64,000 nucleotides of DNA, from contig NZ_CP081958.1 of assembly GCF_019823105.1 (NCBI RefSeq), positions 2,418,001 through 2,482,000 of the forward strand. Reading direction: 5' to 3'. Shown here piece by piece: positions 1 to 64,000 of the stretch. Source of the DNA: Halobaculum magnesiiphilum. Lineage in GTDB: Archaea > Halobacteriota > Halobacteria > Halobacteriales > Haloferacaceae. The first letter of the stretch is position 1. Each line of letters opens with the position of its first letter. A model generated the notes under the pieces. That model was not told the origin of the DNA. It worked only from the letters and a program-made list of their open reading frames with translations, and made no database searches. Position numbers and translations under genes: made by a program.

Positions 1-516
1 TCGAACTACTCCGACCAGGGCGCAAGCGCGCTCGGGTCGGCGTCGTTCTCACAGGTCGGGCCGGACCCGTCGACGACCGACGGCGCCGGCACCGAGTCGG
101 CGGGCGCCTCCATCGACGTGGTCGCGCCGGGGATGCAACAGCGGGTCAAGGCGCCCAACACCGACGGCTACGTGAGTAACTCGACGCTGTCGGGCACGAG
201 CATGGCGACACCGGAGGTCGCGGGCGGGCTCCTCCGTGCGATGGCCGCAAACGCCTCTCTCGCGGACGCCACGCCCGAGGAGGTCGAGGCCGCGGTACAG
301 TCGTCGGCGCAACCAGCGCCGCGACTCGCGGCCGTCGAGGCCGGTCACGGGTTATTCCGCGCGGACAACCTCGCGGACGGCACAACACCCGCCGAGTCGC
401 AAGCCGACAGCATGACCGACCCGGCCCAACAGCGCGACGACTACTACCGCGCGGCGAGTGACGCGAGCGGTGGGTTCCTCGCCGGCGTCGCTCGACAGGC
501 TGGCGTGGGGGCGTAA
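1..516 (+). CDS. Subtilisin-like serine protease (S8), C-terminal part, 5' end outside window
   Basis: The reading frame is open from base 1 and stops at 516, so only the last 171 residues are seen. They include the serine-nucleophile block of subtilases, GTSMATPEVAGG, at about residues 65-76, preceded by an IDVVAPG strand typical of the family. The tail after the catalytic core is short and Asp/Ala-rich, with no visible membrane anchor. Subtilases of haloarchaea are usually exported, and the next gene has a Tat-type leader, so extracellular action is likely. The catalytic Asp and His would lie upstream of the window. The stop is followed after 2 nt by the next start, indicating an operon. 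Confidence 0.85.
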   Translation, partial: SNYSDQGASALGSASFSQVGPDPSTTDGAGTESAGASIDVVAPGMQQRVKAPNTDGYVSNSTLSGTSMATPEVAGGLLRAMAANASLADATPEEVEAAVQSSAQPAPRLAAVEAGHGLFRADNLADGTTPAESQADSMTDPAQQRDDYYRAASDASGGFLAGVARQAGVGA

Positions 517-518
517 CC

Positions 519-1244
519 GTGCCGACGCGCCGTGACGTGCTCCGGACGGTCGGAGCGACAGCGACGGCGGGGGTCGGCCTCGCCGCCGCGAGCGCGCCAG
601 TACGCGCCGCACACGACGACGCACAGCCGGACCACGTGACGATCGACTTCCCCGAGTCCGATATGCAACGGTACGCGCCCGAGCTGGTCATGAGCGACGA
701 CGCCCGGGCAAAGTTCCTCGCGCTGTACGGCTGGCGGGCCTCGTCGACGGAGTACGACACCGATATCTACGTGTATTGGGCGTCGTACAGCCACCAAACG
801 GGCTTTATCGGCAACCTCGATTCGCACTACGGGGACCACGAGCCGATCCAGGTCGTCGTGAACGACACGACCGGCGAGGTCGAGCGGATCCGCGCGTCGA
901 TCTACCACTGGATCAAAGGCGAGGCACTCGCGTCCGAGTTCGTCCTCGCCGACGAGACGCACCCGCGCCTCCGTGTGATCGACCCGTGGCACCAATACAC
1001 GGCCGTCGACGAGGGCCGCGGCGGGTTCGTCCCCGACGTGGACGACCTCCGCGATGAATGGGATTCGTGGCTCGCGAACGGGCTTGAGGAGTCCGTCGCA
1101 CCCGGGAGTTCGGTCAACCCGTGGATCATGTCGACCCGTTCGGATTGGTGGCGCCGGTCGGACACGCTCGGAATCTCGACGGACGCCGCGATCGTCCACG
1201 CGATGCAACCGGTTCTCGGAACCACGGGGAGTCTCCAAGCATGA
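519..1244 (+). CDS. Tat-exported protein of unknown function
   Basis: This 241-aa protein starts at a GTG two bases after the subtilase stop. The N-terminus carries twin arginines (TRRDVLRTVG) followed by an Ala/Gly-rich hydrophobic stretch ending near APVRAAHDD, which is a Tat signal peptide. The mature part is rich in Trp and Tyr and strongly acidic. I see no cysteine, metal site or family motif that I recognise. Its placement directly behind a subtilase suggests a secreted partner such as a substrate, inhibitor or chaperone of the protease, but that is inference from position only. Confidence 0.7.
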   Translation: MPTRRDVLRTVGATATAGVGLAAASAPVRAAHDDAQPDHVTIDFPESDMQRYAPELVMSDDARAKFLALYGWRASSTEYDTDIYVYWASYSHQTGFIGNLDSHYGDHEPIQVVVNDTTGEVERIRASIYHWIKGEALASEFVLADETHPRLRVIDPWHQYTAVDEGRGGFVPDVDDLRDEWDSWLANGLEESVAPGSSVNPWIMSTRSDWWRRSDTLGISTDAAIVHAMQPVLGTTGSLQA

Positions 1245-1361
1245 CCGTCACACGCTATCGCTGGCATGGTGGTGGAGGTGCGCCGCCGCCGCCGACGATC
1301 CCACCTCCCCGACGCCTCCACAGTCGTACCGTTCACCAATCAATCCTTTTCGATTCACACG

Positions 1362-2381
1362 ATGTTCAACAGCAACAGCAAGATCGGGAGGCTCGCCCTC
1401 GTCGGCGCCGTGCTCATGATGGTCACGGCAGCCGCGGGCGTCGCCTTCGCCGCCGCCCCGACCGTCGACACCGAGACGGCCGACACCAGCCAGGAGTCGG
1501 ACCTCACCGACGGCGGGACACAGACGTACAACGCGACAACCAGCAGCAACCTCTCATGGATCGCCGACTCGAACAACAGCAAGGTCGTCGTCGAGCAGAA
1601 CAGCACGACGTTGTTCACGGCGACGCCAGATCACTACGATCACAACGCCTCCGGGAACGAGGACTACTACTACAACGTCTCGCTCGCGGATGACGGCAGC
1701 GACTACTCCGGGATCGACGTTGGCGCCAACGAGAACGTGACGCTGAACGTCACGCTCATCAACAACACCGAGGCCAATGACCCGGACGAGACCAACCTCA
1801 CGTTCACCTTCGCGAACGGTGACGAGATGGCGTGGATCAACGCCGACACCACCAAGACCGAGAGCTCGGTCGGCGGTATTCTCTCGACGCTGAACGTGTT
1901 CTCGTCGGGCGACTCCGTCCCGGCAGCGCAGTCGGAGGAGTCGACGACGATCACGAACAACACCGATACGGTCGAGGTGTCGGTGGCGTCGAGCAACCTC
2001 TCGGACGCACTGAGCGAGTCGACGACCGACAAGTCCGAGGGCGCGCTCATCCTGAGTGCTCCGACGATGGCCGGTGACAGCTACCTGCCGGTGGTCTACC
2101 AGAGCGCGAGTGACGGGCCCGAGTGGATCGATACAGACGAGGACGCGTACGCGGTCCTCTCGGAAGACGGCTCGACGCTGACGGTCAACAACGCCGATGC
2201 GCTCGCTGACGACTCGGGCACGACCGAGCTCGACATGACAGTCACCGGCAACGAGGCGCTCGGGTTCCGTAACACGTTCTCGATGCTCCGAAGCTACGAC
2301 GCGGGCTACGGAGCTGCGGCGAGTACAGCCGCCACGGCAGTGGACCTGAACGGCGAGCCGGAGTGGGACGAGGAGGCGTAA
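1362..2381 (+). CDS. Secreted Asn/Thr-rich glycoprotein candidate
   Basis: The start is set at the ATG at 1362, because it opens a clear Sec signal peptide (basic SNSKIGR, then a Leu/Val/Ala core ending near AFAAAP); the in-frame codons upstream are Arg-rich and unlikely. The mature protein of about 310 residues is acidic and rich in Ser, Thr, Asn and Asp, with many N-x-S/T sequons (for example NATTSSNLS and NNSTT-like runs), as in haloarchaeal surface glycoproteins. No C-terminal membrane span is visible, so it may be shed or held by partners. It could be a structural surface protein of the element. The family is not recognised. Confidence 0.6.
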   Translation: MFNSNSKIGRLALVGAVLMMVTAAAGVAFAAAPTVDTETADTSQESDLTDGGTQTYNATTSSNLSWIADSNNSKVVVEQNSTTLFTATPDHYDHNASGNEDYYYNVSLADDGSDYSGIDVGANENVTLNVTLINNTEANDPDETNLTFTFANGDEMAWINADTTKTESSVGGILSTLNVFSSGDSVPAAQSEESTTITNNTDTVEVSVASSNLSDALSESTTDKSEGALILSAPTMAGDSYLPVVYQSASDGPEWIDTDEDAYAVLSEDGSTLTVNNADALADDSGTTELDMTVTGNEALGFRNTFSMLRSYDAGYGAAASTAATAVDLNGEPEWDEEA

Positions 2382-2575
2382 TGACCTCCAACGGCTGTGA
2401 GGCGTACGGTCACGGGTTGCGAGATTGTCCGAACGACGGACACGTCCGAATCGGCGGCGTGGTGCTGTGCAGGCCGCACGCTGACAAGGCCGACATCTAC
2501 GACTTCCCGCGAACCGCTGAGGACGCCAACACAGGGGACATCCGTCTCAACCCATCCCAGCGTGTAGAGGCGTAA
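2381..2575 (+). CDS. Small Cys/His protein, possible zinc binder
   Basis: This 64-aa protein starts at an ATG that overlaps the previous stop (TAATG), so translation is probably coupled. It has Cys and His residues spaced CEAYGHGLRDC and CRPHAD, which could bind one metal ion. No signal peptide or membrane span is present. The gene sits between secreted-protein genes of the element. The function is unknown; small zinc-binding proteins are common in haloarchaeal mobile elements. Confidence 0.5.
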   Translation: MTSNGCEAYGHGLRDCPNDGHVRIGGVVLCRPHADKADIYDFPRTAEDANTGDIRLNPSQRVEA

Positions 2576-2662
2576 CAACGCGCTGACTCCTCACTTGATC
2601 CGAATCGTCCGATAACACCCCAAACACACCCCTACCCAGCGACGGCCGCCGTCGGCATGGGA

Positions 2663-2731
2663 CGCGGGATCATCCCCCGCGGGCGGCCCTTCGCCCCGAC
2701 GTTGGAGCCGGTTCAAATCCGGTCGCGGGGC
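2663..2731 (+). other. tRNA-like structure in the leader of the next gene
   Basis: Bases 2707-2723 form a consensus tRNA T-arm (gccgg-ttcaaat-ccggt) followed at once by cgcgggg (2724-2730), like the 3' acceptor strand. The exact complement ccccgcg lies at 2675-2681, giving a 7-bp acceptor-like stem around a short hairpin (ggcg/cgcc) and the T-arm. The same ccccgcg can instead pair with cgcggg at 2663-2668, leaving a 7-nt loop that contains CAT. The two pairings exclude each other. No standard D-arm and acceptor fit together, so a normal tRNA is doubtful. It ends 7 nt before the ATG at 2738. It may be a degenerate tRNA, an old attachment site or a regulatory leader. Confidence 0.4.
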
Positions 2732-2737
2732 CTCATT

Positions 2738-3349
2738 ATGCACCGCACTCACCGAGCAGCGGCGCTCGTCATCGCGATACTCCTCGCGACGGCGGCGATT
2801 GCGCCCACAGCAACCGTAGCACAGAGCGACGACGAAGACGACGGGCTGGTCGGCGACCTCCTCGACGGTGAGGACGACGGCACCGACTGGTCCGAACGCG
2901 TTCGTGGCGCCGTCACCGGCTTCGTGAACCGTGTCACAGCGGACACGAGCGGCACCGACGCCGCGACGGCCGCCGCCGATTTCCAGGCGGAGTTCAACGC
3001 CAACAACGCGACCCTCCAGTCGTACGCGAACAACCGCTCGACGGCAGGTACGGACTTCGACGTACTGGCAGTCACGTTCGACGTGGACGACGAATCCGAG
3101 ACGGTCTACCTCGTCGCTGACGTGGCCGATGGCGACTACCAGAACGCGACTATCGTCGACGCGACCGACCGGACCGTCGACGAGGAGTGTGCCCTCGAGG
3201 ACCATGCGGCGACGAACGCCGACGACGAAGTCGCGAACTTCACGGAGGAGTTCGCGAGCACGAACGACTCGTCGACTGACCGCTATCTGGGCCGTCTCGC
3301 AGCCGAATACGGCGGCGCAGTCGAGTGTTCGTTCGATACTGAGCGGTAA
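2738..3349 (+). CDS. Secreted acidic protein of unknown function
   Basis: The chosen ATG at 2738 opens a signal peptide (MHRTHRAAA, then a hydrophobic core ending near TVAQSDDED). An earlier in-frame ATG at 2657 would run through the tRNA-like structure and is less likely. The 203-aa product is followed after the leader by a very acidic spacer and a globular Thr/Ala/Asp-rich part with two late cysteines (DEECALE and VECSF), which may form a disulfide outside the cell. No known domain is recognised. It lies in the run of exported and membrane genes of the element. Confidence 0.6.
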   Translation: MHRTHRAAALVIAILLATAAIAPTATVAQSDDEDDGLVGDLLDGEDDGTDWSERVRGAVTGFVNRVTADTSGTDAATAAADFQAEFNANNATLQSYANNRSTAGTDFDVLAVTFDVDDESETVYLVADVADGDYQNATIVDATDRTVDEECALEDHAATNADDEVANFTEEFASTNDSSTDRYLGRLAAEYGGAVECSFDTER

Positions 3350-3383
3350 CCACCCACACAGAGCCCACCTTCACACCCACATC

Positions 3384-3635
3384 ATGAGCGCAAGCATCGA
3401 CGCCGGCATCGACTGGTTCGACCCACGAACATACCTCGACATCGGACGGCAACTCGCCCGAAACGCGATCTGGGCACCAGATCCGTTCACACAGCTCGTC
3501 ACGAACGTCGTGATCATCGTCGCAGCGATGCTCTCGTCGTCGGTCGGGTTTGCACCGGGAATCTTGATCGCGCTGACCGCACTGTTCTTCATCGGCGTCG
3601 CGATCCTCCGACTGGCTTACGGGGCCGTGATGTAG
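3384..3635 (+). CDS. Small membrane protein with two spans
   Basis: This 83-aa protein has a short polar N-terminus (about 35 residues) and two hydrophobic segments at about residues 38-54 and 58-78, separated by a glycine-proline turn. The next gene starts on the base after its stop codon. The size and topology resemble small structural membrane proteins of enveloped haloarchaeal viruses, but no sequence family is recognised. Confidence 0.6.
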   Translation: MSASIDAGIDWFDPRTYLDIGRQLARNAIWAPDPFTQLVTNVVIIVAAMLSSSVGFAPGILIALTALFFIGVAILRLAYGAVM

Positions 3636-3884
3636 ATGGTCTGGATCCCTATTCCGCGGACGCTCACCCGGGCTGTCAGCGGCATCTTCAGGGGGACACC
3701 GGCCCGGATCGCGTGGAAACTGTTCGTCCTCGTGTTCGGGACGCTGATCCTCTACTACACGGTCGCCGTCTCAAACTCGTACTTCGTAATGGCCGTCGTC
3801 GGGATCGTCTTGTCGATAGCCCTCAGCAGCACCATCCGAGGGGCTGTGATGGACGTGTGGCGGTCCCGGTGGACCAAGGTATGA
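3636..3884 (+). CDS. Small membrane protein with two spans
   Basis: This 82-aa protein starts directly after the preceding stop and overlaps the next gene by 4 nt (ATGA). It has a basic N-terminal third, hydrophobic spans at about residues 27-43 and 47-66, and a basic C-terminus ending RSRWTKV. The positive charges on both sides suggest both termini are cytoplasmic. The function is unknown; the tight packing suggests it is made with its neighbours as part of one membrane assembly. Confidence 0.6.
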   Translation: MVWIPIPRTLTRAVSGIFRGTPARIAWKLFVLVFGTLILYYTVAVSNSYFVMAVVGIVLSIALSSTIRGAVMDVWRSRWTKV

Positions 3885-4795
3885 GTCGCCGTCCTGCACG
3901 CATCGGCCTCGCGCTCGTGCTCGTTGTGGCGATGCTCACACCGGCGGCGGTCGCGACGGCGGCCGCGCAGTCGAGCGTCTACGAGGCCGACACGGACCAC
4001 GCACTGACGAGCAGCGCGGCGAAGGATCGCTACGACGCCGAGGGTCAGGTCACCGGCGACGTGTACGGCCTCAACATGACGCTTACCGTCGCCGACGACG
4101 CTGGCGACGTGGGCCTGTCGGATCTCGCGACGCGGAGCACGGGCCGGGTGTTTCTCCGGGTCGACTACAACGAGGAGATCTCCCGCACAGTTCGATTCTA
4201 CCTCCCCGCGGCGTACGTCTCGCCGCAACTGAAGGAGGACCTGGAGAGCATCGACGGCGTCGCGACCGCCGATCTCGTGCCGACCGATGAGCGGGACTAC
4301 ACGAGCGTCACGATCTCCTTCGACGGCGAGACGAGCGCGGTGTTCGCGATCTCAGTGAGCCGCGGGGCGATCGCCGACGGCAAATCGGGGATCTCCGATA
4401 TCGTTGGGAACACGACCGGGATCGACCTGCCGTCGTTCTCGACGGCGGGCGCGGAGTGGCACTACTACTCTAGCGACGAGCTGGACGATAACGAGACCGA
4501 CTACATCCACACCGAGAATGCAACGACCATCCAGTACAACGCCGCTGTGGGCGGCGAAGACGCTGAATGGGTGCCTGTCGCCGCCTGTGACGGCGATGAC
4601 GCACCCGTCTGCACGTACAGCAAAGCCGATCACCCCAACCGGACGTACCTCCTCGCGACAGGGAGTGAGCCGCCGGAAGTCCGGTACCGTGACGGCCGGT
4701 CGGTCACGGGCGGGCTTGGCGCCGCGGTCAACGACGCGATGCGGGGCGTCGACAGTATCATCGAGCAGGTCTCCGGCTGGTTCGGAGGTGCCTGA
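3881..4795 (+). CDS. Secreted protein with C-terminal amphipathic helix
   Basis: The 304-aa product begins with MSRRPARIG and a hydrophobic Leu/Val/Ala core ending near ATAAAQSS, a Sec signal peptide. The mature region is Asp/Ser/Thr-rich with N-x-T/S sequons and two cysteines (AACDGDDAPVC) that could form an external disulfide. The last 30 residues (from GGLGAAVND to SGWFGGA) form a likely amphipathic helix that could lie on a membrane. A spike-like or surface role is possible but not shown. It overlaps both neighbours by one to four bases. Confidence 0.6.
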   Translation: MSRRPARIGLALVLVVAMLTPAAVATAAAQSSVYEADTDHALTSSAAKDRYDAEGQVTGDVYGLNMTLTVADDAGDVGLSDLATRSTGRVFLRVDYNEEISRTVRFYLPAAYVSPQLKEDLESIDGVATADLVPTDERDYTSVTISFDGETSAVFAISVSRGAIADGKSGISDIVGNTTGIDLPSFSTAGAEWHYYSSDELDDNETDYIHTENATTIQYNAAVGGEDAEWVPVAACDGDDAPVCTYSKADHPNRTYLLATGSEPPEVRYRDGRSVTGGLGAAVNDAMRGVDSIIEQVSGWFGGA

Positions 4796-4989
4796 TGGCG
4801 GTTGAATTCTCTCCAAACGGGCGGGGGATGATCGTCGTGATCGCGCTGCTCGCGACGGCGGTCATCTGGAGCCAGACCTCGGGCTCTCCCCTTACACTGC
4901 TCGTCATCGCGTCGGTCATCGCCGTCGCGGCACTGCTGACGTGGGGGCTGGGGACGCGAGTAATGCGCCGGGTCGGAGGGATGCGCTGA
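4795..4989 (+). CDS. Small membrane protein with two spans
   Basis: This 64-aa protein starts at an ATG overlapping the previous stop (TGATG) and is preceded by ggaggtg, a good Shine-Dalgarno sequence. It has two hydrophobic helices, at about residues 11-25 and 31-50, and ends in a short Arg-rich tail. Nothing beyond membrane location can be assigned. Confidence 0.55.
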   Translation: MAVEFSPNGRGMIVVIALLATAVIWSQTSGSPLTLLVIASVIAVAALLTWGLGTRVMRRVGGMR

Positions 4990-5255
4990 TGGCGGTATGG
5001 TTCATCGTCGGGATGGCCGCCGCCGTCGGCGTGCTCGTCGCGATGTTCCGGCCCGGAACCGCCCGCTGGCTCCTCTCGCGATGGCGGACGTACAAGGAGG
5101 CCGTGTTCTTGCTGTTCGGCGTCCTCACGACCTACTACGCGCTCACGTCTGGCGTGTGGTACCTGATGCTCGCCGGTGCGGTCGGCGTCATCGCCGCCGT
5201 GTGGGTGCTGTGGTTCAGTGACCCGCTCAAGCCGATATTGGGGTGGGCGCGGTGA
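4989..5255 (+). CDS. Small membrane protein with three hydrophobic segments
   Basis: The ATG at 4989 overlaps the previous stop (TGATG) and follows a ggaggg Shine-Dalgarno sequence, so it is preferred over an in-frame ATG further upstream. The 88-aa product has hydrophobic segments near residues 2-19, 38-55 and 58-75, with an Arg/Lys-rich loop between the first and second. The reading frame ends within the next start codon. The family is not recognised. Confidence 0.55.
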   Translation: MAVWFIVGMAAAVGVLVAMFRPGTARWLLSRWRTYKEAVFLLFGVLTTYYALTSGVWYLMLAGAVGVIAAVWVLWFSDPLKPILGWAR

Positions 5256-5833
5256 CACTCGACCGCTTCGAGGGCCTACTCGACAAGGTGGAGACGAAGT
5301 TCGAGCGCGCCTCTTCAAACATCTCGTTAGAGACGAAGCAGTACGCCAACCGACGGCTCACCGAGATCACGCCGGACCTCCAGCGGATCTCACGGCCGAA
5401 CGCCTACCAGGACTTCCTCCTCGACCAGATCCAGGCCGAGAAAGAGAAGTTCCAACTCGCGAAGCGCTTCGATCGGAGTGACGCTGAGAGCAAGGCGGAG
5501 TTCCTCGCGGACGAGTACTACGAGGAGCTTCGGGAGGACCCCGTCTGTACCTGTGACGGGAAGCACGCCCACAAGTGCGTCCTCAAGCGGGGGAAGCTCC
5601 CGATCGAGGTCCGCAACGCCGATAACATCGACGAGGGCATCCGCGAGTTCAGGGCCGAGCACAACGGCCGCCCGCTCGTCCTCGTCGACGCGCAAGACGA
5701 GTTCGCGGCGTTCGTCGGCGAGGTAGAAGCCGAGCTCCGCGAACTGATCGCGGTGCTCACGACTGACGAGATCCCCGACGACGCTGCGTCGACGGACGCG
5801 GACACGCAACCCACCGGACAGACCGCCGACTGA
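5252..5833 (+). CDS. Acidic cytoplasmic protein of unknown function with a Cys/His cluster
   Basis: The GTG at 5252 overlaps the preceding TGA (GTGA); an alternative GTG lies at 5243. The product is 193 aa, with no signal peptide or membrane span. The first 110 residues are highly charged and probably helical. A cluster CTCDGKHAHKC at about residues 105-115 looks like a small metal-binding knuckle. The C-terminus is acidic and probably disordered. It lies just upstream of the ATPase gene, so an adaptor role between membrane proteins and the ATPase is possible. This is inference from position. Confidence 0.55.
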   Translation: MTLDRFEGLLDKVETKFERASSNISLETKQYANRRLTEITPDLQRISRPNAYQDFLLDQIQAEKEKFQLAKRFDRSDAESKAEFLADEYYEELREDPVCTCDGKHAHKCVLKRGKLPIEVRNADNIDEGIREFRAEHNGRPLVLVDAQDEFAAFVGEVEAELRELIAVLTTDEIPDDAASTDADTQPTGQTAD

Positions 5834-5864
5834 CCGATTTTCCATACCCAACACACATACCCTC

Positions 5865-7991
5865 ATGAGTAGCTACGACGACTCTCCGAGCTTCGAGCAG
5901 CACAACCGCGAGCGCCAGCGCTCGGAACTGGAAAGCGAGCGTCGGACCGCGATCCGTGAAGGGATCCGGAAGTGTTCCCGAGCCCTTGAACGGGGGCAAC
6001 GCCGGCACTACTTCTACACAGCGCGGAAACTCGCAGGCGAGATCTACCCGCTGCTGTTCGACGCTGACGAACGCACGCCGGATTACTTCGACGCTCATGT
6101 CGGCCATCGCGACGACTGGAACTTCGAGGCCGTCAACGAGTTCTACACGAACCCGACGCCGTACATCCGTGCGCTGTCGGAGGCCGACAGGCGACCCCGA
6201 CCCTCAGAGACGGTGTCGCTGCACACGGGCGGCTACGACACGCCAGAGGCCGCAGTCCAACAGACGGTCGCGGGTGCCCTCGCCGGCGCCAACGCCGTGG
6301 CGGAGTACGAGGACCTCGTCCCGCGGAACCTGAAGCGGCGGACGGATGCAGTCGGCTTCGCATGCAAACTCGGCGAGCACCTGAAGCGCCCAGAGATGAA
6401 CTTCGGCGACCCGGTCAACGCCGTCTCGCTCTCCTCGGGCAAGCTGAAGTCGTTCTACCTCGGTGGCACCGGCGGCGGCAAGTCCACGGCGGCCAGCCGC
6501 CAGTTCGAGGACTACTACCGCGAGACGATGGGCGACGGTCGGACGATCAAGTGCCTCGACTTCATCGGCATGGGCGAGGGCGAGAACGTCCTCTACGACG
6601 TGCCGCAGTCGCAGCCGAACCTCACCCACGTCCGCGAACAGATGGGCCTCGCGCCCACGTTCGAGGAGGACGACCTCGATCCGAAGCTCGACATCTACGC
6701 GCCGCTGTCGGCGACGGCAGACGAGATGAAACTCCCGCACGATAGCGAGTCAGGCGAGTGTCGCGTGATCCCGTTCACGATCCCTGCATCGGAGTTGTCT
6801 GAAAGCCTGCTCTCGTCGATCATCGCTGAGCGCGTGTCTCCGGACGAAGAGCGAACGATCCGTAGCGCCTACCGCGCCGTCGACGAGCGCATCCCGGACT
6901 GGTGTCTCGATGACCTCGCGGAAGAGATCCGGCGGCGCGATGAACTCAGCGACAAGCACAAGAAGGGGGCGATTCGTGTGCTGAAGCTGCTCCAGTCGTT
7001 CGGCTTCATCCGGACCCACACTGACGAGCACGCGATCGATATCGAGGAGATCTACACAACGCCCGAGCGGATCACCTCGTTCACGCAGGCGACGTGTGGG
7101 AGTGAACTCGCACAGTACGTCGTCATCGCGTACCTGCTCGACCAGCACTGGGATAACGGCTGGGAGCACCCGGAATGGCCTGACCGGGCGATCAACCTGC
7201 GGGAGCTCTCGGAGATCGCGATGCACCGCGAGCACCGCGGGAAGCTCGAGGCCGCGGTGCAGGCTGTCGTCGAGTTCATCATCCATCGGATCCACCAGAT
7301 GCTCCGGAAGAACCGTCACATCCACACGTCGGTCTGTGCAGACACGCAGGACGCCACAGAGGTCGAAAAGGCAGTCCGCAAGCGGTTCAACCGCTACGTC
7401 GTCTTCGGTGGCTCGGACGAACTCATCGAGAAGGTGTTCCGTTGGGCCGGTCAGAGTGGCTGGCGGGCGCTCAAGAACAACGTTACCGAGCGAGCGGGGG
7501 AAGCCGGGATCGTCAGCGGGACCGGCCCGTCGGCAGGCGACGCCGACCTGTGGGGAATCTCGCCTGTTCGTCTCGTCCCGCCGAGTTGGCACCACTACGA
7601 CACGGACAACGAGGACCACGACTCCGGCTGGCACGCCCGCGTCCTCCTTCTCGACGACGAGGAACTCCGGTATCCCGACTGGGACACCAGTATCCCGCCG
7701 CACATGGAGATCACGACTTCGATCGGCGACGGCGACGGGAAACCAGCCGACGAGCGGCAGATGGAAGCTGAGCGGGCACAGGCACGTGCGAGCCACCGTC
7801 GAGAGGCGCGTGAGCGGAATGCAAAGGGTGAGAGTGTCCGGATGATCCGTGATGCGCTCCCTGACAACCCGAATACGGGCAAGCCCTACTCTATCGGCGC
7901 GATCTCGAACTGGACGAACGACATCAACAAGGGTGAGGGCATCCAGCAGCTCCAAGACGATCAGATAGGCGGCGGTGAACAGGCTGCATGA
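5865..7991 (+). CDS. HerA/FtsK-like DNA translocase ATPase of a mobile element
   Basis: The 708-aa protein has a P-loop GGTGGGKST at about residues 200-208, followed by CLDFIGMGEGE as a possible second strand. In the HerA/VirB4 superfamily the Walker B strand usually ends in D-E; the best match here is INLRELSEIA near residue 445, where the Asp is replaced by Arg. Near the C-terminus, RNAKGESVRMIRDAL followed by YSIGAISNW resembles the helix-turn-helix of serine resolvases, which would give the ATPase its own DNA contact. Such ATPases pump DNA into virions or across membranes. It has a 31-nt leader after the previous gene, so it may have its own promoter. Confidence 0.7.
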   Translation: MSSYDDSPSFEQHNRERQRSELESERRTAIREGIRKCSRALERGQRRHYFYTARKLAGEIYPLLFDADERTPDYFDAHVGHRDDWNFEAVNEFYTNPTPYIRALSEADRRPRPSETVSLHTGGYDTPEAAVQQTVAGALAGANAVAEYEDLVPRNLKRRTDAVGFACKLGEHLKRPEMNFGDPVNAVSLSSGKLKSFYLGGTGGGKSTAASRQFEDYYRETMGDGRTIKCLDFIGMGEGENVLYDVPQSQPNLTHVREQMGLAPTFEEDDLDPKLDIYAPLSATADEMKLPHDSESGECRVIPFTIPASELSESLLSSIIAERVSPDEERTIRSAYRAVDERIPDWCLDDLAEEIRRRDELSDKHKKGAIRVLKLLQSFGFIRTHTDEHAIDIEEIYTTPERITSFTQATCGSELAQYVVIAYLLDQHWDNGWEHPEWPDRAINLRELSEIAMHREHRGKLEAAVQAVVEFIIHRIHQMLRKNRHIHTSVCADTQDATEVEKAVRKRFNRYVVFGGSDELIEKVFRWAGQSGWRALKNNVTERAGEAGIVSGTGPSAGDADLWGISPVRLVPPSWHHYDTDNEDHDSGWHARVLLLDDEELRYPDWDTSIPPHMEITTSIGDGDGKPADERQMEAERAQARASHRREARERNAKGESVRMIRDALPDNPNTGKPYSIGAISNWTNDINKGEGIQQLQDDQIGGGEQAA

Positions 7992-8230
7992 ACGCAGTAC
8001 AACTGTCGCATATCAACCCCGAGAGGGCCGCCTCCGGCTGTTTAGTTCACTGCACGAAAAGAAGCCGGTACACAGTTACACGTAATATACGCGCGCGCAG
8101 TGGGTGCTGTTCGTCCTTCTCGGTTACCGAACGACCGCAGGCGGACGAAGGTGCAAAATCTCCCGCGCCGGGTACACGCCCCGCACACGGCGTGCATGAT
8201 CGTGAGCCGATCTTGGCGAGGTTCTGACCG
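7992..8230 (+). promoter_or_regulatory. Intergenic region with probable promoter for the MoxR operon
   Basis: This 239-bp gap is the only sizeable space in the module between 5.9 and 15.5 kb. It contains an AT-richer stretch (about 8070-8095, acacgtaatatacgc) that could hold a TATA box for the downstream genes. A 79-codon frame beginning at an ATG overlapping the ATPase stop (7988-8227) crosses the gap, but its composition is not protein-like (Arg/Ser/Cys-rich), so it is not called as a gene. Confidence 0.35.
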
Positions 8231-9361
8231 ATGAAGACAGACGACTTAAAAAGCGCAATCGAGAGCGGCGCCGCGACCACGGGCGCGATCGCCGAGGAGC
8301 TCGGGAAGGACGCGTCGACGATCCGGCGCCGCGCGAAGCGAGCCGCTGAGTCGGACGCGACCGACATCGTTCGCGAGCGGAACCCCAACGGTGGCGGCTA
8401 CGTTTATGGCATCGAGCAGGCCGGCGAGGAAGTCGATGACCAGATGCCCGTCTTCGGCGGGCGCGCGTACGAGTGGAGCCAGTACGTCCCGCCGCCGGGC
8501 GATGACGTGTACATGGAAGTCGACGGGGAGCGCTCCGACATGGAGGCCATCATCGAGAGTCGCGACGTGACGGGCCAACTCCCGCGGTTCAGGCTGACGG
8601 GGCCGCCCGGCACCGGGAAGACGACGCTCGCGGAAAGCATCGGCGCGAAGTACCAGTTCCCCGTAATCCCGATTCAGTTCACGGCGTCGATGCGCGATTC
8701 CGAGCTGCTCGGCAGCCCGCACCTGATCGGCGGCGAGTCCGTCTACGTCGACGGCCCGATCGTGAAGGCGCTCCTTTGTTCCCAAGAGCGGCCGGTCGTG
8801 GTCATCCTAGACGAGGTGAACCGGGCACCCTTCCACCGGAAGTCGTCACTCCAGCCGTTCCTCGACCACCGCGGGCAGGCGACGATCGAGTTACGCGGCG
8901 GTGAAGTGATCGAGGGCGACCCGGAGAACATCATCACGATCGCGACGATGAATGAGGGCGCCGAGTACGAGACCTACCAGATGGACCCTGCCGAGCGGCG
9001 GCGCCACGGGAACACGTGGGAGGTGCCGTACCTCGGGCTGATCGACCGCGACCGCGAGGCGTCGATCGTCGCCGACCGCACGCCCGTGGACATGGACCTG
9101 GCGCGGCTACTCGTAGACGGCGCGAACGATGTCCGCCGACTCGCGACTGAGGACGACACGTCGCCGGTCACGACCGGGATCACTACCTCTACCCTGCTCG
9201 AATGGGCAAAGACCGCCGCAGCCTACCGCTCGGCCGGGCACGAGAGTCCCGTTGAGCACGCCGCGCGGACCGCGGTCGTCGAGCCGCACTTCGACGAGCA
9301 CGAAGGCCCCGAGGTGTACCCGGTCCTCCTCGATAACCTGCACGCGGTGGTCCCGGCGTGA
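8231..9361 (+). CDS. MoxR-type AAA+ ATPase with N-terminal helix-turn-helix
   Basis: The 376-aa protein starts with about 45 residues that read as a helix-turn-helix (TTGAIAEELGKDASTIRRRAKRA), followed by a linker and a MoxR-family AAA+ core. Walker A is GPPGTGKTT at residues 124-132, Walker B is VVILDEVNR at about 189-197, and sensor 1 is ATMNEG. MoxR ATPases act with vWA-domain partners to remodel or insert metal into target complexes. The partner gene follows directly, its GTG overlapping this stop (GTGA). The helix-turn-helix fusion is unusual for MoxR and suggests DNA-directed action or control of its own operon. Confidence 0.85.
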   Translation: MKTDDLKSAIESGAATTGAIAEELGKDASTIRRRAKRAAESDATDIVRERNPNGGGYVYGIEQAGEEVDDQMPVFGGRAYEWSQYVPPPGDDVYMEVDGERSDMEAIIESRDVTGQLPRFRLTGPPGTGKTTLAESIGAKYQFPVIPIQFTASMRDSELLGSPHLIGGESVYVDGPIVKALLCSQERPVVVILDEVNRAPFHRKSSLQPFLDHRGQATIELRGGEVIEGDPENIITIATMNEGAEYETYQMDPAERRRHGNTWEVPYLGLIDRDREASIVADRTPVDMDLARLLVDGANDVRRLATEDDTSPVTTGITTSTLLEWAKTAAAYRSAGHESPVEHAARTAVVEPHFDEHEGPEVYPVLLDNLHAVVPA

Positions 9362-10443
9362 AGTTCGACGATGCCGAGGTCGGCGAACTCGTCGACTTTC
9401 ACCTCGGGTTGCTTCCGGACGACGCCGATCCGGACGAGCAGCCGATGCTGCTTCCTGGCGGCGAGGAGTCAGACGAGGAGCCGGAGGGCGACGAGGAGTC
9501 GCTGGGCGTGGGCGTGCTGTCCACAGGCGATCTCGATGAGGAGGACGAGGACGACGACAGCGATCCGTCCGAGTTTCTTGAGGGTACCTGGGAAGACGAC
9601 CCCGAGGACGTGGACGCCGAGGCCGTCGACACACTCGACGATCGCGACAAGCGCGTCGCTGACTACGACGGCGACGCGCCCAACGGCGAGATCCGCCAGT
9701 ACCTCCGTGAGACTGGTCTCGCGACCGACGTGCAGGAGGCGCTCGCCGAGATCGGCACCGAAGAGCACGACGAGCCCGCGCCGCGCGGGTCGGTGCTTGA
9801 CCTGAAGAACGTGATCCGGCGCGTCGCCGGCGACACGACCGTCGACGAGCTGTACCGCCAGCGTCGTGAGCGGCCGGGTGACGACGTGGCGGTCGGCGTC
9901 TCCGTCGACATGTCCGGGTCGATGAGCAAGGCCGAGCGCGACGCGAAGGCCGCGATCGGCGCGTTTCTGTTCGGCGTGCAGCAGTTCGGCGGCGAGGTCG
10001 TCGCGAACGCGTGGCAGGGGCACGGCGAGATATCGCACATTACCGGATCTTACGAACGGTTCGAGTGGCGCCACCTCGACACGGTGTCGCCCGGCGGCGC
10101 CGACCCGATCGCGAAAGGGATGCTTGAGTGTGCGCGCCTGCTCGAACGCACGCGCCCGCAAGAGCAACTCCTCGTCGTCATCACCGACGGGAAGCCGACG
10201 GTCACCTCCCGCGACGACGGGGACTACTCCTCGGCCGTCGACGAGGCCGCCGACACCGTCACCGAACTTCGATCGCGCGGGCTCATTGTCGTCGGGTTCG
10301 GCTTTGGCTCAGTGAAACCGGAGAACCTCGAAGCGATGTTCGGCGCCGACGGCTACCGCCACGTCGACATCGAGGACCTGGCCGACGGCCTTGTCGAGTT
10401 CTTCGCCGAGCAGGTCGGCGCGCGGTCGCCGGCGATGGTGTAA
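9358..10443 (+). CDS. vWA-domain protein, MoxR partner
   Basis: This 361-aa protein begins with an extremely acidic segment (about residues 15-110) that is probably disordered. A von Willebrand A domain fills the C-terminal half. The MIDAS motif DMSGSMS is at about residues 184-190 and VITDGKPT near 275. The usual MIDAS threonine (GGTD in many relatives) reads GGAD here, so metal binding may be altered. Proteins of this kind recognise the substrate of the MoxR ATPase. The start is a GTG overlapping the ATPase stop, so the two are translationally coupled. Confidence 0.82.
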   Translation: MKFDDAEVGELVDFHLGLLPDDADPDEQPMLLPGGEESDEEPEGDEESLGVGVLSTGDLDEEDEDDDSDPSEFLEGTWEDDPEDVDAEAVDTLDDRDKRVADYDGDAPNGEIRQYLRETGLATDVQEALAEIGTEEHDEPAPRGSVLDLKNVIRRVAGDTTVDELYRQRRERPGDDVAVGVSVDMSGSMSKAERDAKAAIGAFLFGVQQFGGEVVANAWQGHGEISHITGSYERFEWRHLDTVSPGGADPIAKGMLECARLLERTRPQEQLLVVITDGKPTVTSRDDGDYSSAVDEAADTVTELRSRGLIVVGFGFGSVKPENLEAMFGADGYRHVDIEDLADGLVEFFAEQVGARSPAMV

Positions 10444-10474
10444 CCGGGGATCTGGCAGCACTACCAATCTCACC

Positions 10475-10573
10475 GTGCGCTGCCCACGGCTCCGGATCTT
10501 GCGTTTTCGACCGATAGTCATCATGATCATCATCACAACGACAGGCCTGACGGCCGCCGCGAGGTGGCTGTGA
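10475..10573 (+). CDS. Possible 32-aa single-span membrane peptide
   Basis: A short frame from GTG 10475 encodes a basic start (RCPRLRILRFR) and one hydrophobic run (IVIMIIITTTGL) before its stop. That stop overlaps the ATG of the next gene (TGATG), the coupling seen at most junctions in this operon. It lies in an otherwise empty 130-bp gap. Size and composition fit a tiny membrane protein, but no homology can be judged. Confidence 0.3.
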   Translation: MRCPRLRILRFRPIVIMIIITTTGLTAAARWL

Positions 10574-10779
10574 TGGGCTACGAGACGAACAGCTACCAGA
10601 TCGATGTCCCGAGCGACCTCTGGGACGCCTTCCACCGCATCCACGACGACCGCGACCGGATCAACGCGCCGATCGTCGAACTGATCGCGGAGGACGTGGA
10701 CGAACAGCTTCCTCCCGACGCTGACCCCGGGGTCGAGGAGACGATCAACCGGATCCGCGGAGGGACTGATGGCGCTTGA
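10573..10779 (+). CDS. Small acidic protein, possible ribbon-helix-helix type
   Basis: The ATG at 10573 overlaps the preceding stop and is preferred to in-frame GTGs 6 to 9 nt upstream. The 68-aa product starts with a short strand-like segment (NSYQIDVPSDLWDAFHRI) and then helices, a layout like a ribbon-helix-helix or small adaptor. It is acidic and soluble. The gene overlaps the next one by 11 nt. The function is unknown. Confidence 0.5.
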   Translation: MGYETNSYQIDVPSDLWDAFHRIHDDRDRINAPIVELIAEDVDEQLPPDADPGVEETINRIRGGTDGA

Positions 10780-11800
10780 TGCGCTGCGCACGCGTCTCGG
10801 TATCGGTGGCCGGCGCCGCCGGTTCATCGACATCGAAGACGTCCGCGACCTCGAGGAGATCTCTGACCCCGAAACGACGAGCGACGAGTCGGGTACGTCC
10901 GTCCGCGAGTGGGCGATGCGCCATCCCGCATGGGCGGTCGTCTCCGGACTGGCGTTGCTCATCGCTGGTGGGCTCCTGGTTCGGTTCACCGCGCGATTCA
11001 CCGTCACGCTCGTCACGAGCCCGTGGACATACGCGGCGATTGGCGCTGCACTCGTGCTCGGCTACACCTACCGAAACGGCTGGCGCCGCCGCGATACGCA
11101 GGTTACCGACTGGGACGAGCTGACGCTGAAGCAGGGCGGTGACTCGGTCGCGTACAAGGGTCGGTTCGTCGAGTTGAGTGGCCGCGCCGACGCGTTCATC
11201 CCGATCAAGGGGTGGTCCGGCGTGTTCTCGTCACCGCGACCGTACGCGAACGGCGAGATCGCGGCCGGACTGAACGAGTCGTTCGACCCGTGGCAGATGG
11301 ACGAATCGAAGGCGGCGATCATCCGCCTCGAACCCGGGGAGAACGGCTCGCTTGTCAGTATCTCCGACACCGAGTGGGGCGGCAAGAAGATCGTCCAAGA
11401 GACGAACGGAGTGAAACCCGACCCCACGGGGAACCACACCTCGTTGCAGTGTTCGTTGCCGGACTTCGGTGACGAACGAGCGAACGAACTCCGCGAGCAG
11501 TTGGAGCAGTTGATGAGCGACCTGCACGACGCGTGGGGGGAGAACGACGCCCTCCGACGCCGCAATCGCAACCTGAAGGAACGAATGAACGAACCTATCG
11601 AAGACGAACTCGAACAGCGAATCGGACAGTACGAGCGCCTCGCCGCCGTGAGCTCGATCTCGCGTGGGCGCGGGCGGTCGCGTGGCGAGACGGTGCCGCC
11701 GAAACCGCGAGCGGACTTCGCTGGGAACGGGTCCGCAGCGAGCAACGGCGCTGACGCCGAATTCCAGCAGGTCGAGGAGGAACTGAGCGATGACGAGTAA
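10769..11800 (+). CDS. Two-span membrane protein with C-terminal coiled coil
   Basis: The 343-aa product has an Arg-rich, then acidic, N-terminal cytoplasmic part. Two hydrophobic helices follow at about residues 54-69 and 79-92. A globular region runs from about 95 to 220. A long heptad-like helix at about 230-285 contains LREQLEQLMSDL and ends in a Gly/Ser/Asn-rich acidic tail. The arrangement suggests a membrane protein with a large cytoplasmic domain that oligomerises through the coiled coil. It is preceded by a ggaggg Shine-Dalgarno sequence and overlaps the next gene by 11 nt. The family is not recognised. Confidence 0.6.
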   Translation: MALDALRTRLGIGGRRRRFIDIEDVRDLEEISDPETTSDESGTSVREWAMRHPAWAVVSGLALLIAGGLLVRFTARFTVTLVTSPWTYAAIGAALVLGYTYRNGWRRRDTQVTDWDELTLKQGGDSVAYKGRFVELSGRADAFIPIKGWSGVFSSPRPYANGEIAAGLNESFDPWQMDESKAAIIRLEPGENGSLVSISDTEWGGKKIVQETNGVKPDPTGNHTSLQCSLPDFGDERANELREQLEQLMSDLHDAWGENDALRRRNRNLKERMNEPIEDELEQRIGQYERLAAVSSISRGRGRSRGETVPPKPRADFAGNGSAASNGADAEFQQVEEELSDDE

Positions 11801-13418
11801 GCGCATCAGCTTGCTTGTCGCGCTCGCTCTCATCGCGACGTTGTTCGGCCCGGCGATCTCGGTCGGGGTCGCGGCGCCGCAAACTACGGACGCCGAGCTC
11901 GCGATCAGCCAGCCGCACTACGTCGACGGCGAGATCCAGACGAGCAGCGCGAACGGCACGAGCGTCTATCAGGCCGGCGCCGTCCCGCTGTCGATCGTCC
12001 CGCAGAACTTTGCTGCCGACAACGTCGTCGACTACGGTATCGAGACCGACGGCGGTAACGCCGAACTCACCTACGACGAAGCGATGGACCGGTTCGTCTC
12101 CACGGCCGACGCGGATGGTACCTACGCGGTCTACTGGAGCGTCGAGCGGGAGGTCGCCGTCGAGAACGAGAGCGGAAACGGCAGTCGGATCGAGACGCGC
12201 CGCGAGCGGTATACCTCGAAGATCCGCCTGTCGGGGCTCACGGACATGGTCCACCAGCCTGCGGGAGACCTGGAAGCGACGCGCGAGCAAGCCGACAAGT
12301 GGAGTGAATGGAACGCGACCGTCAACGACGCCCGCGAGACCATCGGCAACGGCCTACTCGTCCAAATCGGCCTCGCGAGCCCGCCCACCACGCAGGAGAC
12401 CTTGCAGGGGATGGTCAACGCCTATCTCACGTTCAAGGCGCCCCTGCACATGCTGACCGGAAACTACACGCAGATCCTCACGCTGATCACGTTCACCTTC
12501 GGTGGGTGGCTGTTCGTCGCGACAGTGATCCTGCCGCTGATCGTCGTGATCGCCGGGCTCGCGTACCGGTCGAACCGCTTCGAGATCACCGAGGCAGAGG
12601 AGGGGCGCCTCTCGAAGCGCGCTGGCGAGATGGCGAAACGCGAGGATCAGCAGTCGCTCGCGAACGATACGCACAACGACGTGTGGGACGACGACTACAT
12701 CGCCTCAGCGATGCGTGCGGAGGGCGACGACCCGCTGACGGCGACGACCAACTGGCTCGCGAAGTTCCGGCCGCGCTACCAGTTCCACGCGCGGCTCCAA
12801 GCGATGGCCGCCGACGGATGGGTCGGAGTGGTCGACCGACGCGTCCGTAGTGACGGCGGCGAGGAGAGTGGTGATGGCGACAACGGTGCGAGTACTGACA
12901 CGGAGACCGCGTCGATCGTCGACGCGCATGTCGCCCGCGAGGACGCGGTCGACGAGGACGCCGACACCGTCTCGCTCAACGTGACGCCCGACGACGACCT
13001 TCTCGACGCGCTCGACTGGAGCCAGGTCGAGATCTGGGAGGAGTTCGACCTCCTCGCGGCAGAGATCGACCCGGCAGAGGTGCGGACTACACCGGTCGAC
13101 GTGTACGACCTGGAGGAACTCGTGGAGCTGACCGACCTCGACATGCGACAGTTCGAGGACGAGAGTCACGCCGCTCAGAACATGATCGAACTGTTCCAGT
13201 TCATTCGCGAGAACCCGCTGACCGACGAGCACGGCACGCCCGATACGCTTCGGTACGGGCTGGAACATCACCTGCGGGCGGCCCGGCTCCTCGACGAGCG
13301 CTTCCACATGCCGATCGACGGCTACATCGATCAGTTCGAGAAGGCGCTTGCGGAGTACGACGCCGGCGCCGACGCGAAGCGAACACTGGATGAGATCCGG
13401 GAGGGTGGTCATGCCTGA
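11790..13418 (+). CDS. Signal-peptide, single-span surface protein with acidic cytoplasmic tail
   Basis: The 542-aa protein begins with a Sec signal peptide (MTSKRISLL, hydrophobic core, cleavage near VGVAAPQT). An external domain of about 190 residues follows, with several N-x-S/T sequons. Next come a helical segment and one strong transmembrane span at about residues 230-255 (TLITFTFGGWLFVATVILPL). The remaining 285 residues are charged and acidic and would be cytoplasmic. This type I topology could link an outer surface to an inner machine such as the MoxR/vWA pair. It overlaps both neighbours. No family is recognised. Confidence 0.62.
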   Translation: MTSKRISLLVALALIATLFGPAISVGVAAPQTTDAELAISQPHYVDGEIQTSSANGTSVYQAGAVPLSIVPQNFAADNVVDYGIETDGGNAELTYDEAMDRFVSTADADGTYAVYWSVEREVAVENESGNGSRIETRRERYTSKIRLSGLTDMVHQPAGDLEATREQADKWSEWNATVNDARETIGNGLLVQIGLASPPTTQETLQGMVNAYLTFKAPLHMLTGNYTQILTLITFTFGGWLFVATVILPLIVVIAGLAYRSNRFEITEAEEGRLSKRAGEMAKREDQQSLANDTHNDVWDDDYIASAMRAEGDDPLTATTNWLAKFRPRYQFHARLQAMAADGWVGVVDRRVRSDGGEESGDGDNGASTDTETASIVDAHVAREDAVDEDADTVSLNVTPDDDLLDALDWSQVEIWEEFDLLAAEIDPAEVRTTPVDVYDLEELVELTDLDMRQFEDESHAAQNMIELFQFIRENPLTDEHGTPDTLRYGLEHHLRAARLLDERFHMPIDGYIDQFEKALAEYDAGADAKRTLDEIREGGHA

Positions 13419-15489
13419 TTTGCTCGCACTCGGAACCGTGCTCCAATCGGACGTGTCAGTCCCGTCGACGACGCCCGGGCAACAGTTCCTCGCGATCACG
13501 GTGACTGTCCTACTCGTGTTGGGCGCGATCATCGCCTATCGCCGGTCGCAGGTGTGGGGGTTGGCTGCCGAACACCGCGACGTTCGGGAAGACGTCCGCG
13601 CCCAACGCCGGCGCCAGACGCCCGCCGAACTGAAGCTCACTCCCGAGACGCTCGCCGACCTGCCAAAACACGAGCTTCGAGGGCGCGTCGACGACCTGTT
13701 CGACGCTGAGGCACGCGAGACTGTGACGCGCTTCCCGGGAGCGCTGCTTCGGATCTACCGGGCCGTTTCGGTCGCGTGGCGCGACCGCGTCGACTGGTTA
13801 CCCAACCTTGCACGGAAGGCGTTCGGCCTCGCCGTCGCAGTCGTCGTCTTCGGCGCGGTTGCCGTGTCAAGCGACGCGGTAATTCGCCTGCTTCAGACCG
13901 ACCCGACTGCGCCGCCACCGGGGTCGCTCGTCACGGTGCTCACCGGGGCCGGCCACACCGGCGTGGACGTAGTCGGGCTCTACCCGTTCGCGGGTCAGTT
14001 GTGGCAGCTCACGTTCGCCGGTGCGGTCCTTGCCGCGCAGTGGCTCTACCACCAGTGGGTACTGATCGCGGCCGCGCTCATCGCCATCGGTGTGAGCGTG
14101 ATCGTGCTCGACGCGTGGGTGAGAGACCGCGAGGTACCTGACCGCGTGATTCACGATCGCCGCCGGGCGATCGGTACCGCGCTGGTGAGCGTTGCGAGCG
14201 TGTGGGTCGCCGGTGTCGCCCCCGTACTCGTGAGCCAGGAGTTCACGTCGCCGGTGTGGTCGGGGCTCGCCGTCGCACCGCTGTGGGTGGCGTTCCTCGC
14301 CGCTGGGATCGCGATGTTGCTGGGGTCCGGGGCGGTCTATCGCCTTACGCAGGGTCTCGGCGCCGCCTTCGCCATGTCGAGCATCGCTGACGACGGGTGG
14401 GCACCGGTCCTGGGCATCTGGCTGTCAGTGCTCACCGTTGGACTCGTAGTCGGCGCCGTCGGCCCGCGGGCGGTCGACCGAATCCGCGCGAACATCCGTG
14501 CCGTCGCAGGCGCCCGTGCGCGCCCCGTGGCGGCGTTGGTCGTCCTCCAGCGGGCACTGGGTGTTCTCTCCGTCGTCGCCGGCGTGCTGGCCGTCTCCTA
14601 CGCGGTGGTCGGCGTGAGTGGCGGGGCGTGGGGCGCGGTCCTCGAGGCCGCCGCGACGGCGCCACCGGAGACACAAGCGCTGCTCGGCGTTACCGTGGTC
14701 GCGGTCGGGGCGCTGCTGGCGTACGCAGTCGTCGATTCGTGGGGTGACGTGTCTCGCGAGGTTCGCGCGGCGATGGCCCAGCAGGCGATCCGGGCGCAAC
14801 TCCTTCGTCGCGGCGTCCCGTGGCTCGGCGTGTTCTTCGCGTACGCGCTCTTATCGATCATCCTCGGGAGCATCCCGCTCGCGTTCGCCGGGGCGATCGT
14901 CGCCGGCGTTGTTCTTCGGACGGGGGTGCGGCTGGCCGACGAGGCCGAGTACCGCGCCGACATCCGCGGGATGCTGGAGGGCGAACGCAAGCCCATCATC
15001 GTGGCCATCCGCGCCATGCGCGTCGACGTGGACGGGCGTGAGGCGTACTACGTCGACTGCAACGGCGAGCAGTTCCTCGATGTGAACCGAAGCGCTGTCG
15101 TCGACGATGTGGCGGCCCACGCCCTCGCCGCCGCGTGCGGTGATACGCCACCCGCGGCAGACTCCCGGAAGTTCGCCGACTACGTGTTCCGGATTGGGAT
15201 CGGTGACCCCGGCAACTGGGACGAGAAACTCGACGAGCAGATCCGAAAGGCTGCGCTGAAGCCGTTCCGCCCCTCGCCAGTCCCGGTGATCGGGAGTCGG
15301 AGCCGGCGAGTCCGCCGAGCAACGTTCGACGAGGCGCTGTCGGAGTTCGAGGAGGCGCGCGTACAGCGCCGGCTACGCGAGGCCGACCTCGCACGGTGTC
15401 TCGACCGCGGCGAGCGTTCGGTCGTGTTGGAACGCCACCCGTTCACTGTCGACAGTGACGCCGGTGCGTGGTCGAGACTGAGCGGGTGA
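13411..15489 (+). CDS. Large polytopic membrane protein of unknown function
   Basis: The start is placed at the ATG at 13411, which overlaps the end of the preceding gene by 8 nt; in-frame codons upstream are inside that gene and not protein-like. The 692-aa product has about ten hydrophobic segments between residues 25 and 520, with an early charged loop (about 45-130). A soluble C-terminal domain of about 180 residues contains DVDGREAYYVDCNGEQ. No transporter signature is recognised. It is the largest membrane component of the element and may form the platform of the assembly. Confidence 0.62.
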   Translation: MPDLLALGTVLQSDVSVPSTTPGQQFLAITVTVLLVLGAIIAYRRSQVWGLAAEHRDVREDVRAQRRRQTPAELKLTPETLADLPKHELRGRVDDLFDAEARETVTRFPGALLRIYRAVSVAWRDRVDWLPNLARKAFGLAVAVVVFGAVAVSSDAVIRLLQTDPTAPPPGSLVTVLTGAGHTGVDVVGLYPFAGQLWQLTFAGAVLAAQWLYHQWVLIAAALIAIGVSVIVLDAWVRDREVPDRVIHDRRRAIGTALVSVASVWVAGVAPVLVSQEFTSPVWSGLAVAPLWVAFLAAGIAMLLGSGAVYRLTQGLGAAFAMSSIADDGWAPVLGIWLSVLTVGLVVGAVGPRAVDRIRANIRAVAGARARPVAALVVLQRALGVLSVVAGVLAVSYAVVGVSGGAWGAVLEAAATAPPETQALLGVTVVAVGALLAYAVVDSWGDVSREVRAAMAQQAIRAQLLRRGVPWLGVFFAYALLSIILGSIPLAFAGAIVAGVVLRTGVRLADEAEYRADIRGMLEGERKPIIVAIRAMRVDVDGREAYYVDCNGEQFLDVNRSAVVDDVAAHALAAACGDTPPAADSRKFADYVFRIGIGDPGNWDEKLDEQIRKAALKPFRPSPVPVIGSRSRRVRRATFDEALSEFEEARVQRRLREADLARCLDRGERSVVLERHPFTVDSDAGAWSRLSG

Positions 15490-15492
15490 CCG

Positions 15493-15708
15493 ATGGACGC
15501 CTCACCCATCGGCCTCGCGGTGCTCATCGCGGCGTGGGCCGCCGTATCCGCCTCCGACTGGATTATCCCTCGGCTGCCGGCGTCGACCCGCGTCATCCTC
15601 GGTGATATCGACCTCACCGACCCCGAGTGTGTGGCGGCACTCGATCTGGCCTACGAGCGCGGACCCAGTCTAACGCTCTACTCACCTCGATCTCGTCAGG
15701 GTAGTTGA
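15493..15708 (+). CDS. Small membrane-anchored protein
   Basis: This 71-aa protein starts at an ATG three bases after the stop of the large membrane protein. It has one hydrophobic N-terminal segment (residues 5-20) and a short acidic domain with two candidate strands. It is the last gene of the plus-strand module; the following sequence changes in composition and coding strand. Confidence 0.5.
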   Translation: MDASPIGLAVLIAAWAAVSASDWIIPRLPASTRVILGDIDLTDPECVAALDLAYERGPSLTLYSPRSRQGS

Positions 15709-15971
15709 CCACAGGGATCAGCCACACTCCGACCGGTGTATTCTAACCAGACGAGCTCATGCGCACGTAGATAATAGTGGCACGACTCCGGTTCCGTTTG
15801 GTTCTCCAATAACGATTTGATGCTGGGAGATGACGCTTCTATTTCCTCAATACGGGCGACGCTGTCGTCTTGAGATGACGATGACTCAAGCTCCGGATAC
15901 CGAACGTCATCTGGGATAACACCGCCGGGATTCATTGCCCAAATCCCTCCGGAGACAAGGAGAACAAGCAC
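15696..15971 (-). CDS. Possible truncated single-span protein
   Basis: A minus-strand frame starting at GTG 15971 encodes 91 residues: a hydrophobic start (LVLLVSGGIW) and then an acidic Ser/Glu-rich part with two cysteines. The hydrophobic run continues in frame further upstream without a start codon up to a stop at 16020-16022, so this may be the 3' remainder of a broken gene. It converges on and overlaps the end of the plus-strand module by 13 nt. Bases 15972-16130 contain no other gene that I can support. Confidence 0.3.
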   Translation of the reverse strand: MLVLLVSGGIWAMNPGGVIPDDVRYPELESSSSQDDSVARIEEIEASSPSIKSLLENQTEPESCHYYLRAHELVWLEYTGRSVADPCGQLP

Positions 15972-16130
15972 AAGGACGGTCCCGAGCTCGAGCCGGTTTG
16001 AGGTCGCGAGTGAACGACCCTACTCTTCTCGCTGATTGCGGTGAGGGAGTGGAGTGCAATAGGGACGACCACGCTGATGAACGCCTAAAGTCACGACCTA
16101 CGGGTAGGATGAGCATCGAGTAAGCCGTGA

Positions 16131-17810
16131 TCACAACTCCACAATCATTGCTGATGTGTCACATTTGTTGGACTGGCTACCAGTACTATTGTAGATCACT
16201 CGACCTGAAGATTTGGCTGCATTGATATATTCGTTGGTTAGTCCCGAGAACGCCCCACAACTTCGAGCTACGTAAAGATAGTCAACGCTACCGTTACTGA
16301 TTGCAGCGGGAGAAACGACTCTTACTGATGCCTCTCCAGTGAAATATGCAACTCTCTTCTTTTCGGATTCAGTCGGGACCAATATCTCTGATCGAACCTC
16401 GCCAGCACTGTATAAGAACAGTTCGTTGTAATTTTTCCAGCGAAGGACGACTATATCATTATTTGGATCTGTGGAATCAATCAAAGCATTGGCAGGCTGA
16501 ACTTTTCCCTCTTTGAAATTATCCGTTAGAAAGACTCCGTGAATGCCTGCGTTTATTAGCAGTGGAATAAATAGGACAAGAACACATACAGTAACTGCCT
16601 GACGGGTGTCGATTGAGGAGAGAATTTTTGAAGCACCTTCGCCAATTCGCGAACCCGTAATAGCAGCTAAGCCGGAACCAAAGACGATGCAGATCGCCGG
16701 GAAAATAGGGAATATCTGACGTGTCTGAAAAACACCGATCCAACCTAGATTCTTGAGATTATATAGGATAAAGTACGTACCCAGCCAGAGCAACACAAGC
16801 CCACGCAATCCATTAATAGAAGAAGATCCTTTTAAATTGCGGATGCCTAGTATAATCAGGGCTGAGAGGATTATTGTAATTCCAAAGTATCCGACTAAAT
16901 AAATAGGTCCAAGCGGTCCGGTAAAAGAAAGAAGCATATCAATCGTGCTAAGAATGTTCTGCTCCGTATCAAAACCGCGAAGATGCCACCAGAAGTCAAA
17001 ATAAGAATATGCGGTATATCGCGCAAGGCGTTCTATGGGGCCGTAGTTGTTAATGAATAATGGATATGCGAAATAGCTCCCTTGTTCAGATGAGAACAAC
17101 CCAATTACCTCTCTGATCGGCCCAAATACAAGATAGGATATCCCGGTTAGAAACGGTGGGATGATAAATGTAGTTACTTGAATCATTCCTTTTTTGAAGT
17201 ATCTCTTATATATGAAGACACGCCACGCAGCGAATATACTGAATAGGATCCCAACGACAACTGCAGGAATAAACATAAGATATGCAAGGGTAAATGCGAT
17301 ACCTGACAATAAATAGGAGATCAGTTGACCTGATGCCTCAGCACGCAAAAAAAGCCAAACACCGATAACAACGAATGCCACACTTGCGACTTCCGCCAAG
17401 CCTCGTCCACTCATCACGATGATTTTAGGATAAAACGCGTAGAATGCTACTGCCCCGATGATTGAAATTTGAGATGAAAAGATTCGTTGACAAACGCGCA
17501 CAAAGATGATCAATGAAACACAAGATATCAAGACATTGAATACCGCTATGGCTTTGATACCAATGAACGGTTGAAAAACAGGATAGGCTGCTGCTGATAA
17601 TACGTCGAAAAAGGGCATACGAAGCGGATAGTAGCCTTCAAAATCAGCCACGTATTTGACGACCGACATACGGAGTGGATTGAATGCCGCATATATTTTC
17701 CACGCGAGCGGGAACAGGCCCCAATATGATAAGCGGAGGGCTATCCCTGCCACTACGATGTACTCTATCAGGTCCAACTGGTGTAGATCAAACTTCCTAA
17801 GCCGTATCAT
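16131..17810 (-). CDS. Polytopic GT-C-type glycosyltransferase candidate
   Basis: The 559-aa protein has about 11-12 hydrophobic segments over its first 430 residues and a soluble C-terminal part of about 110 residues. The first loop contains KYVADFEGYYPLRMPFF, an acidic loop after the first span like that of PMT/ArnT-family transferases, which move sugars from polyprenyl-phosphate donors on the outer face of the membrane. No single motif proves the family. GC content is clearly lower than in the flanks and codons are A/T-ended, so the gene looks recently acquired. An AT-rich box about 25 nt upstream (17831-17839) suggests its own promoter. Confidence 0.6.
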   Translation of the reverse strand: MIRLRKFDLHQLDLIEYIVVAGIALRLSYWGLFPLAWKIYAAFNPLRMSVVKYVADFEGYYPLRMPFFDVLSAAAYPVFQPFIGIKAIAVFNVLISCVSLIIFVRVCQRIFSSQISIIGAVAFYAFYPKIIVMSGRGLAEVASVAFVVIGVWLFLRAEASGQLISYLLSGIAFTLAYLMFIPAVVVGILFSIFAAWRVFIYKRYFKKGMIQVTTFIIPPFLTGISYLVFGPIREVIGLFSSEQGSYFAYPLFINNYGPIERLARYTAYSYFDFWWHLRGFDTEQNILSTIDMLLSFTGPLGPIYLVGYFGITIILSALIILGIRNLKGSSSINGLRGLVLLWLGTYFILYNLKNLGWIGVFQTRQIFPIFPAICIVFGSGLAAITGSRIGEGASKILSSIDTRQAVTVCVLVLFIPLLINAGIHGVFLTDNFKEGKVQPANALIDSTDPNNDIVVLRWKNYNELFLYSAGEVRSEILVPTESEKKRVAYFTGEASVRVVSPAAISNGSVDYLYVARSCGAFSGLTNEYINAAKSSGRVIYNSTGSQSNKCDTSAMIVEL

Positions 17811-17830
17811 ATTAAATAACTATCAAATAC

Positions 17831-17839
17831 ATATATTTT
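17831..17839 (-). promoter_or_regulatory. AT-rich promoter box of the GT-C gene
   Basis: Reading the minus strand, aaaatatat lies 21-29 nt before the ATG at 17810, the spacing of a TATA box for a leaderless or near-leaderless transcript. The whole 17811-17880 stretch is AT-rich, in contrast to its neighbours. Confidence 0.4.
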
Positions 17840-17918
17840 CTATCGTACCTATCGCGTTACACTGATGAAATATATCTTTTAGGATTTGCTGGTGTTCGAT
17901 AGGAGGATATGATGACAT

Positions 17919-18938
17919 CTATGAGAGTTTGCGGAGAATGTTCAAAGCGCCTTGTTCCGGTGCTTTGCGGTGTCCCTCTCCCGACTCCTCGGACTCCTCG
18001 GAAGTTGAATCAATGAACCACTCATACCCTCGTCGGAGACAGTCGGCATTGCTGTCTTGTGGCTCCCAGTTGAGGTCATCCCGGGCTCGGGAGATATCAA
18101 AGTAGAAGTCCTTGTCTATTGTTTTGTAATGGAACGTCGTGAGGGGGCTATAATCGAGAGTATCCAACGCCCACATCCCGAATTTTGTTGGAAGCCGAGG
18201 GAGGCTGGTCACCGTAGACCCCGTACCAGCGTGTGAAATCAAGCTTTCATACGCCTCACGCATGGTGCCAAACTCGTCAGTCCCGATGTTATATATCTGA
18301 CCGATAGCAGTCTCAGAGTCAGCCGCAGCGATCGCAGCGGTAGCGATATCGCGACCGGACACCATCTGAAACGTGTTGTTACCACTCCCGACGAGGTACA
18401 CACGTCGCCCCTGGCTGATCCACTCGAAGAGGATTTGAAAGATCCCAGCTCGGCGCTTGCCGACGACCGTCCGGGGTCGGATCACCGTGACATCCACGTC
18501 GGTTGCCTGAAGCGCCACTTCGTCGGCTTTTAATTTGGATTCGCTATACGGCCCCTTGGGCTGTAAGAGGCTATTCTCCGTGATCGGCAACTGATCAAGC
18601 GAATAGACGCTACTCGATCCCATATGGATGAATCGGTCCACAGACGCATCCTGAGCGGCGTTCATGGCCTGACGTGTCCCCTCGACATTCACCTGTCGAA
18701 ACCGATCACCGGCTTTCGTCACCGGAACGAGCGCGACGTTATGGTAGACGGTGTCGACACCGTCCATCGCCTGCCGAATGTCGGTCGGATCGCGAATATC
18801 CCCCTCAACGTACTCAACCTGGTCGGCGCCGATTTCTGGAGGGTGTTGGTCGAATACACGGACGTCTGCACCTCGTTTCAGCAGTTGTTCCACAATATGG
18901 CCGCCTACGAACCCAGATCCACCCGTAACCAGCTTCAT
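17919..18938 (-). CDS. NAD-dependent epimerase/dehydratase (extended SDR)
   Basis: The 339-aa protein opens with the Rossmann motif TGGSGFVGGHIV (residues 5-16) and has the SDR catalytic pair as SSSVYS with PYSESK (Tyr-x3-Lys) near residues 108-134. Extended SDRs of this type act on nucleotide sugars or on lipid-linked sugars. The last 30 residues are a Glu/Ser-rich tail. The gene is the last of a five-gene minus-strand operon and its ATG overlaps the flippase-like gene by 4 nt. In this context it may epimerise or reduce the sugar made by the UbiA-type enzyme. The exact substrate cannot be told. Confidence 0.8.
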   Translation of the reverse strand: MKLVTGGSGFVGGHIVEQLLKRGADVRVFDQHPPEIGADQVEYVEGDIRDPTDIRQAMDGVDTVYHNVALVPVTKAGDRFRQVNVEGTRQAMNAAQDASVDRFIHMGSSSVYSLDQLPITENSLLQPKGPYSESKLKADEVALQATDVDVTVIRPRTVVGKRRAGIFQILFEWISQGRRVYLVGSGNNTFQMVSGRDIATAAIAAADSETAIGQIYNIGTDEFGTMREAYESLISHAGTGSTVTSLPRLPTKFGMWALDTLDYSPLTTFHYKTIDKDFYFDISRARDDLNWEPQDSNADCLRRGYEWFIDSTSEESEESGEGHRKAPEQGALNILRKLS

Positions 18939-19894
18939 ACGTCAACCTCCTCCGGGGATGATTGAATACTCTCTGATGTTCGTCGATACATCAGATACAC
19001 AGACAGTGCGAGTACGGCGACGAACCAGAGCGTTGCTGCCCGGATAATCAACGTTGCACTGGCTGCTGTTGCTTCTCCGGCACCGAACACGATTAGGAAC
19101 GCAGTCATCGAGCCTTCGGTTACACCGAGTCCGCCTGGCAACAAACTCACAGCACCAAGAATACTGGACAGTGCAAAGACGAAGGCCGCGGCGATCATGG
19201 TGACATCAGCTCCGAATCCTTGGAGAACGAGCCAGAGGCCGATGCACTCTAACCCCCACGAAAAGACACTGAGCACTGTCGTCACGCCCAGCGGGCGGGG
19301 GCTGAGCAGAGAGCGGGAGTTCGTGTACAGATTTCGCAACGCGTCGGTCTTCGTTCGGAGAATCGGGACAGATTCACTCAGCCCAATGACCCAATAGGAC
19401 CCTCGTTCATACTGGAGCAGGAGAATTCCCGCGGAGATCGGAATCAGAAACAGCAGCAGGATGAGTGGTGACCGGTCGAATGCAAGGATCCCAAGCAGAC
19501 TGATCAGCAGGACTCCCAAGAGATCGGTGATCCGCTCAGTGGCGATAACCGGCATCGTTCTACTCAGGGGCGTGCCCTGCTCGTCACGAATGAGCCAACA
19601 CTTCCACATCTCACCGAGTTTACCGGGAGTCATAATCATGATTAGTCCGCTCCCAAAGATGTAGAAGCTCTTCCGGAGTGGGAGGTCAACGTCCACCTCC
19701 GAGAGAAGGTATTCCCACTTGACGAAGCGGAGAAATTGGTTTCCAAGAGTGAGGCCAAGTACGACTGGAAACAGCGTCCATTCGAACTTGCTGAATGCCT
19801 CGAGTAGGCTATTCAGATCAGCATAGATGCTGAGTGCAAGCGTTACGGCTAATCCGAACACGACGAACTGCCAGAGATTCCTTTGAAGATCCAT
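18935..19894 (-). CDS. Flippase-like membrane protein (UPF0104/LPG synthase N-terminal family)
   Basis: The 319-aa protein has about eight transmembrane segments and motifs of the UPF0104/TIGR00374 family: RFVKWEYLL, TPGKLGEMWKCWLI and SLLPGGLGVTEGSM. Archaeal members are often next to polyprenyl-sugar genes and are suspected lipid-linked sugar flippases. Here it sits between a PHP phosphatase gene and an epimerase gene with overlaps of 1-4 nt, which supports a role in moving the lipid-linked product to the outer face of the membrane. Direct proof of flippase activity for this family is limited. Confidence 0.8.
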   Translation of the reverse strand: MDLQRNLWQFVVFGLAVTLALSIYADLNSLLEAFSKFEWTLFPVVLGLTLGNQFLRFVKWEYLLSEVDVDLPLRKSFYIFGSGLIMIMTPGKLGEMWKCWLIRDEQGTPLSRTMPVIATERITDLLGVLLISLLGILAFDRSPLILLLFLIPISAGILLLQYERGSYWVIGLSESVPILRTKTDALRNLYTNSRSLLSPRPLGVTTVLSVFSWGLECIGLWLVLQGFGADVTMIAAAFVFALSSILGAVSLLPGGLGVTEGSMTAFLIVFGAGEATAASATLIIRAATLWFVAVLALSVYLMYRRTSESIQSSPEEVDV

Positions 19895-20574
19895 CAGTCT
19901 CGGAGGCGGTTATACAGTTTCGCGCATTTCGTCCCGGCGTGCGATACGATTGAGCCGCGGCCTCCTACAGGAGACACACGGCCGTCCCGGAGAGATTGCT
20001 TCACCGGATCAGCCAGCGATTCACCTGCTCGAGCATCAGACGGGATCTCGAGATCTGTGTACGCTGTCCCGATCTCGTGGGCGAAGTGCGAATCGCTGCC
20101 GCCTGTTTTGGGGATCTCATATTGCTGGGCAAATTCGAGAGCTCGTCGGTTGTAGGCCGGTCTGACGCATCGAGAATTGATCGTCTCCACCGCGTCGAGG
20201 ACATCCGTATACTCAGAGAGTGAAGAAAGGCCACTTCGCATCGCGTCGAACGGGTGGGGTGCGAGTGCAAGCCCTCCCTGGTCGTGGATTTCCTGAATGA
20301 CCGTCCGCGGAGACTGCCACGGTTCAATCGGCTCCTCAAGAAAGAGCCCGATGATTTGCCCGTCTGGGGTATCGACTTCTTCGGCGGAGATCACGAGGAA
20401 CTGATCACTCGCTGCCCGCCGTGCGGGACCGACACCATCCATCGTGTTGTGATCAGTAATAGCTACACCATCGAGACCGACAGATTCGGCCCGTCGGACT
20501 AGCGTTTCCGGGGCCATCCAGCCGCACTCCGGAGAACGATTCGTATGGGTCTGGAAATCGATTGAGAGTTTCAC
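19894..20574 (-). CDS. PHP-domain phosphoesterase
   Basis: The start is taken as GTG 20574, which overlaps the stop of the UbiA gene (GTGA), rather than an upstream ATG inside that gene. The 226-aa product has all PHP metal motifs in order: DFQTHTN (H-x-H), AITDHNT (D-H), an SAEEV glutamate, APHP and GSDSHFAHE (D-x-H). PHP enzymes hydrolyse phosphate esters using two or three metal ions. Next to a phosphoribosyl-lipid synthase, the natural guess is removal of the 5-phosphate from the lipid-linked phosphoribose. That assignment rests on context. Confidence 0.8.
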   Translation of the reverse strand: MKLSIDFQTHTNRSPECGWMAPETLVRRAESVGLDGVAITDHNTMDGVGPARRAASDQFLVISAEEVDTPDGQIIGLFLEEPIEPWQSPRTVIQEIHDQGGLALAPHPFDAMRSGLSSLSEYTDVLDAVETINSRCVRPAYNRRALEFAQQYEIPKTGGSDSHFAHEIGTAYTDLEIPSDARAGESLADPVKQSLRDGRVSPVGGRGSIVSHAGTKCAKLYNRLRD

Positions 20575-21473
20575 AGTGTGACCCCCAGCTGTGGATAGTA
20601 CAGAATCGCCGAGAGCGTGAGACCCCACAATGCGAAGTTGGTCAGGAGCGGCCGGTCGAGGATCAGCTTCACTGGTTCGCTGTCTCCCTTCACTCCAACT
20701 GTTAGATAGACGTAACGGAAGACGGCGTAGAACGCAAACGGGATCGTGAGCATCATCAGTAGATCCCGGGCGAAGAACGTATACAAGGCATATGTCATCA
20801 GAAGCATTGTCGCGACACTTCCCAAGAGCAGTTTGAGGATCTCAGGAGAATACCCTTCGAGCGAGCTTCGAATCGCGGCTGGGTTGTCCACCTCTTGGTA
20901 CTCCCCCCAGCGTTTCGAGACGCCGAACATCATCGCTGCCAGAAACATGGAGAGAATCAGCCACGGGCTCATATCGGACGCCGTGAGGACGACCCCCGCG
21001 AGCGCTCGAAGGACGAAACCAGCACTGATACTAAACAGGTCAGCGAACATATACTGCTTCAAGATAGTACTATACAGGAAGTTCTGGGCAACGTAGACCC
21101 CGATAATAACCAGGAATGCCTGATTTAGCTGCCACGAAAGATAGGCGACCCCCACATAGAGAACGAGTGCCCAAACGACGGCGAGCCAAACCGAGACCTG
21201 TCCACTCGGGATTGGACGATGTTGTTTCCGGGGATGCTGTCGATCCTGCTCACGATCACGGAGGTCGTTGATAATATAGGTCCCTCCAGCTGCTCCGGAG
21301 AACAAAACGACACCAAGCGTCGTGTTGATCCACGCTGTCAACTCAAGAGCCGACCCGGAGAAGACGACCGGGATGTAGAGGATCAACTGCTTGTACCACT
21401 GCCACGGCCGGAGTGTGTACACCAGGCCACTGAGAGTTGAATCGCCGACAGATTCGAGATCCGGTGCAATCAT
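20571..21473 (-). CDS. UbiA-family prenyltransferase, decaprenyl-phosphate phosphoribosyltransferase-like
   Basis: The 300-aa protein has about nine membrane spans. The first UbiA motif reads NDLRDREQDRQHPRKQHRPI, and the tail after the Asp motif (QHP-K-RPI-SG) matches the subfamily of mycobacterial decaprenyl-phosphate phosphoribosyltransferase rather than quinone or heme enzymes. That enzyme joins PRPP to a polyprenyl phosphate. The gene is followed by phosphatase, flippase-like and epimerase genes in one overlapping operon. The alternative is a digeranylgeranylglyceryl-type or other UbiA enzyme, but its motif context would differ. Confidence 0.75.
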   Translation of the reverse strand: MIAPDLESVGDSTLSGLVYTLRPWQWYKQLILYIPVVFSGSALELTAWINTTLGVVLFSGAAGGTYIINDLRDREQDRQHPRKQHRPIPSGQVSVWLAVVWALVLYVGVAYLSWQLNQAFLVIIGVYVAQNFLYSTILKQYMFADLFSISAGFVLRALAGVVLTASDMSPWLILSMFLAAMMFGVSKRWGEYQEVDNPAAIRSSLEGYSPEILKLLLGSVATMLLMTYALYTFFARDLLMMLTIPFAFYAVFRYVYLTVGVKGDSEPVKLILDRPLLTNFALWGLTLSAILYYPQLGVTL

Positions 21474-21482
21474 GCAGATCAG

Positions 21483-22481
21483 CTACAACTCGCCGTGCTC
21501 TCGCGCCCACTCAACGCCCTCGCGCATGCCTTCAGTGAGATCAGTTGGGGGTTCCCAGTCGAGTTCGTCCATCGCCTTCGAGGGGTCACACGCGATATGG
21601 CGCGACATCTCGCCAGCGACGTGGATATTCTGCTCATACAATCCCAAATTACCGAGCGTCACATCGGCAATCTCCATGAGGCGCGAGATAGGAGTCGGGA
21701 CGTAGAGCGGACGGAGATCGTCCGCTACGCCAAGCAGATTAGCAATCGTTCGGTAGATGTAGTTTGTCGTATACGGTTTCTCATCCGCGATCCAGTATGT
21801 CTCATTTTTGGAGACATCTGGCTGGTTCATAACCGAGATCAACGCCTCGACAAGGCTCGGAACGTACGTCATACTCCGGAGATTCATCCCGTTCCCGAAG
21901 ACGATCGGATGGCCGCCTTTGATCATGTCCATCAGGCGGTTCATCCGGTCGGGCTGTCGCGGTCCGTAGTACCAGCAGGGTCGGACGATGGTATAGTCCA
22001 GGCCGAATTCCTGATGATACCGCCGGACGTGTTGTTCGGCCTCGTACTTCGACTCGCCGTAGTTACTCTCGGGCTGACACGGCATCTCCTCCGTCATCAG
22101 CTCGTTCGGGGAATCGTTGAATCCTTGAGCGGCGTTCGATGAGACGTAGACAAACTGCTCGATATCATAGTCGTTCGCGACCTCGAGCATGTTCTTGGTA
22201 CCATCAGCGTTGATGTCGAAAAACATGTCAGAGCCGAACAGATCCGGAGGGTGAATGATACCCGCACAGTGGAAGACGACGTCAACATCATCACTGAACG
22301 CAGCATCCAGCGTCTCCGGTTTCAGAATATTTCCTGAATGCTCCGTGATGTCGTAGGGCTCTAACTCTGAAGTATCCTCTCTCGGAAGGACGAGACAGTG
22401 AACGTCGTGCTCGGTTTCGTCCAACTGTTTTACGAGCTCTGTCCCCAGCCACCCAGGTGCACCTGTGATTAATATCTGCAT
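21483..22481 (-). CDS. NAD-dependent epimerase/dehydratase (extended SDR)
   Basis: The 332-aa protein begins ILITGAPGWLGTELV, an extended-SDR Rossmann motif, and has VSSNAAQG followed by NYGESKYEAE (Tyr-x3-Lys) near residues 115-150. It is the first gene of the minus-strand glycosylation operon, with its promoter in the AT-rich gap beyond 22481. The substrate is probably a sugar carried on a nucleotide or lipid. It is clearly diverged from the second SDR of the operon (17919-18938), so two different sugar conversions are likely. Confidence 0.8.
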   Translation of the reverse strand: MQILITGAPGWLGTELVKQLDETEHDVHCLVLPREDTSELEPYDITEHSGNILKPETLDAAFSDDVDVVFHCAGIIHPPDLFGSDMFFDINADGTKNMLEVANDYDIEQFVYVSSNAAQGFNDSPNELMTEEMPCQPESNYGESKYEAEQHVRRYHQEFGLDYTIVRPCWYYGPRQPDRMNRLMDMIKGGHPIVFGNGMNLRSMTYVPSLVEALISVMNQPDVSKNETYWIADEKPYTTNYIYRTIANLLGVADDLRPLYVPTPISRLMEIADVTLGNLGLYEQNIHVAGEMSRHIACDPSKAMDELDWEPPTDLTEGMREGVEWAREHGEL

Positions 22482-22828
22482 TTGTTGTGGAGTAATATTG
22501 ACTTGGCTTCAATACACCGGTTTCAATATATCTATTGATAGTATCAGCATATATTTATGAGGTTGGCCGCGGTTCAGGATGAAATAACATTTGACCTCCG
22601 ATTCAACGTCAACGGGGGACACGGTTACTGATCTCAGCGAGTAACCATTGCACGGTGCTTGTGCAGTGGGATATCTCAAGAACGGATGGATTCAACGCTT
22701 TCCCAAATTAACTGAGCAGCACTCACGACTCATCGAGTGACTCGAAGACTTCGTTCTTATTCGGCGCGTCGATACTTGACTCCTGCCGCCACTGTCATAG
22801 GCATACTCGTAGCCCTCTCGCAGCGCCA
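22482..22828 (-). promoter_or_regulatory. AT-rich gap with the probable promoter of the glycosylation operon
   Basis: The first 80 bases (22482-22562) are markedly AT-rich (runs such as atatatctattgatag and catatatttatgag) and would hold the promoter for the minus-strand operon. From about 22690 a short minus-strand frame and fragments on the + strand look like broken coding sequence, but none is intact. The gap marks the boundary between the glycosylation island and the next accessory block. Confidence 0.35.
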
Positions 22829-23197
22829 ATGGCAAAATACGCTCGCTCGAGTCGCCGGCGTAGTCCGACGGCTGCATCGAGAAAGTCGCGACGAGCGAGC
22901 GGTGAGGGTCGGGGGGCTGTTAGTCACGAGCATCTCAGGCTGATTCGACCCCGGCGCTGCGGCGTCGGACCTCGCGAGCGCCGGTTCGGCATCGCGGCCG
23001 ACGAGGACGCCGCGCATCTGCGGCGCGTCGCGGAGTCCGTTTCTGGGATCAGCCCGGATACATCGTGGTCACTCGTCGCGCAGGGCTACCGCACCGAGCG
23101 AAAGGTTCGCGACGCGAGCGTCGGAGAGATATCCACCGACGTGCTGAACGTTGGTGAGCAGCGCGCCAGACAACTTCTACGGACTGTCGATGAGTAA
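22829..23197 (+). pseudogene. Helix-hairpin-helix protein, probably N-terminally damaged
   Basis: The frame encodes 122 residues. Only the last 70 (from GIAADEDAAHLRRV) look like a normal acidic haloarchaeal protein, with a helix-hairpin-helix-like pattern (VSGISPDTSWSLVAQGYRTERKVRDAS). The first 50 are Arg/Ser-rich and resemble out-of-frame sequence, while a different frame just upstream (to 22943) looks more protein-like. A frameshift or truncation is therefore likely. Such domains bind DNA without sequence specificity. It is isolated, with no operon partner. Confidence 0.35.
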
Positions 23198-23428
23198 GCA
23201 CGCGACCGCTAATGTGCAAATCTGCACAAGGGCACCGATGTCCCTCTAATTGTATTGTTACGCATTAACATACATTAGCGGAAACATCCGGCCATTGTCC
23301 GACAGGCCGCCGACCGACGCGGTGGGGCGGTAGGGCGCCGGGTCAGGCGCCCGTACTGCGGGGCGGTCCGAACGCGCCGAAGGCGCGTGAGGTACTTTCG
23401 GTCTGTGAGTTCTTACTCACAACTGCCG
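23198..23428. other. Intergenic region with several inverted repeats
   Basis: This 231-bp gap contains gtgca-aatc-tgcac (23214-23227), tgtta-cgcat-taaca (23256-23270), and hairpins ggcgcc/ggcgcc-type and cgcgcc-gaa-ggcgcg near 23330-23385, then gtgag-ttctta-ctcac (23405-23420) beside the stop of the next gene. The first two look like operator-sized palindromes; the last could end transcription of the minus-strand gene. No open frame is convincing. Confidence 0.35.
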
Positions 23429-23746
23429 CTACAGGTGTTGCGCGACCCTGTTCTGCATCTCTTGCATTTCTGATTGCAGTGTGAACGGGATGCCGTCAGA
23501 GCCCTTTGGCTGGTTCGCCAGTTCGTCGTACGCCTCCTGCTCAATGACTACCCACCCTGACTGCTTCCATGCGAGTCCAACCAGACGGTCGTTGATAGCG
23601 ATCACCATTCCGTGACACGAATCCCGGTTCTGGGGCCGCTCTCCGTACAGGGGACCGACGAACGAGATCTCAGGATGCTCCGTGAGCGAGTCGACAGTAG
23701 ATCGCGGGAGAGGCTGATCGGGGAGGGAGTCGACAAGTCCGCTCAT
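23429..23746 (-). CDS. Small protein of unknown function
   Basis: The 105-aa product is soluble and not strongly acidic, with a central strand-rich part (GMVIAINDRLVGLAWKQSGWVVIEQEAY) and a charged C-terminal helix. Its ATG overlaps the preceding helix-turn-helix gene by 4 nt, so the two are co-expressed. Pairing with a small regulator gene suggests a plasmid or phage control or partner function. No family is recognised. Confidence 0.5.
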   Translation of the reverse strand: MSGLVDSLPDQPLPRSTVDSLTEHPEISFVGPLYGERPQNRDSCHGMVIAINDRLVGLAWKQSGWVVIEQEAYDELANQPKGSDGIPFTLQSEMQEMQNRVAQHL

Positions 23747-23973
23747 ATGGTAGCCTCCATGGGCTGCACGGGATTACTGCGGACATACCGGACCTTATCA
23801 GTACCGCGGCCGCCGCGACGGTCGAGAAACCCGTTCTCGGCGATCACGGTGAGGTGCTGGCGAACCGTCCGCTCGCCCGCTCCCGTCTCCTCGATCACGT
23901 CCCCGACAGTGAACGGCTGCGACCGACGGAGTGCGACGATCCAGATCCGATCTGTGATGCTCGGCTCGGTCAT
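23743..23973 (-). CDS. Winged helix-turn-helix regulator
   Basis: This 76-aa protein is almost entirely one winged helix-turn-helix domain: ITDRIWIVALRRSQPFTVGDVIEETG, then GERTVRQHLTVIAENGFLDRR and a basic wing. It would bind DNA as a dimer and probably controls its own promoter in the hairpin-rich region upstream. The next gene starts within its stop codon (ATGA). Confidence 0.7.
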   Translation of the reverse strand: MTEPSITDRIWIVALRRSQPFTVGDVIEETGAGERTVRQHLTVIAENGFLDRRGGRGTDKVRYVRSNPVQPMEATI

Positions 23974-24265
23974 GGGCGGGCCGACGACAGCCTGTCACTT
24001 AGTCGTGTCGCACATATCTGCAGAGCGTTGCGAAAATTCGCGCGCCGCCTGCGGCGGTGCGGGTGGTATTTTGTTGTCCCCCCGTAGGGGGGTGCCCTTA
24101 GGCACACTCCCTAAGGGGTGTTGCCCGCCCGCTGCGAATGCCGGCCCGCAACTCCCGGTGCGCTACTCGGAAACTATCTGGTAGTGAACAAGAAAACAGC
24201 CGTTTCTGTCGCGCGACGGCGGAAAAAGAGGGTGCTGAGTAGTGATGCCTCTCACGAGGACCGCT
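23974..24265. other. Hairpin-rich intergenic region, possible origin or structured RNA
   Basis: This 292-bp gap lies between the end of the 660-aa gene and the regulator gene, both on the minus strand. It holds gcgaa-aa-ttcgc (about 24030-24041), ccgcc-tgc-ggcgg (about 24045-24057), a perfect 6-bp stem cccccc-gta-gggggg (24078-24092) and a perfect 8-bp stem cccttagg/cctaaggg with a 7-nt loop (24095-24117). Four adjacent stems are more than a terminator needs. A replication origin, a structured RNA or a terminator array are all possible. Confidence 0.35.
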
Positions 24266-26248
24266 TCAGCCGGGGATCTCGAACTCGGGGCGTGCGTGCT
24301 CCTCGATGTCGATTTCGAAGCCGGCGATCTCGACGGCGGTCTGGATCTGCTCGGCGGACCACGTCGAACCGGTGCCGATCATCTTGCGGACGCGATCGAC
24401 GGTCTCGTACACGTCGTTGCCCTCGAAGGTCCGTGCAAGGCGCTCGACGGCCTCCGAGCGGGCCTGCTGGGCGTCGTGCTGCAGTAGCGTGTTCGCCTCG
24501 GCGACTCGCTCCTGACCGTGATCATCGCCCCACCGGACGCGACCGGGGAAGTGACCGGGAGCGTTCCCCGCGTCCTTCCACGCGTGAAAGCCGTCCTGCA
24601 CGACCTCGGCGGCGTTCACACCGCTGGCGACACCTTCGTCCGGATGCGGGAGACACGAGCCGAGCTGTAGTTCGGCGCCGTCGTCGGCGACGCGGGCGCC
24701 CCACTTCTCGCGCCACGACTCGAAGGCATCGCCGGAGGGTCGCTCGTAGGCGTCTTCTTCGAGGATCGACTCCGCGTGACGGAGACTGTGCTCGATGCTG
24801 TTCTGCACGTCCGTGACGGTCCGGCCGATGATCTCCTCGAACTTCTCACGGAGGTGCTGGGAGGCGAACGTGATCGTCCCCTGTTGGGACTCGACGGCGT
24901 CGCCCATCCGCTTCAACCAGCGGTACACTGTCGTCTCGCTCGTCTCGCTCTCCTCGGCGAGATCGTCGTAGTGAGCGCGGCCGCCGTCGGCGACGAGCTG
25001 CTCGGTGAGCGACTCGTCGGCGGGGGTCATGCGGGAGAACGCCCGCACGAGCATCGATTCTTGCGACCGTTCGATCTTCGGCGTCGGGTCGTCGTGGAGG
25101 TCGAGATCTCGAGGCGTCTCCGCTGGCGAGAAGTGCCAGTCCTCGACGAACGTCGACGCGCTGTCGTTCGAAGATCCGAGCGAACTCGGCGCGATCGGGA
25201 CGCCGGCCCACGTGAGGATGTTGACGAGTCGTTCTTCGAGCTCCTCGACGAGCGCGTGTCGGCGGTCCCACGCGACAGTCTCGCGGTTGATCCGGATGTC
25301 CGAGACCTTCCCCTGAAAGAGCAGTCCGAACTTCGGGTGGTACAGTGGATCGTCGGGGTCGGAGTGCTCGTGCTCGGGATCGTAGCACTTCGCTTGCGTC
25401 CCGAGCCCGTGACCGGGGATCATCGACGACGCGGCGTCGGCGTTCGAGACGAGCCGGAACATGGCACCGCCGGAGTCGCCGTTGTCCCAGAAGTACGCTC
25501 CCTTCGAGGTGTCCTGCGTCGACAGCAGCATCGCGAGCTGGTGCAGGGCGCCGCCCATCCGCGTGAGCTTCTCGGCGAGCGATCGCGAGAGCCGCACGTA
25601 TCGCTCGTGGACGGAGACGTTGCTCGTCGACAGCGGGCGGGTGAAGTACTCGCTCGACCAGTCGTCGTCAAGGGCGTTCGCGAGCGCCTGACAGGCGCAC
25701 CGCAACCAGTGTGGGTACTCGTCGAGTTCGAGGTTCGACCCCTGTATCTCGACGTTGAACCCGGTGTCGGGCTGATCCGCGTGGTCGAACGGCGACGGGA
25801 TCGCATTCCCGGTCTCGACGTGGGTCATACCGGCGTAGCGCGGCCGGATCAGGTAGTTGGCCTTCCGCTCGCCCGCGCCGTCGATCTGGATGCGCGGCTC
25901 CCACATCGACCGGTCCTGCGGCAGATCGAACTCGGGACGCGGCGCGATCTTCCCCGCGTAGTCGCCGTCGTCGTCGGTACCGTAGTACAGCGAGACCTCG
26001 ACCTGCTCGCGCGCATCCTCGTCGACGGGGTCAGCCTCGGAAACCGGGTGCGGGTCGACGCCGTCGAGCCAGGGGAACCGCGCGTCGAAGGACGTACCGC
26101 CGTCGAACGCGCGGATGAACCGACACAGTGCCCAGTAGGGCGCCATGTTGTCCGCGATCGAGCCCTGCGTCGCGTAGTTCAGATTCACGCGAGCCTCGTG
26201 CGGACAGGTGCGGATGATCGCGGCGTCGGGGTTCGGACGCGTCACCAT
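24266..26248 (-). CDS. Large accessory protein of unknown function with C-terminal wHTH and helical region
   Basis: The ATG at 26248 is chosen because the codons before it are Arg/Pro-rich read-through of the upstream genes. The product is 660 aa, soluble and acidic. About residues 430-480 (MTPADESLTEQLV through VYRWLKRMG) resemble a winged helix-turn-helix. The C-terminal 180 residues are mostly charged helix. The first 400 residues show no recognised motif. Proteins of this size and layout recur in haloarchaeal plasmids and proviruses and could be replication or recombination factors, but no catalytic motif supports that here. It is the last gene of the overlapping operon. Confidence 0.6.
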   Translation of the reverse strand: MVTRPNPDAAIIRTCPHEARVNLNYATQGSIADNMAPYWALCRFIRAFDGGTSFDARFPWLDGVDPHPVSEADPVDEDAREQVEVSLYYGTDDDGDYAGKIAPRPEFDLPQDRSMWEPRIQIDGAGERKANYLIRPRYAGMTHVETGNAIPSPFDHADQPDTGFNVEIQGSNLELDEYPHWLRCACQALANALDDDWSSEYFTRPLSTSNVSVHERYVRLSRSLAEKLTRMGGALHQLAMLLSTQDTSKGAYFWDNGDSGGAMFRLVSNADAASSMIPGHGLGTQAKCYDPEHEHSDPDDPLYHPKFGLLFQGKVSDIRINRETVAWDRRHALVEELEERLVNILTWAGVPIAPSSLGSSNDSASTFVEDWHFSPAETPRDLDLHDDPTPKIERSQESMLVRAFSRMTPADESLTEQLVADGGRAHYDDLAEESETSETTVYRWLKRMGDAVESQQGTITFASQHLREKFEEIIGRTVTDVQNSIEHSLRHAESILEEDAYERPSGDAFESWREKWGARVADDGAELQLGSCLPHPDEGVASGVNAAEVVQDGFHAWKDAGNAPGHFPGRVRWGDDHGQERVAEANTLLQHDAQQARSEAVERLARTFEGNDVYETVDRVRKMIGTGSTWSAEQIQTAVEIAGFEIDIEEHARPEFEIPG

Positions 26249-26250
26249 CG

Positions 26251-26379
26251 TCAGGTGCCCCGCTGGCCGTCCACGAGCGCCGCACACGAGGCGCAGGCGT
26301 CGACACCGCACGGGAGGCGGCGGACCCCACGAGACGAGCCACAGGCGTAGCAGCGGCGCTCGTCGGCAGCGGCGCTCAC
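26251..26379 (-). CDS. Tiny zinc-finger protein
   Basis: The frame encodes 42 residues beginning at GTG 26379, which overlaps the previous stop (GTGA). It has a CYACGSSRG knuckle, a lone cysteine and then CASC, the four-cysteine pattern of a small zinc ribbon. Its stop is two bases before the ATG of the 660-aa gene. It is too short for a catalytic role and may be a DNA- or protein-binding adaptor. Confidence 0.5.
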   Translation of the reverse strand: MSAAADERRCYACGSSRGVRRLPCGVDACASCAALVDGQRGT

Positions 26380-26501
26380 GCGGCCTCACCCCCGAACCGC
26401 GAGAAGTGCTCACTCCGCGTCCACGGAACGACACGCGCACCGCCGCCGCCGTAGGCCCACACCGTCGCCCCGAGCAGATGCAACCGGCTGATCGCGGTCA
26501 C
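26376..26501 (-). CDS. Tiny protein of unknown function
   Basis: A 41-residue frame starts at GTG 26501, overlapping the stop of the methyltransferase gene, and ends in GTGA shared with the next gene. The product has a Gly-rich middle (AYGGGGARVV) and no cysteines. The support is the unbroken chain of 4-nt overlaps and the Shine-Dalgarno sequence ggaggtga before the start; no homology can be judged. Confidence 0.4.
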   Translation of the reverse strand: MTAISRLHLLGATVWAYGGGGARVVPWTRSEHFSRFGGEAA

Positions 26502-27049
26502 CGGCCGTCACCTCCGACGAGCTGCTCTTGCTCGGTCTCGCGATGGATGTGCCCGGCACGGAAGACGGTCGCGCGCCGCGACAGTACGTCGAGGACGGTG
26601 CCGGGCGCGTCCCCGAAGACGAACACGTGTGAGGCGAACGGCGCGCTGTCGTCGCCGTCACCGAACGCGAGCCGCGAGTCGAGCATCGCGACGGCCTCGG
26701 CGTGCTCGACGGCGTCCTGCCACCAGTCGGTGCTGCTGTCGCCCTTCACGAGGTAGCAGATCGAGTCGACGGCGGGGCGCTGCAGTTCGGAGACGACCTT
26801 CGGCGTCCACTCGTCCATCGCGGAGTACGGCGGGTTCAGCCACACGTCGCCGTGCCACGGTTGGGCGAGCCCGTCGTCGTCCTCAGTGAACGCCTCGTCG
26901 GCGATCGGGGAGCGCTCCGCACCGGCGGCGGCGTCGAGGTCGAACCCACCAACCGCTTCGGCGAGCGGGCGGACGAACTCGGGCGGCGTCGACCACTCGT
27001 CGGTCTCCGACGAGGTGAACAGGTCGAGATCGAGACTGGTGTTGCTCAC
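26498..27049 (-). CDS. Phage-type DNA N6-adenine methyltransferase (Dam family)
   Basis: The 183-aa protein has the features of small phage adenine methyltransferases: DEWSTPPEFV at the start, FDLDAAAG (SAM-site Asp) and the catalytic WLNPPYS. Its length is normal for the family. These enzymes methylate adenine in element or host DNA and often protect against restriction. It lies in the same operon as a second, unrelated adenine methyltransferase. The GTG start overlaps the upstream stop and is preceded by a perfect ggaggtga. Confidence 0.85.
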   Translation of the reverse strand: MSNTSLDLDLFTSSETDEWSTPPEFVRPLAEAVGGFDLDAAAGAERSPIADEAFTEDDDGLAQPWHGDVWLNPPYSAMDEWTPKVVSELQRPAVDSICYLVKGDSSTDWWQDAVEHAEAVAMLDSRLAFGDGDDSAPFASHVFVFGDAPGTVLDVLSRRATVFRAGHIHRETEQEQLVGGDGR

Positions 27050-27720
27050 CGGCCGTCACCTCCGTCACGACTCTGGATCTGACGCGCCCACCGATCGAAC
27101 CAGTCACGTTCCGCGTCTCGCTCGTAGCAGTCGCGACAGCGGAGCGCCGAGTGATCGGTCTCACCGTGGGTCGGGAAGACGCGGACGTGAGCGGGCTCGT
27201 CGCAGTCCTTGTCGTCGCAGGTGAGCGGCTCGCCGCCGTCCGTGATCAACGTGGACTGCTCGGCAGTCGCCGCAGCAACGCGCTCGCCGAGCCACGACAT
27301 CTGTTCGCCGATCCCGCCGAGGTCCAGTTGCTCGAACGGGAACGAGACGGACGGCTCGATACCGGCGTGAAACGTTTCGCGCTCCCGCAGCGGGTCGACG
27401 TACGAGCGCCCGGCGAGCACGATGATCTCATCGCCAGTGTCGGCACCGCGGGCGACGAGCCACTCGATCAGTTCCATTCCGATGCGATGCGCCAACTGGT
27501 TCAGGCGGTGGTCGTCGAGATCGTCGATGTGGGTCTCGTAGGGATCGATCTCGGCGTCGGGCTCGACGAGGCCGTGTTCTGCCGAGAGGATCGCCCACTC
27601 GTCGCCGACGGTCTCGGCGTACGCGCGCTTCTTCGCGAAGTACGTCGACGTGTATAGGTCGCGGGCCTCGGAGCGCTCGTCGCGCTTCGCGGCGCCGCAG
27701 CCGACGAGGACGTACTTCAC
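27046..27720 (-). CDS. DUF6884-like protein
   Basis: The 224-aa protein shows the pattern I associate with DUF6884: LVGCGAAKRD, DLYTSTYFAKKRAYAE, WAILSAEHGLVEPDAEIDPYETHI and a later VLAGRSYVDPL. About residues 165-205 carry a four-cysteine zinc module (CDDKDCDEP and CRDCYERD). The biochemical role of the family is not established; it is frequent in phages and mobile elements near DNA-modification genes, as here. Both ends overlap neighbours by 4 nt. Confidence 0.7.
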   Translation of the reverse strand: MKYVLVGCGAAKRDERSEARDLYTSTYFAKKRAYAETVGDEWAILSAEHGLVEPDAEIDPYETHIDDLDDHRLNQLAHRIGMELIEWLVARGADTGDEIIVLAGRSYVDPLRERETFHAGIEPSVSFPFEQLDLGGIGEQMSWLGERVAAATAEQSTLITDGGEPLTCDDKDCDEPAHVRVFPTHGETDHSALRCRDCYERDAERDWFDRWARQIQSRDGGDGR

Positions 27721-28595
27721 CGCTGCTCACCTCCGTCGGTCGCGGGGAGGGTCTGTTGAGCAACGACGGACCACATCGGCGCCGCCGCGGGATCGTACGA
27801 GCAGTACAGGCGCTCCGGCCTGTCGCTGTTGTCGAGTGAGGCCGAGCGGTTGTAACTCCGCTCAACGACTGCCGTCGCGAGGTCTTCCAGACCCTCCGGC
27901 GGCTCCGAGTAGGAGACGATCCACTCGCCGTCGACGGCCCGGAGCGTCTCGACGAGGCCGGCGTGGTCGAACAGCGGCCCGCGGTAGTAGTTGTCCTTCT
28001 CCTCGGTGTACGGCGGGTCGCAGTAGAACAGTACGTCGTCGCCGTCGTACCGCTTGAACTGCTCAGAGTAGTCGCCGCACTCGATCGCGACGCCCTTGAA
28101 GCGGTCGCGGAGGAGCTGGATTCGCTCGGGAACGCGAGCCCATATCTCGGACTTCTGCGGCCCCTTCCGCGGCGTGTCGGTCGCGAACCCGGCGCGCTGT
28201 CCGTAGCGGCCACTGAAGCTGGCGTACCGAAGGAAGACCCACCGAGCAGCCTCCTCAACGAGATCCTCGCCGAGGTCCTGCTCGGGGTCGCGGAACTGTC
28301 GCGACCACTCGTTGTACAGGCCGCGCGAGTATGGGATGTCGCGGACCGCCTCGGCGAGCTCGTCCGACCGGTCGCGGACGGCCTCGAAGAATCGGACGAC
28401 GTACTCGTCGCGGTCGTTGAAGATCTCCGCACGACTCCGCGGTTTGTTCAGCAACACCCCCGCAGCGCCGCCGAATGGGACGACGAACGTCTCGTGGTCG
28501 CAGAGGTGCTCGACGACCCACGGCGCGAGGTACGTCTTGCTCCCGATGTACGGGAACGCCGAGACCTTCCGTCCCGATCGCTCGAACCCGTTCAC
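27717..28595 (-). CDS. D12-class DNA adenine methyltransferase (Dam-like)
   Basis: The 292-aa protein has the D12-class motifs in order: FPYIGSKTYLAPWV (SAM binding), FGGAAGVLLNKP, EIFNDRDEYVV and the catalytic FYCDPPYT near residue 190. Such enzymes methylate adenine, often in GATC-like sites, without a linked nuclease. No restriction gene is seen beside it, so it is probably a solitary modification enzyme of the element. It starts at a GTG overlapping the upstream gene. The family call is firm; the recognition site cannot be read from sequence. Confidence 0.85.
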   Translation of the reverse strand: MNGFERSGRKVSAFPYIGSKTYLAPWVVEHLCDHETFVVPFGGAAGVLLNKPRSRAEIFNDRDEYVVRFFEAVRDRSDELAEAVRDIPYSRGLYNEWSRQFRDPEQDLGEDLVEEAARWVFLRYASFSGRYGQRAGFATDTPRKGPQKSEIWARVPERIQLLRDRFKGVAIECGDYSEQFKRYDGDDVLFYCDPPYTEEKDNYYRGPLFDHAGLVETLRAVDGEWIVSYSEPPEGLEDLATAVVERSYNRSASLDNSDRPERLYCSYDPAAAPMWSVVAQQTLPATDGGEQR

Positions 28596-28915
28596 CGCTG
28601 CTCACCCCCGTCGGTCTCGACGCGATCAGCGCCGTCGACGACTTCGCGCCACCCCTCGACTTCGTCTGCAGGGTCGTAGACACGAGCGACGACGGCGGTC
28701 TCGATCGACCCGTCGTCGGCCACGTCGATCCGTTCCAAGACGTTCTCGCCGGTGTGGTCGTAGGAGTGCGAGAACTGCGTGCCGCAGCCGCGACAGACGA
28801 GCACGTCGTCGCGCTCGTAGTACAGATCGCCGTCGCAGTCGGGATCGGTACAGCCGCGGAACGCACCGTCGGAGTAGTTGTCCGCGTCGCCGACGGTGAC
28901 GATCGGGACGCTCAC
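28592..28915 (-). CDS. Small zinc-ribbon protein
   Basis: The 107-aa product has two cysteine pairs, CTDPDCDGD and CRGCGTQF, that form a zinc ribbon in its first half. The second half is acidic and includes VVARVYDPADEV. It starts at a GTG within the upstream stop and ends with the TDGGEQR sequence common to this operon. The function is unknown; it may bind DNA or a partner protein. Confidence 0.6.
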   Translation of the reverse strand: MSVPIVTVGDADNYSDGAFRGCTDPDCDGDLYYERDDVLVCRGCGTQFSHSYDHTGENVLERIDVADDGSIETAVVARVYDPADEVEGWREVVDGADRVETDGGEQR

Positions 28916-29166
28916 CGTCCGTCACCTCCGTCAGTCCGCGCAGCACCGACGCGCGCGCCCTGGTTGAATGCCGGGTCGTCGTCGGGGTCGACGTGCGTGT
29001 CGACGACCTTCCCGGCTGCGGAGCCGCGGCTAATGCGCGGCATGGAATCGCAGGCGGGACAGCGGTGTACGTCGTTATTCCCGTCGCCGAAGACGGCGGC
29101 GAACCGGTCGGTGACGTGCGCCCCGCAGTGCAGGCAGCCGGACTCGTCCGACCCGAGGCGCATCAT
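28912..29166 (-). CDS. Small zinc-finger protein (DUF7563-like)
   Basis: The ATG at 29166 overlaps the stop of the first gene of the operon (ATGA) and is preferred to a GTG at 29175. The 84-aa product has CLHCGAHVTDRFAAVFGD and HRCPACDSM, a four-cysteine fold found in many small haloarchaeal element proteins, then a disordered tail ending TDGGDGR. The likely role is nucleic-acid or protein binding. Confidence 0.6.
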   Translation of the reverse strand: MMRLGSDESGCLHCGAHVTDRFAAVFGDGNNDVHRCPACDSMPRISRGSAAGKVVDTHVDPDDDPAFNQGARVGAARTDGGDGR

Positions 29167-29270
29167 GGGCGACACACCCCGTGATCGAGCGCAGGACAGC
29201 GCTGATCGTGCTCGGTGATCTCGGTGCCGCAGAACTCACAGACGAGCACGTCGGCGGTGTCGACGCTCAC
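29163..29270 (-). CDS. Tiny zinc-finger protein, first gene of the operon
   Basis: A 35-residue frame from GTG 29270 contains CEFCGTE and later single cysteines (QRCPA, GVCRP), the pattern of a minimal zinc knuckle. Its stop overlaps the next ATG by 4 nt. It is short, but the overlap and the cysteine spacing support a real gene. It would head the whole minus-strand chain down to 24266. Confidence 0.45.
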   Translation of the reverse strand: MSVDTADVLVCEFCGTEITEHDQRCPALDHGVCRP

Positions 29271-29434
29271 GCCGACCACCTCCCGAAAACTTCGGGGACG
29301 GCGTGGCCGCGCCCCACAAGCTGGCGAACTTCACATCCTTCGCGAGTTGTGTTCGCGCCGCTGCGGCTGAAGGATTCTGTGTTAGTGCTGCTCCCGCGAG
29401 AACTCCGGGCCTTCGCAATCGACCCGTATTTAAA
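29271..29434 (-). promoter_or_regulatory. Operon promoter region and tRNA-proximal attachment flank
   Basis: This 164-bp region separates the element operon from the 3' end of tRNA-Ala. It contains cccgaa-aac-ttcggg (about 29282-29297) directly upstream of the first start codon, a longer inverted repeat atccttc/gaaggat (about 29336-29376) and an AT-rich tatttaaat next to the tRNA. It probably holds the operon promoter, and its right edge is a candidate attachment junction. The exact core cannot be set without the second copy. Confidence 0.4.
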
Positions 29435-29506
29435 TGGACTCGCTGGGATTTGAACCCAGGGCCTCTTCCTTGCGAAGGAAGCGATCTACCACTGATCTAC
29501 GAGCCC
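29435..29506 (-). tRNA. tRNA-Ala (anticodon CGC)
   Basis: The minus strand folds into a full cloverleaf of 72 nt: acceptor gggctcg with cgagtcc, a D-arm, the anticodon arm cttcc-ttcgcaa-ggaag with anticodon CGC, and a T-arm with ggttcaaatcc. The acceptor stem carries the G3:U70 pair that marks alanine tRNAs. CCA is not encoded. The accessory block on its 3' side suggests the gene served as an integration target and was kept intact. Confidence 0.95.
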
Positions 29507-29569
29507 GCACTCGCTGAAAGCCCGGGCCGACACTTGAGGGTTCCGTTTCGACCCGCCCTCGCGCGGTTG

Positions 29570-30178
29570 TCACACACGGAGCAGTCGGGCTCTCCCGGCG
29601 CCGACGCCCAGAAGCAGCCCCACGAAATGCGAGATCAGCGCGCTTCCGGCGGGGCTGAACACCACCGTCACCGCCAGCGCGAGTACCCCGACAGCGACGA
29701 CCAGAAGCCGCGGCGACACGTCGAGCCGTCGCGCCGCGCGCCCGAGCGCGTCGGCGGCGGGATTGGCGGCGGCGACGTAGCCGACGAGCGCGAACGCGGC
29801 GCCGCTGATGCCGACGACGCCCGTGGGGACGAGCAGGCCGCCGAGCCACACCTGCGCCAGCCCCGCGAGCGCGCCCGTCGCGAGGACGAAGCCGTGAAAC
29901 CGGGCCCGGGTCGTCGAGGCGGCCACGGGAACGCCGGCGACGACGACCACGACCGCGTTCGAGAGGAGGTGGCCGACACCTGCGTGGGCGTACACGCTGG
30001 TCACGAGCGTCCACGGGTGAACGACCGTCGGCGGCGACAGGACGAACAGGTACGCCGCCAGCGGACGCGCGAGCAGCCCGACGAGCCAGAACGCCGCCGA
30101 CACCACGGTCATCACCACGAGCGTCTCGGCGACCGGACGGAGCGGCCCGGTTCGGGTCGCCGATCGGACGGAGACCAT
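29570..30178 (-). CDS. Rhomboid-family intramembrane serine protease
   Basis: The ATG at 30178 is preferred to an upstream in-frame start because it begins just before the first hydrophobic segment. The 202-aa protein has about six spans. It carries the rhomboid motifs HAGVGHLLSN (H-x4-H-x3-N), GISGAAFAL with the catalytic Ser, and SHFVGLLLG with the catalytic His. Rhomboids cleave membrane proteins within the bilayer. It stands alone between rps10 and tRNA-Ala. Substrates cannot be inferred. Confidence 0.8.
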   Translation of the reverse strand: MVSVRSATRTGPLRPVAETLVVMTVVSAAFWLVGLLARPLAAYLFVLSPPTVVHPWTLVTSVYAHAGVGHLLSNAVVVVVAGVPVAASTTRARFHGFVLATGALAGLAQVWLGGLLVPTGVVGISGAAFALVGYVAAANPAADALGRAARRLDVSPRLLVVAVGVLALAVTVVFSPAGSALISHFVGLLLGVGAGRARLLRV

Positions 30179-30316
30179 GCCGAGTACTGCGTGACGTGCG
30201 GACAAAGCCGTGCCGCCGGGCGGCGGCCGTCGGCGGCGCCGCCGCTGGCGTGTGTGAAAAACGATGAGAACGGTCGTCGGTGACGGGGGACCCGTACGGG
30301 TCCGGTGCGCCTCAGT

Positions 30317-30631
30317 TCAGTCCTCGAGGACGATCTCGATGGAGACGTCGTTCGGGACCTGGATCCGCATGAGCTGACGGAGCGCGCGTTCGTCGGCGTC
30401 GATGTCGATCAGCCGCTTGTGGACGCGCATCTCCCAGTGCTCCCACGTCGCCGTCCCCTCGCCGTCGGGGGACTTGCGCGACGGGACCTCGAGGGTCTTC
30501 GTGGGGAGCGGGATGGGACCCGACAGCGCCACGCCGGTCTTGTCCGCGATCTCGCGGACGTCGTCGCAGATGTCGTCCAGGTCGTCGGGGCTCGTGCCCG
30601 CGAGTCGGACGCGCGCTTGCTGTCCGGGCAT
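30317..30631 (-). CDS. rps10: Small ribosomal subunit protein uS10
   Basis: The 104-aa protein has normal archaeal uS10 length and motifs: [17 protein letters not shown] near the start, [22 protein letters not shown] in the loop that reaches into the 30S head, and [12 protein letters not shown]. It lies one base after the EF-1 alpha gene, its usual partner in archaeal genomes, and is co-transcribed with it. Confidence 0.97.
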
Positions 30632-31897
30632 TTACCGTTCGTTGACGGAGAGCACCTTGCCGGCCGCGATGGTCTGACCCATGTCGCGGATGGCGAAGGA
30701 GCCCAGCTCCGGGATCTCGCTGGACGGCTCGATGCTGAGGGGCTTCTGCGGGCGCACCGTCACGATGGCCGCGTCGCCGGACTTGATGAAGTCCGGGTTC
30801 TCCTCGTCGACCTCGCCCGAGGACGGGTCGAGCTTCTGGTCGAGCGACTCGACCGTACACGCGACCTGCGCCGTGTGGGCGTGGAAGACGGGGGTGTAGC
30901 CGGCCGTGATGACCGACGGGTGCTGCATGACGACGACCTGCGCCTGGAAGGTCTCGGCGACCGTCGGCGGGTCGTCCGCGGGACCACAGACGTCGCCGCG
31001 GCGGATGTCGTCCTTGCCGACGCCGCGGACGTTGAAGCCGACGTTGTCGCCGGGGCCCGCGTAGTCGACCTCCTCGTGGTGCATCTCGACCGTCTTCACC
31101 TCGCCGCCGACGTCCGACGGCTGGAAGGAGACGTTGTCACCGGGGGTCATCTCGCCGGTCTCGATCCGCCCGACGGGGACGGTCCCGATACCCGAGATGG
31201 TGTAGACGTCCTGGATGGGCAGACGCAGCGGCGCGTCCGTCGGCGGCTCCGACTCCGGAAGGTTGTTGAGGGCCTCCAGGAGGATCTCGCCGTCGTACCA
31301 CGACGTGTTCTCGGAGCGGTCGGCGATGTTGTCGCCCTCGAACGCCGAGATCGGGATGAAGCTCGCGTCCTCGGTGCCGAAGCGGACCTGCTTGAGCAGG
31401 TCCTCGACCTCGGAGACGACCTCGTTGTAGGAGTCCTCCGAGTAGTCGACGAGGTCCATCTTGTTGATCCCGACGATCAGCTCGTTGATACCCAGCGTGC
31501 GCGCCAGGAAGACGTGCTCGCGGGTCTGGGGCGCGACGCCGTCGTCGGCCGCGACGACGAGCACCGCGTTGTCGGCCTGCGAGGCGCCCGTGATCATGTT
31601 CTTCACGAAGTCACGGTGGCCCGGGCAGTCGACGATGGTGAAGTAGTACTGTTCGGTGTCGAACTCCTGGTGGGCGATGTCGATCGTGACACCGCGCTCG
31701 CGCTCCTCGGCCAGGTTGTCCATGACGTAGGCGAACTCGAAGCCGCCCTTGCCCTTCTCCTCGGCCTCCTCTCGGTGCTGTTCGATCACGTGCTCGGGGA
31801 CGCTCCCGGTCTCGAAGAGGAGCCGCCCGACGAGCGTGGACTTCCCGTGGTCGACGTGGCCGATGATGGCCAAGTTCTGGTGGGGTTTGTCGCTCAT
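30632..31897 (-). CDS. tuf: Translation elongation factor EF-1 alpha
   Basis: The start is the ATG before [20 protein letters not shown]; codons upstream belong to the leader. The 421-aa protein has all GTPase motifs: GHVDHGKST (G1), RGVTIDIA (G2), DCPGHRDF (G3) and NKMD (G4), followed by the two beta-barrel domains. It delivers aminoacyl-tRNA to the ribosome. The gene is followed directly by rps10. The length is normal for haloarchaea. Confidence 0.97.
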
Positions 31898-31947
31898 TGT
31901 TGAATCAAGCGCTGAGGCGCTCTGTAAGGACGTGTAACGTCCGAACG

Positions 31948-31957
31948 CCCTAAAACC
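31948..31957 (-). promoter_or_regulatory. TATA-like box of the EF-1 alpha operon
   Basis: The minus strand reads ggttttaggg, an AT-rich box 51-60 nt before the EF-1 alpha ATG. The expected start of transcription would fall near 31925, leaving a leader of about 28 nt. This fits a strong, leadered promoter for a highly expressed gene; it is inferred from sequence only. Confidence 0.4.
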
Positions 31958-32146
31958 ATTTCGATACGTCAGGCAGCCCACCCCGACGCTTGCTTGCGAT
32001 TAGGTCGTGTGTACCCCTCCCGTGTGTGGTGGTTACACGGGTCGTCTCCGACCGCGCCGGACCCCCGTTCCGGGCGTTTGATCCTCGACGACCGGTTCGA
32101 AACGATCGTTAGACCCAGACCGAATGGCGGTTGCAGACGGAGCGAG

Positions 32147-33121
32147 CTACTCCAGTCGGGCCACGTCGGCCAGCACCGCGCTGGCGGTCTCCTCGCCGCC
32201 GGCGCCGCGGCCGGAGATGGCGAGTCCGCCCGCGTACTCGTGGTCGATCTCGACGATGTTGCGCGTGCCCGTCACCGACAGCGTCCCGTTCTCCGGGACC
32301 AGCCGCGGGCCGACGCTGACGCCGTCGCGGGTCGCCTCGCCGACGAGCCGGACGGTCCGCCCGTCCTCGGCCGCCAGCTCCAGCGCGCTGCCCGGGATGT
32401 CGCGGATCCCCTCCACGTCGGCGTCCGCGAGCGTGACCGCGGCCTCGCGAAGCTCGTCGAGGGTGTCGCAGTCGGCCTCGCGCAACACGTTCGCCAGGAT
32501 GACGCACTTCAGCGCCGCGTCGGTTCCCTCCACGTCGAACGAGGGGTCCGCCTCCGCGACGCCCAGGTCCTGGGCCTCCGCGAGCACGTGGTCGTAGTCG
32601 AGGCCCTCGGCGGCCATCCGCGAGAGGACGAAGTTCGCCGTCCCGTTGAGCACGCCGCGAACCGCCGAGACGTGCTTCGCCCCGAGGTCGTCGACCGTCG
32701 CGCACACCGGGATGGCGCCGCCGACGGTCGCCTCGAAGTACACCTCGCCCGCGGAGTCGGCCTCCAGCGCGCGCACCTCGGCGTAGCGCTCGGCGACCGG
32801 CCCCTTGTTCGCGAGCACGACGTGCTTGTCGCGCTCCAGCGCGGTGCGCACGTGCGAGAAGCCGGGCTCGGCGTCGCCCAGCGTCGTCGGGGTCGCCTCC
32901 ACGAGCACGTCGTACTCGGCCGCGAGCGCGTCGCCCGGCGAGGCGCCGCCGAGGGCCTCCCCGGCGTCCTTGCGCGCGAGCGCGGTCTCCACGTCGACGC
33001 CGTCGGGGTCGACGACCGCCGACGACGAGTCCGCCAGCGCGGTCACCTCGTTGTCGTACTGGGGGGCCAACTCCGCGACCGCCCGGCCGACCGCGCCGGC
33101 GCCGAGAACACAGAGCCTCAT
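32147..33121 (-). CDS. hom: Homoserine dehydrogenase
   Basis: The 324-aa protein is a stand-alone homoserine dehydrogenase, without the aspartokinase part found in fused enzymes. It begins LCVLGAGAVGRAVAELAP (NAD(P) site), has NKGPVAERY near residue 104 and the substrate-domain hallmark RGVLNGTANFVLS. It reduces aspartate semialdehyde to homoserine for threonine, isoleucine and methionine synthesis. Its ATG overlaps the stop of the ACT-domain gene, which suggests the ACT protein supplies the amino-acid-sensing part that this enzyme lacks. Confidence 0.93.
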   Translation of the reverse strand: MRLCVLGAGAVGRAVAELAPQYDNEVTALADSSSAVVDPDGVDVETALARKDAGEALGGASPGDALAAEYDVLVEATPTTLGDAEPGFSHVRTALERDKHVVLANKGPVAERYAEVRALEADSAGEVYFEATVGGAIPVCATVDDLGAKHVSAVRGVLNGTANFVLSRMAAEGLDYDHVLAEAQDLGVAEADPSFDVEGTDAALKCVILANVLREADCDTLDELREAAVTLADADVEGIRDIPGSALELAAEDGRTVRLVGEATRDGVSVGPRLVPENGTLSVTGTRNIVEIDHEYAGGLAISGRGAGGEETASAVLADVARLE

Positions 33122-33750
33122 CGGCGGCCCTCCAGCGGGGCGATCACGTCGATGTCCTTCTCGGCGGCGACCTCCCGGACCGTCTCGATCACGCTGGCGG
33201 TCTCGCCGGCGTGTGCCCGCAGGCGAAGCCGGGCGCTGGAGTGCGCCGACGACCCGGCGCCCGCCGGCGCCGACAGGTCGATGTCGGCCACGGACGCCCC
33301 CGAGCAGTCCTGGATCCGCTTGAGCGTGTCCGACAGGTCCGTGTCCACGAGGTGGCCCACGAGGACGACCGTCACCTCGTCGCCGTACTCCTCGGCGTCG
33401 GCCTGGATCACGTTGACGCCGCGCTCCCGGAGGTCCTCGAGGATCCCCTCGAACCGGTCGGGCGGACACTCGATGTCGACCTCGACGGGGATGCGTCCCC
33501 GCGGGGTGAGGCTCCCGCGCTCGTGGAAAATCGACAGCAGGTTCGCGCCGTTATCGGCGATGGGTTTCAGCGCCCCGAGCAGCTGCCCCGGCTCGTCGAC
33601 CAGTTCGAGCCGGATCGTGTGCGCCTGCAGCTCCGTCTCGTGGCCGCCGTCCGTCTCCGCCGCGGCGTCGTCGCCGTCGGTCTCGGCACCGTCGGCGTCG
33701 GCCGCGTCCACCGGCTGCTCGTCGGGGGCTGGCGTCGACTCCGAGGGCAT
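33118..33750 (-). CDS. ACT-domain regulatory protein paired with homoserine dehydrogenase
   Basis: The 210-aa protein starts with a 40-residue acidic, probably disordered segment. An ACT domain follows (AHTIRLELVDEPGQLLGALKPIADNGANLLS), then a second ACT-like or ferredoxin-like half (VTVVLVGHL and later LRLRAHAGETASVIETVREVA). ACT domains bind amino acids and control biosynthetic enzymes. It overlaps the hom gene by 4 nt. I infer that it senses threonine or isoleucine and regulates Hom. Confidence 0.8.
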   Translation of the reverse strand: MPSESTPAPDEQPVDAADADGAETDGDDAAAETDGGHETELQAHTIRLELVDEPGQLLGALKPIADNGANLLSIFHERGSLTPRGRIPVEVDIECPPDRFEGILEDLRERGVNVIQADAEEYGDEVTVVLVGHLVDTDLSDTLKRIQDCSGASVADIDLSAPAGAGSSAHSSARLRLRAHAGETASVIETVREVAAEKDIDVIAPLEGRR

Positions 33751-33924
33751 CTATCTGGCCCTCCGTTCGTCCGCGCGCGTCCCCGTCGGCGCCGCGTCGT
33801 CGGCCGCCGCCGAGCGTGTTCCGTCGGGGGGTGTGGTCGTGGACCCGATAATTGTGATCGGCGTGCGGGGCTGGGTCGCTCGTTCGCAGCCGTCGCGCCG
33901 ACCGTGGGTCGTGCCACTTGGCAT
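33751..33924 (-). CDS. Possible 57-aa leader peptide of the ACT-hom operon
   Basis: A frame from ATG 33924 ends on the base before the ACT-protein start (TAG then ATG). It contains TPITIIGSTTTPPDGT, a cluster of Thr and Ile, the end products of the pathway controlled by this operon. A ggcttatc box lies about 29 nt before the ATG (33950-33957), the spacing for a leaderless transcript that would begin at this codon. The rest of the peptide is Arg/Ala-rich. It could be a leader peptide acting by translation-coupled control, or a fortuitous frame in the 5' leader. Confidence 0.35.
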   Translation of the reverse strand: MPSGTTHGRRDGCERATQPRTPITIIGSTTTPPDGTRSAAADDAAPTGTRADERRAR

Positions 33925-33949
33925 AGTTGTCCTGTGTAGACGGGGAGGT

Positions 33950-33957
33950 GATAAGCC
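33950..33957 (-). promoter_or_regulatory. TATA-like box upstream of the ACT-hom operon
   Basis: The minus strand reads ggcttatc in a GC-rich setting, centred about 29 nt before ATG 33924. This is the usual box position for leaderless haloarchaeal transcripts and places the operon's transcription start at the short peptide rather than at the ACT gene. Confidence 0.45.
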
Positions 33958-34125
33958 TTCCACCGTGGCGATGCTTGCCAGTGTCCGAACGATCCTGTGA
34001 GATCTCCGACGGTCTCTCGGCGGATCGAGGGTCTCGCCGACGGTTCGTCGGTCGCGCCGACGGTTCCTCCGCCGCCGCCGCTCGCGGGAAGCCGGCGGGA
34101 GAACGCAAAGAGAGACGGAGAGGGA

Positions 34126-34142
34126 CCGACCGCGGCGGTCGG
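34126..34142 (-). terminator. Hairpin after the EF-2 gene
   Basis: A perfect 8-bp inverted repeat, ccgaccgc and gcggtcgg around one base, begins 7 bases past the EF-2 stop. On the minus strand it is followed by a pyrimidine-rich run (tccctctccgtctctcttt). Archaeal termination depends mainly on T-rich tracts, so the pair is a likely terminator for fusA. Confidence 0.45.
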
Positions 34143-34149
34143 CGCTAGC

Positions 34150-36342
34150 TCAGATGTAGTCGATCGACTGCGGCAGCTCGAGCTTCATGCCCTTGCGCTC
34201 GCGGATCTCCATGATCTTCTCGCGCTGGAGGTTGTCCACGAGTACGCGAAAGCCCGCGTTCTCCGTGTTCCAGGAGGCGCGGCCCTCGGTGGCCGAGCGG
34301 ATGTCGCTGGAGAAGCCGATCATCTCCTCGACGGGCGCGATGCCCTCGATGACCATGAGGTCGCCCTCCTGGTACATGTCGTCGACGCGGCCGCGGCGGC
34401 CCTGGATCTCGCCGGAGGCGTCGCCCATGTGCTCGCTGGGCACGTCGATGCGGACGTCCTGGATCGGCTCCAGGAGGCGCACCTCGCCGTCGATGAGCGC
34501 GCGATGGACGGCGTCGCGGACGGCGGGGATGACCTGCGCCGGACCGCGGTGGATGGTGTCCTCGTGCAGCCGCGCGTCGTGCAGGCGAAGCAGCGCGCCC
34601 TGCACGGGCTCGGCGGCGAGGGGACCGTCGTCGAGCGCCTCCTCGAGGCCCTCGATGACCAGCTCCATCGTCTCGTTCAGGTGCTGGATCCCCTTCGTGT
34701 CGTCGATGAGGATGTTCGTCCCGTGGATGTGCTCGACGTTCTGGGACGTGTCCTTGTCCATGCCGGCCTCCTGCAGCGCCTCGCGGCGCTCCAGCTCGGG
34801 CATGCTCATCGACGCCTCGCCGAGCTGGATCGTCTCGACGATGTCGTCGGCCAGCGGCTCGACGGTGATGTAGAACTTGTTGTGGCGGTTCGGCGAGACG
34901 CCCTCGACCTCGCGGGAGGCCTCCTGCGGCTGCTCGCGGTAGACCACGATGGGCTCGCCGGTCTGGACCGGGATGCCCTGGTTCTTCTGGATGCGCTGGG
35001 TGATGACCTCGAGGTGGAGCTCGCCCTGCCCGGAGATGAGGTGCTCGCCGGTGTCCTCGTTGATCTCCACGCGGATGGTCGGGTCCTCCTTGGCGACCTG
35101 CTGGAGCGTCTTGATGAGCTTCGGCAGGTCGTCCATCGACTTCGCCTCCACGCTCTTGGTGATGACCGGCTCGGAGATGTGCTCGATCGACTCGAACGGC
35201 GTCATCTCCTTGTCGGAGATCGTAGAGCCCGCGATGGCGTCCTTCAGGCCGGTGACGGCCGCGATGTTCCCGGCGGGGACGCCGCGGTCGAGCTCCTCGC
35301 GCTCGCCGCCCATGTAGATCCCGACCGACTGGACGCGGTTCTTGCCCGCGGTGCCGGAGACGTACAGCTCCTGGCCCTTCTCGAGCGTGCCCGAGAAGAC
35401 GCGGCCCGTCGCGATCTCGCCGGCGTGGGGGTCCATCCCGATGTCGGTCGCCATGAACACGATGTCGCCGTCGCGGTTGACCGTCCGCATGTCCTCGGCG
35501 ATGTCGGACTCGTCGTCGCCGCGCCAGATGCGCGGGATACGGAACGGCTGCGCCTTCAGCGGGTTCGGGAAGTGCTCGGCGACCATGTCGAGCACGACGT
35601 CCGAAAGCGGCGTCCGCTCGTGGAGCTCCTGGCGCTTGTGGTCCTGCTCAAGCTCGATGATGTCCGCGAACGACATGCCGGTGCGCTGCATCGACGGGAG
35701 CGAGACGCCCCACTTGTACAGCGCCGAGCCGAACCCGACGGTGCCCTCCTCGACGGAGACCGTCCAGTCCTCGTCGATGTCGTCCATCTCCTCGGTCATC
35801 CCGCGGATGAGCTCGTTCACGTCCGCGATGACGTCCTGGAGACGCTGCTGCATCTCCTCGGGCCCCTCCTGGAGCTCGGAGATGAGGCGGTCGACCTTGT
35901 TGATGAACAGCGCCGGCTTGACGCCCTCGCGGAGCGCCTGCCGGACGACCGTCTCCGTCTGGGGCATCGCGCCCTCGACGGCGTCGACCACGACGAGCGC
36001 GCCGTCGACGGCGCGCATCGCGCGGGTCACGTCCCCGCCGAAGTCGACGTGGCCCGGCGTGTCGATGAGGTTGATGAGATGGTTGTCCTCCTCGTACTCG
36101 TGGGTCATCGAGACGTTCGCCGCGTCGATGGTGATCCCGCGCTCCTGCTCGTCCTCCTCGGTGTCCATCACGAGCTGGGTCGCCTCGTCGGCGTCGGCGA
36201 TCATGCCCGCGCCCGCGAGCAGGTTGTCCGTCAGTGTCGTCTTCCCGTGGTCGACGTGAGCAGCGATGGCGATGTTCCGGATCTGCTCCGGCTCGTCCAT
36301 CAGTTCCTCACATTCCTGTACGATTTTCTTTCGTCGGCCCAT
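34150..36342 (-). CDS. fusA: Translation elongation factor EF-2
   Basis: The 730-aa protein has full EF-2 length with [11 protein letters not shown] (G1), RGITIDAA (G2), [12 protein letters not shown] (G3) and NKVDR (G4). Near the C-terminus it has [18 protein letters not shown], the loop that carries the diphthamide-modified histidine. It drives translocation on the ribosome. An AT-rich box lies about 25-33 nt before the ATG. In this window fusA is separated from rps7 by several unrelated genes, whereas the two are often close in other haloarchaea. Confidence 0.97.
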
Positions 36343-36366
36343 TACCGACCGGTATTCTCCGCCCGG

Positions 36367-36375
36367 TCAAAAGGG
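36367..36375 (-). promoter_or_regulatory. TATA-like box of fusA
   Basis: The minus strand reads cccttttga 25-33 nt before the EF-2 start codon, the position expected for a leaderless transcript. The 166-bp gap up to 36508 is shared with the divergent metalloprotease-like gene. Confidence 0.4.
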
Positions 36376-36508
36376 TAGTGCTTTGCCGGCGCCGAAACCT
36401 CCGAATCCGGGGGCCACACCGCGTGGTACGCCGTCTCGTGGATCGGCTCACAGCCGGGGCCGAACCGGCACAAGAGTCAAACCGGTACACCCCGTGCCAA
36501 CACTACAC

Positions 36509-37273
36509 ATGGACATCCGAGTCCGCGGCGCCGTCCCGCCCGACCCCTTTCTCGGGGCGGCAACGCTCTTCGAGACCGAACACGACCTCTCGCTCCCGGT
36601 CGAGGTCCAGGTTCGCGACAACCCCGAGGAACGAACGTGGGCGGCCCACTACGACGACCGCCACGTCCTCAACATCTCCCGGAAGGCGGCGACCTCGGCG
36701 ATGGCGCGCGAGCTCGCCCTCCACGAGCTGTCGCACATGGCCCGGTACGAGGAGCCCCACCCCTCGCACCACCAGTCGACCGACGAGGCGCTGTTTCTCG
36801 CGCTGTCGGGGTCGTCGGTCGAGCGACGGAAGGTCCACCACTGCTACCAGATCGCGAACCACATGAAGGACGTGTACGCCGACGACATCACCCTCTCGGT
36901 CGGTCCGGGCGGGAAGCTCGTCACCTTCTTCGAGTCGCAGCTGGCCGCCGCGATCGCGGACCGTCCGCGCGATCACCCCCACCCGGACTCACAGCGAATG
37001 ACGCCCGGCTCGGACCCGGACATCACGGCCGTCAACGCCGCGTTCGCGCTCGCGATGTGCGAGCGGCACGGGCTCGTCGGCGACGGGCACCGCCTGTACG
37101 ACCTGGTTCACGCGGCCGCGGACGACGCCCCGGCGGTCGACGTGCAGGGATTCACGCGGCTGTTCCGGTCGCTCGCGGCCGACCCTTCGGAGTCGGAGTA
37201 CCGGAAGGCGCTGGTCGACGCCGCCCGGCTGTACGCCGTCAACGCGGGCGGCGGATCCGCCGCGGCCGACTGA
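36509..37273 (+). CDS. DUF5781-like protein with HExxH motif
   Basis: The ATG at 36509 begins an acidic 254-aa protein. Its middle has LALHELSHMARYEEPHPSHH (about residues 72-91), a HExxH zinc-protease-like motif followed by further histidines. No signal peptide or membrane span is present, so it acts inside the cell. It resembles a conserved archaeal family (DUF5781) whose activity has not, to my knowledge, been shown. It is divergent from fusA and stands alone. Confidence 0.65.
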   Translation: MDIRVRGAVPPDPFLGAATLFETEHDLSLPVEVQVRDNPEERTWAAHYDDRHVLNISRKAATSAMARELALHELSHMARYEEPHPSHHQSTDEALFLALSGSSVERRKVHHCYQIANHMKDVYADDITLSVGPGGKLVTFFESQLAAAIADRPRDHPHPDSQRMTPGSDPDITAVNAAFALAMCERHGLVGDGHRLYDLVHAAADDAPAVDVQGFTRLFRSLAADPSESEYRKALVDAARLYAVNAGGGSAAAD

Positions 37274-37401
37274 TCACCAGCGCCGGCGTACCGCCGGGCA
37301 GCACCGCGCGAGGGACCCCGCCTGGCCGGGGCGTTCCACGGGCCGTCGACCACGGGGACCGGGTGGCTCGCGAGCCGGACGGGCGCGGCCCATCGCCCGT
37401 G

Positions 37402-37437
37402 GTCCCGCTGGTGCCGGCTTCGTATTTGAACGCTCGC
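37402..37437 (-). repeat. 36-bp dispersed repeat, copy A
   Basis: This stretch matches a segment at 54547-54582 in inverted orientation at 32 of 36 positions; the core on the minus strand reads gcgttcaaatacgaagccgg. It lies in the gap between two convergent genes. The two sites share no coding context, so the conservation is not explained by a protein. It may be a mobile or regulatory element, or a promoter-like motif. Confidence 0.55.
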
Positions 37438-37468
37438 CCGCCGTGACCGGCCGGCATCGCCGGGCGCG

Positions 37469-38098
37469 TCACACCGATCCGTCGGGGTACCGAACCGGTG
37501 TTCGGGCGCCGTCGGCCGCGCGCCACTCCTCGCGACTCACCGAGAACCGGTGGTGGTCGGCGGGCTCGTCGTACCGGCCGGCGTGATTGCGGAGGAGGCC
37601 CTCGTAGCGCCCGCCGTGGCGGTCGACGTACCGTTCGACGGCGCGGCGGGATCGCTCGTTGTCGCCGTGGATCGGGACCGCGGCGACGCCCACGTCCAGT
37701 CGGTCGAACGCCACCGCCAGCAGCGCGTCGGCGCGCTCGCCCGAGTAGCCCCTCCCCCAGAACGGCTTTCGCAGCCAGATCGCGAGCAGCGCGAGGTCGC
37801 GGTCCCACCGGCAGATGAGCCCGGCCGTCCCGGCGAACTCGCCGGCGCCCGGCTCGTCGCCCCGCGGACGGACGACCCACTCCGCCCGCTCGCGCTCCTC
37901 CCACTGTCGCTCGAACTCGGCGAGGCGGTCCTCGGCGCCGGCGAGCGTGTCGAGCGGCGACCACGGGAGGTACTCCGTCTCCTCGTCGATCGTCGGGCTG
38001 TCGTCGGATGCGGCGTCGTACAGCGCTCGCGCGGAGACGCGCTCGCGCGAGCACCGTTCGAGCCGCAGGCGCTCCGTCTCGATGACCTCCGGGAACAC
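37469..38098 (-). CDS. GNAT-family N-acetyltransferase (RimJ/RimL-like)
   Basis: The start is set at GTG 38098, giving FPEVIETERLRLER, the usual beginning of RimJ/RimL-type acetyltransferases; the longer frame upstream is antisense to the HAD gene. The 209-aa protein has the acetyl-CoA site region RKPFWGRGYSGERADAL and DNERSRRAVERY. It may acetylate the N-terminus of a ribosomal or other protein, or a small molecule. The C-terminus has a short tail past the fold. Confidence 0.8.
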   Translation of the reverse strand: MFPEVIETERLRLERCSRERVSARALYDAASDDSPTIDEETEYLPWSPLDTLAGAEDRLAEFERQWEERERAEWVVRPRGDEPGAGEFAGTAGLICRWDRDLALLAIWLRKPFWGRGYSGERADALLAVAFDRLDVGVAAVPIHGDNERSRRAVERYVDRHGGRYEGLLRNHAGRYDEPADHHRFSVSREEWRAADGARTPVRYPDGSV

Positions 38099-38263
38099 GT
38101 CCCCGGCGTCGCCGGCCGTGGACAAAGCCGTTCCCCCGGTTCGACACCGCGTCGCGAACGCGGCTCGGCGGCTCGGCGCCACCGCCGACGCTCGGGACTG
38201 CTCCGTCGGCACGACCGATCGACACGACCGAACACCTATGCGGCGGGGGGCCGAGCGCCCGAC

Positions 38264-38986
38264 ATGGCCGTCGACGCCGTGTTGTTCGATCTGGACGACA
38301 CCCTCTACCCGTACGATCCGTGCAACGAGGCGGGCACGCGCGCCGCCTTCGAGACGTACCGCGACCGCGGCGGCGACCTCGACGCCGAGGCGTTCGAGGC
38401 GCGACGCGCCCGCGCTCGCCGCGCGACGAAACGCGAGGTCCCCGCGACCGCCAGCAGCCACAGCCGCCACATCTACTACACGCGGCTGGTCGCCGACCTC
38501 CCGGGCCCGTTCGACGCCGACCTCGCCCGTGCGCTGGGCGACGCCTACTGGGACGCGTACCTCGCGGAGATGGCGGCGTTCGATGACGCCCTCGACACGC
38601 TCGCGACGCTCCGCGAGGCGAACGTCGACGTGGCGGTCGTGACGAACCTCACGACGCACGTCCAACTGCGCAAGCTCGCGGAACTCGGCGTCGACGCGCA
38701 CCTCGACGCGTTCGTCACCAGCGAGGAGGTCGGCCGCGAGAAGCCCGCCGCGCCCGTGTTCACCGCGGCGCTGGCGAGACTCGACCGGGCACCGTCGGAG
38801 GCGCTCGTCGTCGGCAACTCCCCCGCCAACGACATCGAGGGCGGCAACGCGCTCGGCATGGAGACGGCGCTGTTCAACGGACCCGAGGAGGGCGAGGACG
38901 TAGGGGACGCCGGCGACCCGGACAGTCTCCGGACGCCGGACCATCGCCTCGACTCCCTGACCGCGGTGACGGAGGTGGCGCTGTGA
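38264..38986 (+). CDS. HAD-superfamily hydrolase
   Basis: The 240-aa protein has the HAD motifs: [12 protein letters not shown] (nucleophile Asp), VVTNLT (motif II), a Lys in [10 protein letters not shown], and [13 protein letters not shown] (metal-binding Asp). A helical cap lies between the first and second. It probably dephosphorylates a small sugar phosphate or similar compound. Its last codon overlaps the start of the aldolase gene (GTGA), so the two may act on related substrates. Confidence 0.85.
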
Positions 38987-39639
38987 GCGACGACGCGAGC
39001 CCGTCGGTCCTCCGCGAGGCCCGCGAGGCCGTGGTCGAGCACGCTCCCGAGCTCGCGCGGCTCACGCCCGGGCGCACCGGGAACCTCAGCGTCCGCGACG
39101 GCGACCGCTTCGCCGTCACGCCGACGGGAGTCGCCTACGACGCGTTCGACACCGGGGACGTTCCGGTGGTCGACCTCGACGGCGAGCGCGTCGCCGGGCG
39201 GATGAAACCCTCCAGCGAGGTGCCGATGCACCGACACATCTACCGCGGCTACGGCTCCGACGCCATCGTCCACACCCACTCGCCGTGGGCGACGTCGATG
39301 GCCGTGCTCCACCGGGAGCTGCCCCCGATCCACTACATGATCGTCACGGTCGGCAAGCGCGTCCCCGTCGCCGAGTACGCCCCCTACGGCACCGAGGAAC
39401 TAGCCGCGAACGTCGTCGCCGCCATGGAGGAGGCGAACGCGACGGCCTCCTTCATCGAGAACCACGGCCTCGTCGTCACCGCCGACGACATCGAGACCGC
39501 CCTGGAGCACACCACCCACGTCGAGGACCTCTCGCGGCTGTACCTCCAGTCGTCGGCCGTCGGCGAGCCGACCGAACTGCCCGAGGCGGAGCTCGACACC
39601 GCCATCGAACAGTTCGAGGGCTACGGACAGGGCGACTGA
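38983..39639 (+). CDS. Class II aldolase/adducin-family protein
   Basis: The 218-aa protein has class II aldolase features: [21 protein letters not shown], a phosphate-binding KPSSEVPMH, the metal histidines in [12 protein letters not shown], and a third in [11 protein letters not shown]. Family members include fuculose- and ribulose-phosphate aldolases. It is translated from a GTG within the stop of the HAD gene. The pairing suggests a small salvage route for a sugar phosphate. The specific substrate is not readable. Confidence 0.83.
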
Positions 39640-39776
39640 CCGTCGCCAATCGGTCGCCGCCGGCGTCGCCGCGATCGGTCGCCGATGGCGTCGCCGTGGC
39701 GTCTCGGCGTCTCCACAGCCGGATGCGACTCCTCCCCTCGGTAAGGACTATGCGCACGGACGCCGTATCATCCCCC

Positions 39777-39926
39777 ATGCCGCCGGCGAGCGTACTCACC
39801 TGCGACGGCTGCGGCTTCGAGGCACCGACGGGGGACGACGCGTGGGAGCACGTCACCGATCCGAGGCTCGGGAGACTCACCCGGTGTCCCGAGTGCGGGA
39901 GCACGAACGTTCACAACCGTGGCTGA
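39777..39926 (+). CDS. Small zinc-ribbon protein
   Basis: The 49-aa frame has CDGCGFEAP and CPECGSTN, a compact zinc ribbon common in haloarchaeal small proteins. An in-frame ATG at 39750 would add nine residues, and either start could be right. No membrane span is present. The function is unknown. Confidence 0.6.
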   Translation: MPPASVLTCDGCGFEAPTGDDAWEHVTDPRLGRLTRCPECGSTNVHNRG

Positions 39927-40025
39927 CCCGGCGACCGTCGACCGGTGATCGCTCGGCGCGATCCCGTCGCGTCGACTCCCGGGACAGCCGAAACGACAAA
40001 GTAGTCAGAATGTAATCTCGGAATC

Positions 40026-40361
40026 ATGTCCGAGGACGCTCGCGTGTCGCCGGAGACGTACGACACGTGGTTCGAACTCCTCGCCGACGAACTTCGGCGA
40101 CGGCTCCTCTTCGAGTTGGCGGACCGGTCGTCCTCGGGGGCCATCGTGTCGGTCCCCGACGACATCGTCAGACCGAACGAGGACGCCGACACGTTGTCGG
40201 TCCACCTCCGCCACGTCCACCTCCCGAAGCTCGCCGACTCGAACGTCATCGACTGGAACCGAGACGCGGGGACCGTCTCTCAGGGCCTCGCGTTCGACCG
40301 GATCCGACCGGTCATCCGGTCGGTCCGATCGATCGACGACATCGGTCGACCCGAGCGCTGA
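40026..40361 (+). CDS. Haloarchaeal winged-helix protein (DUF7344-like)
   Basis: The 111-aa protein contains FELLADELRRRLLFELAD, then an insert and LSVHLRHVHLPKLADSNVIDWNRD, matching the haloarchaeal winged-helix family often labelled DUF7344. It is a likely transcription regulator. It sits alone downstream of the small zinc-ribbon gene and converges on rps7. Confidence 0.7.
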   Translation: MSEDARVSPETYDTWFELLADELRRRLLFELADRSSSGAIVSVPDDIVRPNEDADTLSVHLRHVHLPKLADSNVIDWNRDAGTVSQGLAFDRIRPVIRSVRSIDDIGRPER

Positions 40362-40453
40362 GCACGCGGCGAACGCCGTCGCTCGCGGTCGGCGATCGGA
40401 ACGAACGCGAGAAACGCCGCGGGGGCGCCGCGATCGTCGGTGCCGTGGCGCGG

Positions 40454-41092
40454 TTAGCGCGCGGCGGCGGCGACGCGTTCCGTCTCCTCCTTCTGGGAGA
40501 TGGAGTACGTCTGCACGTCGTAGCGGGCGGCGCCGATGAGCTGGTCGGCGAGCGCGTCGGCGGCGCTGGTCGTCGTCTTGTAGCTGGCGCCCTGGACGCC
40601 CGCGGCGATGAACTTCAGCGACTGGTCGACGCGGCGCTGGGGGGCCACGTCGACGGCCTTCGGGACGGAGATGCCGCCGTACTTCAGTCGGACGGTCTCC
40701 TCGCGCGGGGCGGCGTTCTCGACGGCCTCGACGAGCACCTGCACCGGGTTGTCCTCGGTGCGCGAGTGGATCGTGTCGAAGGCGTCGCGGACGATGCGCT
40801 GAGCCTGCTGCTTCTTGCCGGTGTTCTCCTCGGTCTGCATCAGACGGTTGATGAGCCGCTCGACGAGGGAGATCTCGGACTTCTGGAACTGCTTGGACGC
40901 GTGACGCCCCTGCGTGTGCGCGATGGGGGTCACGTTCATGTACTTCCGGGTGGACGGGTCGGAGTACTCGATCTCCGAGACGTCCCACTCGCCGAACAGC
41001 AGGGCGTTCTCCGCGGCCTGCTCGGAGTCGGCGGGCGCGTCCGGGTCCGGTGCCTCGGCCTCGTCGTCGACGTCTTGTTCTGACTCGCTCAT
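40454..41092 (-). CDS. rps7: Small ribosomal subunit protein uS7
   Basis: The 212-aa protein has an acidic N-terminal extension of about 40 residues typical of haloarchaea, then the uS7 core with NPVQVLVEAVENAAPREE and ISVPKAVDVAPQRRVDQSL. It assembles the head of the 30S subunit. The ATG and the rps12 stop overlap, so the two genes are co-translated. Confidence 0.97.
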   Translation of the reverse strand: MSESEQDVDDEAEAPDPDAPADSEQAAENALLFGEWDVSEIEYSDPSTRKYMNVTPIAHTQGRHASKQFQKSEISLVERLINRLMQTEENTGKKQQAQRIVRDAFDTIHSRTEDNPVQVLVEAVENAAPREETVRLKYGGISVPKAVDVAPQRRVDQSLKFIAAGVQGASYKTTTSAADALADQLIGAARYDVQTYSISQKEETERVAAAAR

Positions 41093-41520
41093 TATCGGAC
41101 GGGCTTCTCCGCGTTGCCGCGAACGAGTTCGATCATCGACACGCCGTTCACCTTCTCGACCTTGTAGTTGACGCCGGAGAGGTCGCCCATGGCGCGACCC
41201 TTCGCGCCGCCGATCCCCGCGATGGTGACCTCGTCGTGCTCGTCGATGAACGAGATGGCGCCGTCGCCGGGACAGAACGCCGTGACCTGTTTCCCGTTCT
41301 TGATGAGCTGGACCCGGACGCACTTCCGGATCGCCGAGTTGGGCTGCTTCGCCTCGATGCCCACCTTCTCCAGGACGATACCGCGACCCTGGGGGGCGCC
41401 CTCGAGGGGGTCGGACTTCTCGGAGAGACCGCGCTCGCGTCGCGCGTACTCCGAGTCGGACCACCGCCGCTTCTGGCGGTCCTTCTTGAGCTTCCGCGCG
41501 GCGTATTTGCCGTTGGCCAT
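41092..41520 (-). CDS. rps12: Small ribosomal subunit protein uS12
   Basis: The 142-aa protein contains [19 protein letters not shown], the loop of the decoding centre, and [16 protein letters not shown]. The length is normal for archaea. A tacgtaaggg box (41546-41555) lies about 26-35 nt upstream, which marks a promoter here. A channel gene separates rps12 from the RNA polymerase genes, so it is probably transcribed from this promoter. Confidence 0.97.
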
Positions 41521-41545
41521 CGTACACCCCCGTTTTCGGCCGTGC

Positions 41546-41555
41546 TACGTAAGGG
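41546..41555 (-). promoter_or_regulatory. TATA-like box of rps12-rps7
   Basis: The minus strand reads cccttacgta 26-35 nt before the rps12 ATG, the position expected for a leaderless transcript. Bases 41556-41747 up to the channel gene hold no supportable gene. Confidence 0.4.
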
Positions 41556-41747
41556 TTCCCTTTCGATCTCGGCGAGACGGACGGAGAATCGATTAGCGGT
41601 GCCTCTCGCGGGATCTGAGCGCGTCTCGTGGTTGCCTCTCGCGGCCGTAGCGGCGGTTTCGGCGCGCGTCGGTCGCTCTCCGGGCGTCGCTGGTCGCCGC
41701 AGCGACGCGGCGACACCGAGCGGCCTCACCCTGGACTCGCGTTCCGT

Positions 41748-42704
41748 TCACTCCGCGGGTCCCGTGGCTCCGTCGCTGCCGCGGTCTTCGTCGCCGCCGC
41801 GGTCTCCGCCGGCGCCGCGATTCCCGTCGCCGTCGGCGACCGTCACGCCGACGTGGCCGGACAGCTCCCGGTCGCTGGCGGGACCGAGGGTGATCCCGGC
41901 CTCCTCGAAGCGGTCGATCACTCGGGCGCGAAACCGCGACCGGATCCCGAGGAGGTCGCCGTCGGCGGGCTCGCGCACGAGGAACTCCGCGCGCAGCGCG
42001 ACGGTCCCCTCGCCCAGGTCGGCCACGCGCGCCTCCGGGGCCGGGTCGGGGAGCGCCCGTGGCTCGGCCTCGGCAGCCTCGACGATCAGCTCGCGGGCTC
42101 GGTCGATGTCGTCGTCGTACGCGAGGTGAACCGTCTCGGTGACCCGGAAGCGGTCGCGGCCGTACGGACGGGTGATCGTGTTGCCCGTCAGCTCCGTGTT
42201 CGGGACGGTGAGCGTCTCGTAATCGAGCGTCCGGATCCGGGTCACGCGGAAGTCGACCGCCTCGACGACGCCCTCGCCGCCGGACCACCGGATCCAGTCG
42301 CCGACGTTGAAGTCCGGGTCGGCGACGAGGAACAGCCCGCTGACGAGCGACCCGAGCACGTCGCGGCCGGCGGTGCCGACCGCGAAGGTGAGCGCCGCGA
42401 TGAGCAGCGCCGACTCGGAGAACACGGCGCCGTACCCGGCCGCGAGCATGCCCGCCACCGTCGCCATTGCGGCGAGCAGCACCGCCAGATACGTCTCGGT
42501 CGCCGACTGGATCGTCGGGTTGTTGCGGTTTCGCGACCGGACCGCCCGGACCGCCAGCGGGAACACCGTCGCCCGCGCGAGGAGGTACACCGCGACGGTC
42601 ACGGCCGCGAACACGACGACGTCGACGAGCGCGCCCCCCGACGCGAGCAGGTCCTCGGGCACCGGGATCGGCGGGACTCCCGTCTGTAGCGGCGTTGACA
42701 GCAT
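41748..42704 (-). CDS. MscS-family mechanosensitive channel
   Basis: The 318-aa protein has three N-terminal membrane segments (about residues 25-45, 70-90 and 97-115). The pore-helix region follows as ALTFAVGTAGRDVLGSLVSG, then FNVGDWIRW and LTVPNTELTGNTITRPYGR, the usual MscS beta domain. It would release solutes under osmotic down-shock. The C-terminal 35 residues are Gly/Asp-rich and disordered. It lies between the nusA-like and rps12 genes, where haloarchaea usually have no unrelated gene. Confidence 0.87.
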   Translation of the reverse strand: MLSTPLQTGVPPIPVPEDLLASGGALVDVVVFAAVTVAVYLLARATVFPLAVRAVRSRNRNNPTIQSATETYLAVLLAAMATVAGMLAAGYGAVFSESALLIAALTFAVGTAGRDVLGSLVSGLFLVADPDFNVGDWIRWSGGEGVVEAVDFRVTRIRTLDYETLTVPNTELTGNTITRPYGRDRFRVTETVHLAYDDDIDRARELIVEAAEAEPRALPDPAPEARVADLGEGTVALRAEFLVREPADGDLLGIRSRFRARVIDRFEEAGITLGPASDRELSGHVGVTVADGDGNRGAGGDRGGDEDRGSDGATGPAE

Positions 42705-42786
42705 GCCCGACTCGACGGGAGAGTCGGTGAAGAACGTGTGGTCGGACGCGCCCGACCGTCGAGGGAAGCGGAGCCGATCGACCGGG

Positions 42787-43212
42787 TCAGGCCAACTGCA
42801 CGTCGTCGATGTCGAAGTGGCGCCTCGCGAGCGCGCGCGCCACATCGATATTTCGTCCGTCCGCGCCGATTGCGACGCCGCGGTCGGCGTCGACGACCTC
42901 GACGTACGCGACGACGTCGTTCTGCCGGCTGATCGTCACGCCCCGCACCGCCGCCGGCGCGAGCGCGTTCGCGACGAACGCCTCGGGCGTGTCGGCGTCC
43001 TCGACCAGCTCGACGGCGGCGCCGAGCCGCTCCTCGACGCGCTCGACGGTCTTCCCGCCGGGGCCGACCGCGTCGGCCATCTCCCCTGCGGGGATGAGGA
43101 AGACGACCCGGTCGCCGTCCTCGAACACGAGACAGTCCGTCGGCGCGACGCCGACGAGCTCGTCGAACGTCCCGATGTACCGCCGTGCCTCGTCGGTGAT
43201 CTCCACGCGCAC
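42787..43212 (-). CDS. nusA: NusA-like KH-domain transcription factor
   Basis: The 141-aa protein consists of two KH domains: GPGGKTVERVEERLG in the first and GADGRNIDVARALARR in the second. It lacks the N-terminal and S1 domains of bacterial NusA. It is encoded just after rpoA2, its conserved position in archaea, and is thought to bind RNA during elongation or termination. Confidence 0.92.
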   Translation of the reverse strand: MRVEITDEARRYIGTFDELVGVAPTDCLVFEDGDRVVFLIPAGEMADAVGPGGKTVERVEERLGAAVELVEDADTPEAFVANALAPAAVRGVTISRQNDVVAYVEVVDADRGVAIGADGRNIDVARALARRHFDIDDVQLA

Positions 43213-43214
43213 CG

Positions 43215-44462
43215 TCAGTCGTCCGCGGACGGTGCCGGGTCGGGCGCCGAGCCCATCCGCAGGTCCACGTCGCCGGTGCCGATCGACACCGGCTTCCCGA
43301 CGATGACGTTCTCGATGACGCCGTTGAGGTCGTCGGCCTCGCCGTGGATCGCCGCGTCGAGCAGGTGGTTCACCGTCACCTCGAACGCCGCGCGCGCGAG
43401 CACGGAGTCCTTCGACCCGGAGATGCCGTGGCGACCGATCGACTCGACGGTGCCGCGGTTCGTCATGATGTCCGAGACGAGCATCAGGTGGCGGATGTTC
43501 ACGTCGTCGAGCCCCTGCTCTTCGAGCGTCTCCATCGTCTCGTCGATGATGGTCTCGCGGGCCGCCTCGACGCCGAGCGTCCGGTAGATCTCGTGGATGT
43601 TGTTACACGTGGTCCGGGAGGCGTCGACGCCCTCGATCTCCAGGGCGTCGGCGAACGCCGACCCCTCGGTGTAGAGGACGTACTCCTCCTCGCCGTCGTC
43701 GACCTCCTCCTTGCGGATGACGACGCGGGAGACCTCCTCGATCCCCTTGAACACGATGTCCCGGAGCTCCTCGACCAGCTGGAGCAGCTCGCGGTAGCTC
43801 GGCTCGTCGGGGCCGAACTCGATCGTCGTCCCCGAGTGGCGCGTGGAGACGCCCAGCGAGTCCTCGATGATGTCGGCGACGATGCCGGCGACCTCCGTCG
43901 GCTCCTCGTGGGTGGGCCACCGCTCCAGCAGCGTCTCCTCGTTGAGGTCGACGCGCACGATCATGTCCGCGACGTTCGTGGACACGTCGCCGAGCGCGAG
44001 GATCTTCGTCGCCTCCAGCTGCCAGACGACCTCGTGGGCCTTCTCGCGGTCGGTCGCGTGTTCGTCGTCCAGGTGGACGACCATGATCGGCGTGTCCGGG
44101 GTCTTGCGGGCGTCCACCAGCTCGATGAGCCGGGGGAGCCCCTGGGTCACGTCCATCTCCGCGACGCCCGCGTAGTGGAAGGTGTTCATAGTCATCTGCG
44201 TCCCCGGCTCCCCGATGGACTGCGCGGAGACGGTCCCCACGGGGTCCAGCGGGTCGACGCGCGTGTCGAGGTAGCGCGACTCGGCGGCCTGGGCGATCTC
44301 GTTGGCCTGCTCGGGCGTCACGCCGCCGCGGCCGTCGATGTTCTCGTAGATCTCGTCCTTCAGGCGTCGCGGCAGTTCGGTGTCCTCGACGACCAGCGCG
44401 ATGTCCTCGGTGACCGTCTCGTGGGCGTCGACGAAGCGGTCGACGGAGCCGCCGTCAGTCAT
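43215..44462 (-). CDS. rpoA2: DNA-directed RNA polymerase subunit A''
   Basis: The 415-aa protein is the C-terminal part of the split largest subunit. It has [38 protein letters not shown], the bridge-helix/trigger-loop region, and later [19 protein letters not shown]. The start is the ATG at 44462, which overlaps the rpoA1 end by 8 nt. Together with A' it forms the active-centre cleft. Confidence 0.96.
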
Positions 44463-47406
44463 CGCCCACCCCCACGCCGCCGGCCTTGTCAAGCCCGGGG
44501 CCGGCGTACTCCGACAGGTTCGTCGGCGCCTCGCGGCGGCCGAGGAAGCGCTCCTTCTCCTCCTCGGAGCCGAACTCGGCGTCGACGATGCGGTCGGTGA
44601 TCTGCTCGATGTCGATGGGGGTGTCCTCGTTGGAGGAGACCTTCACCGGCGAAGTGCCGTCCTCGCCGAACTCGAACTGGACGATGGTGCCGGAGGTGTC
44701 CCGCACCGTGCCGTCGTACTGCGTCTCGAGCTCGGAGAGGGCGTTGATGAGGCGACGCTGCAGGTACCCGGACTTGGAGGTCCGGACCGCAGTGTCGACC
44801 AGCCCCTCGCGGCCGCCCATCGCGTGGAAGAAGAACTCCTCGGGCGTCAGCCCCGAGCGGTAGGAGTTCTCCACGAAGCCGTGGGCCTCCGCCGAGAGGT
44901 CGTCGGCCTCGTAGTGCGCGAGCGTGCGGTCCTCGTAGCCGCGGTTGATCCGCTCGCCGCGAACCGCCTGCTGGCCGACGCAGCCGGTCATCTGGGTCAG
45001 GTTCAGCATCGACCCGCGGGCGCCCGAGCGCGCCATGATGACCGCCGGGTTGTCGTCGGCGAAGTGGTCCTCGGCGATCTCGCCCGCGCTGTCGCGGGCC
45101 TTGCCGAGCGTCTGCATGATCTTCATCTCCAGCGTCTCGTCGATCGTGCGGCCCGGTAGGCTCTCGAGGTCGCCGCGCTCGTACGTCTCGATGAGCTCCT
45201 GGACGCGCTCGTAGGCGGAGTCGATCGCCTCGTCGACCTGCTCGGTCGCCTCCGGCGGGATCGACTCGTCGTCGATGCCCAGCGAGAACCCGAAGTGCAT
45301 GATCGAGCGCATCGCCAGCGACGCCACCTCGTTGATGAACACGCGGGCGCGCGTCTTCGAGTACACCTTGGTGAGCGTGTCGACGATCTCGCCGCCGAAG
45401 CCGCCCACGGCGTCCTCGTCGATCGTCCCCTCGACCAGCTGGCCGTTCTCGATGCGCACCATGTCACCCGTCGAGGAGGTGAACTCCAGGTTCAGGTCGT
45501 CGGGCAGCAGCTCCGAGAACACGGTCTGGCCCGTCCAGATCGGCTCGTCGGCGTCGTTCGTGCCGTCGGGCTCGGGCAGCTCGTCGACCGAGGTCGCCCG
45601 AAGCAGGTCCAGCGCCTGCGTCTCGGTGAACTCGGGGTTGTCGTGCGTGAGCAGATAGGTGCCCGAGATGTGGTCCTGGATGGCCCCGATGATGTTCTCG
45701 CCGAAGCGGGGACTCAGGATCTGCTCTTGCACGCGCATGAGGACGCGTGCCTCCGCGCGGGCCTCCTCGTTCTGGAGCGCGTGCATGTTCATCTCGTCGC
45801 CGTCGAAGTCGGCGTTGTACGGCGGACAGACGACGGTGTTCAGGCGGAACGTCTTGTACGGCATGACCACGACCTCGTGGGCCATGATCGACATCCGGTG
45901 CAGCGAGGGCTGTCGGTTGAAGATCACGATGTCGCCGTCGACGAGGTGACGGTTCACCTCCCAACCGGGCTCGACCTTCTCGGCCAGCTCCTCGCAGTTC
46001 TTCTCGGTTACCTTCAGCCGGCGGCCGTCGGGCCGCTTGACGTAGTTGGCGCCGGGGTGGGCCTCGGGCCCGTTGCGGACGTACTGCCGGGCGCGGTCGA
46101 TGTTGCGCTCGGCGACGTTCATCACCTGCGTCATCTCCTCGGCGACCCGCTCGGGGACGCCGACCTCGTTCAGCGAGAGGGTGGGGTCGGGGCTGATGAC
46201 GGTCCGCGCGGAGAAGTTCACGCGCTTGCCCGACAGCGAGCCGCGGAAGCGACCCTCCTTGCCCTTGAGGCGCTGGGAGAGCGTCTTCAGCGGGCGGCCC
46301 GAGCGGTGACGCGCGGGCGGCGTGCCGGAGATCTCGTTGTCCACGAACGTGGTGACGTGGTACTGGAGCAGCTCCCACAGGTCCTCGATGATGAGCTGCG
46401 GGGCGCCGGCCTCGCGGTTCTCCATGAACCGCTGGTTGATCCGGATGATGTCGACCAGCTTGTGTGTGAGGTCGTCCTCGGAGCGCTGGCCGTTGTCCAG
46501 CGTGATCGAGGGGCGCGTCGTGACCGGCGGGACCGGCAGCACGGTCAGGATCATCCACTCCGGCCGGGACTTCTGCGGGTGGATGCCGAGCGGTTCGAGG
46601 TCCTCGTCCGGGATGTCCTCGAACCAGTCGCGGATGTCGCTCGGCATCAGCTTGTTCATGTCCTCGACGGTGAGGTCGATGCCGAGCGCCTTCTCGATCG
46701 CCTTGCGGTCCTCCTTGCGCGGGCGGAACTCGCCCGAGAGGATCTCGTTGATGCGGTCGAGCGCGATGCCCGTCTCGTCGGCCAGATCCATCGGGGAGAT
46801 CGCCTCGCTCTCGTCGACCTCCTCCTCCTCGTCCTCGGGCTCGTCCGGCTGCATCGCGCGGGTGATGAGCTCGGAGTAGTCCCCCGAGAGCACGTCCTGC
46901 ACCTCGTAGTAGGTGGTCGGCTTCTCGTGTTTGATGTCCGCCTGCGGCTCGCCGCAGTGCGGGCACGTGCTGGCCTTGCGGGCCTGCCGGACGGCCGATT
47001 TCAGCACGTCGGTGGGGTCGCCGCCGAGGTCCTTCGTCCGCTTGAGCTTCTCCTTGTACTCCTCTTTCTCCTCGGCGGTGAGCGCGAGGCGGCCGCAGTT
47101 GCGGCACGTCGCGCGCAGCAGCCGACGGATCAGTTTCGTGAAGCCGACGTGGATGACGGGGGCGGCCAGCTCGATGTGGCCGAAGTGCCCGTTACACGAC
47201 CCGGAGTGCTTGCCGCAGGTGCGACACTCCAGCCCGGGGTCGATGACGCCCAGGCGCGGGTCCATCAGCCCCATGTCGATGGGGTAGCCGTCGTCGTCGT
47301 AGGTGTCCGCGGTGATGACCTTCGTCGCGGACATGTCCCGATACGTCTCCGGGTCCATCAGCCCGAAGTTGATGCCGCCGATCTCTTTGGGTGTCTGGCC
47401 TGCCAT
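44455..47406 (-). CDS. rpoA1: DNA-directed RNA polymerase subunit A'
   Basis: The 983-aa protein has the zinc-binding N-terminus [20 protein letters not shown], a second cysteine set (CRNC, and CPHC further on) and the catalytic [13 protein letters not shown], whose three aspartates hold the active-site magnesium. It is the N-terminal part of the split largest subunit. The order B''-B'-A'-A'' is the normal haloarchaeal operon. Confidence 0.97.
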
Positions 47407-47408
47407 TG

Positions 47409-49238
47409 TTAGACTGCGTCCTCAAGTTCGAGGGTCGGTCGAATGCCGAGCGCCTTCATCTCGTCGAGCAGCAGCTTGAACGCGTAGCTGATCTCCATCT
47501 CGTGGATGTCGTCCTCGTCGCCCGTGATGGGGTCGTAGATGCGACGCTGCTCCACGTCCTCGACGGCCACCATCCCCGTCTCCTCGGAGATGTACACCGT
47601 CTCCTTGTCGGAGGCGTCGAGCAGCCGCTCGTTCAGCGCCATCGCGGCGCCGTGCCCGATGAGCACCTCGCGCTCCATCTCGCCGACGCGGAGGCCGCCC
47701 TCGCGGGCGCGCCCCTCGGTCGGCTGCCGGGTGAGCACCTGCACCGGCCCGCGCGAGCGGGCGTGCAGCTTGTTGCTCACCATGTGGTACAGCTTGTGGT
47801 AGAAGATCGTCCCGACGAAGATCTCCGCCTCGATCTTCTCGCCGGTGACGCCCGAGTACATGACCTCCTTCCCGGAGGACTTGTACCCGTGTTCCTCCAG
47901 CGACGAGCGGAGCTTCTCCTCTCCCTCGCCCTGGAACGCCGTCCCGTCGACGCGGCGGCCCTCCAGCGAGCCGACCTTGCCGCCGAGCATCTCCAGCACG
48001 TGGCCCACCGTCATGCGCGACGGGAGCGCGTGCGGGTTCATCACGAGGTCGGGCACGAGCCCGTCCTCGGTAAAGGGCATGTCCTCCTGGGGCGCGAGGT
48101 GGCCCACGACGCCCTTCTGGCCGTGGCGGGACGCGAACTTGTCCCCGAGCTCGGGGATCCGCTCGTCGCGCACCGAGACCTTCGAGAGCTTCGAGCCGTC
48201 CTCGCCCTCCATCAGCGTCACCGTGTCGACGACGCCGGACTCGCCCGAGCGCATCGTGACGCTGGTCTCGCGTCGCTTCTGCGGGGAGAGGCCGCCCATG
48301 TCGTCGGGCTCCTCGAGGAACCGCGGCGGGCTCGTCTTCCCCAGCAGGACCGAGTTCTCGTCGACCTTCGTCTCGGGGTTGACGAGGCCGTCCTCGTCGA
48401 GGTGGGTGTACGCGTCCTCGCCGCGGGCGCCGCGCACGTCCTGGGAGGGGACCTCGAAGCGGTCCTCCTGGCCGCCGGGGTAGCGGCGCTCCTCGCCCTC
48501 GTAGGTGCGGAAGAAGTGCGAGCGCTGCATCGCGCGGTCGACGCTCCCCTTGTTCATGACGAGCGCGTCCTCGATGTTGAACCCCTCGTAGGACATGACC
48601 GCGACGACGAAGTTCTGTGCCGCGGGGCGCTCGTCGAACCCGATCTGTTCGGTGGTCTGCGTCTTGACCATCGACAGCTGCGGGTAGTGTAGGAGGTGCT
48701 GGCGGGTGTCCGGCCGGATGCGGTAGTTGGCCGAGGGAAGCCCGAGCGACTGCTTCATCATCCCCGCGCCCATGGTAATGCGCGGCGAGGCGTTGTGCTC
48801 GGGGTAGGGGATCATCCCCGCGCCGATGCCGAAGATGAGCTGCGGGTCGATCTCCAGGTGCGTCGTCCGGGAGTTGACGTCCTCCTCGTCGGTGGCGACG
48901 TAGATGTCCTCCTCCTCCTCGGCGTCGATGAACTCGACGATCCCGTGGTCGACGAGGTCCTCGAACTCGATCTCGTCGTTCTCCAGCGCCTCGATCGTCT
49001 CGTCGTCGAGGAGCGGCTCCCCGTTCTCCACGACGATGAGCGGGCGCCGGGCGCGCCCGGCGTCGGCGTTGACGATGACCTCGTTCGTCCGGTCCTTCAC
49101 CGAGACGTTCACCATGTCGGAGACGTCGCCGCGGCGGCGCGCCTCCCGGATCTGTGACGCGAGCTGGTTGGGGTCCGGGTGGGTCCCCACCAGGCTCCCG
49201 TTGACGTAGACTTTCGCTTCTCGTTGTTGGCTTGCCAT
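47409..49238 (-). CDS. rpoB1: DNA-directed RNA polymerase subunit B'
   Basis: The 609-aa protein is the C-terminal part of the split second-largest subunit, with GYNIEDA-like residues ([19 protein letters not shown]), [13 protein letters not shown] and [17 protein letters not shown] near the end. These form the hybrid-binding region and the clamp contact with A'. It is separated from B'' and A' by only a few bases. Confidence 0.96.
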
Positions 49239-49241
49239 GTG

Positions 49242-50807
49242 TTAGTCGTCCGCGGATGCGCGGTCAACGCCCTCGATGCCGGGGATGCCCTCGACACCCA
49301 TGGACGCGAGTTCTCGCTTCAGTCCCTGTTCGTCCTCGATGTTCTGGGAGAGCTCCATCGCCTGCGCGAAGTTCTTCACCAGCCCGCAGTTCGGGCCCTC
49401 GGGGGTCTCGGAGGGACAGATGCGACCCCACTGGGTCGCGTGCAGGTCGCGCGCCTCGAAGTGCGGCTGCGACCGCGAGAGCGGCGAGCGGAGGCGACGC
49501 AGGTGCGAGAGCACGCCCATGTAGTCCGTCCGGTCGACGAGCTGGGAGACGCCCGAGCGGCCGCCCACCCAGTTCCCCGTCGCGATGGGGTGTTCGAGGC
49601 GCTCTGTCAGCACGTCAGAGCGAACGACGGTGTTGACGGTGAGCTGCCGGTTACGCATGTTGGCGCGCTCCAGCTGGTACTTCACGTCGCGCGCCAGCTT
49701 GTTGAGCGCCGTCCGGAACAGGTCCGTCATCAGGTCGCCCGAGACCTTGAGGCGCTTGTTGGCGTAGTGGTCCTTGTCGTCGGACTCGCGGCGGTCGAGC
49801 GCGAGCTCGAAGCACGCCTCGGCCATCCGGCAGAGGTAGTACGCCTTGTTGATGCGGACGTCCTCCTCGTCGACGCCCTCCTCGTGGAGGTGCGGCAGGA
49901 GGTAGCGGTCGATGACGTAGTTCGCCCGCTTGAGCTGGTAGTTCTTCCCCTGGCCCGAGGCGACGCGCTCGCCGAGGGTCTCGATGGCCTCCTCCTCGGT
50001 CTGCACGTCGGCCTCCTCCAGGTTCTCCAGCATGAACTTGACAATCTCCGGGTCGTCGGAGACGCGGTGGACGATCTCCTCGTCGGACTCCAGCCCGAGC
50101 GCACGCACGAGCGTGACGAAGTTGACCGAGCCGGACACCGAGGGGAAGCTCACTTCGAGCAGCCCCTCGCGGTTGCGCTCACAGAGGACGAGCGCACGGT
50201 AGCCGCGCCGTTGGGAGAACGTCTTGGCGACCTGGATCTCGTCGCCGTACTTCGAGTCGTACTCGGCGAGGATCTTGTTGGGCGCGAGGTCCTCGCTGGT
50301 CATGAGCACGCGCTCGGAGCCGTTGACGATGAAGTAGCCGCCGGGGTCGACGGGGTCCTCGCCGATCTCGATGAGTTCCTCGTCGGAGAAGCCGGAGATG
50401 TTACACTTGTTCGAGCCGACCATGATCGGCATGCGGCCGACCTTCGTCTCGGTCTGGTCGACGACCGTCTCGGGTTCCTCCTCGCCGCCGCGGATGATCT
50501 TCATCTCCATGAAGACCGGGGCGGCGTAGGTGATGTTCCGGAGGCGCGCCTCCTGCGGGTACAGCAGCTCCTCGGAGCCGTCGGCCTCGCGAACGCGGGG
50601 GGTCGTCATCCGCACGTCGCCGAGTTCGACGTAGACGGGCTCTTGCCCCTCCTTGTCGCCGATGTCCGTCTCGATCGTCTCCTTCTCGTCGACCACGCGC
50701 TGCATGCCGCGGTCGAGGAAGTTGTTGAACGAGCGGAAGTGGTGCTCCGCGAGCCGCTCCTGGGAGAAGTACTCCCGCGAAACGGAGCGGCGTGCCTCTC
50801 TGTTCAT
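49242..50807 (-). CDS. rpoB2: DNA-directed RNA polymerase subunit B''
   Basis: The 521-aa protein is the N-terminal part of the split second-largest subunit, with [22 protein letters not shown] and the C-terminal [20 protein letters not shown]. It forms the lobe and protrusion. The ATG overlaps the rpoH stop by 4 nt. The length is normal for haloarchaea. Confidence 0.96.
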
Positions 50808-51034
50808 TCTACCACCAGGCGGTAGACGACCGCCGTGTCGGTGGTTCGCGAGTCCCGTTCGACGCGGACCACGTCGCCCGCCTCGGCCTCGTCGGGCATC
50901 GCGGGGTCGGTCCGCTTGATCTTGGGGAGATCGGTCCGTTTGACGTTGTACTCCTCGAGCACCTCCTCGAGTTCGCCTTCCTCCTCGAGGAGCGTGTGAT
51001 CGGGTACGAGTTCGTGTTCGCTTACGTTTACCAT
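50804..51034 (-). CDS. rpoH: DNA-directed RNA polymerase subunit H (Rpo5)
   Basis: The 76-aa protein corresponds to the C-terminal domain of eukaryotic Rpb5: [38 protein letters not shown] and [11 protein letters not shown]. It is the first gene of the RNA polymerase operon and stabilises the jaw of the enzyme. The promoter must lie in the gap beyond 51034. Confidence 0.95.
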
Positions 51035-51324
51035 GGCTTGGTGAGATTCGTGGTCGCGCGCGGCCGTGTTTGCTGGGGAGAAGTCTTCACGAGATACTAC
51101 GGCGGTCTATACGACCCGGCCACATAACGCTTGTCAAACGACTTGGGGACCGGTCGCTGGTCACCACACCGCTTGCACGAATCATCGATCCCGCTCCGTG
51201 GATATGAACGTTACGGCGCACGGTATCGCGGGACACGGCGCGATCGGATGAGAAGTCTTAATTATGTACCCGGGAAAGGAATGGATGCGCAGAGGCGAGG
51301 TGGAAACCCGCCGACGCGATGCAT
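51035..51324. promoter_or_regulatory. Divergent promoter region for the rpo operon and tRNA-Asp
   Basis: This 290-bp gap separates rpoH (leftward) from tRNA-Asp (rightward). On the minus strand, ggtcgtatagacc (about 51104-51116) and cgttatgtgg (about 51120-51129) are AT-richer candidate boxes for rpoH, which would give a leader of some 45-70 nt. On the plus strand cttaattatg (51257-51266) is a likely TATA box for the tRNA. No gene is seen in the gap. Confidence 0.4.
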
Positions 51325-51397
51325 GCCCGGATGGTGTAGTGGCCCATCATACAACCCTGTCACGGTTGTGACGCGGGTTCAAATCCCGCTCCGGGCG
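51325..51397 (+). tRNA. tRNA-Asp (anticodon GTC)
   Basis: The 73-nt sequence folds into a complete cloverleaf: acceptor gcccgga with tccgggc, anticodon arm caacc-ctgtcac-ggttg with anticodon GTC, and T-arm gcggg-ttcaaat-cccgc. CCA is not encoded. A hairpin (gacgacgc and gcgtcgtc) follows at about 51405-51447. Confidence 0.95.
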
Positions 51398-51507
51398 CTT
51401 TCTGACGACGCAACGACGGCGAGCGAAGCGAGCCGTCCGCGTCGTCGAAGTTTCCTCACGAGCGGATTTGAACCAGGGAGTGAAGCGAGCGTAGTGAGCG
51501 GAACGAC

Positions 51508-51535
51508 CGCGGTTCAACTCCCGCTCCGGGCGCTT
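51508..51535 (+). repeat. Partial copy of the 3' end of tRNA-Asp
   Basis: The 17 nt at 51519-51535 (tcccgctccgggcgctt) are identical to 51384-51400 at the 3' end of tRNA-Asp, and the preceding ten are nearly so. The copies are 135 bp apart in direct orientation. This is what remains at the far end of an element integrated into a tRNA gene, or after most of one was lost. A PD-(D/E)XK endonuclease gene lies just beyond. Confidence 0.7.
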
Positions 51536-51653
51536 CTTCAACTCGCAACGTGAACGGGGAGCGTTGCGACACGTCCGTGTCACACTGGACACGCTTCTCG
51601 TTGTGGCGAGACCCCGTTCCAACTTTATATTCCAGAACAAGCTATCCCTGAAT

Positions 51654-52085
51654 ATGTCTCATGGGGCGGTGAACACCAAACAGGTAGGCGACGAAACCGA
51701 AGCCGACGCGCTTCGAACCCTGATATCCAACGGATATAACGTCTCGATCCCGTTCGGTGACAACGACGCGTACGACCTGGTGGTCGACAACGGAGACCGA
51801 CTATTCCGAGTTCAGTGCAAGACCGCTTGGCAGAACAAGGCTGAGACGATACGGTTCAATACACACTCACAAACGACGCGGGATGGCGAGTATCACGAGA
51901 CGACGTACGGCGGTTCGGTCGACGCGTTTCTCGTTCGATATCCCGAGACGGGAACGTTCTATTGGATCAGAGTCGATGACGCAACATCACAGAAGATGGA
52001 ACTTCGGTTCTCAGCCGACATCGACCACCCTGCGATCAACTGGGCCGAAGAGTACGAGTTTGATGGGGCGATTCCCTGCGAATAA
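51654..52085 (+). CDS. PD-(D/E)XK endonuclease-like protein
   Basis: The ATG at 51654 is chosen because a tttatat box sits 24-30 nt before it, implying a leaderless transcript. The 143-aa protein has an N-terminal helix GDETEADALRTLISNGYNVS, then DAYDLVVDNGDRLFRVQCKTAW, the D...(x)CK core of PD-(D/E)XK nucleases, as in the group I intron-associated endonuclease family of haloarchaea. GC content is lower than in the flanks. It lies beside a tRNA 3'-end duplication, which fits a selfish or integrated element. Confidence 0.7.
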   Translation: MSHGAVNTKQVGDETEADALRTLISNGYNVSIPFGDNDAYDLVVDNGDRLFRVQCKTAWQNKAETIRFNTHSQTTRDGEYHETTYGGSVDAFLVRYPETGTFYWIRVDDATSQKMELRFSADIDHPAINWAEEYEFDGAIPCE

Positions 52086-52162
52086 CTACTCTCCGTGGAT
52101 AGTAGAGAAACAGTCTGCTCGGCCAACAACCTATTAGCCCACGGCCTCCCGCCGTGAGACAG

Positions 52163-53119
52163 ATGACCGCGAACCGCCTGCTGCACGTCGACGCCGACCG
52201 CGACCGTCGGCGGGTGCTCGCCGACCGCGTGGACGCGGACGGCCGGTTCGCGGCCGTGCCGGAGCCGTGCGGGGAGGCGGCGCTCGACACCCTCGGGCAC
52301 GAGGCGTACGACGCGATCGCCGTCGGGCAGCCGCTTCCGAACGGGACCGCGGCGTTCGTCCGCCGCGTGCGCGGCGGTTATCCCGACCTCCCGATCGTCG
52401 CCTACGGCGACGGGGGATCCGCCGACGGGGAGACGCTCCGCGCGCTGTTTCGCGCCGGCATCACCGACCATATCGTGATCGACGACGCGACCGCCGACGG
52501 CGACAGCGTCGCGTCCGCCGACGGGGTCGGCGCCGCGACCGCCGCGCTGATCGACCGGCTGGACGACGCCGTCGAAGTGTTCCACGACCGCCAGCGCACG
52601 GACCGGGGCGCGGCCGCACTCCGTCGCCTCGGCGAGGCGATCGCCGGCGCGCCGACGGACCTGGACGGCGCCGTGGAGGGGCTGCTCGCCGCGGTTCGCG
52701 CGACCTACGAGGTCGACTACGCCGGGCTGGCCCGGATAGCCGGCGACGACTTCCGGTTCGTCGCCGGCGACGGCACCGAGGAGCTGTGTGCCGCCTTCGA
52801 CCGAACCATCCCGCTGGAGGAGACGTACTGCGCGACCACCGTCGGCGAGCGGCGTACCATGGCGTCCGGCCCCGACGGGGGAATCGCCGATCGCGGCTGT
52901 CCTCCGATCGGTCGCCGGCTGGGGATCGAGTGTTACCTCGGAACGCCGGTGTCCGTCGAGGAGGAGCTGTTCGGGACGCTGTGCGTCGTCGACCGCTCCC
53001 GCAGGCAGGGGTTCGCGGGGTGGGAGCGGACCGGGATCGAACTCGCGGCCCGCTGGCTCGGCCGCGAGTTGTCCCACGACCGCGAGAAGACGCGACTCCT
53101 GGCTCGAAATCGCGAGTAG
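52163..53119 (+). CDS. GAF-domain regulator with receiver-like N-terminus
   Basis: The ATG at 52163 is taken as start; an in-frame GTG lies 9 nt upstream. The 318-aa protein begins LLHVDADRDRRRVLADRV and continues as a receiver-like fold (AYDAIAVGQPLP, LPIVAYGDGG). The phospho-acceptor is not obvious, since the expected Asp position reads VGQ. A GAF domain covers the C-terminal half, with EETYCATTVGERRTM and GIECYLGTPVSVEEELFGTLCVVD. It probably senses a small ligand and passes the signal to partners, as it has no kinase or DNA-binding part. Confidence 0.7.
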   Translation: MTANRLLHVDADRDRRRVLADRVDADGRFAAVPEPCGEAALDTLGHEAYDAIAVGQPLPNGTAAFVRRVRGGYPDLPIVAYGDGGSADGETLRALFRAGITDHIVIDDATADGDSVASADGVGAATAALIDRLDDAVEVFHDRQRTDRGAAALRRLGEAIAGAPTDLDGAVEGLLAAVRATYEVDYAGLARIAGDDFRFVAGDGTEELCAAFDRTIPLEETYCATTVGERRTMASGPDGGIADRGCPPIGRRLGIECYLGTPVSVEEELFGTLCVVDRSRRQGFAGWERTGIELAARWLGRELSHDREKTRLLARNRE

Positions 53120-53161
53120 CCGGAGGACCGCGGGCGTTCGTTCGGAGGACGGTTCGGGAAC

Positions 53162-53299
53162 TCAGAGGACGAACAGCAGGAACGCGAGCAGGAACCCGGC
53201 TGACATCAGCAGCATCAACACCACGAACACGCCGAGCACCGGCTTCTCGACGGCGCCGGCGACGAGCTTCTCGCTGATCGACCCGCCGTCGGCGCTCAC
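53162..53299 (-). CDS. Small single-span membrane protein
   Basis: The 45-aa frame from GTG 53299 has a polar start (SADGGSISEKLVAGAVEKP) and one strong hydrophobic helix (VLGVFVVLMLLMSAGFLLAFLLFVL) at the C-terminus. Tail-anchored mini-proteins of this sort are common in haloarchaea. It lies 49 bp downstream of the HerA-like gene on the same strand and may be co-transcribed with it. Confidence 0.6.
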   Translation of the reverse strand: MSADGGSISEKLVAGAVEKPVLGVFVVLMLLMSAGFLLAFLLFVL

Positions 53300-53348
53300 G
53301 ACCGCATCACGTCCATACCCACGCTTGGCGAGCGTCGCGGATAACGCT

Positions 53349-54509
53349 TCACTCCTGGCGGCACCCGTCGTGCGAGCGCTCGCACCCATCGAGCGGCCGA
53401 TCGCTCGCACGGGGACTGGCGCCGCCGTCCGGCGTCCGACGCTCGCGCACGCGGACCGTGCTCGCGGTCTCGCTCGCGTCGTCGACGACGAGCGCCTCGC
53501 CCACGCCCGTCGGGAGCCGTTCGGCGAGGCCGTCGGCGACCGCGAGGGGTCTGGCCGCCGCGAGCGCGTCGATGTCGGCGCGGCTGTGGAGCCGATGCGC
53601 CACCAGCAGATCCGCCTGCGACACCGCGACCGCCGGCAGCGCCGCGGGCCGCTGGGTCGCACACGCGAGCGAGACGCCCGGGGCGCGCCCCCGGGTGAGG
53701 ATCGTCGCCAGCGCGTCGCCGGCGACGCCGTCGAAGAAGGCGTGCGCCTCGTCGACGAACAGCCACGGGAGCCGGTCGACCGTCCCACGGACGCGCGCCT
53801 CGTAGAGCCCGCGGGCGACGGCAGCACACACCGCGCCGGCGGCCGGTGCCGGGAGTCCCGAGCAGTCGAGCACCGTCGGCTCGCCGGAGGCGAGCGCACG
53901 CGGCGTCAGCCCGTCGGGGTCGAACGCGTCCCACTCGGCCGCGAGCGCGAGGTGCGCGTCCGCGGCCCGGCGGGTCGCTCGCCCGGCGTCCGCGTCGGCG
54001 ACGTACTCGCGCGCCCCTGCCACCGAGGGAGTCTCCGCCTCGGCGACCGCGCGCCACACGAGCGAGCCGACCGCACCCGCCGGGTCCAGGTCCAGCAGCC
54101 CCGGCCACGCCGCCGGCGGGACGGCGTTCGGTCGAACCCGCGGGCGACGGTGGACCGTGCCGCCGTCGACTGCGAGGCCGTCGAGCACGCCCATCGGATC
54201 GACAACCACGGGCGCGAGCCCGTCGGCGGCGGCGACGCCCTCGGCGAGTACCGCGAGGGTGTGGGTCTTCCCCGCGCCGCGCTTGCCGACGACGAGCGCC
54301 GCGTGCGGCCGGTCGATGTCGACGCCGACGCGCGCCCCGACGCTGTCGTCCGGGGCGCGATACCGGCCCAGCGGCGCGACCGGCCCGTCGGTCCGTCGCC
54401 CGCCCGCCCCGGATCCACAGGCCCCTCGGTTGCCCGCCCCGAACCCGCCGATATCTCCCGGTTTCTCCGGGAATCGGGCTCCTTCGCCCTCGTTGCCGAT
54501 CACGTGCAC
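53349..54509 (-). CDS. HerA-like P-loop ATPase
   Basis: The 386-aa protein has Walker A GKRGAGKTHT near residues 75-84, a second strand VVVDPMGVLDGL, Walker B LPWLFVDEAHAFFDG, and a later CATQRPAALP that carries the arginine-finger and sensor region typical of HerA ATPases. HerA enzymes pump DNA, and cellular ones work with NurA in break repair. No nurA gene is adjacent. The protein is shorter than cellular HerA and Gly/Ala-rich, so it may be a haloarchaea-specific relative. Confidence 0.8.
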   Translation of the reverse strand: MHVIGNEGEGARFPEKPGDIGGFGAGNRGACGSGAGGRRTDGPVAPLGRYRAPDDSVGARVGVDIDRPHAALVVGKRGAGKTHTLAVLAEGVAAADGLAPVVVDPMGVLDGLAVDGGTVHRRPRVRPNAVPPAAWPGLLDLDPAGAVGSLVWRAVAEAETPSVAGAREYVADADAGRATRRAADAHLALAAEWDAFDPDGLTPRALASGEPTVLDCSGLPAPAAGAVCAAVARGLYEARVRGTVDRLPWLFVDEAHAFFDGVAGDALATILTRGRAPGVSLACATQRPAALPAVAVSQADLLVAHRLHSRADIDALAAARPLAVADGLAERLPTGVGEALVVDDASETASTVRVRERRTPDGGASPRASDRPLDGCERSHDGCRQE

Positions 54510-54546
54510 GGCCGGGATGCCCCCGCCATCGAGGAAGAACCCTCGT

Positions 54547-54582
54547 GCGAGCGTTCAAGTACGAAACCGGAACCACCGGGAC
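54547..54582 (+). repeat. 36-bp dispersed repeat, copy B
   Basis: This copy lies in the divergent gap between the HerA-like gene and the next gene. It matches 37402-37437 (inverted) at 32 of 36 bases, with core gcgttcaagtacgaaaccgg. It ends 2 nt before the start codon at 54585, so it could be part of that gene's promoter or leader. Confidence 0.55.
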
Positions 54583-54584
54583 GT

Positions 54585-55106
54585 GTGTCACCCGACAGCT
54601 CCCGCCCGTTTCGAGGTGTCGTCCGCGGACGGATCCGTTCGCTCGCGGCGACCGAGCGCCGCCGATTCGCCGAACTCCGCCGCGACAACCGCGCCATCGA
54701 GGGACTCCCGGTCCGACTCGTCATCGCGCTCGTCGTCGGCGTCGCGAGCCTCAGCGTGATGTTGAACATGGTCAGCGGGGTGGAGGGGCTGGCCGTCTCG
54801 GAGCTCGACGTACGCCCGTCTCCGGAGGTCACGACGCCGGGCGAGCAGGAACTCGCGCTCACGGTCGTCGACCCGGACGGCCGACCCGTCGCCGGAGCGA
54901 CCGTCGTCGTCGCCGGCGACACGGCCCGACTCGACGGCGTCGCGACCGGGCGAACCGGGGCGAACGGCACGGCGACGGTGACCGTCGCCCCGACGCTCGG
55001 ACCGAACCGCGAACAGGGGACGCTCTCCGTCTCGATCAAGCCGCCGGCCGGCGGGCAGTACGCGGACAGACGGGGAAATACCCGCGTGCTCGTCGTGGCC
55101 GAGTGA
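54585..55106 (+). CDS. Membrane-anchored Ig-like (carboxypeptidase-regulatory-like) protein
   Basis: GTG 54585 starts a 173-aa frame: a basic N-terminal region (RIRSLAATERRRFAELRRDNRAIEG), one transmembrane segment (PVRLVIALVVGVASLSVML) and an external beta-sandwich with LTVVDPDGRPVAGATVVVAGDTARLDG, typical of carboxypeptidase-regulatory-like domains. It would be anchored with the domain outside the cell. The long frame upstream is antisense to the HerA-like gene and is not coding. Confidence 0.7.
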   Translation: MSPDSSRPFRGVVRGRIRSLAATERRRFAELRRDNRAIEGLPVRLVIALVVGVASLSVMLNMVSGVEGLAVSELDVRPSPEVTTPGEQELALTVVDPDGRPVAGATVVVAGDTARLDGVATGRTGANGTATVTVAPTLGPNREQGTLSVSIKPPAGGQYADRRGNTRVLVVAE

Positions 55107-55110
55107 GTGG

Positions 55111-55148
55111 GTGATCTCGAGTGAGCCCTGTGATCCCGAGTGAGCGCC
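55111..55148 (+). repeat. Two tandem 19-bp units
   Basis: The units gtgatctcgagtgagccct and gtgatcccgagtgagcgcc differ at three positions and lie head to tail just after the stop of the preceding gene. The 114-bp gap to the next gene also holds an actatc box near 55190. The function is unknown; slippage duplication is the simplest origin. Confidence 0.5.
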
Positions 55149-55220
55149 GTGGATCCGGCGGGCCACGCCACGGCGGTCGCCGCCGCAAGGACTATCGCGT
55201 CGGATCGAGCACGGCCGCCC

Positions 55221-56135
55221 GTGCCCTCCATCACGACGCGCCTCTCCGACGGTCTCGACGACGCGCTCGCCCACCTCCCGCTCGCGCTGGTTCCGCTCGT
55301 CATCGCGATGTTGGACGCCGGCAAGATCCGGTCCGTGCTCGCGTTCGACGGCGTTCACGTCGGCATCCGGTTCACGCTCCCGGCGTCGGTGCTCTCGACC
55401 TGGAGCTTCGTCTCGGTTCCGAACGACGGAACCGTCTCCGCCGGCATCCCGCCGAGCGCGCTGGCGGAGCCGTCGGTTCTCGCGCTCGCGGTCGGCGGAC
55501 TCCTCGTCTCGAGCGCGCTGGCGGCGGGGTACTTCGGGTCGCTGACGAACGCGCTCGCCGGCGAGCCGTACCGGTTCGCCGAGAACGTCCGCCGGTACCT
55601 GCCGGCGTTCCTCGTGTTCACCGTCGCGCCGGTCGTCGTGCTCTCGCCGCTAGTCCTCCTCGCGGGCGCGCCGTCGGCGCTCGGTATCGCCGTCATCGCG
55701 CTCGCGCTGGTGGCGATTCTGGTCGCGACGTACCTCCTCTACGCGACGCCGTACCTCCTCGTCCTTCGGGAGACCGACCTCCTCACGGCGGCGCGCGCGT
55801 CCTACGCCCTCGCCGTCGACGGCGGAGCGTACCTCTCGTACGCGCTCGGATTCGTGGCGGTCGTCGTCGTCGTCTCGCCGGTGCTCTCGGCGATCACGGT
55901 CTCGGTTCCGGTCGTCGGGCTCGCCGTCGGCGTCCCCGTCGGTGCGGTTCTCGGACTCGCCGGGAACCTCGCGACGATGCGGTTCGTCGCCGACATCGAC
56001 CCCGAGAGCGACGGGTTCGACCGAGGCGAGGACGGGGCGGACGTCCACAGCGGCGGACGACCGGATGCGGGCGACGATGGCGAGGATAACACGCAGTCTC
56101 CGGGCGACGACGGCTCCTACCACGGAAAGAAGTAG
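55221..56135 (+). CDS. Polytopic membrane protein of unknown function
   Basis: GTG 55221 is preferred to an earlier GTG because an actatc box lies about 27 nt before it, implying a leaderless start. The 304-aa protein has about six hydrophobic segments between residues 20 and 260 and an acidic, disordered tail of about 40 residues. The layout resembles haloarchaeal DUF7544-like membrane proteins. No catalytic motif is visible. Confidence 0.65.
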   Translation: MPSITTRLSDGLDDALAHLPLALVPLVIAMLDAGKIRSVLAFDGVHVGIRFTLPASVLSTWSFVSVPNDGTVSAGIPPSALAEPSVLALAVGGLLVSSALAAGYFGSLTNALAGEPYRFAENVRRYLPAFLVFTVAPVVVLSPLVLLAGAPSALGIAVIALALVAILVATYLLYATPYLLVLRETDLLTAARASYALAVDGGAYLSYALGFVAVVVVVSPVLSAITVSVPVVGLAVGVPVGAVLGLAGNLATMRFVADIDPESDGFDRGEDGADVHSGGRPDAGDDGEDNTQSPGDDGSYHGKK

Positions 56136-56150
56136 GGGCGGGGCCGCCGC

Positions 56151-56462
56151 TCAGTCGTCCGCCAGGGGGATCACGGAGATGTGTCCGTCGGCGCGAACGC
56201 GGACCCGGTGGCGGAGGTACGTGAACTCGACGAGCGTATCGGCGTCGTCGCCGTGGCTGCAGAGCCGATCGAGCGCGTCCGGGTCGACAACCTCGAACAG
56301 CGGCGCGTGTCGCTCGGGGTCCTCCCGTCGGATCGCCGCGGTCGCCTCGACCACGGCGATGCTCGCGTCTATCGCGTCCGGGTCGAACGTGGCGCTGTAC
56401 TCCCCCGTCTCCGGATCGTGGGAGACGAAGACGGATTCGGCGGGGTCGGGGTTCACTGACAT
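56151..56462 (-). CDS. HalOD1 output-domain protein
   Basis: The 103-aa protein matches the haloarchaeal output domain HalOD1: an early strand (SVFVSHDPETGEYSATFD), a helix (SIAVVEATAAIRREDPE), LFEVVDPDALDRL and a last strand (FTYLRHRVRVRADGHISV). Such proteins are single-domain partners in two-component signalling in haloarchaea. It stands alone and converges on the preceding membrane-protein gene. Confidence 0.8.
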   Translation of the reverse strand: MSVNPDPAESVFVSHDPETGEYSATFDPDAIDASIAVVEATAAIRREDPERHAPLFEVVDPDALDRLCSHGDDADTLVEFTYLRHRVRVRADGHISVIPLADD

Positions 56463-56797
56463 CCCCCCGCGCTGCAGTGTCGGTGTCCACCGATCGGACC
56501 CGGCGGGTTGGGGGCGAGTCCGCAGCTAATTCGTCGCCGCCGATCTGCCGTACGGACGGGCGGGTCCCGACCGTGGCGGAGGGCGCTCCCCTGATCGACG
56601 TCGTCCTGGTCCATATCATATGAAACGCGCGACTGGTGATTTATTCTTTCGTTCGGTACAGCCGGCGCCGCCGAGGCGGTCCCGAGGCGTCATCGAACCG
56701 TTCCCGAGCCGTTCTCGGCCCGCGTCGGCTCGATCACGATCCGGATCTCCGACGCCGGGAGGGCTAACACGGCGGCCCGCGAACGAGGGGTGTTCGA
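56463..56797 (+). promoter_or_regulatory. Intergenic region between the HalOD1 gene and the dioxygenase gene
   Basis: This 335-bp divergent gap has an AT-rich part (atatcatatgaaac and gatttattctttcg, 56610-56655), far from both genes. No convincing gene lies in it. If the dioxygenase operon is transcribed from the gatttatt box at about 56637-56645, its leader would be about 130 nt, which is long for haloarchaea and could carry regulation. Confidence 0.3.
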
Positions 56798-57823
56798 ATG
56801 CTCACCGACACACCCGGCATTCACCACGTCACGTCGATGGTCGGCGACGCGCGGGCGAACCTCGACTTCTACGTCGGGACGCTCGGGCTGCGGCTCGTGA
56901 AGCGAACGGTGAACCATCAGGACGTGCTCCGCCATCACCTCTACTACGGGAACGGCGCCGGCGATCTCGGCACCGTCTACACCTGCTTCCCGTACCCGAA
57001 CGAGCCGCCCGGCCGCCGGGGGCGCCCACAGATCACCGCGGCGGCGTTTGCGGTCCCGGAGGGCTCGCTCGACTACTGGGACGACCGACTCGACGGTCGG
57101 AGCGTCGACGCCGAGCGCGTCGCCCGCTTCGACGAGGCGGCGCTCCGGTTCGAGGATCCCTCGGGAACCCGGCTAGAGCTCGTCGCGGCCGACCAGCCGG
57201 CCGACCCGTGGACCGACGGGTCGGTTCCCGAGTCCGCCGCGATCCGCGGGATCCACGGCGTGACCGCGCTGCCGACGAACCCGTTCGCGACCGCGAGCGT
57301 GCTGGACACGCTCGGGCTCGACCTCGTCGGCGAGGACGGCGACCGCGTCCGCTACCGCGCGGGCGGCGATCACGCGACGGTCGTCGACCTGCTGGACCGC
57401 GAGGCCGACTTCGCCCGCGAGGGGACCGGGAGCATCCATCACGTGGCGTTCCGTGTCGCCGACGAGGACGAGCTTCGCGAGTGGCACGACCTCTTCCGCG
57501 AGCGCGACGTCGACGTGTCGCGCATCCGCGACAGGTACTACTACAAGGCGATCTACGTCCGCGAGCCGGGCGGGATCCTGATCGAGCTGTCGACCGAGGG
57601 ACCGGGGTTCGGGATCGACGAGGAGGAGGCGAACTTCGGCGAGTCGCTGGTGCTCCCGCCGTGGGCCGAGGAGGACCGCGAGATGATCGAGGGACAGCTC
57701 CCGACGCTCGACGGTTCGGCCTCGAACTCGGGCGGAGACGGCTACCGAGGCGTCGGCCGAGGCGCCGATGGCGCGGACGACGGCGCCAGCGACGGCGCCG
57801 GCGACGACGGAGATTTCGACTGA
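56798..57823 (+). CDS. Ring-cleaving dioxygenase of the VOC family (MhqO-like)
   Basis: The 341-aa protein begins with GIHHVTSMVGDARANLDFYVGTLGLRLVKRTVN and repeats the fold with GIHGVTAL, then SIHHVAFRVADEDELREW and GGILIELSTEGPGF. The His...Glu metal triad is spread over the two VOC halves. These are features of the MhqO/PcpA-type hydroquinone dioxygenase family. The C-terminal 50 residues are a Gly/Asp-rich tail. The stop overlaps the ATG of an MhqD-like esterase gene, the pairing known from quinone-detoxification operons. Confidence 0.82.
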   Translation: MLTDTPGIHHVTSMVGDARANLDFYVGTLGLRLVKRTVNHQDVLRHHLYYGNGAGDLGTVYTCFPYPNEPPGRRGRPQITAAAFAVPEGSLDYWDDRLDGRSVDAERVARFDEAALRFEDPSGTRLELVAADQPADPWTDGSVPESAAIRGIHGVTALPTNPFATASVLDTLGLDLVGEDGDRVRYRAGGDHATVVDLLDREADFAREGTGSIHHVAFRVADEDELREWHDLFRERDVDVSRIRDRYYYKAIYVREPGGILIELSTEGPGFGIDEEEANFGESLVLPPWAEEDREMIEGQLPTLDGSASNSGGDGYRGVGRGADGADDGASDGAGDDGDFD

Positions 57824-58494
57824 TGTTCCCGGGCGGGACGCTGCCCGACGACCTCCCCGGCCCGCACGCCGGGCAGCCGGTCGTCACCGCGGGCGCGCCG
57901 CGGGGCGCGGCGGAAGCGGCGGTCGTGTGTCTCCACGGGCGCGGCGCGACCGCGCAGGGCGCGATCAACCTCTACGAGCCGGTCGCCGGCCACGGGGTCG
58001 CGTTCGTCGCGCCGCAGGGTGCGCGGAGCCGGTGGTTCCCGCACGCGGCCGACGAGCCGCGCGAGCGCAACGAGCCACACGTCCCATCCGCCGTGGCGGT
58101 CGTCGACACCGTCCTCGACCGGACGCGGGAGGCGCTCGGTCTCCCCCCAGAGGCGGTCGTCCTCACCGGGTTCTCCCAGGGCGCCGCCGTCGCCGCGGAG
58201 TACGCCGCCGGGACCGGCGGTCGTCACCCACTCGCGCTGCTCAGCGGCGGGCTGCTCGGGCCGACCGTCGACCCCGGGCAGTACGGCGGTGATCTCGGGG
58301 GGACGCCAGTGCTCGTCGCCGGCGGCGCGGACGACGAGCGCGTGCCCGTCGAGCGCCTCGCGGCGACGGCGAGGGCGTTCGAGTCGCTCGGCGGCGACGT
58401 GACCGAGCGCGTCTACGAGGGCGTCGGCCACGAGGTCACCGACGACGAGTTCGCGTGGCTGGCGGACCTGCTCGCGGAACTGACGGTCGAGTGA
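57823..58494 (+). CDS. Phospholipase/carboxylesterase-family hydrolase (MhqD-like)
   Basis: The 223-aa alpha/beta hydrolase has VVCLHGRGATAQ (oxyanion loop), AVVLTGFSQGAAVAAEYA with the nucleophile serine, an Asp in VAGGADDERVP and the His in EGVGHEVTDDE. It is cytoplasmic and of normal length. It follows the VOC dioxygenase gene with a 1-nt overlap. In Bacillus the equivalent MhqO/MhqD pair helps resist quinones; a similar role is inferred here. Confidence 0.82.
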   Translation: MFPGGTLPDDLPGPHAGQPVVTAGAPRGAAEAAVVCLHGRGATAQGAINLYEPVAGHGVAFVAPQGARSRWFPHAADEPRERNEPHVPSAVAVVDTVLDRTREALGLPPEAVVLTGFSQGAAVAAEYAAGTGGRHPLALLSGGLLGPTVDPGQYGGDLGGTPVLVAGGADDERVPVERLAATARAFESLGGDVTERVYEGVGHEVTDDEFAWLADLLAELTVE

Positions 58495-58522
58495 GCGCGA
58501 GAAGCAGATCGCGGCGGTCGCC

Positions 58523-58705
58523 TCACCGCATCGCGTCCAGCGAGCGGACCGTGTCGGACATCAGGTACGCCTCGGGACGCTGCTCGTCGCAGATCTCGAG
58601 GGCGTCGAACGTCTCTCGCCCGTCGTCGACGGTGATGCGGTAGGCGCGGCTCGAGAGGGAGACGGGGCGGTCGGCTGTATCGACGTCGGTGCGCGTCACA
58701 CTCAC
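58523..58705 (-). CDS. Small haloarchaeal protein of unknown function
   Basis: The 60-aa frame starts at GTG 58705 (SVTRTDVDTADRPV) and contains YRITVDDGRETFDALEICDEQRPEAYL, a compact strand-helix unit seen in many short haloarchaeal proteins of unknown role. It is acidic and soluble. A longer frame upstream is Arg/Ser-rich and not coding. Confidence 0.55.
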   Translation of the reverse strand: MSVTRTDVDTADRPVSLSSRAYRITVDDGRETFDALEICDEQRPEAYLMSDTVRSLDAMR

Positions 58706-58848
58706 GGTTTCGGTCGCGCGGGTATAACTGGCGCGATTCGAGCATCTCAGCCCCGAACGCGCCGCTTTACAGCGATTCGAGAATCGGCAGAAATCACCGA
58801 GTCGCCGCCCGGTTGCGATCGCGATCGGTCGCCGTGACCGCGGACCGT

Positions 58849-59487
58849 TCACTCGGCGAACAGATCACGATACAGCGTCGCTTCCGCGCGCCGGAGCCGT
58901 TCGAGGAACGCGCTCTTCGACAGCCCCAACTCGGCGGCCACTTCCTCGGAACTGGCCGCCCGCGGCACCGCGAAGTACCCCGCCTCGACTGCCGCGCGCA
59001 GCGCCTCCGTCTGCGGCGGCGTGAGCCCGAACCGGCCGGCGACCGGGGCGGGCTCCTCCCGGAGCGGATACGTCCGCGTCAGCTCCACCCCGACCGTCTC
59101 GCCGGCCGTCTCCATCACTCCCCGAAGCACCTCGTGGCCGACGACGGCGCCGGTCACCGTCGCGTCGCCGTCGCGGTAGGTCACCGCCTCGACGAGCAGC
59201 CCGGCCGAAACGAGTTCGTGGACGACACACGGCTGCTTCGAGAGACACCGGTAGGTGTCGCGCTCCCCCGACCGCGACCGGTGGAGGTAGCGGATCCGAT
59301 CGTCGGCGTCGAGACGCGCGGCGAGGTCGTCGTCGCGCGGCGCGCCGAAGCGCAACAGGACGTTGCCGTCGGCGCGCAACTGCGGCGGCTCCGCCCGGAC
59401 CGGCGTTCGCGTCGCCGCCGTCGCCTCCGCGAGCGGGCAGTCGTCGCCGCTCACGCGTACCTCCACGACCAGACACTCCGCGATCAT
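58849..59487 (-). CDS. Bat-type (HTH-10) transcription regulator
   Basis: The 212-aa protein has a strand-rich N-terminal sensing part of about 150 residues. The C-terminal HTH-10 domain shows FGLTPPQTEALRAAVEAGYFAVPR and SEEVAAELGLSKSAFLERLRRAEATLY, as in the bacterio-opsin activator family. It is divergent from the paa genes across 95 bp and probably controls them. A tttaagtatagg box lies about 30 nt before its ATG. Confidence 0.82.
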   Translation of the reverse strand: MIAECLVVEVRVSGDDCPLAEATAATRTPVRAEPPQLRADGNVLLRFGAPRDDDLAARLDADDRIRYLHRSRSGERDTYRCLSKQPCVVHELVSAGLLVEAVTYRDGDATVTGAVVGHEVLRGVMETAGETVGVELTRTYPLREEPAPVAGRFGLTPPQTEALRAAVEAGYFAVPRAASSEEVAAELGLSKSAFLERLRRAEATLYRDLFAE

Positions 59488-59582
59488 CCGCGAACCATGC
59501 GGGATGGTAGCGCACCCTATACTTAAAACACGCGTATGTACGGGTGAACCGGTAAGCCGCACAACGCGAAGGATCGATCGTT
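59488..59582. promoter_or_regulatory. Divergent promoter region between the Bat-type regulator and paaA
   Basis: This 95-bp gap holds cctatacttaaaac (59516-59529), AT-rich on both strands. On the minus strand it reads as a TATA box 29-42 nt from the regulator ATG. The plus strand could use it for paaA with a leader of about 30 nt, or use the weaker ggtaagcc near 59551. Control by the regulator through this shared site is inferred. Confidence 0.45.
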
Positions 59583-60521
59583 ATGGACATCGAGACGGTG
59601 AAGGAGCGCGCCGGGCCGCGGCAGTTCGGTCCGAGCGACGACATGCCCGAGGAGTACCGTCGGGCGGCGACGCGGATGATCCAGTTTCACGCCAACAGCG
59701 AGGTGATGGGCGGGTACCTCGACAAGGAGTTCACCCGCCACGCGCCGTCGCTGGACCGCAAGCTGGCGAACACCGCCAAGGTGCAAGACGAGATCGGCCA
59801 CGCGCAGTTGCTCTACCGCGCCGCCGAGACGCTCGGCGTGAAGACGCGCGAGGAGATGCTCGACGAGCTGCAGAACGGCGAGGGGAAGTTCCTCAACTGC
59901 TTCCACTACCCGGTGGACTCGTGGTACGAGGCGCCGATGATCGACTTCTTCGTCGACGGGGGCGCGATGCGTCGACAGGCGACGCTGAAGTCGACGAGCT
60001 GGACGCCGTACGCCCACGCGATGGACAAGGTGTGCTTCGAGGAGGGGTTCCACGTGAAACACGGCGAGTCGATCCTGCGCGAGCTGATGCGGGGGTCGAA
60101 GGCGACCCGGGAGCGCACCCAGGAGACGTTCGAGGAGTGGTGGCCGCGCATCCTCCAGTTCTTCGGGCCGACGAACGACGAGTCCACCCACAACGACTTC
60201 GCCCAGGAGGTCGGGCTGAAGACGACCTCGAACGACGAACTCCGCAACTCGTTCCTCAACATGTACGTCCCGAAGGCCGAGAAGTACGGGCTGGAGATCC
60301 CCGAGTACCCGCGCATCTTCGAGCGCGACGACGGCACGATGGCGGTCCGCGAGGAGGACCTCGACTGGGACGAGTTCTGGACCATCGCGAAGAACGACTA
60401 CGAGGGGAGCCACGAACAGATCGGCTCGCGCGCCCGCCGACAGGAGGCCGTCGCGTGGGTTCGCGAGAGTCTGGATAGCTGGGAGGGAAGCGCCGCGGGA
60501 ACGCCGCAGGCGGCCGATTGA
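59583..60521 (+). CDS. paaA: Phenylacetyl-CoA epoxygenase subunit PaaA
   Basis: The 312-aa protein is a ferritin-like diiron enzyme with the ligand pairs KVQDEIGHAQLL (E-x2-H) and CFEEGFHVKHGE (E-x2-H), plus PVDSWYEAPMIDFF typical of PaaA. It is the catalytic subunit that epoxidises the ring of phenylacetyl-CoA with oxygen. The paaB, paaC and paaD genes follow in order. A normal-length subunit. Confidence 0.93.
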   Translation: MDIETVKERAGPRQFGPSDDMPEEYRRAATRMIQFHANSEVMGGYLDKEFTRHAPSLDRKLANTAKVQDEIGHAQLLYRAAETLGVKTREEMLDELQNGEGKFLNCFHYPVDSWYEAPMIDFFVDGGAMRRQATLKSTSWTPYAHAMDKVCFEEGFHVKHGESILRELMRGSKATRERTQETFEEWWPRILQFFGPTNDESTHNDFAQEVGLKTTSNDELRNSFLNMYVPKAEKYGLEIPEYPRIFERDDGTMAVREEDLDWDEFWTIAKNDYEGSHEQIGSRARRQEAVAWVRESLDSWEGSAAGTPQAAD

Positions 60522-60523
60522 CC

Positions 60524-60865
60524 ATGATCTGGGAAGTGTTCAGACAGGAGAAGCCGGGCGACTACCATCGCCACGTCGGCAACGTCCACGCGCCCGACCG
60601 CGAGATGGCGAAGCTGTTCGCGCAGATCCAGCACGCCCGCCGGATGCAGACCAACTCGCTGTGGGTGGTCCCGCAGTCGGAGATCGGCGAGGTCGACGCC
60701 GAGGAGGCCGCCTTCGGCGGCCGCACGGACAAGTCCTACCGGTGGGCGATGACGTACAACGACATCGACGCCTCGTTCGCCAAGGAAGTGGAAGACAGCG
60801 AGGCCGAACAGCGCGAGGCGGCCAAGAAGCGCCGCGAGCAGCTGGAATCCGAGGGGGAAGCATGA
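60524..60865 (+). CDS. paaB: Phenylacetyl-CoA epoxygenase subunit PaaB
   Basis: The ATG at 60524 lies two bases after the paaA stop. The 113-aa protein has MIWEVFRQEKPGDYHRHVGNVHAPDREMA, the beginning typical of PaaB, and a charged helical C-terminus. PaaB bridges PaaA-PaaC heterodimers. It overlaps paaC by 4 nt. Confidence 0.9.
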   Translation: MIWEVFRQEKPGDYHRHVGNVHAPDREMAKLFAQIQHARRMQTNSLWVVPQSEIGEVDAEEAAFGGRTDKSYRWAMTYNDIDASFAKEVEDSEAEQREAAKKRREQLESEGEA

Positions 60866-61728
60866 GCGAGAGTGACGCCCCGGACGACGAACCCGCGGAC
60901 GCGCCAGCGGCCGCCTCCCTCGACCGCGACGACCTCACCCCGGCACAGCAGGTCGCGCTGGAGGAACTCCTCTTCCGCCTCGCGGACGACGAGTTCGTCC
61001 ACGCCGAGCGACTCACCGAGTGGCAGATCTTCGCGCCGACCATCGAGTCGGACCTCGCGCTCGCCAACGTCGCGCAGGACGAGTTCGGCCACGCGCGCCT
61101 GTGGTACGACCTCCTCCAGGAACTCGGCTACACCGAGGAGGAGTGCATCTGGCGCCGGCCGGCCGACGACTGGACCCACGCGACCCTGGTCGAGCGTCCG
61201 TTCGCCGACGACGGCTGGGACGACGCCATCGTCCGCACGTACCTGTACGACGTGGCCGAGCGAATTCGGCTCGAGGCGCTCGTCGACACCAGCTACGCCC
61301 CGTTGGCCGACCGCGTGGGCAAGGCGCTCGCCGAGGAGGAGTACCACCGCGAGCACGCGCTCAGTTGGCTCGAACGCCTCGCGAGCGACGACGACGCCCG
61401 CGAGCGTCTGCAGGCCGCCGTCGACGACCTGTTCCCGCACGCGCTGTCGGTGTTTTACCCCGGCGAGCGCGAGGACGCGATCCGCGCCGCCGGCTTCCGC
61501 AGGGAGTCGCTGGCGTCGATGCGCGAGGAGTGGCTCGACACCGTCGTCCCGACGCTGGAGGGGTACGGGCTCGTCGTCCCCGAGCCCGACGAGGTCGACC
61601 GCCCCGAGGCTCGCGGCCGCGACGGGAGCCACACCGACGAGTGGTTCGACCTGCGGGAGGCGTTCACCGAGACGCACCGCGAGGTCGACTTCGAGACGCC
61701 CGCACGCCTGCGCGGGGAGGAGGCGTAG
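60862..61728 (+). CDS. paaC: Phenylacetyl-CoA epoxygenase subunit PaaC
   Basis: The 288-aa protein is the structural partner of PaaA. It keeps ferritin-like helices with LANVAQDEFGHARLWYDLL and LAEEEYHREHALSWLERL, and HALSVFYPGEREDAI near the end. An acidic 25-residue start is a halophilic extension. The ATG overlaps paaB (ATGA), and paaD follows directly. Confidence 0.92.
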   Translation: MSESDAPDDEPADAPAAASLDRDDLTPAQQVALEELLFRLADDEFVHAERLTEWQIFAPTIESDLALANVAQDEFGHARLWYDLLQELGYTEEECIWRRPADDWTHATLVERPFADDGWDDAIVRTYLYDVAERIRLEALVDTSYAPLADRVGKALAEEEYHREHALSWLERLASDDDARERLQAAVDDLFPHALSVFYPGEREDAIRAAGFRRESLASMREEWLDTVVPTLEGYGLVVPEPDEVDRPEARGRDGSHTDEWFDLREAFTETHREVDFETPARLRGEEA

Positions 61729-62226
61729 ATGCCGACCAACATGCCGACGGACGTGCCGGGAGGCTCCCCTGACGACGCCGCGGCCGATGCGCCCGACGGC
61801 ACCGCCATAGACGACGGCACCGCCGCCGCAGCCGGCGCCGAGGCGTGCGCCTACACCGCCTACGAGAACGGCGAGGCGCCCGAGGAGTACCCGAAGACGG
61901 GCGCCGGCGCGACCGGCGTCGATGCCGGCGTGTGGGACGCGCTGTACGAGGTCGAGGACCCCGAGATGCCAGTCAGCGTGGTCGACCTCGGCCTGATCTA
62001 CGACGTGGCCGTCGACGATGACGGGCGCTGCGAGGTGGCGATGACGCTCACGTACACCGGCTGTCCCGCCCGCGACATGCTCACGAACGACGTGCGCTGC
62101 GCCGCCGAGACGGCCCCGGGCGTCGAGGAGGCCGAGGTACGCCTGCGGTACTCGCCGGAGTGGACCGTGGCGATGGTGACCGACGCGGGGCGGGAGGCCC
62201 TGCGCGAGTTCGGGTTGAGCGTGTGA
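61729..62226 (+). CDS. paaD: Phenylacetate pathway protein PaaD (MIP18/DUF59 family), without its zinc ribbon
   Basis: The 165-aa protein has an Ala/Asp-rich N-terminal 60 residues, then a MIP18 domain: VWDALYEVEDPEMPVSVVDLGLIYDV and MTLTYTGCPARDML with its conserved Cys. Bacterial PaaD carries a C-terminal zinc ribbon. Here the protein stops at the end of the MIP18 domain and the ribbon is encoded by the next, overlapping frame. PaaD is thought to help insert or repair the metal centres of the epoxygenase. Confidence 0.87.
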   Translation: MPTNMPTDVPGGSPDDAAADAPDGTAIDDGTAAAAGAEACAYTAYENGEAPEEYPKTGAGATGVDAGVWDALYEVEDPEMPVSVVDLGLIYDVAVDDDGRCEVAMTLTYTGCPARDMLTNDVRCAAETAPGVEEAEVRLRYSPEWTVAMVTDAGREALREFGLSV

Positions 62227-62414
62227 TGCGCCGAAACGCGCCGGACCCGAGCGTCGCCGCGGGGGTCGCCGGGAGCGACGCGGACGACGACCCCGCGGAG
62301 TGCCCGTACTGCGGGTCGACCGACACCGAGCGCGAGCACCCGAAGGGGCCGGGGCTGTGCCGGTCGATGCACTTCTGCACCGAGTGCGGGGAGCCGTTCG
62401 AGCGGTTCGGGTAG
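62226..62414 (+). CDS. Zinc-ribbon protein corresponding to the C-terminal domain of PaaD
   Basis: The 62-aa frame starts at an ATG overlapping the paaD stop (TGATG). After a disordered start it has CPYCGSTDTEREHPKGPGLCR and HFCTECGEPFERFG, the exact pattern of the zinc ribbon found at the end of bacterial PaaD. It is therefore a split-off domain working with the preceding protein. The reductase gene paaE is not found in the following sequence. Confidence 0.8.
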   Translation: MRRNAPDPSVAAGVAGSDADDDPAECPYCGSTDTEREHPKGPGLCRSMHFCTECGEPFERFG

Positions 62415-62490
62415 TCACGGTCGCACCCGGCGGCGACCGCGCGCGCTCGTGGCAGAGATTTATGCCCATTTGGTGGCAAGACCGAACGCG

Positions 62491-62748
62491 ATGTCCCTCC
62501 GGAACCCCGCCGGGCGGGTCCGCTACCCGCTCGCCCTCCTCGCGGTCGTGATCGGCGTGCTCCTCCTGGAGTTCCTCGTCGAGGTCACGCTGAACAGATA
62601 CGTCGAAACGGGGACGACCTGGCTCCCGATGGTCGGGACGATCGGCGAGACGGCGACCGCGTACCTGCTCCCACTGAGCCTCCTCTCGACGTTCGTGGTC
62701 CCCGCCGTCGCCTTCTACCTGGGCGTTCGCTACGCCCGGTCGGCCTGA
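62491..62748 (+). CDS. Small membrane protein of unknown function
   Basis: The ATG at 62491 is chosen because a tttatg box lies 27-33 nt upstream. The 85-aa protein has two or three hydrophobic segments (residues 12-33 and 50-78). It is separately transcribed from the paa cluster and nothing more can be assigned. Confidence 0.6.
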   Translation: MSLRNPAGRVRYPLALLAVVIGVLLLEFLVEVTLNRYVETGTTWLPMVGTIGETATAYLLPLSLLSTFVVPAVAFYLGVRYARSA

Positions 62749-62788
62749 CCGCCAGCATCGGCGCCGGCGTCCGCACTCCCCCGCGGGT

Positions 62789-63379
62789 TCAGAACTGTCG
62801 CTCGAACTCCGTGATATCGGAGACGGTGTAGTAGGGTCCGCCGAGGCGACCCACCGTCGGGAGCTTCCGCTGGTCGATCTTGCCCTCCGTGAGCACGTCG
62901 TCGTCGACGTGGACGTACTCGACCTCCCCGAGCACCATCAGCCGGTCGTGGACCTCCAGCGAGTCGTACAGCGAGCACTCCATGGTGACGGCCGCCTCGG
63001 CGACGCGCGGGGCGTCGATCCGGCGGCAGTCGGCGCGCGTCACGCCCACGGAGTCGAACTCGCTGTCCTCGGGGGGCAGCGACTCGGCGCTGTGGTCCAT
63101 CCGCTCCAGCAGGGGCTCGGTGACGACGTTCACCGCGAACTCGCCGGTGTCGAGCGCGTTACGCGGGGTGTCCTTCAGGCCGCCGTTGGCCTCGTTGGGG
63201 GAGTTGAACAGCACCACCGGCTCCCGAGAGGAGACGTAGTTGTACGAGCTGAACGGCGCGAGGTTGTCGGCGCCGTCCTCGTCGACCGTGCTGGTCCACG
63301 CGATCGGACGCGGCGAGACGGCGGTCTTGATGATCCGTGCGATCTCCCGCGGCGTCCGGTCGGAGACGGCTGTTTCCAT
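62789..63379 (-). CDS. Flavin reductase-like FMN-binding protein
   Basis: The 196-aa protein has the FMN-binding split-barrel features SPRPIAWTSTVDEDGADNLAPFSSYNYVS, FNSPNEANGGLKDT and ALDTGEFAVNVV. Members are NAD(P)H-dependent flavin reductases or flavoproteins. It converges on the small membrane-protein gene. It is not a homologue of the ferredoxin-type PaaE reductase, though it could supply reduced flavin to another enzyme. Confidence 0.85.
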   Translation of the reverse strand: METAVSDRTPREIARIIKTAVSPRPIAWTSTVDEDGADNLAPFSSYNYVSSREPVVLFNSPNEANGGLKDTPRNALDTGEFAVNVVTEPLLERMDHSAESLPPEDSEFDSVGVTRADCRRIDAPRVAEAAVTMECSLYDSLEVHDRLMVLGEVEYVHVDDDVLTEGKIDQRKLPTVGRLGGPYYTVSDITEFERQF

Positions 63380-63491
63380 CGCCGTACCCTGGAACGACCC
63401 GGCACAAATACCCGCGGGTACGGGCGGTTGGCCCCGCTACCGCGTGCGGTTCGGCCCGCGACCGCGGGCGCTTCGCCCCGTTACCGACCGC

Positions 63492-63974
63492 TCACGCGTG
63501 CGGGTCGTCCGCTTCAGCGCGAGTCTTGATGAGGAACTTCATGTCGCCCTGCAGCACGACGGTGCCGTCCTGGTTGGTCACCTCGCAGTCGATGACGACG
63601 AGGCCGGCGTCGTCGCGGCTGGACACGTCCTTCGTCTCAGTCACCTCCATCTCCATCGAGATGGTGTCGCCGATGAAGACGGGGTTCGGGAGGTCCATGT
63701 AGTTCATCCCGAGGAACGCCAGCGCGGTGCGCTCGACGATGCCCGTCCGGTAGACGAACCCCGTCGCCTGCACGAACGTCATCGGGCCGTGGGCGATGCG
63801 CTCGCCGAAGGCGTTGTCCTCGGCGTACTCGGCGTTGGTGTGGAGCTCGGTCCAGTCGCCCGTCAGCGCCGAGTGCATCACGAAGTCGGACTCGGTGACG
63901 GTGCGCCCGACGCTCACGAACTCCTGTCCAGCCTCGAAGTCCTCGAAGTAGTGCGGCTCGTAGCTGTATGCCAT
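63492..63974 (-). CDS. MaoC-family hydratase
   Basis: The 160-aa protein has a hot-dog fold with HYFEDFEAGQEF, then FVMHSALTGDWTELHTNAEYAE (catalytic Asp...His) and FGERIAHGPMTFVQATGF. Such proteins hydrate enoyl-CoA compounds. Being close to the phenylacetate genes, it could serve the beta-oxidation-like steps that follow ring opening. That is a weak inference, since no paaF, paaG or paaZ is in view. Confidence 0.88.
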   Translation of the reverse strand: MAYSYEPHYFEDFEAGQEFVSVGRTVTESDFVMHSALTGDWTELHTNAEYAEDNAFGERIAHGPMTFVQATGFVYRTGIVERTALAFLGMNYMDLPNPVFIGDTISMEMEVTETKDVSSRDDAGLVVIDCEVTNQDGTVVLQGDMKFLIKTRAEADDPHA

Positions 63975-64000
63975 GTCGGCGTGTCGCCGGATCGCGTGAA

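Follow-up and report, generated by a model that had tools for sequence, protein, structure and literature searches.

Five consecutive gene junctions on the minus strand, lying within 2.4 kb of the window (the whole 64,000-nucleotide stretch of DNA that was analyzed), read GGRGGTGA-N6-GTGA. We are fairly confident that these junctions are the translational-coupling joints of a chain of accessory genes, and that single genes are exchanged there; as a rule, homology breaks off at the GTGA. The five sites had been picked out in an earlier note on this DNA and are all present at the coordinates it gave, all on the minus strand. Four further genomes of the genus (G002, G003, G004 and G006) contain related chains, referred to in the following as sister elements.

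The overlapping genes are chained on the minus strand between window positions 24266 and 29175, in the order DUF7563, ZnR, D12, DUF6884, Dam, p41, Zf42, Rep:

28912–29175, minus strand: DUF7563 zinc-finger gene (Pfam PF24444, 2.6e-18)
28592–28915, minus strand: gene for a 107-aa zinc-ribbon protein (ZnR)
27717–28595, minus strand: D12-class N6-adenine DNA methyltransferase gene (Pfam PF02086, 2.6e-19)
27046–27720, minus strand: DUF6884 protein gene (Pfam PF21818, 2.2e-33)
26498–27049, minus strand: Dam-like DNA methyltransferase gene (Pfam PF05869, 7.7e-22; PADLOC orphan methyltransferase)
26376–26501, minus strand: p41, a 41-aa gene (G003 copy 95% identical)
26251–26379, minus strand: Zf42, a 42-aa zinc-finger gene
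24266–26251, minus strand: DUF7845 (Rep-Arvir) replication protein gene (Rep; Pfam PF25227, 8.3e-84)
29435–29506, minus strand: tRNA-Ala (CGC), adjoining the chain

PADLOC matched D12 to its type II/orphan methyltransferase models. The 107-aa ZnR protein occurred, among its closest homologues, only in the window genome (G000), G002 and G003. In the DUF7845 gene, an ATG at 26254 is a possible alternative start.

DUF7845 is Rep-Arvir, the replication protein of betapleolipoviruses and many archaeal integrative elements (PMC13107129). A gene for tRNA-Ala, tRNA-Thr or tRNA-Pro adjoins three of the four sister elements, while none was found near the element in G006. All five genomes encode a tyrosine recombinase on the same strand about 18–37 kb from the chain: 18–27 kb from their own DUF7563 gene in the sister elements, whereas the nearest PF00589 match in the window genome lies ~36 kb from DUF7563, outside the window. 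These recombinases are presumably the elements' own. Because of the DUF7845 protein, the tRNA genes and the nearby recombinases, the chain is most likely part of the accessory arm of a mobile element, although no convincing att repeats of the tRNA end were found in the window or near the distal integrases. Rep-Arvir elements such as SNJ2 (PMC13107129) share the DUF7845 protein, the tRNA-gene neighborhood and a tyrosine recombinase nearby, but the best matches in phage records are only 25–30% identical. In IMG/VR, pattern scans confirmed no relatives of the Rep protein or of DUF6884, and for Dam there was only a 38% match.

The junctions, with a sixth, imperfect one, are as follows:

28912–28932, minus strand: DUF7563/ZnR junction, tgacGGAGGTGAcggacgGTGA; tgacGGAGGTGAcggacgGTG(A)
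28592–28612, minus strand: ZnR/D12 junction, cgacGGGGGTGAgcagcgGTGA; cgacGGGGGTGAgcagcgGTG(A)
27717–27737, minus strand: D12/DUF6884 junction, cgacGGAGGTGAgcagcgGTGA; cgacGGAGGTGAgcagcgGTG(A)
27046–27066, minus strand: DUF6884/Dam junction, tgacGGAGGTGAcggccgGTGA; tgacGGAGGTGAcggccgGTG(A)
26498–26518, minus strand: Dam/p41 junction, cgtcGGAGGTGAcggccgGTGA; cgtcGGAGGTGAcggccgGTG(A)
26376–26393, minus strand: p41/Zf42 junction, imperfect, GGGGGTGAggccgcGTGA

Each canonical junction has a full Shine-Dalgarno sequence (GGAGGTGA) in the last codons of the upstream gene, 6 nt before a GTGA in which the upstream stop overlaps the next start by 4 nt. We take this Shine-Dalgarno sequence to pair with the anti-Shine-Dalgarno of haloarchaeal 16S rRNA; a search of the genome assembly for the exact 16S 3' end gave no match. 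Together, the Shine-Dalgarno sequence and the GTGA overlap fix 12–13 of the 21 junction positions. The 6-nt spacer makes the Shine-Dalgarno sequence read GGA GGT GAN, so the GG(D/E) protein ends are forced; the ends are GGDGR, GGEQR, GGEQR, GGDGR and GGDGR, just as had been claimed. The spacers themselves fall into two subtypes, CGG(A/C)CG (CGGACG, CGGCCG, CGGCCG) and GCAGCG (twice). The proposal of a shared 21-bp cassette thus held in so far as near-identical junctions do recur, but with two spacer subtypes they are not copies of one cassette.

The anatomy carries the hallmark of termination–reinitiation, namely a 4-nt stop/start overlap with a Shine-Dalgarno sequence inside the upstream gene. 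In Haloferax volcanii, overlapping gene pairs were shown to be translationally coupled, and a Shine-Dalgarno sequence in the upstream gene often boosts restart, although such sequences are not used at 5'-UTRs (Huber et al. 2019; PMC6728339). The pairs tested there have the same 4-nt overlap and internal Shine-Dalgarno sequence; here, by comparison, five occur in a row in a mobile element, with shared spacing and a partly shared spacer. The claim that the repeats couple translation is therefore well supported by the junction anatomy and by these similar junctions. By analogy, ribosomes finishing one gene would restart on the next, and the proteins of the chain are most likely made by restart along one transcript. 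Since both the Shine-Dalgarno sequence and the GTGA are encoded in the end of the upstream gene, each junction may be regarded as a socket owned by that gene. A gene landing with its start on the GTGA would be expressed at once, because the restart signal sits upstream, and it would have to carry its own tail for the next gene to be expressed.

In the window, GGAGGTGA occurs nine times where 2.5 occurrences were expected, and four of the nine lie at these junctions. The pattern GGRGGTGAN5GGTGA had eight matches in the 3.73-Mb genome, five of them here, and none when reversed as a control. As chromosome background we took 40 stretches of 20 kb from this chromosome (800 kb in all), where GGRGGTGA stood at the junction spacing in 3 of 299 candidate 4-nt overlaps, all three with ATG starts. 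A junction of the GGRGGTGA type was seen in 85 of 119 genomes of the family, and this type of overlap junction is common in haloarchaea.

The gene orders of the sister elements were as follows:

G002: DUF7563, ZnR, X125, C5 methylase, DUF6884-Dam fusion, p80, .., Rep
G003: DUF7563, ZnR, C5 methylase, DUF6884, p41, Zf42, Zf82, Rep
G004: DUF7563, s195, .., Rep
G006: DUF7563, DUF6884, p71, Zf42, Rep

Across these four elements, D12, the C5 methylase, Dam, zinc ribbons and DUF6884 have been gained, lost or swapped singly at junctions; the exchanged genes are mostly DNA-methylation and small zinc-finger genes. The earlier note had suggested looking for rearrangement at these sites in relatives, and exact single-gene gain, loss and swap is what we found. 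A single junction takes DUF7563 to DUF6884 in G006, as against three junctions and two extra genes in the window. Zf82 is present in G003 and missing in G006, between similar GGTGACG..GTGATCG stretches. The junction after DUF7563 is canonical also in G003 and G004 and one base off in G002 and G006; that after ZnR precedes different genes in G002 and G003. The DUF6884 junction is the same in G006 and is followed there by p71, and the Dam junction in G002 has a GCAGCG spacer and is followed by p80.

Base-by-base comparison placed the breaks in homology. Where the left gene is the same, identity spans the Shine-Dalgarno sequence, spacer and GTGA and drops directly after: for ZnR in the window and G003, successive segments matched at 12/12, 4/4, 7/8, 6/6 and 4/4 positions, then at 3/12. 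Where the right gene is the same, identity starts at the GTGA, not at random points in the block, as for DUF6884 in the window and G006 (12/12 and 30/30 from the GTGA on; spacer 2/6). The junction therefore normally belongs to the upstream gene, with the GTGA as the exchange point. In six of eight comparisons the 6-nt spacer was kept with the upstream gene (5–6 of 6 bases), while at the flanks of X125 and Zf82 it matched at only 3/6. The Dam and p41 boundaries are exceptions without a clean break at the GTGA: the window and G002 have different Dam tails, and some upstream sequence seems to have come along with p41. Almost every new junction shows the 6-nt spacing and the 4-nt overlap exactly and is free of scars. 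Non-canonical junctions were also used (Zf42, p41 in G003, and the C5 methylase/DUF6884 boundary), so exchange does not depend on the complete 21-nt block.

Another question raised previously was whether the junctions are more alike than a Shine-Dalgarno sequence and an overlap demand. There appears to be a modest excess (P 0.005–0.04, depending on the null). With 114 family-junction spacers from outside this element type as reference, the five spacers do not stand out in total similarity (P=0.23), but having two exact pairs is unusual (P=0.015). In the 26 nt before the GTGA, the five junctions resemble one another more than do quintets drawn at random from independent junctions already bearing the same Shine-Dalgarno sequence and overlap; this post hoc test gave P=0.0055 (49 junctions), P=0.0048 (42) and, with the strictest set of 26, P=0.037. 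The excess is concentrated in two repeats on either side of D12:

27716–27744, minus strand: 29-nt direct repeat at the 3' end of D12, 27/29 identical to 28591–28619
28591–28619, minus strand: 29-nt direct repeat on the 5' side of D12 (repeat family D5)

The sequence GGTGAGCAGCGGTGA is rare: of the 391 genomes of the class only 28 contain it, and its two copies in the window genome both flank D12. Dam is flanked by a 19-nt identical run. A D12 on a viral contig, 77% identical, ends otherwise and is without the TDGGEQR tail; the tail was therefore probably picked up within, or close to, an element of this type. Convergence does occur as well: one chromosomal gene, unrelated to these, has the ending ATDGGERR, a tail nearly the same as that of ZnR, with a nearly identical junction, and unrelated junctions also have GGEQR tails. 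Haloarchaeal elements in general do not support a rule that spacers match within an element, as the spacers of two other chains (G009 and G112) are all different; exact spacer pairs numbered 3 of 15 in this family and 0 of 9 in other chains. In IMG/VR, only five within-contig spacer pairs were available, two of them from the same virus, and none matched exactly, too small a set to be informative. Most of the junction identity is demanded by the Shine-Dalgarno sequence, overlap, reading frame and codon bias. The extra identity around D12 probably reflects duplication of the junction when the gene was inserted by general recombination between short stretches of identical sequence.

That rearrangement occurs at the junctions is thus confirmed; that the repeats themselves are the shuffling machinery is possible. 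One explanation is that the repeats are homology blocks and that recombination between copies, either of the RadA type or by copy-choice while the DUF7845 protein replicates the DNA as a rolling circle, moves genes and leaves the inserts flanked by direct repeats. The repeats around D12, with both copies of a rare sequence beside it, and the identical 19-nt run around Dam fit this, as do the single DUF7563/DUF6884 junction of G006, the presence or absence of Zf82 between similar stretches, and the precedent of the mycobacteriophages Island3 and Brujita (PMC3029335). Crossovers across a whole block would, however, often carry the downstream spacer along, whereas the spacer is bound to the upstream gene in most comparisons, is only half matched at X125 and Zf82, and differs throughout the G009 and G112 chains; exchange at non-canonical junctions also speaks against it. 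Genes do move at the joints, as the earlier note had supposed, but the repeats as drivers are weakly supported, and we consider this explanation doubtful. Less probable still is a fuller version, in which each junction serves both as translation socket and as short recombination block, and single-stranded DNA from rolling-circle replication would let modification genes drop in and out of an integrase-independent cassette array.

The contrasting possibility, which we rate a little short of an even chance, is pure convergence: illegitimate recombination moved the genes, only products with intact neighbors survived, selection tuned the junctions, and the repeats were uninvolved. Breakpoints at the GTGA are expected under such selection, which alone could yield exact single-gene exchange, and the unremarkable total spacer similarity and the near-identical tails of unrelated genes point the same way. 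It accounts less easily for the two exact spacer pairs and long shared runs (P 0.008–0.015), and for new junctions that are almost always exact and scar-free. A site-specific system of the integron type, with the junctions as integrase recombination sites, would explain single-gene units between similar sequences, as in integron cassette arrays, and tyrosine recombinase genes do occur in the neighborhood of the elements. We regard it as very improbable: the recombinases are 18–37 kb away, no integron integrase is adjacent, no inverted repeats were found around the array, and the Shine-Dalgarno sequence and overlap account for the shared sequence. Candidate attC hairpins were rejected because junction RNA did not fold better than its shuffled versions (z −0.39 to 0.90), leaving no structured attachment sites. 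The array had been described as lacking an integrase; this is incorrect in that a tyrosine recombinase is encoded in all five genomes, but there is no sign of its action at the junctions. Under the preferred reading, coupling joints at which single genes are exchanged, the short identical stretches may still aid general recombination or copy-choice in rolling-circle replication.

Lambdoid phages are known to have short conserved boundary sequences where genes meet (Clark et al. 2001, on HK620; Susskind and Botstein 1978), as recounted in PMC3029335 and PMC3945230. According to these accounts, the lambdoid junctions resemble ours in having coupled genes, short shared boundaries and single genes replaced there in relatives; ours differ in the archaeal host and element, in shared sequence that is mainly Shine-Dalgarno and GTGA, and in a recombination role that is putative. 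In gene 68 of Island3/Brujita, the insert repeats the 3' end of its upstream neighbor, and a relative has one recombinant copy (PMC3029335). D12 likewise repeats the tail of the ZnR gene, and Zf82 resembles the published case less clearly, but the Island3/Brujita repeat is about 50–60 bp as against 25–29 nt here, and a sister without D12 but with the same neighbors was not seen, a C5 methylase being found in the neighborhood of ZnR instead. No description of such exchange junctions in haloarchaeal elements was found in the open-licence literature searched. The chain is a new, archaeal example of a boundary-sequence mosaicism that is already known.

These five elements offer a compact natural experiment in the mosaicism of archaeal elements, with single-gene differences whose boundaries are resolved to the base. 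They suggest that the boundaries of a coupled chain are good exchange points, because each gene carries the restart signal for the one that follows it, so that any gene starting at the GTGA would work at once. Exchange of DNA-modification genes would fit a quick change of methylation pattern against host restriction.

A second element in the H. magnesiiphilum genome (G000) adjoins tRNA-Ala(GGC) (locus L030, approximately 6832–7290; contig 1 near 145271). Its junction shares 18 identical nucleotides with that between the DUF7563 and zinc-ribbon genes of the window chain and links different genes. In G003, of the same genus, and in G009, which carries other junction chains, junction-bearing elements occur as several near-identical copies per genome:

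Positions of junction-bearing element copies
G003, contig 1: 50910, 2766923, 2788816, 2810916
G009, contig 1: 26462, 2738792, 2767700

In locus L322 of genome G160, from a different family, GGGGGTGAGCAGCGGTGA joins a small zinc-ribbon gene, whose protein ends in GGEQR at the C-terminus, to another D12-like methyltransferase; both the gene pair and the junction type are the same as in the window.

Close homologues of the C5 methylase of the sister chains (73%) and of the window D12 (77%) were found together, separated by one gene, on a 47.7 kb viral IMG/VR contig (L002), a possible donor pool.

To the left of the chain, the G+C content is 53–57% at window positions 18000–22500, compared to 62–72% for the chain itself and the flank on its right. 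Taken with the recombinase gene still further left (G000 contig 1, 2410567), this stretch may represent foreign DNA in or next to the element.

In G002, of the same genus, DUF6884 and Dam are fused in a single 574-residue frame (L075, 12988–14712), separated by ≈220 residues that have no Pfam match and, judged by eye only, resemble a methyltransferase. The window DUF6884 (27046–27720) matches PADLOC PDC-M57A at 2.5e-25 and, weakly, DpdC of a 7-deazaguanine DNA-modification system; these sequence matches suggest that it, too, may be a DNA-modification gene.
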